A stretch of DNA of 42,647 nt from Crocinitomicaceae bacterium. GTDB taxonomy: Bacteria; Bacteroidota; Bacteroidia; Flavobacteriales_D; CAJJDF01. Below are positions 1 through 42,647 of this stretch, one piece after another. The DNA lies in assembly GCA_024639505.1 (NCBI GenBank), contig JAHEIE010000015.1, positions 1-42,647 of the forward strand, written 5' to 3'. The translations under genes and the position numbers were made by a program. Under the pieces are notes generated by a model, which worked only from the letters and a program-made list of their open reading frames with translations, was not told the DNA's origin and ran no database searches. Numbering within the stretch: position 1 is the stretch's first letter; every line of letters begins with the position of its first letter.

Positions 1-1332
1 CTTTGGACAAATAGGAGATTCAGTGTATTACGTAGATGGATTTGGAGATACCACTAAAGTATATGTAGACAACGATACAGTCATCACAACTTTGACCGCA
101 AACGGAAACGGAGTGTTTACTTATTTGAATGAAGCAGGAACAAGCGTATCGTTTGACATCAAAGACACAAACGCAACAAGCTTTGGACAAATAGGAGATT
201 CAGTGTATTACGTAGATGGATTTGGAGATACCACTAAAGTATATGTAGACAACGATACAGTCATCACAACTTTGACTGCAAACGGAAACGGAGTGTTTAC
301 TTATTTGAATGAGGCGGGAACGAGCGTTTCATTCGACATCAAAGACACGAACTCAACAAGCTTTGGGCAAATAGGTGATAGCGTATTTTACGTAGATGGA
401 TTTGGAGATACAAGTAAAATATTTGTAAGTGGAACTCAGGTGGTAACAACATTGCGAGATAATTTTAACGGATCCTACACTTATTTCAATGAATCGGGAG
501 ATAGTGTGGCTTTTAATACGTTGGACACAAATGCAACGAGCTTTGGGCAAATAGGTGATTCAGTGTATTACGTAGATGGATTTGGAGATACAAGTAAAGT
601 GTATGTAGACAACGATACAGTGATTACTACTTTGACAGCAAACGGAAATGGAGTGTTTATTTATTTGAATGAAGCTGGAACAAGCGTATCGTTTGACATC
701 AAAGACACGAACTCAACAAGCTTTGGACAAATAGGAGATTCAGTGTATTACGTAGATGGATTTGGAGATACCACTAAAGTGTATGTAGACAACGATACAG
801 TGATTACTACTTTAACTGCAAATGGAAACGGAGTGTTTACTTATTTGAATGAAGCTGGAACAAGCGTATCGTTCGACATCAAAGACACGAACTCAACAAG
901 CTTTGGACAAATAGGAGATTCATTGTATTATGTAGATGGATTCGGAGATACAAGTAAAGTATATGTTGACAACGATACAGTCATTACTACTTTAACTGCA
1001 AATGGAAACGGAGTGTTTACTTATTTGAATGAAGCTGGAACAAGCGTATCGTTCGACATCAAAGACACGAACTCAACAAGCTTTGGGCAAATAGGTGATA
1101 GCGTATTTTACGTAGATGGATTTGGAGATACCACTAAAGTGTATGTAGACAACGATACAGTCATTACAACTTTGACCGCAAACGGAAACGGAGTGTTTAC
1201 TTATTTGAATGAAGCAGGAACAAGCGTATCGTTTGACATCAAAGACACAAATTCAACAAGCTTTGGTCAAATAGGTGATAGCGTATTTTACGTAGATGGA
1301 TTTGGAGATACAAGTAAAGTATATGTTGACAA
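1..1332 (+). repeat. Array of 180-bp tandem repeats inside the surface protein gene
   Basis: Units start at 1, 181, 361, 541, 721, 901, 1081 and 1261 (partial), exactly 180 bp apart and in frame. Most units differ only at scattered, largely synonymous positions. The unit at 361-540 is markedly different between about 411 and 533, although its first 40 bases match the others. The window opens inside the array, so the total copy number is unknown. Confidence 0.95.
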
Positions 1333-1831
1333 TATTACAAGTGTTGATCATCCAAGAAATGATACTTTATCCATTATTCAGGGAAATAACACAATTAAAG
1401 TTGACCTTGCGAATACAATGGCAGAGATTTATGATTCTGTTGGAGGAAATGCAATTGGAAATTCTTTTACGGATATATCTTTCGGAATTAGTGGAATAGT
1501 GGATGCAAATTATACGGCAGCAGCTAGCACTATTACAGTGTTAAAGTCAGGAAGGTACAGGATATCTTACAGAGTAACTGCAGAAATGGTTTCGGGTAAC
1601 AATCGAAGCGCAACTGAGTACAGACTTGTTTTGAATAGCGTTAATGTTCCAGGTACTAAGTCCTCTGCCGTTCACAGGAATGACAATATCAGTGAGTCAA
1701 CGGTGACAGTTACGAAGGTTTTGCAACTCTCTGCAGGAGACATTATCAAGGTGCAAGGAAGAAGGTATGAAGGTGAGTCTTCGATTGAAACAACCAAAAA
1801 CGGGTCATCATTGTTAATTGAAAAATTATAA
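2..1831 (+). CDS. Tandem-repeat surface-type protein with C1q-like C-terminal head (5'-partial)
   Basis: The reading frame is open to the left edge, so the start lies outside the window; the first full codon is at base 2 and 609 residues are visible. About seven 60-residue units and a partial eighth (each opening near SFGQIGDSVYYVDGFGD) fill residues 1-443. The second half of each unit resembles the TTL..NGdGtyTYtNEaGt..sFD motif I recall from large Flavobacteria surface proteins. Residues about 445-609 are non-repetitive; the pattern GRYRISYRVTAE, then R.VLNSV, then LSAGDIIKVQGRR looks like a C1q/TNF or BclA-type jelly roll. No T9SS sorting domain follows, and the N-terminal signal cannot be seen. 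A strong terminator follows. Expected to be a cell-surface or extracellular fibre-like protein; the ligand is unknown. The repeat and head reading is fairly sure, the function is not. Confidence 0.8.
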   Translation, partial: FGQIGDSVYYVDGFGDTTKVYVDNDTVITTLTANGNGVFTYLNEAGTSVSFDIKDTNATSFGQIGDSVYYVDGFGDTTKVYVDNDTVITTLTANGNGVFTYLNEAGTSVSFDIKDTNSTSFGQIGDSVFYVDGFGDTSKIFVSGTQVVTTLRDNFNGSYTYFNESGDSVAFNTLDTNATSFGQIGDSVYYVDGFGDTSKVYVDNDTVITTLTANGNGVFIYLNEAGTSVSFDIKDTNSTSFGQIGDSVYYVDGFGDTTKVYVDNDTVITTLTANGNGVFTYLNEAGTSVSFDIKDTNSTSFGQIGDSLYYVDGFGDTSKVYVDNDTVITTLTANGNGVFTYLNEAGTSVSFDIKDTNSTSFGQIGDSVFYVDGFGDTTKVYVDNDTVITTLTANGNGVFTYLNEAGTSVSFDIKDTNSTSFGQIGDSVFYVDGFGDTSKVYVDNITSVDHPRNDTLSIIQGNNTIKVDLANTMAEIYDSVGGNAIGNSFTDISFGISGIVDANYTAAASTITVLKSGRYRISYRVTAEMVSGNNRSATEYRLVLNSVNVPGTKSSAVHRNDNISESTVTVTKVLQLSAGDIIKVQGRRYEGESSIETTKNGSSLLIEKL

Positions 1832-1857
1832 ATCAACTAATTAAAAGCTAAACAGAG

Positions 1858-1894
1858 AAAAGGAAGAGAAAGGGATTTCTCTTCCTTTTTTTTT
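1858..1894 (+). terminator. Rho-independent terminator after the repeat protein gene
   Basis: A 14-bp perfect inverted repeat (1858-1871 with 1876-1889) surrounds the loop GGGA and runs into a T tract ending at 1894. It lies 27 bp after the stop codon of the repeat protein gene. Confidence 0.9.
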
Positions 1895-1938
1895 AGTCTG
1901 AATTATTGTAATTTCACGCCAACAACAAGGCTAAGATT

Positions 1939-3777
1939 ATGCAAGAAAACAACTTCCTGAAATTCACAAAACAAGTAGTACACAACATGCCAGTAGATTG
2001 GCTTACTCTTACTACCCACAGACTAGATATTTACAACGAGTCGAAAGCTAAAACTGAGTTTTTGGAACAATTTGAAGTATTATTTGCTCAAAACAATTCG
2101 GAGGAGAATGAATTGATGGAACTCCCAACTGCTTACGATTACATCCGACTGGGACATCCTTTGTCTTGTGTATTGGAATGGACGCTTGCCAGAACTCACA
2201 AATTGAATCCACAAAGCGTAATTAGTTTCTCTTCGGAAACTGCTCCTGTATTATCCGTGTTGAGAACCAATTTATTAAAAAATAAAAATACACTCGTTGC
2301 CTATTTCAGCAGTCTTCCCAAGGGATTTGATGAAGTAGCAATTAAAAAAATATATGGGTACAAATTTGAGACACAAAAAGTATCAAATCGATCAGAAATA
2401 AAAGATTTTGAGGGAAGTGTATTATACATTTCCGAAGAAACAGATGATTATTCGGTATTTAATAACATTGACTTTCATGTTTCTATTCAATCTGGATTAG
2501 GAAGTATGTTGTTTATTCTGGGCGAAAACAAGGATTATGTCTCTGACATACAACATGTAAGAAGAAGAGAAACCATTGCTATGACTCCTTCTAATTCTCT
2601 GATTGCATTGAACATCCTTCTAGGAAATACATCAAAAAGCACATCCAATTCGAACAGGGCTACTAACAAATCAAGTGTAATTGCTTCTATCAAAGAAATA
2701 ACGGGAACCCAACTAGAACCAACAGTTGCTTCTAGTGGTTTATCCATGCAATATGCCATCATGATGGGATTGATAGATCATGCTCAAGAAAATCATCCCG
2801 ACAAGGGAATTAGATTTGTGGTGCCAACAAATTGCTATGGAGGAACAAACGATCAAGCACGAAGAGTAGCAGCCTGTTTAGATAATGTAGAAGTGGTAGA
2901 TCTGGCTGTTGATGGAGACAACGATATGGTACAAAGCATCGATGTAGTTTTAGAAAAAATTGCAAAAGAAGACGCTATTCCTTACATTATTGCAGAAATA
3001 CCAACCAATCCTCGAGTAGAAGTTCCTGAATTGGAGCAGCTAAAAATAGTTTTGAGCAAAACTAGACAAACTGCCCAAGGAAATAAAGCTATAGATTCTG
3101 TCTTTATTTTGGATCAAACTTTTTGTCCTAATATTCATTTCTTAGGCGAAGGAGAAATATTATCTACTGTAAGAGCAATTTCTTATGCCAGTGGATCTAA
3201 ATTCCCGAGTGGAGGAAAATGTACAGCGGGATATTGTGCAGGAAACAATTTTTCGGGAGAATTAATGGAAAAAATTCATCTTCATTTAGCAATTTGCGAC
3301 AATGAAGCTACCGATTTACAATACGAAATATTGGCAGCTCAATTGCCTTCAATGAATCAAAGAATTGCAGATGCTTACACCAACACAAGAGAGTTTGTAA
3401 ACTTTATAAAAGAACATTTACCAGAGGCGAAAATCAATTTTGTATCCGAAGAATTGGCAAAAGAAGGGTTCACTCCTTCAGTATTTTCATTGGATTTGCC
3501 TACTAAAGGAAATTCTCCAGTAGAAAGAGAAAACTACAAACGAGAATTGAACTTGGTGCTGATAAACAAAATGATTACCGAAATACCAACCGAAAGTAAA
3601 TATTGCGTGAGCTATGGACAGTTGAAAGGATGTTATTGGACCATTCCAGCAACATCTACCCAAGGAACAACCAAAGAAGGTGACAAAGATTACATTGCAC
3701 GAGTTGCTCTTTCTGGAAATATGGATTTAGAAAAACACAAAGCAGTCTTTTTGGATTTTGTGAATGGGATTAGTTAA
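1939..3777 (+). CDS. PLP-dependent Cys/Met-metabolism family enzyme, long form
   Basis: A 612-residue protein. The C-terminal two thirds follows the fold-type I Cys/Met-metabolism pattern (cystathionine gamma-synthase/beta-lyase relatives): the segment SYASGSKFPSGGK at residues 415-427 matches the SxTKxxxGH lysine site, so K421 is the likely PLP lysine, and ILDQTF upstream resembles the strand carrying the pyridine-binding Asp. Classical family members are about 400 residues; here roughly 200 extra N-terminal residues of unassigned role are present. The exact substrate cannot be read from sequence; a sulfur amino acid or O-acyl-homoserine-type substrate is an inference. It starts at ATG with an AAGGCTAAG stretch upstream. 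The final 63 bp recur at 6986-7048 beyond the rhodopsin module. Confidence 0.75.
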   Translation: MQENNFLKFTKQVVHNMPVDWLTLTTHRLDIYNESKAKTEFLEQFEVLFAQNNSEENELMELPTAYDYIRLGHPLSCVLEWTLARTHKLNPQSVISFSSETAPVLSVLRTNLLKNKNTLVAYFSSLPKGFDEVAIKKIYGYKFETQKVSNRSEIKDFEGSVLYISEETDDYSVFNNIDFHVSIQSGLGSMLFILGENKDYVSDIQHVRRRETIAMTPSNSLIALNILLGNTSKSTSNSNRATNKSSVIASIKEITGTQLEPTVASSGLSMQYAIMMGLIDHAQENHPDKGIRFVVPTNCYGGTNDQARRVAACLDNVEVVDLAVDGDNDMVQSIDVVLEKIAKEDAIPYIIAEIPTNPRVEVPELEQLKIVLSKTRQTAQGNKAIDSVFILDQTFCPNIHFLGEGEILSTVRAISYASGSKFPSGGKCTAGYCAGNNFSGELMEKIHLHLAICDNEATDLQYEILAAQLPSMNQRIADAYTNTREFVNFIKEHLPEAKINFVSEELAKEGFTPSVFSLDLPTKGNSPVERENYKRELNLVLINKMITEIPTESKYCVSYGQLKGCYWTIPATSTQGTTKEGDKDYIARVALSGNMDLEKHKAVFLDFVNGIS

Positions 3778-3810
3778 ATAATCACTTCTATTTCTTAATT
3801 TAATTTGTTG

Positions 3811-3818
3811 TAATTTCG
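3811..3818 (+). promoter_or_regulatory. Possible -7 box of the small ORF/crtY-blh unit
   Basis: The sequence TAATTTCG differs by one base from the Bacteroidota -7 consensus TAnnTTTG and lies 36 bp before the ATG of the small ORF at 3854. No convincing -33 element is visible. This is a weak assignment. Confidence 0.3.
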
Positions 3819-3853
3819 AAAGAGTTGAAAAAAATAGTGTTGACTCATTAACA

Positions 3854-4015
3854 ATGCAATTATTACGAAATTTAATAACCTTTCAAAAATATCTACTTCA
3901 CCCAATGCAGTTACATGCATTGGAAATCTATAATTTTTTAAATCAACGAAAAGATATAGGTCATTCTCGTTTTGTGCGGATTATAATTAACTTCTTTAAA
4001 CAAATAGCGTTTTGA
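3854..4015 (+). CDS. Small 53-residue ORF coupled to the crtY-blh fusion gene
   Basis: An ATG-started frame of 53 codons fills the gap before the fusion gene and ends in TGA at 4013-4015, so that its last bases and the TTG start of the fusion gene share TTGA (4012-4015). That geometry is the usual one for translational coupling, and the downstream gene has no ATG or GTG alternative nearby. The product is basic and rich in Leu, Ile, Phe and Asn (it begins MQLLRNLITFQKYLLHPMQL and ends FFKQIAF), probably helical. I recognise no family. It may be a real small protein, a translated leader peptide, or a chance frame in A+T-rich DNA. Confidence 0.45.
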   Translation: MQLLRNLITFQKYLLHPMQLHALEIYNFLNQRKDIGHSRFVRIIINFFKQIAF

Positions 4016-6027
4016 GCCACATTTCATCACACTCTGAATCTAACTATTTCGATCTTGTGTTTGTCGGCTTTGGCGCAGCCAATTGTTTACTATTACTGCA
4101 ATTAATTGAAAAAGGAATTTTAGATGGAAAAAAAATAGGAATTATTGAGCCGGAAGTTAAAAACAAAAATGACAGAACATTTTGTTTTTGGTCTACGGAA
4201 AAAGAATTAGAGGAACTAAATTTAACAAAATTAGTAAGTCATAGCTGGAATAAAATTGAAATTGGAGGGGTGAGTGAAGCCAATATTCAACCGATGAATT
4301 ATTGGCACGTAAAAGGAATTGATTTGTATGATTTAACAAGAAAAAAACTATTACGGTTTGACGTAAGTTTCATCACTTCTTTTTTATCAAAAGTAGAGAA
4401 AATTGACTCGAAGAACTTTCTGTTGAGTATTAATGAAGGTAAGGTTTTAGCAAAAAATGTTTTTGATAGTAGACCGCCAGAATATTGCAAACCAAAAAAA
4501 AATGAAAGTCATATTTTTCAATCTTTCTTTGGATGGAAAATATCAACTAAGGACGACTGTTTTGATTCAGACAAAATGGTTATGATGGACTTTAATGTTC
4601 CTCAAGGAAACTTTACTCAGTTTGTTTATGTGTTGCCATTTGATTCAAAAAATGCTTTAATTGAGTTGACGCGATTCGGAAGTGAAAAAATATCACTTGA
4701 AAAGGCCAATGAAATACTTAATGAATATCTAAAATCTATAAGTAAAGATTATATAATCAATGAGATTGAAAAGGGAGTAATTCCAATGTCCAGTGCGCAG
4801 ATTAAGTCAGAAACTTTAGGCGATAATTGGAGAAACATGGGAGCTCGAAATAATAAAGTTAAATGTACAACGGGTTTTGCTTTTCATGATATGGCAAAAG
4901 AGGCGAAATTAATATCTCAGCATTTTCCTAAAAAAGAAAGCTTAAATAGAAATAAACTGAGGTTTGCTTTTTATGATCGTTTATTACTCAAGATCTTGTT
5001 AGAAAATCCGGAAAAAGGTAAAGAAATATTTGAAATACTTTTTTCAAAAGTAAAAACTGCAAGGGTTCTAAATTTTCTTCAGGAGAGAACCACATTTTTA
5101 GAGGATATTTTGTTGTTTTCAAAATTACCTAAAATGATTTTTATTAAAATGGCAATTAGGGATTTTGTGTTTCAAATACAAAAGCGACCCATTGTATTAC
5201 TTCCCTTTTTTTTTACTCTTTTTTCATTATTTTTATATTGGCTTGAATTAAGTAATTTAATCATAGGAATTTTGCTTTTAGGATTTTTTACGATAGGACT
5301 TTCTCATGGTGCGTTAGATCACCTTACAACGCTCAAAGAAATATCTTATTCAAGCCTAGTTAAATTTTCTTTGTTATATATTTTAAAGGCATTATTATAT
5401 GGAGGAATTTGGTATGTGCTCCCTGACCTTGCACTATTTGGTTTTTTAATTTATTCTGCCTTTCATTTTGGTCAAGCAGATTTTAAAGAATGGAACATAA
5501 AAAGTAGATTTCACTCATTTTTTTGGGGATCAATTGTTCTATCCCTTATTTTGTTTTTTCACATAGAGGAATTTTATACTATCCTTAACCAAATACCAGG
5601 ATTTGCAAATGAGTTTATAGAAGTAATAAGTCAATCAAGCGCCTTAATTGTAATTCAAATTCTAACCCTAATCTTAGGTTTTATATTAGGTTTACGTTAT
5701 AAATCAAAAGGTATAGCAATCAGTTTAATTTATTTGGTTCTTTCATCTTTTTTGCCTGTCATGGTAAGTTTTGGTATTTATTTTATCTTCCAGCATAGCA
5801 AAAATGGCTGGAAACATTTGAAACAAGGGTTAGGATTTGGTTCCAGAAAACTTTTTTTATTATCTCTTCCCTTTAGCTCGTTGGCTACTCTAACAATTGT
5901 GCTTGCCTTTTTTGGTTTAAAAACCGACCAATGGGGTGTGTTTTTTATAATACTATCTTGCCTTAGTCTTCCACATGTTTTTTCGATGCATCATTTTTAT
6001 ATTCAAAACAGAAAAAATAAGGTATAA
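4012..6027 (+). CDS. Lycopene beta-cyclase / beta-carotene 15,15'-dioxygenase fusion (CrtY-Blh)
   Basis: One 671-residue frame carries two enzymes. Residues 1 to about 383 are a CrtY-type lycopene cyclase: FAD-binding VGFGAAN (18-24), acidic strand end IIEPE (44-48), NDRTFCFW (53-60), the FFGWK signature near 172, FVYVLPF near 205 and GVIPMSS near 256. From about 390 to 671 it is a polytopic Blh/Brp-type enzyme with its histidine motifs: SHGALDHL (near 431), FHFGQADF (near 484), QHSKNGWKH (near 593) and LPHVFSMHHFY (near 652). The junction contains no stop; in-frame ATGs at 5134 and 5149 could allow separate Blh synthesis. The start must be TTG at 4012: an in-frame TAA lies at 3997 and no ATG or GTG precedes the Rossmann motif. 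Predicted activity: lycopene to beta-carotene to two retinal at the inner membrane, serving the rhodopsin next door. Domain calls are strong; activity of both halves is inferred. Confidence 0.93.
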   Translation: MSHISSHSESNYFDLVFVGFGAANCLLLLQLIEKGILDGKKIGIIEPEVKNKNDRTFCFWSTEKELEELNLTKLVSHSWNKIEIGGVSEANIQPMNYWHVKGIDLYDLTRKKLLRFDVSFITSFLSKVEKIDSKNFLLSINEGKVLAKNVFDSRPPEYCKPKKNESHIFQSFFGWKISTKDDCFDSDKMVMMDFNVPQGNFTQFVYVLPFDSKNALIELTRFGSEKISLEKANEILNEYLKSISKDYIINEIEKGVIPMSSAQIKSETLGDNWRNMGARNNKVKCTTGFAFHDMAKEAKLISQHFPKKESLNRNKLRFAFYDRLLLKILLENPEKGKEIFEILFSKVKTARVLNFLQERTTFLEDILLFSKLPKMIFIKMAIRDFVFQIQKRPIVLLPFFFTLFSLFLYWLELSNLIIGILLLGFFTIGLSHGALDHLTTLKEISYSSLVKFSLLYILKALLYGGIWYVLPDLALFGFLIYSAFHFGQADFKEWNIKSRFHSFFWGSIVLSLILFFHIEEFYTILNQIPGFANEFIEVISQSSALIVIQILTLILGFILGLRYKSKGIAISLIYLVLSSFLPVMVSFGIYFIFQHSKNGWKHLKQGLGFGSRKLFLLSLPFSSLATLTIVLAFFGLKTDQWGVFFIILSCLSLPHVFSMHHFYIQNRKNKV

Positions 6028-6030
6028 AAA

Positions 6031-6064
6031 AAGCGCGAATCTTTCGAATCGCGCTTCTTTTTTG
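6031..6064. terminator. Bidirectional terminator between crtY-blh and proteorhodopsin
   Basis: The inverted repeat AAGCGCGA (6031-6038) with TCGCGCTT (6049-6056) is flanked by an A tract on the left and a T tract on the right, so it can end transcription of both convergent genes. It lies wholly in the 51-bp gap between the two stop codons. Confidence 0.85.
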
Positions 6065-6078
6065 TTAATACTAAATTA

Positions 6079-6810
6079 CTAAGCGTTGCTTGCTGATTTC
6101 TTTACTGCTAGTGAGTATATCACTAATCCGAAACCAATTTTATTAATTGCATCCGCAATATTGTAAGCTACATCTATATTTCCTTCTGGCATAAAACTAC
6201 TGTACCATCCAGTTGTTCCCATCATGTATCCTATTGGGTAAATTGCCCAACCTACAAGAACGAACCAACATAAAATTTTGTGAGCTTTTAAGACATCTCC
6301 ACCAGCTGCTACAGCTAATTTCTTTGCACTTCCCAACCAAATTTCGTAAACAATGTAGAAATACGCTGCTCCTGAAATGAATCCCCAGAAAGCCGCTTGA
6401 TCTTTGTAAACTGCCTCTCCGAAATAACCTGTTACTAGCATGATTACAGAAAATACAATCATTTTCCATAGTAATGCGGGTTTAGCACCAGCTACCTTTA
6501 GTATTAAGAAAAACTCAACACACATCAAAGGAACTGTTAGAATCCAATCTACATATCTGAAGAATGTTGGTGATTCAGCATGTGCCGCCCAATAGTCTCT
6601 CATGTAGAAGTAATGTACCGCTGCTATAAAGGTTATTAAACCAGATACCAGTACCGAAGTTCTCCATTTTTTATCAAATTGGTTTAATGATAAAAAGAAG
6701 AATGCTGCTGCAGCCATCATGGCCATGCAACCGACAAAAAAGGTAAACCCTACATAATCAGTTGGGTCGAGTTTAGAGACCATACCAAAGGTCATTTGTA
6801 AATTTTCCAT
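6079..6810 (-). CDS. Proteorhodopsin, green-tuned light-driven proton pump
   Basis: A 243-residue microbial rhodopsin with seven membrane segments. The pump triad is present as D88, T92 and E99 in helix C (DWILTVPLMCVE), equivalent to D97/T101/E108 of proteorhodopsin, so outward proton pumping is expected. H66 matches the Asp-partner H75. The retinal Schiff-base lysine is K224, with D220 four residues before it. The tuning position (105 in proteorhodopsin) is M96, as in other Bacteroidota green-absorbing pumps. Helix E carries W142-G143; by eye this glycine falls where xanthorhodopsin has the glycine that opens the carotenoid-antenna pocket, but that needs alignment. The gene is tail-to-tail with crtY-blh, which should supply its retinal. 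The start is ATG at 6810. Confidence 0.97.
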   Translation of the reverse strand: MENLQMTFGMVSKLDPTDYVGFTFFVGCMAMMAAAAFFFLSLNQFDKKWRTSVLVSGLITFIAAVHYFYMRDYWAAHAESPTFFRYVDWILTVPLMCVEFFLILKVAGAKPALLWKMIVFSVIMLVTGYFGEAVYKDQAAFWGFISGAAYFYIVYEIWLGSAKKLAVAAGGDVLKAHKILCWFVLVGWAIYPIGYMMGTTGWYSSFMPEGNIDVAYNIADAINKIGFGLVIYSLAVKKSASNA

Positions 6811-6861
6811 AGTTATTAGTTTGTTTGTTTAATCAAATTAACAAAAGATTAAACTAAAAAA

Positions 6862-6869
6862 CAAATATT
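6862..6869 (-). promoter_or_regulatory. Possible -7 box of the proteorhodopsin gene
   Basis: On the minus strand AATATTTG differs by one base from TAnnTTTG and lies about 50 bp upstream of the rhodopsin ATG. I see no clear -33 element. Low confidence. Confidence 0.25.
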
Positions 6870-6951
6870 TACTAAAAAATTGTTAAAATTTGATTTTTGG
6901 TTGGAATAAATTAATTTATTACAGGTGTAAAACAACCAATAAGTTGGGTTT

Positions 6952-6959
6952 GTATATTT
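6952..6959 (+). promoter_or_regulatory. Orphan TATATTTG promoter-like box
   Basis: A perfect TAnnTTTG match on the plus strand. The only thing downstream is the 27-codon remnant frame starting at ATG 6965 and ending at 7048. It may be chance in A+T-rich DNA. Confidence 0.25.
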
Positions 6960-6985
6960 GAAAAATGCATGATTTTATATGTTTC

Positions 6986-7048
6986 GGAAAAATGGATTTA
7001 GATAAACAAAAAGCAGTCTTTTTGGATTTTGTGAATGGGATAAAGTAA
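6986..7048 (+). pseudogene. Duplicated 3' end of the PLP-enzyme gene
   Basis: These 63 bp match 3715-3777, the end of the PLP-dependent enzyme gene, at 57 of 63 positions by my count, in the same orientation and including the TAA stop. The encoded tail (GKMDLDKQKAVFLDFVNGIK) differs from the intact tail by N to K, E to D, H to Q and S to K, so this is a diverged homologue and not an assembly echo. It sits 8 bp from the stop of the next convergent gene. An in-frame ATG at 6965 would give a 27-residue peptide; whether it is translated is unknown. Confidence 0.9.
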
Positions 7049-7056
7049 CAAATCTG

Positions 7057-7827
7057 TTACAGCCTTCTATTCCCAATCATTTTTGAAATTAGTTTGTACA
7101 ACTCACTTAATTCTTTATTGTCTTTAAGAATTTCGAGGTGATTATTCATTGTGAATGTATCGCCCCTCAATGCAGGCCCAGTTTGATTGTCAATCGCTTT
7201 ACCTGTATTGTTTTTCTCAAATACTTCTTTGATTAATGGTTGCAATAAACTAAAATCTACTCCTTGGTTTTCGCATAAATCTTGCCCTATTACTTGCATG
7301 AAATTGGCGAAATTACATACAAAAACAGCTGACAAATGGAGTTTTTTCCTTTGTTCAGATGAGAGCTCAATGACTCTGTTCGTTAATTTTTGAGCTAAAT
7401 CAGAAAGGTTTTTTAAGCTTTTTTCATTATTTGCTTCAATGCAAATTGGGATTTCGGTAAAATCGGCCTGGTGATTTTTTGTAAAGGTTTGTAACGGATA
7501 AAAACTACCAAAGTTAGAGGATGTAGAAATAAAGGAATCAATCCCAACACTTCCTGAGGTGTGAACCACTAATTTGTTGCCCAACTTCAATCGATTCCCA
7601 ATTTCGGTAATCGAATTGTCAGTAGTAGCCAGAATATATAAATCACTTTTCTTGTTTATTTTGTCAAAATCATCAGTATGCTTAGCGTTTAGTTTTTCGG
7701 CTAAATATTTAGCATTCTTTATGCTTCTGCTGTACACATCAACCACATTCAAACCAGCCGAAACAAGAGCTGCTCCCAAGTTGTGAGCAACGTTTCCCGA
7801 ACCGATAAGTGTGATGTTTTGTATCAT
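7057..7827 (-). CDS. NAD(P)-binding, DUF2520-type dehydrogenase-like protein
   Basis: A 256-residue protein with a Rossmann nucleotide-binding start (ITLIGSGNVAHNLG, residues 4-17) and a C-terminal half typical of Rossmann-like/DUF2520 proteins (LSAVFVCNFANFMQVIGQDL; then TGPALRGD). These resemble the ProC/ketopantoate-reductase fold; the substrate is unknown. The frame extends upstream to 7896, but ATG at 7827 is chosen because the Rossmann strand begins directly after it and because it overlaps the ccmF stop as ATGA (7824-7827), which indicates translational coupling. Its stop lies 8 bp from the duplicated PLP gene end. Confidence 0.85.
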   Translation of the reverse strand: MIQNITLIGSGNVAHNLGAALVSAGLNVVDVYSRSIKNAKYLAEKLNAKHTDDFDKINKKSDLYILATTDNSITEIGNRLKLGNKLVVHTSGSVGIDSFISTSSNFGSFYPLQTFTKNHQADFTEIPICIEANNEKSLKNLSDLAQKLTNRVIELSSEQRKKLHLSAVFVCNFANFMQVIGQDLCENQGVDFSLLQPLIKEVFEKNNTGKAIDNQTGPALRGDTFTMNNHLEILKDNKELSELYKLISKMIGNRRL

Positions 7828-10580
7828 TTTTCTCTTTTTACTCTGTATATCACGGCCATGATAGAGCCAACTAACATAAGTACCACACCCAACCAAAGTA
7901 AATTGATAAGTGGGAATGTTTTTGCTTGCATGATAATGAATTCTTTCCCTGTAATATCCAACGAAATTTTTCTTGGCGAAATTAATGTGGAATCTTCTGT
8001 GTAGGTAGGAATAGATATTCCCATCAGCGCAACTTTCATTCCGTAATCTTCATCTATAACTGGTAATGGGGGTTTCAAAGAGGAATCTTGCTGAATCAAA
8101 TACACCAAAGTTTGTTGTTTAGCTTCCATTTTTTGTTGGTAATCCACAAATTTTAAATTCACAACACCTGCTTGGCTATTTCCTTCGTAAGGAAACTGCT
8201 GATTGTTTTCCACGATCACCATTCCGTGAGTTGTAACAATGGTATCTCCCACCTCAGCAATGTAGTTTTCGTAAGGCATATAACCGTCATTTTTTCCTTC
8301 GAATATAGCTGGATCTGGATATTTAATGTGTGAAAACACATCGTGACCTGCATAATGTTTAGTAGAAGGTTCGGCCACATTTCCAAATCTCTCGTTCAAT
8401 TGAACAAATGGAGTTAACGTAAATTCTTTGACTCCCGGACGATGACTTTTCCATGCTTTTGCCAATGAATCGGGACCTACAAGCTGCCAGTATTTAGCAT
8501 TTCCTGCGAAAAAATCTTTGGTTACCTTATGCGATTCTTTGGCTTGGTAATATTCTCCAAAATACTCAACTACAGTACCTTTTTCGTATGAAATAGGTTC
8601 GGGTTTAAAATAATCTACTTCGTAATAAATATTAATCCCTTCTTGTCTTCTGCTTCGGTACGACACAAAATATTCTCTCATGTAATTGGTGTCTCCCAAT
8701 GTAATTTGAACATCTTCGTTGTTCTTGAATGTTTCGCTCAATGAGGCTAAATCAAATTTCCCGCCCTTGTTATGAGATAATTTTTTACTTTGAGAATTAG
8801 AAATAAGTGCTCCAAACAAAATTAAGCCAAAACCGATGTGCGCTATGGAAGCTCCTGCAAAATTGAGTTTTCCTTTCAGAAAACGCACAAAGTAATCCAT
8901 ATTCCCAACTACTGCATAGATAGAAGTAAAAAGCAAGGCTATGTAAACAAGAGTTTCTGCCGATGCAAATTCTAAGCCATCAAATGTAAATACCATCAAA
9001 CTAATTGCTGTGAGAACCCCAGATACGATAAATGACAAGGCTATGTTTTTGAAAAATAATTTGGCTGGCATTCCTTTGTATCTCAAGAATTGGCCAAAAC
9101 CAACAAAAAGAGTCACAAAAACAGCAAATGCACCTTGGCGAATGTTGTAATGCTGCAATACATTTTCTTTTCCTGCAATGTCTGTTCCAAATAATCTATT
9201 CCATACAGGAAATGAATTGTCTACAAATATTTGGATACAAGCAATGAACAAAACCAAACTACCCATAAACATCCAAAACTCTCTGCTCCACAATTTGTCT
9301 TCTGTTTTTGCTTTCGGAAAATTTTTGATTGAAGCAATCACAACAAAAACCAATGTAGCGATAGTTCCCAAAATGAATACAATTCCTGTTGCAGGAATTC
9401 CTGCTACTAAAGTTGCACTATCGGCAGTTAGTGTCATCACAAACAAAAAGATAGAAATTACGGTGTACATCAATCTGTGTTGTTTTCCTTTGAGTAGCAT
9501 AAAGACTGATAGCCAAACAAAAAACAAAATGTACAGCAGCAATTGGCTTAACATTCCATTGTCTGTGAATGAATGAACAGAGCTATCGCCCAGCACTCCA
9601 CTTTTGGTCAAAAAAGTAGAGTATAAAACCAAAATAAACGATAAGAAAGTAAGAATGTAAGTAAAAAACAAAGAGCTTCCTTTTCGTTGATTTGCCAACA
9701 TCAAATGCCCTGCGCCTACCAAAGTCAACCAAGGAATATAAGAAACATTTTCGACTGGGTCCCAAGCCCAAAACCCTCCAAAACTAAGAGATTCATAAGC
9801 CCACATTCCTCCCATCAAAATTCCTACTCCCAGAACACCAACTCCCAAGAAAGTCCAGGTGATTGTTTCTTTAATCCACTCGTTCAGTTTGTTTCGCATA
9901 AGACCAGCAATGGCATAAGAAAACGGAACAACTGTTACTGCAAATCCGAAAAATAAGGTTGGAGGATGAATCACCATCCAATAATTTTGCAACAATGGAT
10001 TAAGTCCTTGACCATCCTTAAACATTGGTAGTTTAGAAACGTAATCTTTCATTTCTGTCCAAGGTAATCCAAGGTTTTCTGGTAGATTTTTGATAAGAAG
10101 AAAAACGTTGTTTCCAATTTTGAAATCAAAAATAAAGATACCTAGCAACATAGAATTCAAGAATACCTGAGAAAGAACAAATATTGTCATGACGGAGGCT
10201 TCCCATTCTTTGGCTTTTTTTATCAAAACATTCCCAATCACTACATTCCAGAACATCCAAAGCAAGAAACTACCTTCTTGACCTCCCCAAAAACAAGAAA
10301 TCAGGTATTCTAGTGGCATGGAATCATTGGAGTATTTCCATACATAGTGAAACTCATAAAAATGTCCATAAATCAATACATACAAAAGTGTAACAACACC
10401 TAACAAGCCAATAGAATGGATTCTGAAAGAGAGGCGACCTGCTTTTTTCCACTGAGAAGAAAGTGCTACATCATTTGAGTTTCGAAACGAAAAAAAATAG
10501 GAAAGCGCTGAAAATATTGCTGTTACGAAAGAAAAAAATACTAGAAAGTATCCAAAATTACTTAAAAATGTATGTTCCAA
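7824..10580 (-). CDS. ccmF: Cytochrome c biogenesis protein, CcmF/CcsA family
   Basis: A 918-residue polytopic inner-membrane protein of cytochrome c maturation that handles haem and delivers it to apocytochrome c. The family marks are GGQEGSFLLW (about residues 98-108), NPLLQNYWMVIHPPTLFFGF (about 195-215, with the conserved His) and the tryptophan-rich haem motif GGFWAWDPVENVSYIPW (about 267-284). About 250 C-terminal residues after the main membrane block form a soluble region before a last membrane helix. The start is TTG at 10580: an in-frame TAG lies upstream and no ATG is available near the first membrane segment. A minus-strand TATATTTG box lies 23 bp upstream. The 3' end overlaps the DUF2520 gene by 4 bp. 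Confidence 0.92.
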   Translation of the reverse strand: MEHTFLSNFGYFLVFFSFVTAIFSALSYFFSFRNSNDVALSSQWKKAGRLSFRIHSIGLLGVVTLLYVLIYGHFYEFHYVWKYSNDSMPLEYLISCFWGGQEGSFLLWMFWNVVIGNVLIKKAKEWEASVMTIFVLSQVFLNSMLLGIFIFDFKIGNNVFLLIKNLPENLGLPWTEMKDYVSKLPMFKDGQGLNPLLQNYWMVIHPPTLFFGFAVTVVPFSYAIAGLMRNKLNEWIKETITWTFLGVGVLGVGILMGGMWAYESLSFGGFWAWDPVENVSYIPWLTLVGAGHLMLANQRKGSSLFFTYILTFLSFILVLYSTFLTKSGVLGDSSVHSFTDNGMLSQLLLYILFFVWLSVFMLLKGKQHRLMYTVISIFLFVMTLTADSATLVAGIPATGIVFILGTIATLVFVVIASIKNFPKAKTEDKLWSREFWMFMGSLVLFIACIQIFVDNSFPVWNRLFGTDIAGKENVLQHYNIRQGAFAVFVTLFVGFGQFLRYKGMPAKLFFKNIALSFIVSGVLTAISLMVFTFDGLEFASAETLVYIALLFTSIYAVVGNMDYFVRFLKGKLNFAGASIAHIGFGLILFGALISNSQSKKLSHNKGGKFDLASLSETFKNNEDVQITLGDTNYMREYFVSYRSRRQEGINIYYEVDYFKPEPISYEKGTVVEYFGEYYQAKESHKVTKDFFAGNAKYWQLVGPDSLAKAWKSHRPGVKEFTLTPFVQLNERFGNVAEPSTKHYAGHDVFSHIKYPDPAIFEGKNDGYMPYENYIAEVGDTIVTTHGMVIVENNQQFPYEGNSQAGVVNLKFVDYQQKMEAKQQTLVYLIQQDSSLKPPLPVIDEDYGMKVALMGISIPTYTEDSTLISPRKISLDITGKEFIIMQAKTFPLINLLWLGVVLMLVGSIMAVIYRVKREK

Positions 10581-10602
10581 TTTGATAGATTTTTGTTGAC
10601 TA

Positions 10603-10610
10603 CAAATATA
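10603..10610 (-). promoter_or_regulatory. -7 promoter box of ccmF
   Basis: On the minus strand TATATTTG fits the Bacteroidota -7 consensus exactly and lies 23 bp before the TTG start of ccmF, giving a short leader. Confidence 0.5.
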
Positions 10611-10705
10611 GGGAATCAGGAATTGAGAAAAGGTATTTTGAACTGATTAATACTCTTTATTATTTTATATCAAGTGGATAAGGTGTTAATTAGTTAAGAT
10701 GAGGA

Positions 10706-11572
10706 TTATGGCTTTAGTTCGCCAAAAATCTCTGCGGCATGCTCAAAAATAATAAGATGACCCTCATCTTCATAGAGTTTCAATTCGGAGTTTCTGCACT
10801 CGTTCGTCATCAATTCAGCCCATTGATAAGGCACATTATTGTCTTCTTTTCCTTGCCAAAACTGAACTCTTCCTTTTATCTCTTTCAATTCAAAACCCCA
10901 TTTTTCCACCAAAATAGTTGAGATTTCGTGAGCAACTCCTTGGCTACCATTTCTAAAAGACTCCTTGAACATAGATTCAATCACTTCCATCACTTTTTCA
11001 TTTTTCAAAACCACCTGGTCAGGTTCGCTCATTATCTGCAGGAAATTTTTCAAGGCTTTTTTGGGCTTTTTTGCCAATTGTTTAGCTTGTACTTTCAATA
11101 AAATTTTCAATAAAAACGGCATTGATTTTGCCAAACTCAGCATAGTTTTTACCTCTTTCGAAAGTACTTTCTTACTTTCGGTGGTTAGTGGCGCAAATCC
11201 ACTAATGATTCCTGTTTTGTGAATTTTTTCAGGAAATAAATACGAAAAACCGAGTGCAAATGGCGAGCCTGCCGACATGCCAACAACAGAGTAGGAGGCT
11301 AGCTCCAATTTCTCGGTAAGTACTTTTAAATCTTGAGCAAAACTTAAAATTGTTCCTGCAGGATTAAAATCAGAGATTCCGTGCCCCGGTCTGTCCACAG
11401 TGAGTATTCTCAATTCTTTTTCTTTCGCAAACGAAAGGTTATAGTGCATTTCCAATCTAGAACTTTGTGAACCATGACAATAAAGAATCGGAAAACCTGC
11501 GGGGTTTCCATATTCGGCAAATCCTAGTTTACGATTGTCTGGCAAAATGATGTGTTGTTCGGTTGGTTTCAA
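10706..11572 (-). CDS. Alpha/beta hydrolase
   Basis: A 288-residue alpha/beta-hydrolase fold protein. It shows the oxyanion-hole strand YCHGSQSSR (residues 30-38), the Asp-rich DRPGHGISDF segment, the nucleophile elbow GMSAGS (serine near residue 98), and a terminal DEGH supplying the catalytic His. Substrate unknown. No signal peptide, so probably cytoplasmic. The start is TTG at 11572; an in-frame TAA lies 21 codon-bases upstream and the next ATG is well inside the fold. It is divergent from the FAD oxidoreductase gene with a 170-bp gap. Confidence 0.85.
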   Translation of the reverse strand: MKPTEQHIILPDNRKLGFAEYGNPAGFPILYCHGSQSSRLEMHYNLSFAKEKELRILTVDRPGHGISDFNPAGTILSFAQDLKVLTEKLELASYSVVGMSAGSPFALGFSYLFPEKIHKTGIISGFAPLTTESKKVLSKEVKTMLSLAKSMPFLLKILLKVQAKQLAKKPKKALKNFLQIMSEPDQVVLKNEKVMEVIESMFKESFRNGSQGVAHEISTILVEKWGFELKEIKGRVQFWQGKEDNNVPYQWAELMTNECRNSELKLYEDEGHLIIFEHAAEIFGELKP

Positions 11573-11712
11573 GAGTACTGAATTATTGGAAAATTATATC
11601 ATTTCCAGTTAGTTAGTTTAGAATACAAAGGTAAGTAAATTTCAGTTTTTCAAGATTTCTAGATACTTAGATTTCATTTTTTTATTTCCATCCTTCTCAC
11701 CTTAACAAGTTT

Positions 11713-11720
11713 TATATTTG
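11713..11720 (+). promoter_or_regulatory. -7 promoter box of the FAD oxidoreductase gene
   Basis: TATATTTG fits the TAnnTTTG consensus exactly and lies 22 bp before the ATG at 11743. Confidence 0.55.
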
Positions 11721-11742
11721 TAACAGAAAAAATTAGAAAACA

Positions 11743-12987
11743 ATGGAAAAAAAAACTCATACAATTCATATTATAGGTGGCGGAATAAGTGGACTTGTAG
11801 CAGCACAAGTACTCGAAAATCATGGTGTAAGCCCCGTAATTATAGAGGGTACAGACAAAGTAGGTGGCAGAGTGAAAACCGATACTGTAAATGGATATAA
11901 GTTAGATCATGGATTTCAGGTTTTGCTTACTGCATACCCAGCAGCCAAACAATACTTGGATTACGATTGTCTAGATTTACAAAAATTTGTTCCTGGTGCT
12001 TCAATTTTTAAAAATAAAAATCAAAAAATAATTGGAGATCCTCTCAGAGATATATCCTTGATTTTTTCTACTCTATTTTCAGGAATTGGTACTGTTTCCG
12101 ACAAAATAAAAATAATGAAACTAAATACCTATTTGAAAAAGAAAAGCATAGAGGCGATTTTTGAAGAAAAAGAAGATAATACTTTCAATTATCTCAAGAA
12201 TTACGGCTTTTCGGAAGGAATGATTGCTGATTTTTTTACACCATTTTTTAGTGGGATTTTTCTCGAAACCAAACTCGAAACATCCAGCCGAATGTTTGAG
12301 TTTGTATACAAAATGTTTGGCCAAGGAGCTGCAGCAGTTCCAAAAGGAGGAATGGAAGAAATTCCTAAACAACTGAAAAAGAATTTGAAGAACACAAAAT
12401 TTCTATTCAATACCAAAGTGTCAAATGTAAAGGATGGAAAAATCAAATTGGCAGACGGAACCGAAATCCCTAGTGAATATACTATTATTGCTACCGAGCC
12501 AAGTAAGTTAGTTTCTAATTTGGCAAATCAATCTGTTGAGTGGAAATCGTGCGATACTTTGTATTTTAATGCTCCCAAAAGAATCATCAAAAAGCCACTT
12601 ATTGGACTCGTTCCTGATAAAAATTCGTTAATTAATAACTTGTTTTATCCAACAAGTTTAGCCACTCAACCAGGTGGAGTGGAAGAACTACTGTCTGTAA
12701 CGGTGATAAATAACAAAGGAATGAATGACGAAGAATTGACCAAAAAGGTGCAAAATGAACTCTCTGAGCTATGCGAGATTCGCGATACGCAATTCCTGAA
12801 ATTGTATAAAATCCCAATGTCTTTGCCTGATTTGAGAGATTTACGTTATTCGATTTTACCCTCAGAAACTCACCTTTCGTCAGGAATTTTGTTGGCTGGC
12901 GATACTCAGCTCAATGGTTCTCTCAATGCCGCAATGATTTCAGGTGAAAGAGCGGCTTTGGCTGTTGTACAGGCTTTGGATAATTAG
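11743..12987 (+). CDS. FAD-dependent amine-oxidase/desaturase-like oxidoreductase
   Basis: A 414-residue flavoprotein with the dinucleotide-binding motif IIGGGISGLVAA (residues 9-20), the following acidic strand end VIIEG, and the amine oxidase/phytoene desaturase signature VGGRVKTDTVNGYKLDHGFQ (residues 41-60). The C-terminal GILLAGDTQLNGSLNAAMISGERAA is the FAD ribityl-binding motif of that superfamily. It is close to protoporphyrinogen oxidase and plant-type phytoene desaturase relatives, but I cannot name its substrate. It lies 5 kb from the carotenoid fusion gene, which is not enough to call it a carotenoid enzyme. A good -7 box precedes the gene. Confidence 0.85.
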   Translation: MEKKTHTIHIIGGGISGLVAAQVLENHGVSPVIIEGTDKVGGRVKTDTVNGYKLDHGFQVLLTAYPAAKQYLDYDCLDLQKFVPGASIFKNKNQKIIGDPLRDISLIFSTLFSGIGTVSDKIKIMKLNTYLKKKSIEAIFEEKEDNTFNYLKNYGFSEGMIADFFTPFFSGIFLETKLETSSRMFEFVYKMFGQGAAAVPKGGMEEIPKQLKKNLKNTKFLFNTKVSNVKDGKIKLADGTEIPSEYTIIATEPSKLVSNLANQSVEWKSCDTLYFNAPKRIIKKPLIGLVPDKNSLINNLFYPTSLATQPGGVEELLSVTVINNKGMNDEELTKKVQNELSELCEIRDTQFLKLYKIPMSLPDLRDLRYSILPSETHLSSGILLAGDTQLNGSLNAAMISGERAALAVVQALDN

Positions 12988-13301
12988 TAAATGCAGCTTT
13001 AGTTGGAGTGAATTATCTTGAACGTTTTTTATTTGGCTGATGGAGTTTTCGGAGCACAAGTCCATGCTTTTATGGCGGTCATAATTACTTTTTCTTTACC
13101 AATTTATTTTCCCTTTTTGACATTCATAAGAGATTTTTCAACAATATTATTTTTTTTAGAAAATGACACAAATATGACAGAATAATCGACTTAGTGGACT
13201 AGATGTTCAAAATGGATGTCTTTTTATGTTGAAAGATCAACTGTTTTTCTCATTCACAAACCTAATAATTTCTGTAAATTCGAACTCAAACAAAGGAACT
13301 C
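12988..13301. other. 314-bp gap without a convincing gene
   Basis: A T-rich stretch between the FAD oxidoreductase gene and kdsC. One plus-strand frame of about 55 codons starting at a TTG near 13018 is open but has no recognisable family and no promoter box. A purine-rich AAAGGA stands just before the kdsC start. I see no RNA gene or repeat. Confidence 0.5.
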
Positions 13302-13832
13302 ATGGAAAAACCAAGCTACAAACAAAAATTACATCAAATTCAAGCCGTTTTTTTGGATATTGACGGAGTCATTACAGATGGAAAAGTAATCATGCATCCT
13401 TCGGGTGAATTTCTAAGGAATATGAGTACTCGCGATGGGTATGCAATTAAAAAAGCAGCGAATTCTGGGGTAAAAGTATTTGTGATTTCGGGAGGTAGCT
13501 CCCAAAGTATGCGAAAGCGTTTGGAGTTTTTGGATGTATTAGAAATACACATGTCTGTGAAGGATAAAGTGGCTGTAATGAACGAAATTCTTGTTGCTCA
13601 CAACTTAACTACTGCACAAGCATTGTACATGGGCGATGATATTCCTGATTATGAAATCATGCAAGAAGTAGGCATCTCTGCATGTCCCAAAGATGCATGC
13701 AACGAAATATTAGGAATAGCAGATTATGTTTCGCACAAAAATGGAGGAAATGGAGCTGTGCGAGATGTGCTAGAGCAAGTTCTAAAAATAAAAGGAAAAT
13801 GGATGGACGAATTCACCACTCAGTCCAATTAA
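13302..13832 (+). CDS. kdsC: 3-deoxy-D-manno-octulosonate 8-phosphate phosphatase (KdsC-type HAD)
   Basis: A 176-residue capless HAD-superfamily phosphatase: the catalytic DID motif is D19 and D21 (FLDIDGVITDG), the motif II region is FVISGGSS, and the acidic motif is GDDIPD (G111-D113). Length and the C-terminal KNGGNGAVRDVLEQ region match KdsC, which releases Kdo from Kdo-8-phosphate for lipopolysaccharide. ATG start with AAAGGA a few bases upstream. The M61 peptidase gene begins 25 bp later on the same strand, so co-transcription is likely. Confidence 0.9.
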   Translation: MEKPSYKQKLHQIQAVFLDIDGVITDGKVIMHPSGEFLRNMSTRDGYAIKKAANSGVKVFVISGGSSQSMRKRLEFLDVLEIHMSVKDKVAVMNEILVAHNLTTAQALYMGDDIPDYEIMQEVGISACPKDACNEILGIADYVSHKNGGNGAVRDVLEQVLKIKGKWMDEFTTQSN

Positions 13833-13857
13833 TTGTAATATTCTTGATTTTATCTTT

Positions 13858-15513
13858 ATGAAATACCAGCTCAATCGTTCCCAGTCTCATCAGCATTATT
13901 TGTTGATACAGCTAGCCGCAATAACTCCCGAAAACGAAACTATTCTTCAACTCCCAGCCTGGAGGCCAGGAAGATACGAACTAGGGAATTTTGCAAAAAA
14001 CATCAAGGAATTCTATGTGACGAACAAGGATGGAAAAAAACTTGAGGTTCAGAAAACAACGAAAGATCAATGGCTTGTGAATACAACTGAGGTGAACGAA
14101 ATAATTGTTTCTTACTCTTATTATTCAATTGATTTTAATGCAGGTTCAACATATTTGGGGTACGAAGTTTTGTACGTAAATCCTGTGAATTGCTTTGTGT
14201 ACATTCCTAACCAAATCAACCAAACTTGTGAGGTAGAAATTCCTATAGAAAGCAATGAGAAAATAGCCTGTGGAGTTTCTTTTTTTGAGGGTAAAATTAG
14301 AACTCAAGATTTCCACGAATTGGCAGATACTCCTTTTCTTGTGAGTCAATATCTTCAAGAAAAAAGCTTTGAGGTGAATGACGTGAAATTTTATGTGTGG
14401 TTTTATGGCGAATGTAAACCACAATGGGAAAAAGTAATTATCGATTTCAAAAGATTCACGGAATATCAGGTTCAAAAATTTGGTGATTTTCCAGTAAAGG
14501 AATACCATTTTATCAATATCATTCATCCTCACAAAGCTTATCACGGTGTGGAACACACTACTTCTACCATAATAGTGTTGGGGCCGAGTTACGAGGTGAT
14601 GAATGAGCGCTACGTGGATTTATTGGGTGTGAGTTCTCACGAATTGTATCACGCCTGGAACATCAAAACGATTCGCCCTGCCGAGATGAATCCTTACGAT
14701 TATACGCAAGAAAATTATTCCAAATTGGGTTATGTAGCCGAAGGTGTAACGACTTACATGGGTGATTTGATGTTGCACGAGTCGGGAGTGTTTGATAAAA
14801 AAGCTTATGCCAATGAACTGAATCAATACTTACGAAGGCATTATTCAAACGGAGGAAGATTGAATAAATCCGTAGCAGATTCTTCTTATGATACTTGGCT
14901 GGATGGCTACTCGGTGGGAGCACCCGATAGAAAATCTTCCATTTACATCGAAGGAGCTTTGGTGTCTTTTATGATTGATACCAAGATTAGAGAAGGGAGT
15001 AATCACACAAGGTCGATGCATGACGTTATGAAAGATTTGTATGAAGATTTTGGTAAAAAAGCAATTGGATACACCGAATTGGATTATAAGAAAAGTATAG
15101 AAACTCACAGTAAACAATCTTTTGACGAATTTTTTGATCATTACATTTGGGGGTGCGAGGATTTTACGAATGAACTGAAAATTTGTTTGAAACAAAGAGG
15201 GTTTGAGCTAGTGAAAAACTCTTCTGCAAATGCAATGGAGCGGTTTGGGATAATTACAAAGCCAGAAGAACTAAAAGAGGCTGTGATTCTTCATGTGGCA
15301 GAGAATTCATCTGCTTGGAATTCTGGATTGGCACGAGAGGACAAAATAATTTCTGTAAATGGATATGTAATAGACAATAATCTGAATCAATGGTTGAATT
15401 ATTTTGAAGGAGATTCTATTTCTATGCAAGTGGAAAAGGGAGGTAAATTGGAAGTTGTATCGTTGGGTTCTCCAAATGAATTTCAGTTTTGGGATTACAA
15501 AGTAACGGGATGA
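13858..15513 (+). CDS. M61 family metallopeptidase with C-terminal PDZ domain
   Basis: A 551-residue M61 (glycyl-aminopeptidase type) zinc peptidase. An N-terminal beta-sandwich opens with LPAWRPGRYELGNFAKNI, characteristic of the family. The zinc site is H261-E262-L-Y-H265 (SSHELYHAWN) with a third ligand near E295 in VAEGVTTYMGD. A PDZ-like domain occupies about residues 455-535 (VILHVAENSSAWNSGLAREDKI). No signal peptide is evident, so a cytoplasmic location is likely. Its stop overlaps the start of the pterin dehydratase gene as ATGA. Confidence 0.92.
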   Translation: MKYQLNRSQSHQHYLLIQLAAITPENETILQLPAWRPGRYELGNFAKNIKEFYVTNKDGKKLEVQKTTKDQWLVNTTEVNEIIVSYSYYSIDFNAGSTYLGYEVLYVNPVNCFVYIPNQINQTCEVEIPIESNEKIACGVSFFEGKIRTQDFHELADTPFLVSQYLQEKSFEVNDVKFYVWFYGECKPQWEKVIIDFKRFTEYQVQKFGDFPVKEYHFINIIHPHKAYHGVEHTTSTIIVLGPSYEVMNERYVDLLGVSSHELYHAWNIKTIRPAEMNPYDYTQENYSKLGYVAEGVTTYMGDLMLHESGVFDKKAYANELNQYLRRHYSNGGRLNKSVADSSYDTWLDGYSVGAPDRKSSIYIEGALVSFMIDTKIREGSNHTRSMHDVMKDLYEDFGKKAIGYTELDYKKSIETHSKQSFDEFFDHYIWGCEDFTNELKICLKQRGFELVKNSSANAMERFGIITKPEELKEAVILHVAENSSAWNSGLAREDKIISVNGYVIDNNLNQWLNYFEGDSISMQVEKGGKLEVVSLGSPNEFQFWDYKVTG

Positions 15514-15791
15514 ATAGAGAGGAAAAAATAGGAGAGGTGATGAGGCAATTTCCTGATTGGGAGAGGGAAGGTGAATATCTAAGGAAAACATTTGTATTTC
15601 CTTCCTTTCATTTGGCTATCCAATCTATGCAAGATTTGGTTTCGCATATCAATGAACTAAATCATCATCCGGAGTGGAATAATATATACAATCGTATAGA
15701 AGTGAAATTAACAACTCACGATACTGGTGGAATTACAGAGAAAGATCTCCAGCTTTTGGTTTTGATAGAAAAACACTGGGGTAAAAGTTAA
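15510..15791 (+). CDS. 4a-hydroxytetrahydrobiopterin dehydratase (pterin carbinolamine dehydratase)
   Basis: A 93-residue protein of the PCD/PhhB family, which dehydrates 4a-hydroxytetrahydropterin after aromatic amino acid hydroxylation. The family signature is clear: FHLAIQSMQDLVSHINELNH, then HPEWNNIYNRIEVKLTTHDT, then GGITEKD. The start at ATG 15510 overlaps the M61 stop codon (ATGA at 15510-15513); the frame extends slightly upstream, but the family length fits this start. No aromatic hydroxylase gene is in the window. Confidence 0.93.
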   Translation: MNREEKIGEVMRQFPDWEREGEYLRKTFVFPSFHLAIQSMQDLVSHINELNHHPEWNNIYNRIEVKLTTHDTGGITEKDLQLLVLIEKHWGKS

Positions 15792-15810
15792 ATTACCCTT
15801 AAGAGTAATT
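15791..15810. other. 20-bp near-perfect palindrome
   Basis: AATTAC and GTAATT arms with an inner CTTAAG core form a 20-bp palindrome with one mismatched pair, directly at the stop of the pterin dehydratase gene and 64 bp before the next start. It could be an operator; chance in A+T-rich DNA is possible. Confidence 0.3.
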
Positions 15811-15873
15811 GTGCCTTAGTAGATTACCATTCTTTTTTTAGTACTTTCGAGGCAAGTTTACTATCTTACTATT

Positions 15874-17523
15874 ATGAAAAATAGATTTCTACTTTTGATT
15901 TTCTTTTTGAGCTGTTTCTTGGTCTCTTGCAGAACCGATCAAGTAACTGACACGAATAGCTTAAAAGAGAAAGAACAGCAGTTTTTGATCGAGCTAACCG
16001 ATCGTTTTAGTCAAATTCTGTCACAAGAATCAAAAAGGGATTCATTGCATCTTTTAGTCAAAATGATAGAGATTCATTCCGAGAATCCATTTCCTTGGAT
16101 GAGCGATCAAAAAGTTCTGAATGAAAATGCGCATTTTTTCTTGGAACAAGTTTCCAATACACTTTGCTATGGTTTGGATAGTTCTCAGTACGACATTGAG
16201 CGCATGCAGCAATTAGAAACAGAATTGATAGCAGATACAGCCAATATGGATTTGTTGGTGGAGAGTAATTATTTATTTACCAAAAACTACTTGCTCTTTG
16301 CTTCTCAACTCAAATATGGTTTGTTTAATCACCAAGATAAAGATTCGTTGTATTTTGAATGGAAGTTAGATTCTCTCTCGGCAGAAGATTTGGCTGAATT
16401 AAAAAATGGATTGTATCACAATGAATTGTCAAGTACCATAGAGAAAATGGAGCCACAGTTTGTGCAATACAAGCAACTGCGAAAGGCATGGGCAAATTAC
16501 ATGGAAGGCAAGAAATTTGGCAAACAAAAGATTCAGGTTCATTCCTTAAAAGAAGACTCTGCAAAAGCATACCAAAATGCTACAATAGCGCTGGTTAATT
16601 TTCAATATTTGGATTCAGCCCAATCTTCCAATGATTCCCTGTTTCAGTTAGCTCTAATTCAGTTTCAGCAGGATAATAATTTAGCGTCAGACGGAAGAAT
16701 AGGAAGTGCCACAGCATTTGCTTTGTCGCAGAGTAATTACGAAAGAAAGTTAGCAGTTATTTCTTCTTTGGAAAAGTACAAGTGGGAAAAATTCGAGGAA
16801 GATTCTTTGTTGTACGTGAATATTCCTTCTTATGAGCTAAAAGTGATAGAGAAAAACAAAGTAGCCAAAATTTTTAGAGCTGTGGTGGGAAAAACGATCA
16901 ATCAAACTCCTTCCTTTTCAGCGAATATGGATTATTTAATTTTGAATCCTTATTGGCATATTCCAAGAAGTATTTCGAGCAAAGAAATTTTACCAAAATT
17001 GAAAAAAGATTCTAATTTGGTGAACAAAAAAGGCTATACAATTTACGACAGCAAGCGAAATGTAGTGGATGCAAGCACAGTAGATTGGGGCAAGGTGAGC
17101 GAGAGTTCTTTTAATTATCGAATTTCACAAACTAGAAGTGGAGCAACAGCCTTGGGAAGAGTAAAGTTTATTTTTACAAATGAATATAGTATTTACATGC
17201 ACGACACACCTTCCAAGAGTTTGTTCAAAAACGATGTAAGAGCCTACAGCCATGGTTGTGTAAGATTAGAAAATCCTTTGGAATTAGCAACTTATCTTAT
17301 CTCGAGAAATGACGCGAATTTCACACAAGATTCTGTAGAGAATTTCGTTAAAACCGGTCAACAGAAGAAGTTTAATTTGAACTATCCTTTGCTAGTTTCT
17401 TTGCGTTACTTTTCTTGCGAAGGTTCCGAGGATGGAACTATGAGATTTTACAGAGACATTTACAAAAAAGAAACGCACATTAAATCTGCGGTAGAAAAAC
17501 TATTTTATTCAAAGTCTGAGTAA
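15874..17523 (+). CDS. Lipoprotein L,D-transpeptidase (YkuD family, YcbB-like)
   Basis: A 549-residue exported peptidoglycan enzyme. The N-terminus is a lipoprotein signal with lipobox LVSC ending at Cys19. A peptidoglycan-binding-like segment (FQQDNNLASDGRIGSATAFAL) lies near residues 267-287. The YkuD catalytic domain carries SHGCVRL with H460 and C462, preceded by IYMHDTPSK. Domain order and length fit the YcbB/LdtD group, which makes 3-3 cross-links or attaches proteins. The 3' end overlaps the convergent second L,D-transpeptidase gene by 19 bp. Confidence 0.92.
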   Translation: MKNRFLLLIFFLSCFLVSCRTDQVTDTNSLKEKEQQFLIELTDRFSQILSQESKRDSLHLLVKMIEIHSENPFPWMSDQKVLNENAHFFLEQVSNTLCYGLDSSQYDIERMQQLETELIADTANMDLLVESNYLFTKNYLLFASQLKYGLFNHQDKDSLYFEWKLDSLSAEDLAELKNGLYHNELSSTIEKMEPQFVQYKQLRKAWANYMEGKKFGKQKIQVHSLKEDSAKAYQNATIALVNFQYLDSAQSSNDSLFQLALIQFQQDNNLASDGRIGSATAFALSQSNYERKLAVISSLEKYKWEKFEEDSLLYVNIPSYELKVIEKNKVAKIFRAVVGKTINQTPSFSANMDYLILNPYWHIPRSISSKEILPKLKKDSNLVNKKGYTIYDSKRNVVDASTVDWGKVSESSFNYRISQTRSGATALGRVKFIFTNEYSIYMHDTPSKSLFKNDVRAYSHGCVRLENPLELATYLISRNDANFTQDSVENFVKTGQQKKFNLNYPLLVSLRYFSCEGSEDGTMRFYRDIYKKETHIKSAVEKLFYSKSE

Positions 17524-18275
17524 AAAGTATCTACGAAATTTCTCGCTTTTAGGTAGCTGGAACTTCTTTTGTGTTTAGCGTCTTTGCTGTAAATGTAAAA
17601 ACAAGATCCTTGAGAAATTGCATCAACGATTTCTTTGTATCCATCATGCGGAAGGGCAGGGCAACCGAAGCTTCGTCCTAATACATTGCCGTTGCTTTTC
17701 AAGAAATCTTTCGTGGCATAATCAGCTGAGTGAACCACAACACCCCGGTCAAATACATTGTCGTTGGAGTACTCTTTTCCATGTAACTTCATGGAATAGT
17801 CATATTTTCCATCGTAAATTTTGCCAGTCACAAAAAAACCGATACTACTCATTCTTGATTCAGACTCGTTGGAGAATTTGGTAGCATACAATGCTCCAGA
17901 ATTTTTTCCGTGAGCAATAATGCTTTTGTATGCAATTTTTTTTTGTTCTAAATCAATTACAAAAAAACGTTCTTCATTGCTAGGTTTGGAGAAATCTATG
18001 AGCGTGAGGTATCGTTTGTCTTCTATTTCCTCCTTGTTTTTCATGGAATAATATCCTTTCATTCCTTGTTGAAACATAATGAAATTTAACTCAGGAGTTT
18101 TTAAGCAATCGTACAAAGATTCAGTGAAAGATTCAAAAGCCATTATCTTTTTTTCTACCGAAACAGATTCTACATCAAGATTGGCGAAATTCACAAATTT
18201 TTTCATTCCGCCCTTATTTATCATGCTATTGCTTGAGAAAATAAAAAAACTTAGGAGTAAAAAAAGGTATTTCAT
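17505..18275 (-). CDS. Murein L,D-transpeptidase catalytic-domain protein (YkuD_2 type)
   Basis: A 256-residue protein with a hydrophobic N-terminal signal (LFLLLSFFIFSSNS) and a YkuD_2-type domain. The catalytic part reads VVHSADYATKDFL then GRSFGCPALP with C205 as nucleophile. This branch (PF13645-like) is separate from the YkuD family of the convergent neighbour. It is probably periplasmic. The reading frames of the two genes overlap at their 3' ends (17505-17523). Confidence 0.88.
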   Translation of the reverse strand: MKYLFLLLSFFIFSSNSMINKGGMKKFVNFANLDVESVSVEKKIMAFESFTESLYDCLKTPELNFIMFQQGMKGYYSMKNKEEIEDKRYLTLIDFSKPSNEERFFVIDLEQKKIAYKSIIAHGKNSGALYATKFSNESESRMSSIGFFVTGKIYDGKYDYSMKLHGKEYSNDNVFDRGVVVHSADYATKDFLKSNGNVLGRSFGCPALPHDGYKEIVDAISQGSCFYIYSKDAKHKRSSSYLKARNFVDTFYSDFE

Positions 18276-18359
18276 AAAATAAAAGATGGAGTCAGTTTTC
18301 CAAGTTGCAAGTATACGAAACGAGAGTAAAAAATGTTTATTGTTTAAGAGGATTTTAAC

Positions 18360-19469
18360 TTATTGTTTGATGAATTTCAGAACCTGAATGTTATTGTTTT
18401 CTTCATTTGTTGATTTCACAAAGTAAATTCCTGCTGCTAAGTGAGCCACTTCGATTGATTGTTTGGTAGATTTTTGTACTACAGTTTTTCCTTCAATATC
18501 AATAATCTCGTAAGACATTTTTGTATTCACCTTTGACGTAATGTTCAAGGTTTCCGTTACTGGATTTGGATAAATTGTTAAATCTGCGTCTTCTTTTTCC
18601 TCATTAATTCCTGCTACTCTTGTGTCATAATAAAGTACAGAGTTGATAGTTGTTAATCCTACAGCCTCCAGTCCTTCGGCTTTCATTACTGGTAATCCAA
18701 AAGTTGCATCGTACCAAGTATATTCTATAATTTTGCGAGGTAAACCAAGTGGTGTTGAAAAAAACACAACTGAATCTACTTGATCCAAAGTTGTTTTTAC
18801 TTTCAAAACGTTGTTGTGAGTTTGGTAGGGAGTGATTAAAGTTCCCCATCCTTCTACTTTCCATTTTCTGTCATAAGTCACTTTGTATTGTATGTTTTGA
18901 CCAATGCTCGATAAATCTAATCCCCAAGCTCCAAAACTTGATCCAGAATCTTGATAAGTAAACGGAAACTTAAGAATAGTATCTGGACTGGAATATTCCG
19001 CCACAATTGGAATTGAAATTCCTGTGGAGTCAATTATTTTGAGACCTTTTATGTTTCCTATTAATCTGTTGTTTGCGTTTTTTGCCATTGTCATTACATC
19101 AAAAAGTGTAAAAACAAAAGCATCTAATGAATCTAAATCGACTACACCTACATTGGTTAGCCCATTCCATTTTGTGAGACATGTAAAACCTCCACCACCC
19201 AAAATACATTGGGCTATATAAGTTGCTTGATAACCCGATGCTGCCGGGGTAACAGTGTATCTTGAAGTATTTGCATCTGAACCTAAATTGGAATAGTCCC
19301 AAGTTACATTTGCTCCTGTGGTATCAAAATTATCTGAAGATAAAATAGTGGAAACCGATGACATGGGTATGCTATAATTTCCAGAGGCATAATTAGCGGA
19401 GGTGAATGTGCTCTGAGAATTTGCAAATAGGTAAGAGCAAAGTATTATTGTTAAGAATAACTTTTTCAT
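18360..19469 (-). CDS. Secreted T9SS type A sorting-domain protein
   Basis: A 369-residue protein with a signal peptide (MKKLFLTIILCSYLFANSQS) and a C-terminal T9SS type A domain (LTIYPNPVTETLNI, then GKTVVQ, then LAAGIYFVKS, ending KFIKQ), which directs export through PorSS/T9SS. The middle about 270 residues are Thr/Ser-rich beta-type sequence without a recognised catalytic motif. Function unknown. Confidence 0.88.
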   Translation of the reverse strand: MKKLFLTIILCSYLFANSQSTFTSANYASGNYSIPMSSVSTILSSDNFDTTGANVTWDYSNLGSDANTSRYTVTPAASGYQATYIAQCILGGGGFTCLTKWNGLTNVGVVDLDSLDAFVFTLFDVMTMAKNANNRLIGNIKGLKIIDSTGISIPIVAEYSSPDTILKFPFTYQDSGSSFGAWGLDLSSIGQNIQYKVTYDRKWKVEGWGTLITPYQTHNNVLKVKTTLDQVDSVVFFSTPLGLPRKIIEYTWYDATFGLPVMKAEGLEAVGLTTINSVLYYDTRVAGINEEKEDADLTIYPNPVTETLNITSKVNTKMSYEIIDIEGKTVVQKSTKQSIEVAHLAAGIYFVKSTNEENNNIQVLKFIKQ

Positions 19470-19538
19470 TATTTTGATTTAGGGTTATATCACTAAAAGT
19501 AACAAAAAATTGTTAATTCAATAGTCTGGTTCAAAGAA

Positions 19539-20711
19539 CTAATATGTTGTTTGAGCTTTTTTCTTTCCTTTTAAATAAAAGAAAATCATACCAGCAATAC
19601 CTAAGCCAATCAAAATCATGGAGATGATTTCGGCTTGAGTTAATCCATTTCCGTATTCTACATTCACTCTTATTCTTTCTATCAATAATCTTTCGGCACC
19701 GGTAAAAAACACGTACAAACTGAATAATATTCCTGAAAATTTAATCATTTTTCTCAGCCCCCACATAATTGCAAACAAGATAAAACTCATGATTGTTTCG
19801 TAAAAGGGAGTTGGGTACACTGGGTTTGCCAGTTTGTGATTGTAATCAGGGAATATACTATTTACAATCTCTATTCCTTCATTATTAATGTTGTTTGGGT
19901 AATCGTAAGCCCACATCCAATCTGGCAAAAAAGCCATCCAATTCGGTTTTTCGTTGAGGTTGTCGATTCCCCAATCGCCATCTCCTGCAAATTGGCAGCC
20001 CACTCTTCCCAATCCATAAGCCAACAAAACAGTTGGGCCCAGTGCATCTAAAAACTGCATGATTGGTAATTTGTTCTTCCAGAAATAATAAATATTACCG
20101 AACACAGCTAAGATTACACCTCCGTATACAGTTAATCCGCCATTAAGGTCGCCAATGTTTCCAGAAGCCATAAATGCTGACCATAATTTCCCTGGTTGTT
20201 CCAAGAAAGCAAAAATTAATGCTCCCCCAATTCCTCCAACGATTCCTATCAAAGTTACATTTCCCATGTGTTCGTGAGGACGAACTTCTATTACTTTTTC
20301 GGTAGGTGTTTCTAATTTTTCTTTGTTCGCTTCTCTGTATTTCCAGAAAGCCATCAGGATTCCTCCCACAATTCCAGCTCCAATGTTTCCTTGGCTCGAC
20401 AATAAAAAACCAACAAAATCATTAAACAATCCATCCACTGTGAATAATGGAATAAGTTTCATTCCAATGATAAATCCGAGAACTCCGTTGATAAAAATAT
20501 CCAAAGGCGGAGCTCCTTTTCCAACAACTATTGTTTTTTTAGAACTTTTTATCCATCCCAAAGCTTCTCTTCGTTTTAGCTCTCTTGATCCGAACCAATT
20601 GGCTGCAATAAATCCAATTCCAATCCACAGCCCGAGCATGGGAATCATTTTTAAAAATTCGATTTCAATTCCAAATGCGCCTTTGAATAAATGGTGAAGG
20701 GTTGGATACAT
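19539..20711 (-). CDS. lgt: Prolipoprotein diacylglyceryl transferase
   Basis: A 390-residue polytopic membrane protein. The Lgt signature is present as LLAYGLGRVGCQFAGDGDWG, corresponding to the conserved phosphatidylglycerol-binding GRxGN segment. It is longer than the roughly 290-residue enterobacterial enzyme, with an inserted loop around residues 120-145 and another near 250-290. Lgt attaches diacylglycerol to lipobox cysteines such as that of the L,D-transpeptidase nearby. One base separates its start from the mtaB stop, so the two genes are probably co-transcribed. Confidence 0.9.
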   Translation of the reverse strand: MYPTLHHLFKGAFGIEIEFLKMIPMLGLWIGIGFIAANWFGSRELKRREALGWIKSSKKTIVVGKGAPPLDIFINGVLGFIIGMKLIPLFTVDGLFNDFVGFLLSSQGNIGAGIVGGILMAFWKYREANKEKLETPTEKVIEVRPHEHMGNVTLIGIVGGIGGALIFAFLEQPGKLWSAFMASGNIGDLNGGLTVYGGVILAVFGNIYYFWKNKLPIMQFLDALGPTVLLAYGLGRVGCQFAGDGDWGIDNLNEKPNWMAFLPDWMWAYDYPNNINNEGIEIVNSIFPDYNHKLANPVYPTPFYETIMSFILFAIMWGLRKMIKFSGILFSLYVFFTGAERLLIERIRVNVEYGNGLTQAEIISMILIGLGIAGMIFFYLKGKKKAQTTY

Positions 20712-20712
20712 A

Positions 20713-22050
20713 TTAATTGGTTAAGTGTTTCAATTCTGTTAATTGTCTTTTTTCTATGAATTCAATTTTCATCAATCCATCTCTATCTACTTCTGTCATT
20801 TTTACTGGCACAACATGGTTTACAATCAAAGGATTGAAAGGAGCTTTCACTTTCACATAATTGGAAGTAAAACCATTCATAATTCCATGTTCTTGGTCAG
20901 CTTCAAACAATACTTCCTCTGTGTGCTGTTCGTTTTGTAGGTAAAATGCTTTTTTCTTTTTCTCAGATAAAATCCTAAGTCGTTTACTTCGTTCCTTTCT
21001 TACCGACATCGGAACTGAATCTTTCATTTTTACTGCTGTTGTATTTGCTCTTTCCGAATAGGTGAATACATGCAAATAAGAGACCGGTAAATCCACTAAA
21101 AAAGAATAAGTTTCATCAAAGATTTCATCCGTTTCGCCAGGAAACCCTACAATTACATCTACACCAATACTGCAATTTGGCATAAGCTCCTTTATTTTTT
21201 CAATTCTAGATTGATACAGAGCTTTGTCGTATTTTCTCCTCATTGCTTTCAACAGAATATCCGATCCACTTTGCATCGGAATATGAAAATGAGGTACAAA
21301 CTTATTCGACTTACTTACGAATTCAATGATCTCTGTAGAAAGTAAGTTAGGCTCGATAGAAGAAATTCTGAATCTTTCGATACCTTCTACTTTGTCAAGT
21401 TTTTTTATTAATTCAAAGAAGTTTTCTTCACATCCCTGCCCAAAATCTCCAATATTTACTCCTGTCAGCACAACCTCCTTTACATTCGTTTTGGCTATTT
21501 TTTTTGCTTCTACTAAAGTCTTGTCTATGCTGGCATTTCTACTTTTTCCTCTAGCCAAGGGAATGGTGCAAAATGTACAGAAATAATCACAGCCATCTTG
21601 AATTTTCATAAAAGTTCGAGTACGATCTCCCATCGAAAATCCAGGAACAAACTCTTTTGTTTCTTTTATTGAGTTGTTCTCGACATGAGCTATTTCCTTT
21701 TTGTCTGTATTCTCCAAATAGGCAGTTAAGTTAAATTTTTCCTGAGCACCCAAAACTAAATCAACTCCGGGAATTGCAGCAATTTCATCTGGCTTTAATT
21801 GAGCATAGCAACCTATGATTACAACAAATGCATTTGGATTAAAACCCAATGCTTTTTTTACAAGTTGTTTACATTTTTTATCTGCATTTTCTGTTACCGA
21901 ACATGTATTAATAACATACATATCAGGAGTTTCATGAAAATCTACTTTCGCAAATCCCGCATCAACCAATTGCCTGGCAATTGTGGATGTTTCAGAAAAA
22001 TTGAGTTTGCATCCTAAGGTGTAAAATGCTACTTTTTGGTATTGATTCAT
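20713..22050 (-). CDS. mtaB: tRNA t6A37 methylthiotransferase MtaB
   Basis: A 445-residue radical-SAM methylthiotransferase that converts t6A37 to ms2t6A37 in tRNA. N-terminal UPF0004 cysteines: C14 (LGCKLN), one in NTCSVT and one in GCYAQ. The radical-SAM cluster motif is GCDYFCTFC with C154, C158 and C161. A TRAM-like C-terminus follows. The frame extends to 22164, but ATG at 22050 starts right before the conserved KVAFYTLGCKLN strand, and a TATCTTTG promoter box lies just upstream. Confidence 0.92.
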   Translation of the reverse strand: MNQYQKVAFYTLGCKLNFSETSTIARQLVDAGFAKVDFHETPDMYVINTCSVTENADKKCKQLVKKALGFNPNAFVVIIGCYAQLKPDEIAAIPGVDLVLGAQEKFNLTAYLENTDKKEIAHVENNSIKETKEFVPGFSMGDRTRTFMKIQDGCDYFCTFCTIPLARGKSRNASIDKTLVEAKKIAKTNVKEVVLTGVNIGDFGQGCEENFFELIKKLDKVEGIERFRISSIEPNLLSTEIIEFVSKSNKFVPHFHIPMQSGSDILLKAMRRKYDKALYQSRIEKIKELMPNCSIGVDVIVGFPGETDEIFDETYSFLVDLPVSYLHVFTYSERANTTAVKMKDSVPMSVRKERSKRLRILSEKKKKAFYLQNEQHTEEVLFEADQEHGIMNGFTSNYVKVKAPFNPLIVNHVVPVKMTEVDRDGLMKIEFIEKRQLTELKHLTN

Positions 22051-22068
22051 GTCTCTTTTAAACTTACA

Positions 22069-22076
22069 CAAAGATA
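22069..22076 (-). promoter_or_regulatory. -7 promoter box of mtaB-lgt
   Basis: On the minus strand TATCTTTG fits TAnnTTTG and lies 19 bp before the chosen mtaB ATG. It also argues against the longer start. Confidence 0.45.
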
Positions 22077-22151
22077 ACAATTTGTATGGAAGTAATAAAT
22101 CTCTTTTTAGTCTACTTTTGTATGAGGTCTTATGTTGAATATTAAACATAA

Positions 22152-22181
22152 AAAAAGCCATCAAATTACTGATGGCTTTTT
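22152..22181 (-). terminator. Rho-independent terminator after the gliding-type protein gene
   Basis: A perfect 12-bp inverted repeat (22152-22163 with 22170-22181, core GCCATCA/TGATGGC) with A/T-tract flanks lies 19 bp past the stop of the minus-strand gene at 22200. Confidence 0.85.
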
Positions 22182-22199
22182 ATTGAATGAGCTACTTTG

Positions 22200-24932
22200 T
22201 TATAACTTATTCAATACAGTAATATGTCCGAAGTTTTCATAGTCTTCCCCAGTCTGTTTTGTTACTCCAACAATTCTCCATACGTATGCATCTTCTTCTA
22301 CTTTTTGACCTTTATATCGTCCGTTCCATCCTTCTGTTTGACTTGTAGTTGAGAACATAAGTTCCCCCCAACGGTTAAAAATCATTAATTTATAACCTTC
22401 GTCAGTCAATCCTTCTACAATTGGAAGAAAAACCTCATTTACATCATCGTCATTAGGTGTAAAAGTATTAGGAGCATACAGCAATACTTCGTATTTAATA
22501 AAGAAAGGTTTACAAATACTATCTCTACATCCGAATTGATTTTCAACTTTCAAGCAATTCAAAAATCTTTTACCTCCATTTGCAGGGAATTCAAAATAGG
22601 TGTCTCTCGTATTTGCTCTCATAAAATCGCTAATGACCCATTCGTAGTCCAATGGCGCTCCATAATCTGTTGTATTAGTGAAATTCACTTTTGTATTGAA
22701 TACATCCGTTTCTGGTCCTGGGTCAAAAGTAAAGTTTGCAATGGGTTGTGGATGAAGATTGATGTTGAATTCTTCAGAATAGCTACATCCTAGTGCATCA
22801 GTTACCGTTGCAGTATACGTTGTTGATACAGCAGGACTTTCTGTCATCGTAAACCCAGTACTTCCATTACTCCAACTCACAGAATAAGGAGGAGTTCCAC
22901 CCAAAGGAATAGCGTTTATGGACGCAAATTTATTCAAACAAATAAAAGTATCTGGAATGGGTGTTAGAACTAGAGGTAACGGTTGATTTATTATTGCGAT
23001 ACTACGTGCAATACAACCATCGACAGTTTTTAGGGCTATAAGATAGGGACTTGCGGCTGCACATAAATTTGAAAAAACATTACCAGTTTGCCAAGTAGAA
23101 CCATTATCTATACTGTATTCAGAAGCAGTTGCATCAATTATAGTTATAGAGCCATCGCAGGCATTGAAGCAATTTTCATCTCCTATTATTACTTGGTCTA
23201 TTGTTTCCCCTAAAGGTTCAGATATATTGAAGGTGTTGATTGTGAAACATCCATTTTCATCTGTAATTTTCACTGTGTGAAGACCAGCACATAAATTTGT
23301 TCTCTTTTTAGTAACAGAAAATACGTTATCAAATTCCACTAGGTAATTACCTGTTGGGGAAGTTCCTCCCGACGGAACAGCCTCCACTTCTCCGTTACAT
23401 ATAGAGAAACATTTAGCATCTTCAATGATTAAATTAGGAATAATATTTGGAGGATTTGTCAAATTATAAATTAGGGTATCAGAACATCCTCCAGAGTCAT
23501 ATACAATACAGGTGTATGTGCCTGGAGCTAACCCTGTAAAACTATTGTTAGTTGAGGTAGTGGCACCATTGTTTATAGAATAAGTGTAAGGGGCTTGTCC
23601 TCCAAATGCATTTATAGTTATGGAACCATCATTTACGCCAATGCAACTTGGATCAACTTGAGTAATAGTTTGGTTAAGTATAACATAAATGTCGTTAATC
23701 AGGGTGTCAATTAATAATGTACATCCGTTTTCTGAAATTAGTTCTACTTTGTATAATCCTGGACCAGGAATGTAAAACCCTTGATTTGTATCCCCAGGAA
23801 GTAGTGCGGTTGGTGCACCACCATACCATTGGTAGGATAAGTATCCTGAGTCTGCTTCGAGGAATATTCCTTTGCAATCTTGAGTTTTTTTTATCTCAGG
23901 CAAGAAACAATTTCCATCAATATATGCTCTTCCAGCATGCGCTCCATAACCGCAATCGGCTACAGTAAATTGAACGGTTATTTCTTGTCCAATGTAGTTA
24001 GACAAATCAACTGTAATTCTAGCCCATGGTTTGTATTTCCAATTTGATGTCCCAACTCTTTGAAAAGCTGTTGTTTGAGAAATTACATCATAATTTCCGC
24101 ATGATGGGATTGGTAGATTGTTGGTGTCCAAAAATTCCACTGTAAAGAAAGGAACCTCGTTTGCTGGATGTCCAGAAGGATCATTAAAAACGACTGCAAA
24201 ATCATACGTAAAATACGGTTTGAAAGCAGTAATCTGTGCTTTGTGAATTATTCTGCTCACTTCAAAACCTCCTCCTTCATCTCCAAGTTGTATGGAATAT
24301 GTACCTCCTCGTGGGTTCAGTTTTGTAATAGCCGGAGCATCCATGTCAACTCCACCTGTGACAATAGTATGTTGTGCATTTGCTCCAAAGCCTGAAGTTC
24401 CTGTTGTTAAATTTTGAATTGCGTAATTAGTATGCGTTGTACCTGGGAAATTTACATCTGCCACATACGGAAACCAATGCTGCCATGTTCCTAATTCAAA
24501 ATCTACGTTATCACAATTTCCTGATTCAACGGTATGTGAATGTCCGATATGATTTAGATTAGAATATTGTGTTTTCCATAAAGTAAAACGATTCATGAAT
24601 GTGGAACTATTTTTTAGAGAGTTGAAGTAATCATTATAGGCAGGAGACAGGTCTCGCGATGATATGATTCCTGAAATCATTTTTGAATAATTACTCATAT
24701 AAAAGACTCTTAATTCTTTTTTCATGAACAGTTTAAATAATTCTTGATTTTGAATAGAAGTCGATTGTATTGAGGTTGAGTCAATTAATTTTTGAGTCAA
24801 ATTATAACTCAAATCAAATTGATGAAGAGAATCTTCAATTAATACTTCCTTTGAAATGGCTTGAGAATATATCGTGCTTTTTACGATTATAAAAAGGCCT
24901 AGAATAAAAAAGAGTCGAATAGAAGATGCCAT
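22200..24932 (-). CDS. SprB-repeat, gliding-associated C-terminal (T9SS type B) surface protein
   Basis: A 910-residue secreted protein. It has a signal peptide (RLFFILGLFIIVKSTIYSQA), a jelly-roll/galactose-binding-like region at about 135-350 (FELGTWQHWF, then YIDGNC), and a series of SprB-type repeats (GQAPYTYSINNGATTS, then APGTYTCIVYDSGGC). A PKD-like segment near 770 follows, then a CHU_C/gliding C-terminal domain (APNTFTPNDDDVNEVFLP, then FNRWGELMF). This is T9SS type B cargo, likely an adhesin or surface-exposed protein. ATG at 24932 is preferred over 24962 because it places the signal peptide correctly. Confidence 0.9.
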   Translation of the reverse strand: MASSIRLFFILGLFIIVKSTIYSQAISKEVLIEDSLHQFDLSYNLTQKLIDSTSIQSTSIQNQELFKLFMKKELRVFYMSNYSKMISGIISSRDLSPAYNDYFNSLKNSSTFMNRFTLWKTQYSNLNHIGHSHTVESGNCDNVDFELGTWQHWFPYVADVNFPGTTHTNYAIQNLTTGTSGFGANAQHTIVTGGVDMDAPAITKLNPRGGTYSIQLGDEGGGFEVSRIIHKAQITAFKPYFTYDFAVVFNDPSGHPANEVPFFTVEFLDTNNLPIPSCGNYDVISQTTAFQRVGTSNWKYKPWARITVDLSNYIGQEITVQFTVADCGYGAHAGRAYIDGNCFLPEIKKTQDCKGIFLEADSGYLSYQWYGGAPTALLPGDTNQGFYIPGPGLYKVELISENGCTLLIDTLINDIYVILNQTITQVDPSCIGVNDGSITINAFGGQAPYTYSINNGATTSTNNSFTGLAPGTYTCIVYDSGGCSDTLIYNLTNPPNIIPNLIIEDAKCFSICNGEVEAVPSGGTSPTGNYLVEFDNVFSVTKKRTNLCAGLHTVKITDENGCFTINTFNISEPLGETIDQVIIGDENCFNACDGSITIIDATASEYSIDNGSTWQTGNVFSNLCAAASPYLIALKTVDGCIARSIAIINQPLPLVLTPIPDTFICLNKFASINAIPLGGTPPYSVSWSNGSTGFTMTESPAVSTTYTATVTDALGCSYSEEFNINLHPQPIANFTFDPGPETDVFNTKVNFTNTTDYGAPLDYEWVISDFMRANTRDTYFEFPANGGKRFLNCLKVENQFGCRDSICKPFFIKYEVLLYAPNTFTPNDDDVNEVFLPIVEGLTDEGYKLMIFNRWGELMFSTTSQTEGWNGRYKGQKVEEDAYVWRIVGVTKQTGEDYENFGHITVLNKL

Positions 24933-25147
24933 ATTGATTAATGTTTGATTTAAAAACGACAAAAATATTTAAGGGTTGTTTTTAATCCCTAAAAATAGTA
25001 AAAAAAAATAAAAATGTTTGGAATCAATTGTATTTCAATACCAAAATCATCTTTTCTCTTTATTTGTAAAAATTAACAATAATTTGAAAAATCTATTAGG
25101 ACAAATTGAAGGAATAATTTGTACTTTTAGAATTAATAACCGCAACA

Positions 25148-27784
25148 ATGAGATTTTACCTGTTAGTTATATTTTTAATACTGGGTTTCTTGGCAAGTGC
25201 AACACACAACCGAGGAGGAGAAATATCCTATGTTCACCTCACAGGAAATACATATCGATTTACAATAACAACGTGCACAAAATCTAGCGCTATTGCAGAT
25301 AGACCTGAATTGGAAATAACATGGGGGGATGGTACAGGAAAAGACACAGTTTTAAGATCCTCAACAGTTTCTATGGCTCCAGCCGATGCTCAAAAGAATT
25401 ATTACATCATTGATCATACGTTTGCAGGTGCAGGAACTTTTCGTGTAACCATGGAAGATCCTAATAGAAATGCTGGAGTTATAAATATTGGCGGTGCTAC
25501 CAATTCGGATCAATTTCCTTTTTGTATTGCCACAGAAATTGTGATTTCTCCATTTCTTAGAGTAAACAATTCTGTAGTTTTTAATGATTGTCCATGTCCA
25601 GAACTTGCTTGTGTAAACAAACGATATTGCTACAATCCTCAAGCTACCGATCCTGATGGTGATAGTCTTTCTTACAGCTTGGTTCCTTGTTTGGGGCTTA
25701 ATTGTTTGGCAATGAGCACACCAGCTGTTTATCAATATCCAAGTAGCTTTGGTGGAACTATTTCTATCGATCCAGTAACAGGAACAATGTGCTGGTTGAA
25801 TCCAGCCAGGTTGGGTGAGTACAATATTGCTGTTTTGGTAACAGAATGGAGAAATGGAGTAAAAATAGGAAGTGTGTTAAGGGATATTCAAATCACTGTA
25901 ACGGTTTGCAACAATGATCCGCCATTAATTCGTTCAATAATGGATACTTGTGTTGTGGCAGGAAGTTCCATTTCAATACCAGTTTCAGCTACAGATCCCA
26001 ATTTTGGTGATAGAATTACCTTGACGGCAACTGGAGCGCCATTAACGGGTGTGAGTAATCCAGGAAGTTTTACTTCGGTTTCAGGAATATCACCTATTTC
26101 TTCGAATTTTTCTTGGACTACAGATTGTTCCAACGTGAGGAAAGCACCATTTTCCTTATATTTTGTAGCAACTGATAATGGTTTGCAGGTAAATTTATCG
26201 GATTATCGTCAAGTAAATATTACAGTGAAAGCGCCACCTCCAACAGGTGTTGTTGCAACTCCCCTGAGTGGAAATGTTGTAGTTTCTTGGGATCAGTCAA
26301 ATTGTTCGAATGCTAAAGGATACAAAGTTTACAGAAAAAAAGGAAGTAGTAATTCTTCGCCAGGTTGTTGTGGACAAAACTCTCCAATTGATATGGGATA
26401 CACGTTCATAGGTCAAACCAATTCTCTTTCAGATACAAGTTTTGTAGATATAGCCAATTTATCAGTTGGTGAGGAATATTGTTATGTGGTTACAATTGTT
26501 TATCCTATTGATTATGAGAGTTGTATTTCTGACGAAGCTTGTGTTACTCTCAAAAGAGATGTTCCAATTATAACACATGTTACTGTTCTTAATACGGATT
26601 TGTCCTCGGGTGTAGATTCTATAATTTGGGCAAAAGCCACAGATATAGATACAGTAACTGATTATCCCCCTCCTTATTTGTACAAAATATTTCATCAATC
26701 GGGATTTACAGGAGCAAATAATTTGATTTATACTTCTCCATTTTATCCTAATCTTTCTTTAAGCGATACAGTTTTTGTTCATTCAGGGATTAATTCCCAA
26801 ACTTCGCCTAACAATTATAGTGTGAGAATGTATCATTTTGTGGGAAGTGATACTTTGCTCATTGGTCAATCCAATTCGGCATCTTCAGTTTTTTTAACCA
26901 CAATACCAAACGACAACCAAATAGCTCTGAATTGGACAGAAAATGTTCCTTGGACTAACAACTCTTATGAAATTTACCGTGGAAATTCAATTGGAGGAAC
27001 CTTTGTTTTAATAGGAGCCACAACAGCGCAATCTTTTGTAGATAGTAATTTGCAAAATGGAAAAACCTACTGCTACAAGGTAAAAAGTATTGGTCAATAC
27101 ACAGATCCAAGTATTGTGAGTCCGTTAGAGAATTTTTCGCAAGAAGTTTGCGACAGTCCGCTTGATTTGACACCTCCTTGTCCTCCTGTTTTGGCCATCG
27201 ACAATAGCTGTGAAGATGAACTGAATTATTTGAGTTGGACAAATCCAAATAACACCTGTTCTGATGATGTTACGCGCTATCGAGTTTTTTATTCTCCTAC
27301 ATCTGAAGGTCCATTTACTGAAATAAGTGTGATAAACGATCCTAACGATACCACTCTCACCCATGATGATATGGGCTCTATTGCTGGATGTTACTATGTT
27401 ACGGCTTTGGATTCGGTGCAATATAACAATGAAAGCGAACCAAGTAATGTGGTTTGTGTAGATAATTGTCCTATTTACTTTTTGCCCAATGTTTTTACAC
27501 CAAATGGCGATGGAATAAACGATGTTTTTATTCCAATTTTACCTTATAAATTTATTGACAGTATAGAATTTGTTATTTATAACCGTTGGGGAAACGAAGT
27601 TTTTAGAACTTCAGATCCAATGATAAATTGGACTGGAAAAGATTTAGAAACAGGAAAAGAAGTTGTGGATGGTGTATATTTTTATGCGTGTAGAGTTTAC
27701 AGCATTAGGCTGTCTGGTGTTTCAGAAACCAAATTAAAAGGATCTATTAGTTTGTATAGAAATGGTTCTGGAAGAGCAAATTAA
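25148..27784 (+). CDS. Gliding-associated C-terminal (T9SS type B) protein with FN3-like domains
   Basis: An 878-residue secreted protein divergent from the previous one. Signal peptide FYLLVIFLILGFLASA; an N-terminal domain beginning HNRGGEISYVHLTGNTYRFT that I recall from many Bacteroidota gliding-type proteins; a cadherin-like part (CYNPQATDPDGDSLSYSL); two or three fibronectin-III-like units (near 375, 590 and 690); and the CHU_C domain (LPNVFTPNGDGINDVFIP, then IYNRWGNEVF). Likely surface-anchored or released by T9SS; the ligand is unknown. Confidence 0.9.
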   Translation: MRFYLLVIFLILGFLASATHNRGGEISYVHLTGNTYRFTITTCTKSSAIADRPELEITWGDGTGKDTVLRSSTVSMAPADAQKNYYIIDHTFAGAGTFRVTMEDPNRNAGVINIGGATNSDQFPFCIATEIVISPFLRVNNSVVFNDCPCPELACVNKRYCYNPQATDPDGDSLSYSLVPCLGLNCLAMSTPAVYQYPSSFGGTISIDPVTGTMCWLNPARLGEYNIAVLVTEWRNGVKIGSVLRDIQITVTVCNNDPPLIRSIMDTCVVAGSSISIPVSATDPNFGDRITLTATGAPLTGVSNPGSFTSVSGISPISSNFSWTTDCSNVRKAPFSLYFVATDNGLQVNLSDYRQVNITVKAPPPTGVVATPLSGNVVVSWDQSNCSNAKGYKVYRKKGSSNSSPGCCGQNSPIDMGYTFIGQTNSLSDTSFVDIANLSVGEEYCYVVTIVYPIDYESCISDEACVTLKRDVPIITHVTVLNTDLSSGVDSIIWAKATDIDTVTDYPPPYLYKIFHQSGFTGANNLIYTSPFYPNLSLSDTVFVHSGINSQTSPNNYSVRMYHFVGSDTLLIGQSNSASSVFLTTIPNDNQIALNWTENVPWTNNSYEIYRGNSIGGTFVLIGATTAQSFVDSNLQNGKTYCYKVKSIGQYTDPSIVSPLENFSQEVCDSPLDLTPPCPPVLAIDNSCEDELNYLSWTNPNNTCSDDVTRYRVFYSPTSEGPFTEISVINDPNDTTLTHDDMGSIAGCYYVTALDSVQYNNESEPSNVVCVDNCPIYFLPNVFTPNGDGINDVFIPILPYKFIDSIEFVIYNRWGNEVFRTSDPMINWTGKDLETGKEVVDGVYFYACRVYSIRLSGVSETKLKGSISLYRNGSGRAN

Positions 27785-27891
27785 TGGGAGATCTCGAGAG
27801 TAAAAACTCTTCCAAAAAATAAGTGTTTTTTTCAATCTGGATAGATTCAAAATAAACCCAAAAATCTAAAGAGTAAATTTTGACAAATGCG

Positions 27892-27899
27892 TATATTTG
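27892..27899 (+). promoter_or_regulatory. -7 promoter box of the thrS operon
   Basis: TATATTTG fits the Bacteroidota -7 consensus exactly, 19 bp before the thrS ATG at 27919. It lies inside the longer frame that opens at 27880, which supports the later start. Confidence 0.55.
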
Positions 27900-27918
27900 C
27901 GAATTACAAAAATTTACT

Positions 27919-29856
27919 ATGATAAAAATTACTTTACCAGACGGTACAATCAAGGAATTTGAAGCAGGAGCATCGGCAATGGATGTAGCAATGTCAATCA
28001 GCGAAGGATTAGCAAGAAATGTATTGTCGGCAGAAATAAATGGAGAAATTTGGGATGCCACCCGACCTATTCATGAAGATTCTACTTTGAGTTTACTAAC
28101 CTGGAACGACAAAGAAGGTAAAGCAACAATGTGGCATTCATCTGCTCACTTAATGGCAGAAGCATTGGAGTCTTTTTATCCTGGAATAAAATTAGCGATT
28201 GGTCCTCCAATTGAGAATGGATTTTATTACGATGTAGATTTTATGGAGTATGATTTTTCTGAAAAAGACTTAGCAAAAGTTGAACAGAAAATGAAAGAGC
28301 TAGCGAAGCAAAAATTGGAGTTTGTAAGAAAAGAAGTTTCAAAAGTAGAAGCATTAGCCTATTTTACAGAAAAGAATGATCCTTACAAGTTGGAATTAAT
28401 CAACGAGCTAGAGGACGGAAGTATTACTTTTTATACTCAAGGAAACTTTACCGATTTGTGTAGAGGTCCTCACATTCCTAACACGGGAGTAATAAAAGCA
28501 GTAAAGCTATTGAGTGTTGCAGGAGCTTATTGGAGAGGAGATGAGAAGAACAAGCAGCTGACTCGTATTTACGGTATTACATTTCCTAAAGCGAAAGAAT
28601 TGACTGAGTACCTTGAAATGCTGGAAGAGGCAAAAAAGAGAGATCATAGAAAATTAGGGAAAGAATTAGAATTGTTTACTTTTTCGCAAAAAGTAGGAAT
28701 GGGACTTCCGTTGTGGTTGCCAAAAGGAACTGCATTGAGAGAAAGATTGTCCAATTTTTTGAAAAAAGCCCAAGATGAAACAGGATATGAGCAAGTAGCA
28801 ACACCGCATATTGGACATAAAGATTTGTATGTAACTTCTGGTCATTATGAAAAATACGGAGAAGACTCGTTTCAATCTATCAAAACTCCAAATGAAGGGG
28901 AAGAGTTTTTATTGAAACCCATGAACTGCCCTCACCATTGCGAAATTTATAATGCATCACCTAAGTCTTACAAAGATTTGCCAGTGCGTTATGCAGAATT
29001 TGGAACAGTATACAGATACGAGCAAAGTGGAGAATTACATGGGTTGACAAGAGTGAGAGGTTTTACTCAAGATGATGCTCATATCTTTTGCATGCAAGAC
29101 CAAGTGGAGGAAGAGTTTTCGAAGGTGATTGATTTGATTAAGTTTGTATTTAAAGCCTTAGATTTTCAGGATTACACAGCTCAAATTTCATTGAGAGATA
29201 AAACCAATAGAGAAAAATACATTGGTAGTGATGAGAACTGGGAAAAAGCAGAACAAGCAATTATCAACACAACCAAAGAGGCAGGGTTGAACACAGTTAT
29301 AGAATATGGCGAAGCGGCATTTTATGGGCCTAAGTTAGATTTTATGGTGAAAGACGCAATAGGAAGAAGTTGGCAATTAGGAACAATCCAGGTAGATTAT
29401 AACTTACCAGAAAGGTTTGAATTGGAATATACTGGAGCTGATAATCAGAAGCATAGACCTGTGATGATTCACCGAGCACCTTTTGGTTCTTTGGAGAGAT
29501 TTGTGGCAGTATTGATAGAACATTGCGCAGGAAAATTCCCATTGTGGTTGGTTCCTACACAAGTTGCAATATTACCATTGAGTGAAAAATACAATGATTA
29601 TTGTGAAAACCTTTCTAAATCTCTAAAAAATTACGATATTCGTGCCCTTGTAGACTCTAGAAACGAGAAAATTGGGAAGAAAATTAGAGATACTGAGTTG
29701 GAAAAAACTCCGTATATGCTAATTGTAGGGGAGAAGGAAGCCAATGAAAACGTGGTCTCTGTGAGGAAACAGGGCGAAGGCGACTTAGGTAGTTTTGCCT
29801 TAAATGATTTTGCAGAAATGCTGAATAAAGAAGTAGAAGAACAAATAAAATATTAA
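27919..29856 (+). CDS. thrS: Threonyl-tRNA synthetase
   Basis: A 645-residue class II synthetase. It has an N-terminal TGS domain ([17 protein letters not shown]), a second additional domain with [11 protein letters not shown] for editing of mischarged Ser-tRNA, the catalytic core with zinc ligands C337 (MNCPHH), H388 (DDAHIF) and H518 ([13 protein letters not shown]), and an anticodon-binding C-terminus ([13 protein letters not shown]). ATG at 27919 is chosen because it starts the TGS strand; the upstream TTG at 27880 falls before the promoter box. First gene of the conserved thrS-infC-rpmI-rplT operon. Confidence 0.97.
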
Positions 29857-29871
29857 CCAAAACTAAAGGTC

Positions 29872-30423
29872 ATAGCGTTAAGAAATAACAATAGAAACAG
29901 AAGGTTCGAGAAAAAAGAGGACCCTCATAAAATCAACGAAAAAATTCGTGCTAGGGAAGTGCGTCTTGTTGGTGACAATGTAGAACCGCAAGTTGTAACC
30001 ATTGACAAAGCCAGAAAAATGGCTGAGGATATGGAACTAGACTTGGTTGAAATTTCACCTAAGGCAAATCCACCAGTGTGTAAAATCATTGATTATAAGA
30101 AGTTCTTGTACGACCAAAAGAAAAAGCAAAAGGCTCTTAAGTCTAAGCAAACGAAGGTTGTTATAAAAGAGATACGCTTTGGTCCGAACACAGATGAGCA
30201 CGATTTTAATTTTAAATTGAATCATGCCAAGAAATTCCTAGAAGAAGGAGCAAAAGTGAAAGCTTATGTATTCTTTAAAGGAAGAACAATTGTGTTCAAA
30301 GAAAGAGGTGAAGTATTACTTCTTAAGTTCGTCAGCGAACTAGAAGAGTACGGATTGCCAGAAGCCATGCCAAAGATGGAAGGTAAAAAAATGATAGTAA
30401 ACTTAGTTCCAAAGAAAAAATAA
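29872..30423 (+). CDS. infC: Translation initiation factor IF-3, apparent AUA start
   Basis: A 183-residue IF-3. N-terminal domain: [20 protein letters not shown], then [17 protein letters not shown]-terminal domain: [17 protein letters not shown]. The homologous N-terminus extends upstream of the only GTG (29959) to the codons ATA GCG TTA AGA, which match the MAxR start common in this family. Between the thrS stop (29854-29856, same frame) and residue 1 there is no ATG, GTG or TTG, so ATA at 29872 is the best start. IF-3 rejects non-AUG starts, and E. coli infC uses AUU for autoregulation; AUA here would serve the same purpose. AAAGG lies just before it. Confidence 0.93.
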
Positions 30424-30443
30424 ACCATAAAAATTTTAGCAGT

Positions 30444-30638
30444 ATGCCAAAAATGAAAACAAAATCTAGTGCCAAGAAGAGATTCAAGGTGACTGGTTCA
30501 GGAAAACTGAAAAGAAAACACGCTTTTAAAAGTCACATTTTGACTAAAAAAGCACACAAAAGAAAGAAAAACTTGACAAAAGCAACTTTAGTGGATAAAG
30601 CTGACGTAGCAAACATCAAGCAACAATTGTGTATGTAA
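30444..30638 (+). CDS. rpmI: 50S ribosomal protein L35
   Basis: A 64-residue, highly basic protein with the L35 pattern [20 protein letters not shown] followed by [14 protein letters not shown]. It lies 20 bp after infC in the conserved operon. ATG start. Confidence 0.97.
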
Positions 30639-30732
30639 TACACACAAAAAAAAGGTTCAATTATTAACGCCAAGTATTCAGTAAACGAATAAAAAGACTT
30701 GAAAAAGCACTGACTACTAAAAAATTAAAAAC

Positions 30733-31080
30733 ATGCCAAGAACGACATATAGCGTAGCTTCACGTAAAAGAAGAAAAAAAATCATTAAAGCTGCCAAAGG
30801 ATACTTTGGAAAGAGAAAAAATGTATACACTGTTGCGAAAAACGCAGTAGAAAAAGGAATGGCTTATTCTTACATTCACAGAAAACAAAAGAAAAGAAAC
30901 TTTAGAAAATTGTGGATTTTAAGAATAAATGCTGCTGCAAGACTAAACGGAATGAGTTACTCAACCTTTATGGGTGCGTTTAACAAATCTGGAATGGTTA
31001 TGAACAGAAAAGTATTGGCTGATTTAGCAATGAATCACCCAGAAGCTTTCAAAGCAGTAGTAGATCAATTAAAAAAATAA
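30733..31080 (+). CDS. rplT: 50S ribosomal protein L20
   Basis: A 115-residue protein with the L20 start ([20 protein letters not shown], then [20 protein letters not shown]) and the [19 protein letters not shown] segment. L20 binds 23S rRNA early in assembly. The 94-bp gap after rpmI could hold an L20-responsive site, but I cannot see a clear one. The operon ends with a strong terminator. Confidence 0.97.
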
Positions 31081-31110
31081 GGAATATTTCTTTCTTTGGA
31101 ACAGAAAGTG

Positions 31111-31141
31111 AAAAGCCCTCAACTTGTTGAGGGCTTTTTTT
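31111..31141 (+). terminator. Rho-independent terminator of the thrS-infC-rpmI-rplT operon
   Basis: A perfect 12-bp stem (31111-31122 with 31127-31138, core GCCCTC/GAGGGC) closes the loop CTTG and ends in a run of T, 30 bp after the L20 stop. Confidence 0.93.
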
Positions 31142-31166
31142 ATGCCTGATTTCTCGGTGGATTGAT

Positions 31167-31174
31167 TATATTTG
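31167..31174 (+). promoter_or_regulatory. -7 promoter box of the acyltransferase pair
   Basis: TATATTTG fits TAnnTTTG exactly. It overlaps the TTG codon at 31172, so that codon cannot be the start; the ATG at 31184 lies 9 bp downstream, giving a very short leader. Confidence 0.5.
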
Positions 31175-31183
31175 TTTCTTATT

Positions 31184-32083
31184 ATGGGCTCAAAAATTTT
31201 ATATTATTTACTGATTAAGCCAATTTCATTATTGCCTTATTTTGTGCTATATCGTATTTCTGATTTAGTTTTTTTGATAACCTATTACGGTTTTGGTTAC
31301 AGAAAAAAAGTGATTAGGAATAATATCAATAATTCGTTTCCAGATCTATCGGAAAAGGAAAGAAACAGAATCGTAAGGAAATTTTATCTCCATTTTTGTG
31401 ATTTGATTTTAGAATCGGTAAAGAACTTCTCAATTACATCCAATCAGGCAAAAAGAAGAATGAAATTTGAAAACATTGAGTTGCTCAATGAATATTATAA
31501 AAAAGGTAAGTCTGTAATATCTATTGGTGGTCATTATGGGAATTGGGAACTCTTTGCAGTGGCTGTCGCTAATGCTTCTAAATTAAAACAACTTGCTATT
31601 TACAAGCCACTTTCTAATGCTTTTTTTGATAATAAAATGAAATCGAGTAGAGGTAAATTTGGACTTGAAATGATTCCAATGAAAGAATCGAAATTATATT
31701 TTGAGAAAAAAGATAAAACACCAAGAACAATCATTTTTGGTTCAGATCAATGGCCTTCTAAACCAGAACGAGCTATTTGGGTGAGTTTTTTGGGAAGAGA
31801 AACGCCATTTTTATTCGGGGCAGAGAAGTATGCTAAAGAATTTGATTGGCCAGTAGTGTATTGTGAGATTATAAAAGAAAAAAGAGGGCACTTTATTGCA
31901 AAGTATCACAAACTAACAGATACACCAAGAGAAGTAAAAGAAGGAGATATAATTAAGGATTATGTGCAAATGTTAGAGAAGACTATTCAAAATGAGCCCG
32001 CATACTGGTTGTGGTCGCACAAAAGATGGAAGAAAACCAAAGAGGAAGTTTTTGAATCTGAAATCAATCATGGAAAAAATTAA
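31184..32083 (+). CDS. LpxL/HtrB-like lipid A acyltransferase, copy 1
   Basis: A 299-residue membrane-anchored acyltransferase. A hydrophobic N-terminus (ILYYLLIKPISLLPYFVLY) precedes an LPLAT domain with the catalytic HX4E motif at H117-E122 (GGHYGNWELF) and the downstream FGSDQWPSKPERAIWVSFLG segment. The family adds secondary acyl chains to lipid A or related lipids at the inner membrane. ATG at 31184 matches the start of the paralog that follows 9 bp later. Confidence 0.9.
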   Translation: MGSKILYYLLIKPISLLPYFVLYRISDLVFLITYYGFGYRKKVIRNNINNSFPDLSEKERNRIVRKFYLHFCDLILESVKNFSITSNQAKRRMKFENIELLNEYYKKGKSVISIGGHYGNWELFAVAVANASKLKQLAIYKPLSNAFFDNKMKSSRGKFGLEMIPMKESKLYFEKKDKTPRTIIFGSDQWPSKPERAIWVSFLGRETPFLFGAEKYAKEFDWPVVYCEIIKEKRGHFIAKYHKLTDTPREVKEGDIIKDYVQMLEKTIQNEPAYWLWSHKRWKKTKEEVFESEINHGKN

Positions 32084-32092
32084 AAACAACAC

Positions 32093-32968
32093 ATGGGAGC
32101 TGTCCTTTATTATTTATTTATTTTTCCAATTTCGATTTTGCCTTATTTTTTATTGAATGCAGTTTCTACTTTCATTTACTGGATATTGTATTACCTTCTG
32201 GGTTACCGAAAGTCTGTTGTAACAGAAAATATTTATTCTTCATTTCCTACTAAATCCAAACAAGAATTGGATGATATTGTGAAGGGATTCTACAAGTATT
32301 TTGCTGATCTGCTGGTAGAGGTTTTTAAGAATTTTACTATTTCTGAAAAAGCAATAAAGAAACGAGTGGTTTTTGAGAATGTTGAGGTTTTGAATACATT
32401 ACACGACCAGAACAAATCGGTAATTATTGCAACCAGCCATCAAGGCAACTGGGAGATGCTTGCTATGGCTATTGGAGATTTGGGCAAACACAAACAAATG
32501 GCAATTTACAAACCATTGAAGAATAAATTTTTTGATAACAAAATGAAAGAAACCAGGCAGAAATTGGGATTAGAGATGTTTCCAATGTCAGATACAATCA
32601 AATATTTCAAGAAATCGTTTCCTTCTCCTGTTTCTATTTTCTTTGCTTCGGATCAGTGGCCATCGAATCCAAAAAGAGCCCATTGGACTAAGTTTTTGGA
32701 AAGAGATACACCTATATTATTGGGTGCCGAGCAATATGCAAAGTTATTTGATTGGCCGGTTGTGTATTGCGAAATGATAAAAACTACACGAGGTCATTAT
32801 TCAGTAAGATTTGAAACCATAACGGAAACTCCCAAGGAAATGGAAAAAGGTAGGATTATGGATGATTATTGTGAAAAATTAGAGAAAACGATCCAAAGAA
32901 ATCCAACGGATTGGCTTTGGTCGCACAGAAGATGGAAACGAACCAAAGAGGAAGTGTTTGCTGATTAA
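32093..32968 (+). CDS. LpxL/HtrB-like lipid A acyltransferase, copy 2
   Basis: A 291-residue paralog of the preceding gene, aligned over the full length: hydrophobic start (LYYLFIFPISILPYF), HX4E at H116-E121 (SHQGNWEML), FASDQWPSNPKRAHWTKFL, and WLWSHRRWKRTKEEV at the end. The proteins share most motif residues but differ widely elsewhere, so the duplication is old and the two may transfer different chains or act on different positions. Nine bp separate it from copy 1. Confidence 0.9.
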   Translation: MGAVLYYLFIFPISILPYFLLNAVSTFIYWILYYLLGYRKSVVTENIYSSFPTKSKQELDDIVKGFYKYFADLLVEVFKNFTISEKAIKKRVVFENVEVLNTLHDQNKSVIIATSHQGNWEMLAMAIGDLGKHKQMAIYKPLKNKFFDNKMKETRQKLGLEMFPMSDTIKYFKKSFPSPVSIFFASDQWPSNPKRAHWTKFLERDTPILLGAEQYAKLFDWPVVYCEMIKTTRGHYSVRFETITETPKEMEKGRIMDDYCEKLEKTIQRNPTDWLWSHRRWKRTKEEVFAD

Positions 32969-33004
32969 TAATCTTTGAGAAAACTTGCTATAACTTTAAC
33001 TATA

Positions 33005-34282
33005 ATGAATAAAATACCACTAGCTGAACGATTGAGACCAACCACACTTGATACCTATTTGGGGCAAGAACAATTAATTGGTGAAGGTGCTTCTTTAAGA
33101 AAAGCAATTGATTCGGGATTCATTCCTTCTCTTATTTTGTGGGGTCCTCCGGGCGTTGGAAAAACTACTCTGGCAAATATTATTGCTAATTCGCTCAAGC
33201 GCCCTTTTTACACATTGAGTGCCATAAATTCTGGTGTAAAAGATATTAGAGAAATAATAAATAAAGTAAAAAGCCAAGGTATGTTTGGCGGAAGTAATGC
33301 GATTCTTTTCATTGATGAGATTCATCGGTTTAGCAAGTCTCAGCAAGATTCTTTGTTGGGAGCTGTCGAAAAAGGTATCATCACTCTGATTGGAGCTACT
33401 ACAGAAAATCCTTCCTTCGAGGTAATTCCTGCATTGTTGTCAAGAAGTCAAGTTTATGTTTTGGAGCATTTTACAAAAGAAAATTTGGATAATTTGATAA
33501 GAAAGGCTGTGAAGGAAGACAGTGAATTGGCTCAATTATCCATTGAGATACAAGAAACGGAAGCTTTGATAAAATTATCTGGAGGTGATGCCAGAAAGTT
33601 ATTGAATTTATTGGAGCTTGTGATAAGTAGTGCTGGAACGGAAAAAATAGAACTCAATAATGACCTCGTAAACAAGTTGATAAAAGACAAAACCTTGTTG
33701 TACGATAAATCAGGAGAACAACATTATGATGTTGTTTCTGCTTTTATTAAATCGATAAGGGGAAGTGATCCAAATGCAGGTTTGTATTATTTGGCTCGAA
33801 TGATAGAGGGTGGAGAAGATGCTAAATTTATTGCGCGTAGATTATTAATTTTAGCTTCGGAGGATATTGGAAACGCTAATCCCACAGCTTTGGTTATTGC
33901 GACTAATTGTTTTCAGGCGGTTTCTATCATTGGATTTCCAGAGTCTCGTATAATTTTGGCACAGTGCGTTACTTACCTTGCCTGTTCTGCAAAGAGCAAC
34001 GCGAGTTATGTTGCTATTGCAAATGCACAAGAGTTGGTTAAAGAAACAGGGAATTTACCTATTCCTCTGCATTTGAGAAATGCACCAACCAAGCTTATGA
34101 AGGAATTAAACTATGGGAAAGATTACCAATATTCTCACAATCACAAAGGTAATTTTGTAGACCAAGAATTTATGCCAGAAGAAATATCTGGCAAGAAACT
34201 ATTTGAACCAGGAAATAATGCTCGTGAGGTCGAAATGAGAAAGAAGTTACAAGCCACTTGGAAAGAGAAATACGGGTATTAA
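33005..34282 (+). CDS. rarA: Replication-associated recombination protein A (AAA+ ATPase)
   Basis: A 425-residue AAA+ protein of the RarA/MgsA/WRNIP1 family acting at stalled replication forks. It shows PLAERLRPTTLDTYLGQEQL at the N-terminus, Walker A GPPGVGKT (residues 47-54), Walker B LFIDEIHRF, sensor 1 IGATTENPSFEV, and the C-terminal tetramerisation region with SIRGSDPNAGLYYLARMIEG and ASEDIGNANP. ATG at 33005 is chosen because it precedes the conserved start; the longer frame begins at 32975. It follows the acyltransferase genes closely. Confidence 0.95.
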   Translation: MNKIPLAERLRPTTLDTYLGQEQLIGEGASLRKAIDSGFIPSLILWGPPGVGKTTLANIIANSLKRPFYTLSAINSGVKDIREIINKVKSQGMFGGSNAILFIDEIHRFSKSQQDSLLGAVEKGIITLIGATTENPSFEVIPALLSRSQVYVLEHFTKENLDNLIRKAVKEDSELAQLSIEIQETEALIKLSGGDARKLLNLLELVISSAGTEKIELNNDLVNKLIKDKTLLYDKSGEQHYDVVSAFIKSIRGSDPNAGLYYLARMIEGGEDAKFIARRLLILASEDIGNANPTALVIATNCFQAVSIIGFPESRIILAQCVTYLACSAKSNASYVAIANAQELVKETGNLPIPLHLRNAPTKLMKELNYGKDYQYSHNHKGNFVDQEFMPEEISGKKLFEPGNNAREVEMRKKLQATWKEKYGY

Positions 34283-34332
34283 TGAAACTCAAAAAATAAA
34301 ATTGCGCAGCAAGAGAGATTTTTTGAAAGTTG

Positions 34333-34366
34333 AATTAATCCCGAGACTAATCGGGATGGGTTAATT
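34333..34366. terminator. Hairpin after rarA, possible terminator
   Basis: ATCCCGA (34338-34344) pairs with TCGGGAT (34351-34357) around loop GACTAA, extended outward by AATTAA and TTAATT with a GGG bulge. The T tract is weak. It could end rarA transcription or be a dispersed palindrome. Confidence 0.45.
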
Positions 34367-34410
34367 TTATTTCAAATGTTAATTATTAAATCCTGAATGA
34401 TTCTATTGCT

Positions 34411-34490
34411 ATAGATTTCTGCCTGCGCAGGAATGACAATAAAGAATAAGATTCTCGTTACATAGATTCCTGCCTACGCAGGAATGACAA
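34411..34490. repeat. Pair of REP-like palindromic repeats
   Basis: Two direct copies of about 28 bp lie 51 bp apart (34411-34439 and 34462-34490), each with a TTCCTGC...GCAGGAA-type palindrome followed by TGACAA. The right copy is a perfect 7-bp stem; the left has one changed base. This is the common intergenic repeat whose translated reverse complement reads CHSCVGRNL. It sits between rarA and arsM. Confidence 0.75.
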
Positions 34491-34517
34491 ATGTTTTGTA
34501 TAGAATAAAATTGATTC

Positions 34518-35573
34518 TTAACAACAAGAAGCTCCATCTCCATTTTCAGCCCCAGAAGTAAATGGAATATTGCCTCCACAACCTTCAAAAATCCCGAAAT
34601 GTGTGTCCCAATTTCCGTAGAAATCAAAATGCTGAGCTAGTCTTGTTTTATTAAGCATGTTGTAGGTATTTCCACAAACACTCATTATTTTTCCTTTTGG
34701 GAAAACGTGATGTTCATCTAATTTAAAACTCAGCATTTCTTCATCAATTCCACCTTTGTAGGCAACGGCTTGTCCATAATCCTCGCAGTCCGATTCTAAT
34801 CCTTCAATTTTCCACAATCGATAGGTTACGGAATAAAATTTAATATCTCCTACCAAATCCTCAACATCTTCGTTTTCAATAGTTATTGGTTTGTCTTCAA
34901 CTGCTCTGGGATCAGTAAATCCAGCCTTTTTTGCAGTTCTCAGGAAATCATTCCAATACAAAGCACCACTGAGACACTCACCCCAAAGTATTTTGTCTTC
35001 TTGCAAGTTTTTTGGGATTCTTCTGTCCGAATACACATCAGAAAAATACATTTCTCCTCCTAGTTTTAGTAACTCATATGCATCTTTCAATACTTTTTCT
35101 TTGTCCATTGCTAAGTTGATTACACAGTTTGAAATAATGATGTCAAAAGAACCTTTTTCAAGGTTTAATTCATCCAGTTTTTCAATGTTTCCTTTTATAA
35201 ATTCTACATTCGATTTAGCATACCCAAATTTTTCTCTATGATATTCGATGTGGTCGTTTGCAACTTTCAGTTGTTCGTCCGTCATGTCGATTCCTACAAC
35301 TGAGCCCGATTCTCCAACTAGCTTCGCAGCAATAAAACAATCTCTGCCACTTCCAGATCCTAAATCCAAAATTCGCAATCCTTTTACTTGAGAAGGAATT
35401 GTCAAACCGCATCCGTAATATTTTGCTTGAACTTCATCAGCTACCAAATTCAGTGCTTCGCGAATGTGTTTTGGCGGGCGAGTCAATGTGCAACAAGCAT
35501 TTGTTTTTAAATCTTCAGACTTTTGCAGTTCTGTTCCGTAGTATTTTTGTACTTCTTTGTGTATGTAAGACAT
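34518..35573 (-). CDS. arsM: Arsenite S-adenosylmethionine methyltransferase
   Basis: A 351-residue ArsM-type enzyme that methylates As(III). The SAM-binding motif is ILDLGSGSGRDCF (68-80). The arsenic-binding cysteines have clear candidates: C27/C28 (NACC), C55 (YYGCGL), C150 (SNCVINL) and C200 (WGECLSGALY), matching the four-Cys pattern of the family. The protein ends in a Cys pair. It follows the GT39-like gene by 19 bp, so it is probably the last gene of a minus-strand operon. No arsR or ars transporter is nearby. Confidence 0.93.
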   Translation of the reverse strand: MSYIHKEVQKYYGTELQKSEDLKTNACCTLTRPPKHIREALNLVADEVQAKYYGCGLTIPSQVKGLRILDLGSGSGRDCFIAAKLVGESGSVVGIDMTDEQLKVANDHIEYHREKFGYAKSNVEFIKGNIEKLDELNLEKGSFDIIISNCVINLAMDKEKVLKDAYELLKLGGEMYFSDVYSDRRIPKNLQEDKILWGECLSGALYWNDFLRTAKKAGFTDPRAVEDKPITIENEDVEDLVGDIKFYSVTYRLWKIEGLESDCEDYGQAVAYKGGIDEEMLSFKLDEHHVFPKGKIMSVCGNTYNMLNKTRLAQHFDFYGNWDTHFGIFEGCGGNIPFTSGAENGDGASCC

Positions 35574-35592
35574 TGTGTTGTAGTATTATTGG

Positions 35593-37005
35593 CTATGGTT
35601 TAGTAAGAGAGTAAAAAGTATAATAATCATTTTCTTTAAGTTTTGCATAGGGCAACTCTATGTTCGTGCCAAATGCTTCCTTTAAAACGACAATGAGTTT
35701 TAAACCTTTCATTTTGTGGGCCTCAATAAAATCTTGGTTTTGAAGAGATGAGTTATTTGCTACCCAACCCTTTCTGTGTGCCAAATACATGGGAGTAGGT
35801 ACATCGCCACTATTTATGAGAATTAGGTCCGATGAGTAAGAAACTTGATTTAAATCTTCTTCTAAACTTATTAAATTCTGATGCTGTTCGGGGATTCTAA
35901 AATCTACATGTTGGTTGAGAATTCCTTCTGCTACAATTCCTATCAATAAAAGAAAAGATTTGGATTGTAATGGGATTTTTGTAATTCCAAACCCTGCAAC
36001 AAGAGCCATAGCAGGAATAAACGGAATCATGTAATAGGTGTGATGAGCGAATGTAAGTCCAGATTTAAAAAGAATTATCAGTATTGAAAATAAACTAATT
36101 CCAAATATCCAGAGTAGGAATTTGTACTTAGATTTTAGGGCAAAAAACACTCCAATAATAGATGTAATGAACCCAATATAGAATAAAGTAGTTCCATAAA
36201 ATTTTTCTAAAAATAGTGGAGATTGGTCAATAAATTCTTGTAATCCGTTTTGAAAAGATTTACCCATGAAAAAATGCCAAAATTCAAATTGAATATTCAA
36301 ATAAGGAACCCAATAGAAATACCAAAATAGGCTAGGAATGAGGAACAAACTTAACACAGTAGAGAATGAAATTTTGGTATAAATGGTGTATTTTTTTGAA
36401 AACAGAATCAACACAAAAGGGGTAAGTACAACCCCAGAAGGAAGTTTGGATAACACTCCCGTTCCTATCAATATACTACCAATCAAGAGGTGGAAGATAG
36501 TTTTTTTGTCTAAATAATTTGAGCAGTAATACATTCCGGCAATCACTAAGGAAACCGCAAAAGTATCGGGCATTATTTTTCTTGAAAAACTGAACCAAAT
36601 AGAAAATAAGAGGATGATGGTGGCATTGAATGCCACTTTTTGATTGAAGTGTCGATAAATAATTTTGTAAAAATACCATGCACCGAAACTAGAAACAATA
36701 AGATTTATAAGTCGGCCAAACCAATGTTCATAGCCTAAAAGGAGAGAAAAGAGGTAAATTAGATAATTAAAAACAGGAAATTCCATACCGGTTATTCCAG
36801 TTTTTTCTCCAGCGATATCTATCCTTGGATATAGAATATTGTTATCTACTTCCATGAAATTTCGGGCAACCATAGTAACTGTGGTTTGTCGCCAATTGTG
36901 TCCAATCTCTATCGGTGGATCCGTAATTCCTATTAATTTAATAAGGAAAGTAAGAAGAATCCAAAATCGGATATCAGAAAGATATGAAGTGAATTTATTT
37001 TTCAA
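35593..37005 (-). CDS. Polytopic GT39/ArnT-like glycosyltransferase
   Basis: A 470-residue membrane protein with about ten hydrophobic helices, a short positively charged start and a soluble C-terminus. The first loop (PPIEIGHNWRQTTVTMVARN) and the block GITGMEFPVFNYLIYLFS fit the GT39/PMT-like family, which moves sugars from polyprenyl carriers. The substrate is unknown. TTG at 37005 is the likely start because the O-methyltransferase stop lies 3 bp upstream and no ATG precedes the first helix. Confidence 0.75.
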   Translation of the reverse strand: MKNKFTSYLSDIRFWILLTFLIKLIGITDPPIEIGHNWRQTTVTMVARNFMEVDNNILYPRIDIAGEKTGITGMEFPVFNYLIYLFSLLLGYEHWFGRLINLIVSSFGAWYFYKIIYRHFNQKVAFNATIILLFSIWFSFSRKIMPDTFAVSLVIAGMYYCSNYLDKKTIFHLLIGSILIGTGVLSKLPSGVVLTPFVLILFSKKYTIYTKISFSTVLSLFLIPSLFWYFYWVPYLNIQFEFWHFFMGKSFQNGLQEFIDQSPLFLEKFYGTTLFYIGFITSIIGVFFALKSKYKFLLWIFGISLFSILIILFKSGLTFAHHTYYMIPFIPAMALVAGFGITKIPLQSKSFLLLIGIVAEGILNQHVDFRIPEQHQNLISLEEDLNQVSYSSDLILINSGDVPTPMYLAHRKGWVANNSSLQNQDFIEAHKMKGLKLIVVLKEAFGTNIELPYAKLKENDYYTFYSLTKP

Positions 37006-37008
37006 TTT

Positions 37009-37650
37009 TTATAATTTCCTTGCAACCATTAACCCATCTCTCACTGGCATCAGTACGTTTTCAACTCTTGAATCTTCGTGTATTTTTTTATTGTATTCGT
37101 CCAATGCTTTTGTATCTGTGTCGGTTGTTACTTCCTCGGTGGTTACTTTTCCACTCCACAATACATTGTCAGCAATTATGAATCCGCCTTTGTTCACTTT
37201 ATCAATCACCAAATCAAAATAATTGGAATAATTGTGCTTGTCGGCATCAATGAATACTAAATCAAAATCCAACTCCAATTCAGGAATGATGTCCATCGCG
37301 TTTCCAATTTTCATTTTTATTTGATTTCCAAACCCAGATTTCTCGAAATAAGAGTTAGCTATTGTTTCCAATTCATTATTGATATCAATTGTAATCAGTT
37401 TGCCATCAGGTTTCATTCCTTCGGCAAAACAAATTGCTGAATACCCCGTGTAAGTTCCAATCTCCAAAATATTTTTTGGCTGAATCATGTGACTAAACAT
37501 ACTCAAAATTCTTCCTTGAATATGTCCCGAAAGCATCCTTGGGATTAATACTTTGATGTGTGTTACTCTGTTTAGATCAGAAAGTATTTTGGTTTCACTT
37601 TGTGTGTGTTTACCAGAATATTCGTCTATTTCTTTGGGTAAAAATTCCAT
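37009..37650 (-). CDS. SAM-dependent O-methyltransferase
   Basis: A 213-residue class I methyltransferase of the catechol/caffeoyl-CoA O-methyltransferase type. Motif I is LEIGTYTGYSAICFA; the acidic end of strand 2 is LITIDIN; the metal-binding signature is LVFIDADKHNY, followed by IADNVLWSG. The acceptor is unknown. Its start lies 1 bp from the end of the T9SS protein gene and its stop 3 bp from the GT39-like gene. Confidence 0.92.
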   Translation of the reverse strand: MEFLPKEIDEYSGKHTQSETKILSDLNRVTHIKVLIPRMLSGHIQGRILSMFSHMIQPKNILEIGTYTGYSAICFAEGMKPDGKLITIDINNELETIANSYFEKSGFGNQIKMKIGNAMDIIPELELDFDLVFIDADKHNYSNYFDLVIDKVNKGGFIIADNVLWSGKVTTEEVTTDTDTKALDEYNKKIHEDSRVENVLMPVRDGLMVARKL

Positions 37651-37651
37651 A

Positions 37652-38740
37652 TTAGTTTTTTATAAATCGTTTTGTAACAAGAGTGTTTTGGGATTTTATT
37701 ACTAAAAAATACAATCCTGTAGTAAGTTTAGATGTCTTAATTTTATTTCCTATTTCGGCCGATAAAGAACCAGTTTGTACCAGTATTCCTTCAGAACTGT
37801 AAATAGAATAGGTGAGTGGGTTTTGAGGTTTGTTAGTATAAAATATGGATAAATAATCAGTAACAGGGTTTGGAGAAATATTTATTTCAAACTCCATATT
37901 ATTTTCTTCCAAGCTCAAAAAGGGAGAAAAGTTTAGTTCATATAATTTAGCTCCAGGGAAAAACCGATGATGTTCCTGTGTTATGTACAATGAATTTGGG
38001 TTTACAAAACTCACACCCTCTTTTTGGGTAAGCGAAAAATAGAAGGTTGAAGCTCTTCCATCGAAGAACCTATTTCCTGTAAATTGGTCAAAAATAGTGA
38101 CTCTATCCATAGATAATACGGCCAATTTACCTGAAGGATGAAAGTCAGCTGCAGTTACCATAGGTGAGACAAAACTATCAACGAGCTGAGCAATATGATT
38201 TCCTGCTGTGTCCACCAATTGGTATAGTTTAGAAAATCCAGAACTTCCCCAGTTTTTAGAAATCAAAAACAAATGATTGTCATGGTGGAATAGTGCTTCA
38301 CAATCTGAGTTTTGATTTGGATCAGGAAACTGTGTTTGATCAGAATAACTGTAACTTATAATTTCTGGAGTAACGTTATTTCCAATTACACTATCTGGAT
38401 TAGGAATTTTATACACGACAAGATTGGTTCTATTATGATTGTTATTTCCTATATCGCCAATATACACGTTGCCCAAAACATCCTGTGTAATATCCTCAAA
38501 ATCTACTGCAGTAACTCCGTTTAGGTAAATGGAATCTTGTAAGATTCCAATCGAATCTATTTTATAAATAATAGGTCCGTCACCGCTGTCATTGTGTATC
38601 CATGCTGCATTTTTGCCTCTAGTTATTATTCCCGAATTTTCATTCAAATAATTAGGAAACGTAGAAATGTTTCTCAAATTTTGTCCCATAGAATAAACGG
38701 AGGAGAGGATGAACAGAGGAATTAAAAAATGTTTTATCAT
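37652..38740 (-). CDS. Secreted propeller-like protein with T9SS type A sorting domain
   Basis: A 362-residue protein with a signal peptide (HFLIPLFILSSVYSMGQ), about 270 residues of beta-rich sequence with blade-like repeats (AVDFEDITQDVLGNVYIGDI; LVVYKIPNP; DFHPSGKLAVLSMDRVTIFD), and a type A sorting domain (INISPNPVTDYLSI, then LTTGLYFLVIKS). A beta-propeller fold is inferred. The start overlaps the end of the TonB-like gene by 4 bp. Confidence 0.83.
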   Translation of the reverse strand: MIKHFLIPLFILSSVYSMGQNLRNISTFPNYLNENSGIITRGKNAAWIHNDSGDGPIIYKIDSIGILQDSIYLNGVTAVDFEDITQDVLGNVYIGDIGNNNHNRTNLVVYKIPNPDSVIGNNVTPEIISYSYSDQTQFPDPNQNSDCEALFHHDNHLFLISKNWGSSGFSKLYQLVDTAGNHIAQLVDSFVSPMVTAADFHPSGKLAVLSMDRVTIFDQFTGNRFFDGRASTFYFSLTQKEGVSFVNPNSLYITQEHHRFFPGAKLYELNFSPFLSLEENNMEFEINISPNPVTDYLSIFYTNKPQNPLTYSIYSSEGILVQTGSLSAEIGNKIKTSKLTTGLYFLVIKSQNTLVTKRFIKN

Positions 38741-39474
38741 TGGCTCACGAAGTTATAAATAATGTATCCCGAGTTTGCGTGTTCTCCTTTCAAGTCAGAG
38801 CTTACTTTTGTTGTTCTTTTGGCATAATCTAGCGCTTGGTTTAGGATACACTCGTTGGTTGTGGTGGTTTTGGCTGTATTCACCTTCACAGATTTTACCG
38901 AACCAATTTTATCCACTTTTATGTCTATTTGAACTTGTCCTCCACCTTTGCAAGTATAACTTGGAGCTACCGTATAGCATTCTCTACCCTTAACATTGCA
39001 ATATCGGGTTACTTTTCCCGCATAGCTGTTTTCTGCTTCGGCACTTTTATCTTGCGTTTCATTTTCTTTGGTAGGAGTTTCTTTTATTGATCTGTTTGTC
39101 CCAGATTCTTTTTTTTTGTTTTTCTCATTTAAGGATTGATTGTTTCTTTCAATTACTTCATTTTCAATTTCTTGATTAATTCTACTTTCGCTAAAATTTG
39201 TCCTACTTTTCTTTCTAATGTCTTGAATATCTTGCATCAAATCTTTTATATCTTGATTCAATTCGTCAATGTTTTGCTCTGGCGGTAGAAGCATTTTTTC
39301 AATTTCTGCGGGCTCTCTAAAATCGAGTTCGAGAATTGCAGCATCTGAAAATACTGTCATTTCTGATTCAATTTTAGTTAAATTGAATGACAATAATACA
39401 AGTACATGAAGTACAATCGTAGCCAGTATGGCATACAAAGTAATGTCGTTTCTGTATTGTGTTTGATCTTTCAT
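38737..39474 (-). CDS. TonB-like energy transducer family protein
   Basis: A 245-residue protein: one N-terminal membrane segment (about 12-30), a charged coiled-coil/linker region rich in Glu, Lys, Asn and Gln (about 60-150), and a C-terminal domain (GGGQVQIDIKVDKIGSVKSV, then NQALDYAKR) that resembles TonB C-terminal domains. It carries five cysteines in the C-terminal half (CNVKGREC; YTCKGGG; NEC), unusual for TonB. No exbB/exbD genes are in the window. First gene of the run that ends at arsM. Confidence 0.7.
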   Translation of the reverse strand: MKDQTQYRNDITLYAILATIVLHVLVLLSFNLTKIESEMTVFSDAAILELDFREPAEIEKMLLPPEQNIDELNQDIKDLMQDIQDIRKKSRTNFSESRINQEIENEVIERNNQSLNEKNKKKESGTNRSIKETPTKENETQDKSAEAENSYAGKVTRYCNVKGRECYTVAPSYTCKGGGQVQIDIKVDKIGSVKSVKVNTAKTTTTNECILNQALDYAKRTTKVSSDLKGEHANSGYIIYNFVSQ

Positions 39475-39595
39475 TCAAGGGTAAAGATAAGGGAAAAAAA
39501 AGAGCTTAAAAAGGGATAAATCCCTTTTTAAAATATTGGTTTTAGAAGACATTTTTTAGTAAGTTTGTTTTGTATTAACATAAAATAATAAATTG

Positions 39596-39913
39596 ATGGA
39601 TGATGTAATGAACAGAGATGAGATTTATTCTAATGCAGTAAGAGCAGGGAAGAGAACTTATTTTTTTGATGTAAAAGCGACAAGAGGTAACGACTTGTAC
39701 GTAACAATCACAGAAAGTAAAAAGAAATACAAGGATGATGGAGAATTCTTTTTTGAAAAACATAAACTGTTTTTGTACAAAGAAGATTTCGAAAAATTCA
39801 AAGATGGTTTTGAAGATGTATTGTCTAAAATTGAAGAATTAAGAGCAACAGGAAACTACAAAGAGGACAATCCAGAAGATTATTCTTCTGATGTAAAGTT
39901 TGAAGATTTGTAA
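39596..39913 (+). CDS. PUR/DUF3276 family nucleic-acid-binding protein
   Basis: A 105-residue protein of the bacterial PUR-alpha-like (DUF3276) family: KRTYFFDVKATRGNDLYVTI, then FFFEKHKLFLYKEDFEKF. A single PUR repeat pair of this kind binds single-stranded DNA or RNA in Borrelia homologues; the role in Bacteroidota is unclear. ATG at 39596 is used; 39608 is a second possible ATG. Highly acidic tail. Confidence 0.88.
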   Translation: MDDVMNRDEIYSNAVRAGKRTYFFDVKATRGNDLYVTITESKKKYKDDGEFFFEKHKLFLYKEDFEKFKDGFEDVLSKIEELRATGNYKEDNPEDYSSDVKFEDL

Positions 39914-39936
39914 GCCAGAAATATAATACAAAAACT

Positions 39937-39967
39937 AAGAGTCTCAAGAAATTGAGGCTCTTTTTTA
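39937..39967. terminator. Terminator between the PUR gene and the substrate-binding protein gene
   Basis: An 11-bp stem (39937-39947 with 39952-39962, one G-T wobble) closes a GAAA loop and is followed by T6. The convergent gene on the other strand stops at 39965, so the structure overlaps its end and may serve both genes. Confidence 0.85.
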
Positions 39968-40822
39968 TGCTCTAAAAAAATCCAATTGAGGTTTTTTGTC
40001 AATGATTCCAGCGTATTTTAACGTATGAAGTACATTTTCAAGTACCTTATCCGATATTTCTTCATTGGTACTCCATTCAGTTGCGTGAAACCAATCTTTC
40101 ACATCTTCAAGTTTTTGATTGTACCTGTCGCTAACTTCTTGAATAGAGGTAGGCGAAGTCATAAATTGTTTTGAGGTAAAATAAATGACTTTGAGCATTT
40201 TGTCAATGGTACTTTTCTCATTTTCCAATATTCGGTTTGTAGCAGCAATCATAAAACACGGCCATGGAGTTACATAATCGCCAAGATGTTTCAATACTCC
40301 GCTATCTACATACGGTTTGGTAGTGTATTTTTCCCAATAAAAAGCGTCTGTTTCATTTTCAGAAAGAGATTCTAAGGCTCCCTCCAAATTTTTTATCACC
40401 AGAAACTGTTCTTTTTGAAGTTTTATCTTTTTTGCATTTGCATCTACTATTGGCATAAGATGCGATCCCGAACCAAATCGACTGATTGCATAATTTTTAT
40501 CATAAATCTCACCGTAATGATTTACCGGATTATTTATTCCTGTGTAAACTCCCCAAATGAGAGGAGTATTCAAGTATTTGCCAATCAATTTGGATGGATT
40601 TCCGTTTACAATATCCGAAATGATTCCTTCGGTAAGCAAAATACAAACATCTATTTCATTGTTCCTCAGGGCCTGGGTCATTTGACCTGTTCCTCCCTTA
40701 AAAACAGTCCATTCAATTTCGATTCCTTCTTTTTCAAACAAACCATTTTCTATGGCTAAGTGCCAAGGAAGATTAAAATGCTCGGGAACTCCGCCCACTC
40801 TTATTTTTGTTAGTTTGCTCAA
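39965..40822 (-). CDS. Signal-less ABC-type substrate-binding-fold protein
   Basis: A 285-residue protein of the periplasmic-binding-protein type 2 fold (NMT1/THI5/SsuA-like). It begins at the first strand (KIRVGGVPEHFNLPWHLAIE), then FKGGTGQMTQALRNNEIDVC with a ligand-contact Gly/Thr turn, and continues to the second lobe (YAISRFGSGSHLMPIVDANA). No signal peptide or lipobox exists, and no ABC permease or ATPase is nearby, so it may act in the cytosol; such proteins are rare orphans. The start is TTG at 40822, since an in-frame TGA lies 15 bp upstream and no ATG exists before the conserved start. Confidence 0.8.
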   Translation of the reverse strand: MSKLTKIRVGGVPEHFNLPWHLAIENGLFEKEGIEIEWTVFKGGTGQMTQALRNNEIDVCILLTEGIISDIVNGNPSKLIGKYLNTPLIWGVYTGINNPVNHYGEIYDKNYAISRFGSGSHLMPIVDANAKKIKLQKEQFLVIKNLEGALESLSENETDAFYWEKYTTKPYVDSGVLKHLGDYVTPWPCFMIAATNRILENEKSTIDKMLKVIYFTSKQFMTSPTSIQEVSDRYNQKLEDVKDWFHATEWSTNEEISDKVLENVLHTLKYAGIIDKKPQLDFFRA

Positions 40823-40851
40823 TATTTTTGTCTTTCAATTTCTAATACCGT

Positions 40852-40930
40852 ATTTTTCCGATAAGTCGGAAAAATTCAGCCTTCGGTTTATGCTGATTTG
40901 AACTCTGAGTTTCTCAACTTTGTGAGAAAC
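40852..40930. other. Two perfect hairpins between def and the substrate-binding protein gene
   Basis: Hairpin 1 is a 10-bp perfect stem (40852-40861 with 40866-40875, loop TAAG). Hairpin 2 is an 8-bp perfect stem (40909-40916 with 40923-40930, loop ACTTTG). The gap is 132 bp. Hairpin 1 carries A/T ends resembling a terminator for def-ruvX; hairpin 2 has no T tract. Together they could also form a structured leader of the downstream gene. Confidence 0.5.
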
Positions 40931-40954
40931 ATCTAAGTATGATTTCGTTAATTT

Positions 40955-41542
40955 TTACTTTTTATAAAATGTCATTTTGTATTTCACTGGAACTATTCCT
41001 TTGCTAATATCGGTTAACTTTCTTTTGTTTAGTCTTCGTTTCATTGGCGAAAGGTAATCAGTAAATAGTTTACCTTCGATGTGGTCGTATTCATGCTGAA
41101 CAACTCTAGCGGCCAATCCAGTAAATTCTTCTTCTACTAATTCCCAGTTTTCATTGTAATAAGACATTACAACGTTGTCCTGCCTCCATACTTCCTCTCT
41201 TATTCCAGGAATACTTAGGCATCCTTCCTCAAATCCCCATTCTTCTCCATGCTCTTCTTCTATGATTGGATTGATAAAAACGCGCTTGAAAGTTTTCAAA
41301 AATTCATTTTCCTTTTCCTCTTCTTCATTTTCAGCTTCATCTTCGGCAAAAGGCGAGGCATCTATTATAAACAGTCTCAAAGCTTTGCCAATTTGTGGCG
41401 CAGCTAGTCCAACTCCATGCGAACCGTACATAGTTTCAAACATATTTTCAATCAATGTTTTGGTTTCCTCATTCAATTCCTCAATTTCTTCTGTTTCTTT
41501 TCTCAGAATAGGATGACCGTATGCGTAAATAGGTAATATCAT
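40955..41542 (-). CDS. def: Peptide deformylase
   Basis: A 195-residue metalloenzyme that removes the formyl group from nascent proteins. All three motifs are present: GVGLAAPQIG (43-52), EGCLSIPG with the metal Cys, and QHEYDHIEG with the two metal His residues. An acidic insertion (EDEAENEEEEKENEF) lies between motifs 1 and 2. It follows ruvX by 5 bp on the same strand, so co-transcription is likely. Confidence 0.96.
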   Translation of the reverse strand: MILPIYAYGHPILRKETEEIEELNEETKTLIENMFETMYGSHGVGLAAPQIGKALRLFIIDASPFAEDEAENEEEEKENEFLKTFKRVFINPIIEEEHGEEWGFEEGCLSIPGIREEVWRQDNVVMSYYNENWELVEEEFTGLAARVVQHEYDHIEGKLFTDYLSPMKRRLNKRKLTDISKGIVPVKYKMTFYKK

Positions 41543-41547
41543 TTTTT

Positions 41548-41976
41548 TTATTTTAAATAGGAGTAAGATTGAGAATCAAGAAAGCTCTGAAGAATGATGG
41601 TAGCACTTATTTTATCAACCATTTTTTTATCTCTTCTGTCCTTTTTCTTCATTCCTCCATCAAACATAGCTTTTTTCACCATTTTTGAAGTAAATCTTTC
41701 GTCCACTCTTTCAATTTTTATAGCTGGGTAAATTTTGCCTAGTTTTTTTGTTAATGTTTCCGAGGGTTTTGTAGCATCAGTGGGAAGATTTTGTAAGTTC
41801 ATTGGTTTTCCTATCACAATAGTTTCAATTTCCTCTTCTGTCATAAGTTGAGCTAGGTATGAATAAATTTCATTGCTTGCAACGGTTGTTAATCCAGTCG
41901 CAAAAATTTTGGAACTATCCGTAATGGCAATTCCTGTTCTTTTCATTCCATAGTCAATGGCAAGTATTTTTCCCAT
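41548..41976 (-). CDS. ruvX: Putative Holliday junction resolvase RuvX/YqgF
   Basis: A 142-residue RNase-H-fold protein: IDYGMKRTGIAITD (residues 7-20) with catalytic Asp 8, VIGKPMNLQ, and VDERFTSKMVKKAM. The family is linked to pre-16S rRNA processing and proposed as a resolvase. ATG start, 5 bp from a TACTTTTG box that may be its -7 element. Confidence 0.93.
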   Translation of the reverse strand: MGKILAIDYGMKRTGIAITDSSKIFATGLTTVASNEIYSYLAQLMTEEEIETIVIGKPMNLQNLPTDATKPSETLTKKLGKIYPAIKIERVDERFTSKMVKKAMFDGGMKKKDRRDKKMVDKISATIILQSFLDSQSYSYLK

Positions 41977-41980
41977 GTAA

Positions 41981-41988
41981 CAAAAGTA
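41981..41988 (-). promoter_or_regulatory. Possible -7 box of ruvX-def
   Basis: On the minus strand TACTTTTG fits TAnnTTTG but lies only 4 bp before the ATG, so the transcript would be nearly leaderless. Uncertain. Confidence 0.3.
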
Positions 41989-42088
41989 ATAGTTTTTACA
42001 CTTTAATATAAAAAACTGCCCGTTTTTAACTTTTAATTGGGTTCATTAAAAGTATTTGTTATTTTCAGTAACCGAATTTCCTTCTTCA

Positions 42089-42647
42089 ATGATAAAAAAT
42101 ACAATAATTCTCTTTTTTTTAATAATTGCAAACTCTGCTTTTTCGCAAAACTGTTCTGTCGGAATTGTTGCTCCACATACTCAAAATGGAATTGTAATGA
42201 CGAGTGTATTGACAGGAAGTGCAATACTATATTCTGGAACTTCCACAATGGCTGGATGTTGCTTTACATTTCCTACTCAAGGATATTCAATTGGAGCCCT
42301 TGGAACTTATAGCATAACCTTTTCTTTTTCCCAACCAATTGGTCAAATAACAATGTCAATAATTGGAGCAGGAACAATTAGTCAGGGAGGTGGAGCAAGT
42401 TCAGGAAATGAAGTTTTTTCTTTTATAACAAATACAGGTGTACCTTCAATCACTAACCATACATCTTGTTTTACTTCTGTTTCGGGACCAGTAATTACAT
42501 CTGGACTTGGATCTACCATAGCTACATTTGGAGGTGGAATTCATTTTACTGTTTCAAATTCGATTCCATTTACTTCGTTAACAATTTCTGGTTTGGGAGG
42601 TCATGATGGAAGCGGCTTGGCGATCTGTGATTATTCTGCAATGAATT
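42089..42647 (+). CDS. Secreted protein, 3'-partial
   Basis: From ATG 42089 the frame stays open to the window edge (186 codons visible). The N-terminus is a signal peptide (KNTIILFFLIIANSAFSQN). The mature part is Gly/Ser/Thr-rich and beta-type with several cysteines (AGCCFTF; HTSCFTSV; ICDYS); I recognise no domain. Given its neighbours it may carry a T9SS sorting domain beyond the window, but that is not visible. Confidence 0.75.
   Translation, partial: MIKNTIILFFLIIANSAFSQNCSVGIVAPHTQNGIVMTSVLTGSAILYSGTSTMAGCCFTFPTQGYSIGALGTYSITFSFSQPIGQITMSIIGAGTISQGGGASSGNEVFSFITNTGVPSITNHTSCFTSVSGPVITSGLGSTIATFGGGIHFTVSNSIPFTSLTISGLGGHDGSGLAICDYSAMN

Follow-up and report, generated by a model that had tools for sequence, protein, structure and literature searches.

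Rhodopsin modules have a patchy distribution, and it is rare to catch the DNA events by which they move. The locus described here, within a window of 42,647 nucleotides (the whole stretch of DNA analysed) from a marine Crocinitomicaceae bacterium, raises the question of whether one such event has left its trace, as a proteorhodopsin gene and a retinal-making enzyme gene lie between the 3' end of a PLP-dependent enzyme gene and a second, orphan copy of that gene end. A sequence-only reading of the window had taken this repeat as the scar of the module's arrival. The genome under study (G000) was compared with three others of the same genus (G001, G002 and G003) and two of the same family (G004 and G005); searching a second genome collection with ccmF brought in no further congeners, only more distant relatives.

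Organization of the locus

The features on which the argument rests are as follows (window coordinates, strand, description).

1939-3777, +, PLP-dependent enzyme gene, an intact ORF of 612 aa with homologues in 19 of 60 relatives
3715-3777, +, left repeat copy, the functional PLP 3' end, whose final two codons (ATT AGT) are probably derived
3854-4015, +, 53-aa ORF, probably no gene; dissimilar to the G003 ORF in the corresponding position (p = 0.86), no Pfam match
4012-6027, +, crtY-blh, predicted fused lycopene cyclase/beta-carotene dioxygenase, retinal-making (Pfam Lycopene_cycl 2.4e-44, BCD 3.5e-31)
6079-6810, -, proteorhodopsin (Pfam Bac_rhodopsin 1.8e-40)
6811-6880, -, rhodopsin upstream region, probable promoter; 83% conserved with G003
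6881-6985, no strand, 105-bp stretch matching none of the compared loci, flanked by the right copy and the probable rhodopsin promoter
6986-7048, +, right repeat copy, an orphan PLP gene end lacking the remainder of the gene; Gln replaces an invariant His
7057-7827, -, Rossmann/DUF2520 protein gene, convergent with the right copy (Pfam DUF2520 3.8e-33)
7824-10580, -, ccmF/nrfE-like cytochrome c assembly gene, accompanying DUF2520 in six of six family genomes

The translated rhodopsin carries the Asp-Thr-Glu pump motif (RYVDWILTVPLMCVEF) and a Met at the spectral-tuning site; together with the retinal-making enzyme, a rhodopsin with this proton-pump motif makes the locus a proteorhodopsin light-energy module. 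The same genes make up the proteorhodopsin and crtY-blh modules of marine Flavobacteriales. Of 299 genomes from the order, more than 60 have the crtY-blh fusion, and the form found here is 70% identical to that of G003 and at most 41% identical to any other; the rhodopsin gene is convergent with it in these two genomes, whereas the two genes are in tandem in G039 and G057. The sequence-only reading had placed a small ORF between the repeats along with crtY-blh and the rhodopsin gene; the latter two stand, while the ORF is doubtful as a gene, not being conserved in G003. The PLP protein gave no Pfam family or NCBIfam match above cut-off, a weak match to cystathionine beta-lyase (TIGR01329) falling far under it, and has no sequence-detectable relative in the PDB. 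Its 612-aa family is patchily distributed in the order.

A PLP gene end repeated in direct orientation

Alignment confirmed that the last 63 bp of the PLP gene recur in direct orientation 8 bp from the end of the DUF2520 gene. The two copies match at 57 of 63 bases, with mismatches at repeat positions 6, 18, 24, 57, 59 and 60 and an exact core of 32 bp; the ungapped alignment of 3715-3783 with 6986-7054 gives 88% over 69 bp. The match is well above chance expectation in the whole genome (E = 1.5e-19), which holds two copies in all and no third. No comparable dispersed repeat came up in the 514 kb made up of the window and related DNA, the other dispersed matches being paralogous or internally repetitive genes and an 80-bp near repeat in L108. 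As the sequence-only reading had it, the left copy closes an intact gene and the right copy is an orphan, and the 8-bp spacing follows from the stop codons, that of the right copy ending at 7048 and that of DUF2520 occupying 7057-7059.

The similarity stops sharply 5' of position 6986 (p = 0.25) and is unconvincing beyond the stop codon (p = 0.09). The PLP sequence just 5' of the repeat is among the best conserved of the protein, yet it is absent beside the right copy, so that this copy would either never have contained more of the PLP gene or have lost the rest cleanly.

The right copy has a Gln where all 19 PLP homologues compared have His, and a Lys at a position where none of 18 other PLP genes has one; because of these two residues it no longer looks selected as PLP sequence. 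Its terminal codons, ATA AAR TAA, are those of the sister species G003 and are probably the ancestral state, which makes the ATT AGT of the left copy the likely derived one, although this polarity rests on few sites (six differences in a 63-bp alignment). Each copy differs from the G003 PLP end at 16 sites, the two copies differ from one another at 6 of 63, and about three changes are assigned to each. Third codon positions account for five of the six differences (p = 0.018). The change from His to Gln shows decay of the right copy after the event that produced it, so that the identity of roughly 90% does not purely reflect divergence between donor and recipient, as had been supposed.

The right copy has no visible function. 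A part in rhodopsin expression was weighed but discounted, since the conserved 70 bp beside the rhodopsin gene are the likely promoter, some 105 bp away from the copy, and the copy itself is not conserved. A simple consensus scan of the rhodopsin upstream region found no perfect promoter.

The module is probably older than the repeat

In G003 a single contig carries the PLP and crtY-blh genes facing the rhodopsin and DUF2520 genes, in the same order as in G000. A second contig shares the DUF2520 end with minor differences and runs on into ccmF; G003 is a metagenome-assembled genome with strain variation and overlapping contig ends at this locus. The gap between its rhodopsin and DUF2520 genes lacks a second PLP gene end (local alignment p = 0.54), and its whole genome contains its own PLP gene end only, with no remnant of the right copy. 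Since the module occupies the same position in both species, it most simply predates their split and would be ancestral to both.

The gene comparisons made all pair G000 with G003. The two group as sisters in both the PLP tree (100/100) and the rhodopsin tree (99/89); the G003 thrS product is 98% identical over 348 aa matched, against 88-89% for G001 and G002, and the crtY-blh identities pair the same two genomes. Congruence of this sort is half of what that reading had itself set against its model. Differences between G000 and G003 at fourfold sites amount to 0.47-0.62 in the PLP, crtY-blh, rhodopsin, DUF2520 and ccmF genes, which is near saturation. A recent transfer of the rhodopsin gene, as its 97% protein identity to G003 might imply, was rejected: rhodopsin fourfold sites differ at 47%, so that the protein identity reflects constraint. 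Windowed identities along the PLP gene gave no usable mosaic signal at the divergence of G000 from its relatives.

Against silent sites this close to saturation, a non-coding copy still about 90% identical to its partner must be younger than the split of the two species, and hence than the arrival of the module. The exception would be gene conversion between the copies, which could hold them similar and give an old repeat a young appearance. The probability of six or fewer differences in 63 positions is 3e-6 at an expected divergence of 35% and 0.002 at 25%; with silent sites saturated, the age so obtained is a bound and not a date. The scar thus most likely records an event later than the acquisition of the light module, and a repeat that bounds a cassette need not date the arrival of that cassette.

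Surroundings of the PLP and DUF2520 genes in other genomes

The tight tail-to-tail spacing at the right copy had been read as the remains of an ancestral PLP/DUF2520 neighbourhood, to be sought in rhodopsin-free relatives. None of the relatives examined has a module-free, directly convergent PLP/DUF2520 pair. G002 has the order ccmF, DUF2520, KdsC-HAD, M61. Its PLP gene lies some 8 kb off, is oriented towards DUF2520 and at the 3' end overlaps a gene for an M24 peptidase; the G002 rhodopsin gene is at another location without crtY-blh. KdsC-HAD likewise follows DUF2520 in G004 and G005. G001 (90% completeness) has neither the PLP gene nor a rhodopsin gene, and its DUF2520 gene lies tail to tail with a gene for an FG-GAP protein at 4 bp. 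Nor was the same insertion site found elsewhere, the PLP gene being followed in 17 other genomes (G002, G004 and G005 included) by ordinary genes that change from nearly every genome to the next, and never by DUF2520. Neither a module-free allele nor a donor was found among the three congeners.

Each of the four species of the genus has a different gene on the 3' side of DUF2520 (window 7049-7059; L087:5664-5669; L085:6620-6640; L083:9000-9600), suggesting that this side of the gene is prone to turnover. Comparison with G003 (L083, L084) shows an inversion: the block running from the PLP gene through the module and DUF2520 to ccmF (window 1939-12987) has the opposite orientation with respect to the adjoining hydrolase and amine-oxidase genes. 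The G003 alpha/beta hydrolase gene (L083:3151-3970) is in two reading frames and is probably a pseudogene or the product of a sequencing error. On contig C55 of G003 (L175:5428-6135), a tyrosine recombinase-like gene, named from its sequence alone, lies directly upstream of KdsC-HAD, where G002, G004 and G005 have DUF2520.

Origin of the second gene end

Taken together, we consider that the second gene end is probably a real, recent and lineage-specific recombination scar beside an older module. As to how it arose, our preference is more tentative, at slightly under an even chance: we infer a single crossover in the PLP end between incoming DNA and a module-free allele. DNA from a closely related strain would have carried a PLP gene end together with the module; the recipient allele would have been free of the module, its PLP and DUF2520 genes tail to tail; one crossover within the PLP end would have joined the two, and the old PLP end would have been pushed downstream, to decay there. 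Recombination between the copies would conversely remove the module and rebuild a complete PLP gene. The crossover is favoured because the right copy runs to the PLP stop and lies 8 bp from DUF2520, which random local duplication would produce only by chance; this placement and the retention of the ancestral last codons indicate that the right copy may be a genuine old PLP gene end. What survives of the sequence-only reading is therefore narrower than its original form. Recombination of the module into a resident PLP gene, with displacement of the old end, agrees with the ancestral codons, the 8-bp spacing and the third-position bias, and would describe a crossover, recent and within the G000 lineage, of an allele with the module and one free of it; as a record of the module's arrival it is not supported, G003 having the module without the repeat.

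The most serious alternative, to which we give a lesser but real chance, is a partial duplication in place, in which template switching or repair copied some 63 bp of the PLP end 3.2 kb downstream, where the copy then decayed, with neither transfer of the module nor a module-free allele. Such a duplication takes one event and requires no unseen genome, it accounts for the module standing at the same place in G003 without the repeat, and about three changes per copy fit an equal time since duplication. It leaves to chance, however, that the copy ends at the PLP stop so close to DUF2520 with ancestral last codons kept, and the preponderance of third-position differences is more like the divergence of two coding genes.

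That the module left the repeat behind when it first inserted into an ancestral PLP/DUF2520 pair now seems improbable. The repeat does bracket the module exactly, and the tail-to-tail spacing is as that model would have it, but the module lies at the same place in G003 with no repeat, the copies are far too similar for an event older than a nearly saturated split (gene conversion aside), and PLP/DUF2520 adjacency was seen in no module-free relative.

An island placed at the PLP end by a site-specific recombinase, leaving direct repeats of the attL/attR kind, is very unlikely. The anatomy is classic, with a complete target gene end on one side and a displaced end on the other, as in tyrosine-recombinase islands at gene 3' ends, in which the target end is rebuilt and the displaced one lies at the far side. 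Against this, no integrase was found among the window genes searched (Pfam, NCBIfam), neither in nor next to the insert, and no tRNA; the repeat is 63 bp long at 90% identity rather than a short exact core; and the other genomes compared have no insertion at the PLP gene end. An assembly artefact, in which two strain haplotypes were stitched together in a metagenome-assembled genome, might be entertained on the grounds that G000 is a draft of 119 contigs and that the related G003 assembly varies by strain at this locus, but is scarcely credible given that nothing else resembles the sequence at the 6985/6986 junction, that no shared stretch is visible to drive a false join, that the copies differ at six sites and that the flanking gene order is the same in G003.

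Comparison with known insertion systems

Among element classes, the locus resembles a scar of the Campbell type, left by a single crossover, in that the insert lies between direct copies of a shared segment. In E. coli, integration of re-circularised DNA by a single crossover produced lacZ-end duplications of 109-950 bp flanking the insert (PMC3240628); the likeness lies in an insert placed between a gene and a second direct copy of part of its end, but those duplications came from conjugation experiments, whereas the G000 repeat is natural, 63 bp long and 90% identical. Homology-facilitated illegitimate recombination (HFIR), characterised by microhomology of 3-10 bp at its illegitimate junction, shares with the G000 locus homology on one side (the PLP end) and none visible on the other. 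HFIR usually removes a length of DNA similar to that inserted (PMC3240628), whereas G000 has one piece twice. A transposon with a target-site duplication fits poorly, the repeat being of 63 bp at 90% identity and the window genes searched (Pfam, NCBIfam) including no transposase.

Significance of the locus

If a module-free allele exists, gain and loss of phototrophy without an integrase could be tested directly at this locus; if there is none, the locus amounts to a small duplication of a gene end with no wider importance. It is conceivable, if doubtful, that populations of this species are polymorphic for the light cassette; homologous recombination at the PLP end, with no integrase involved, would add and remove it, and phototrophy would vary from strain to strain with the host gene unharmed. 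The finding is modest and mostly ordinary, and its value hangs on the existence of module-free strains.

Rhodopsin genes related to that of the window were seen in two further settings. The rhodopsin of G041 (L088:10079-10798), a genome of another family, falls inside the rhodopsins of the genus (97/92), pointing to transfer between families. An IMG/VR contig (L177:6848-7567) encodes a rhodopsin 76% identical to that of the window, with no other window gene nearby; a scan of viral contigs with the PLP protein gave no match. Elsewhere in the window, positions 1-1831 hold a gene of in-frame 180-bp tandem repeats (seven copies) cut by the contig start, and positions 31172-32968 a tandem duplication of two adjoining homologous genes with about 68% DNA identity.
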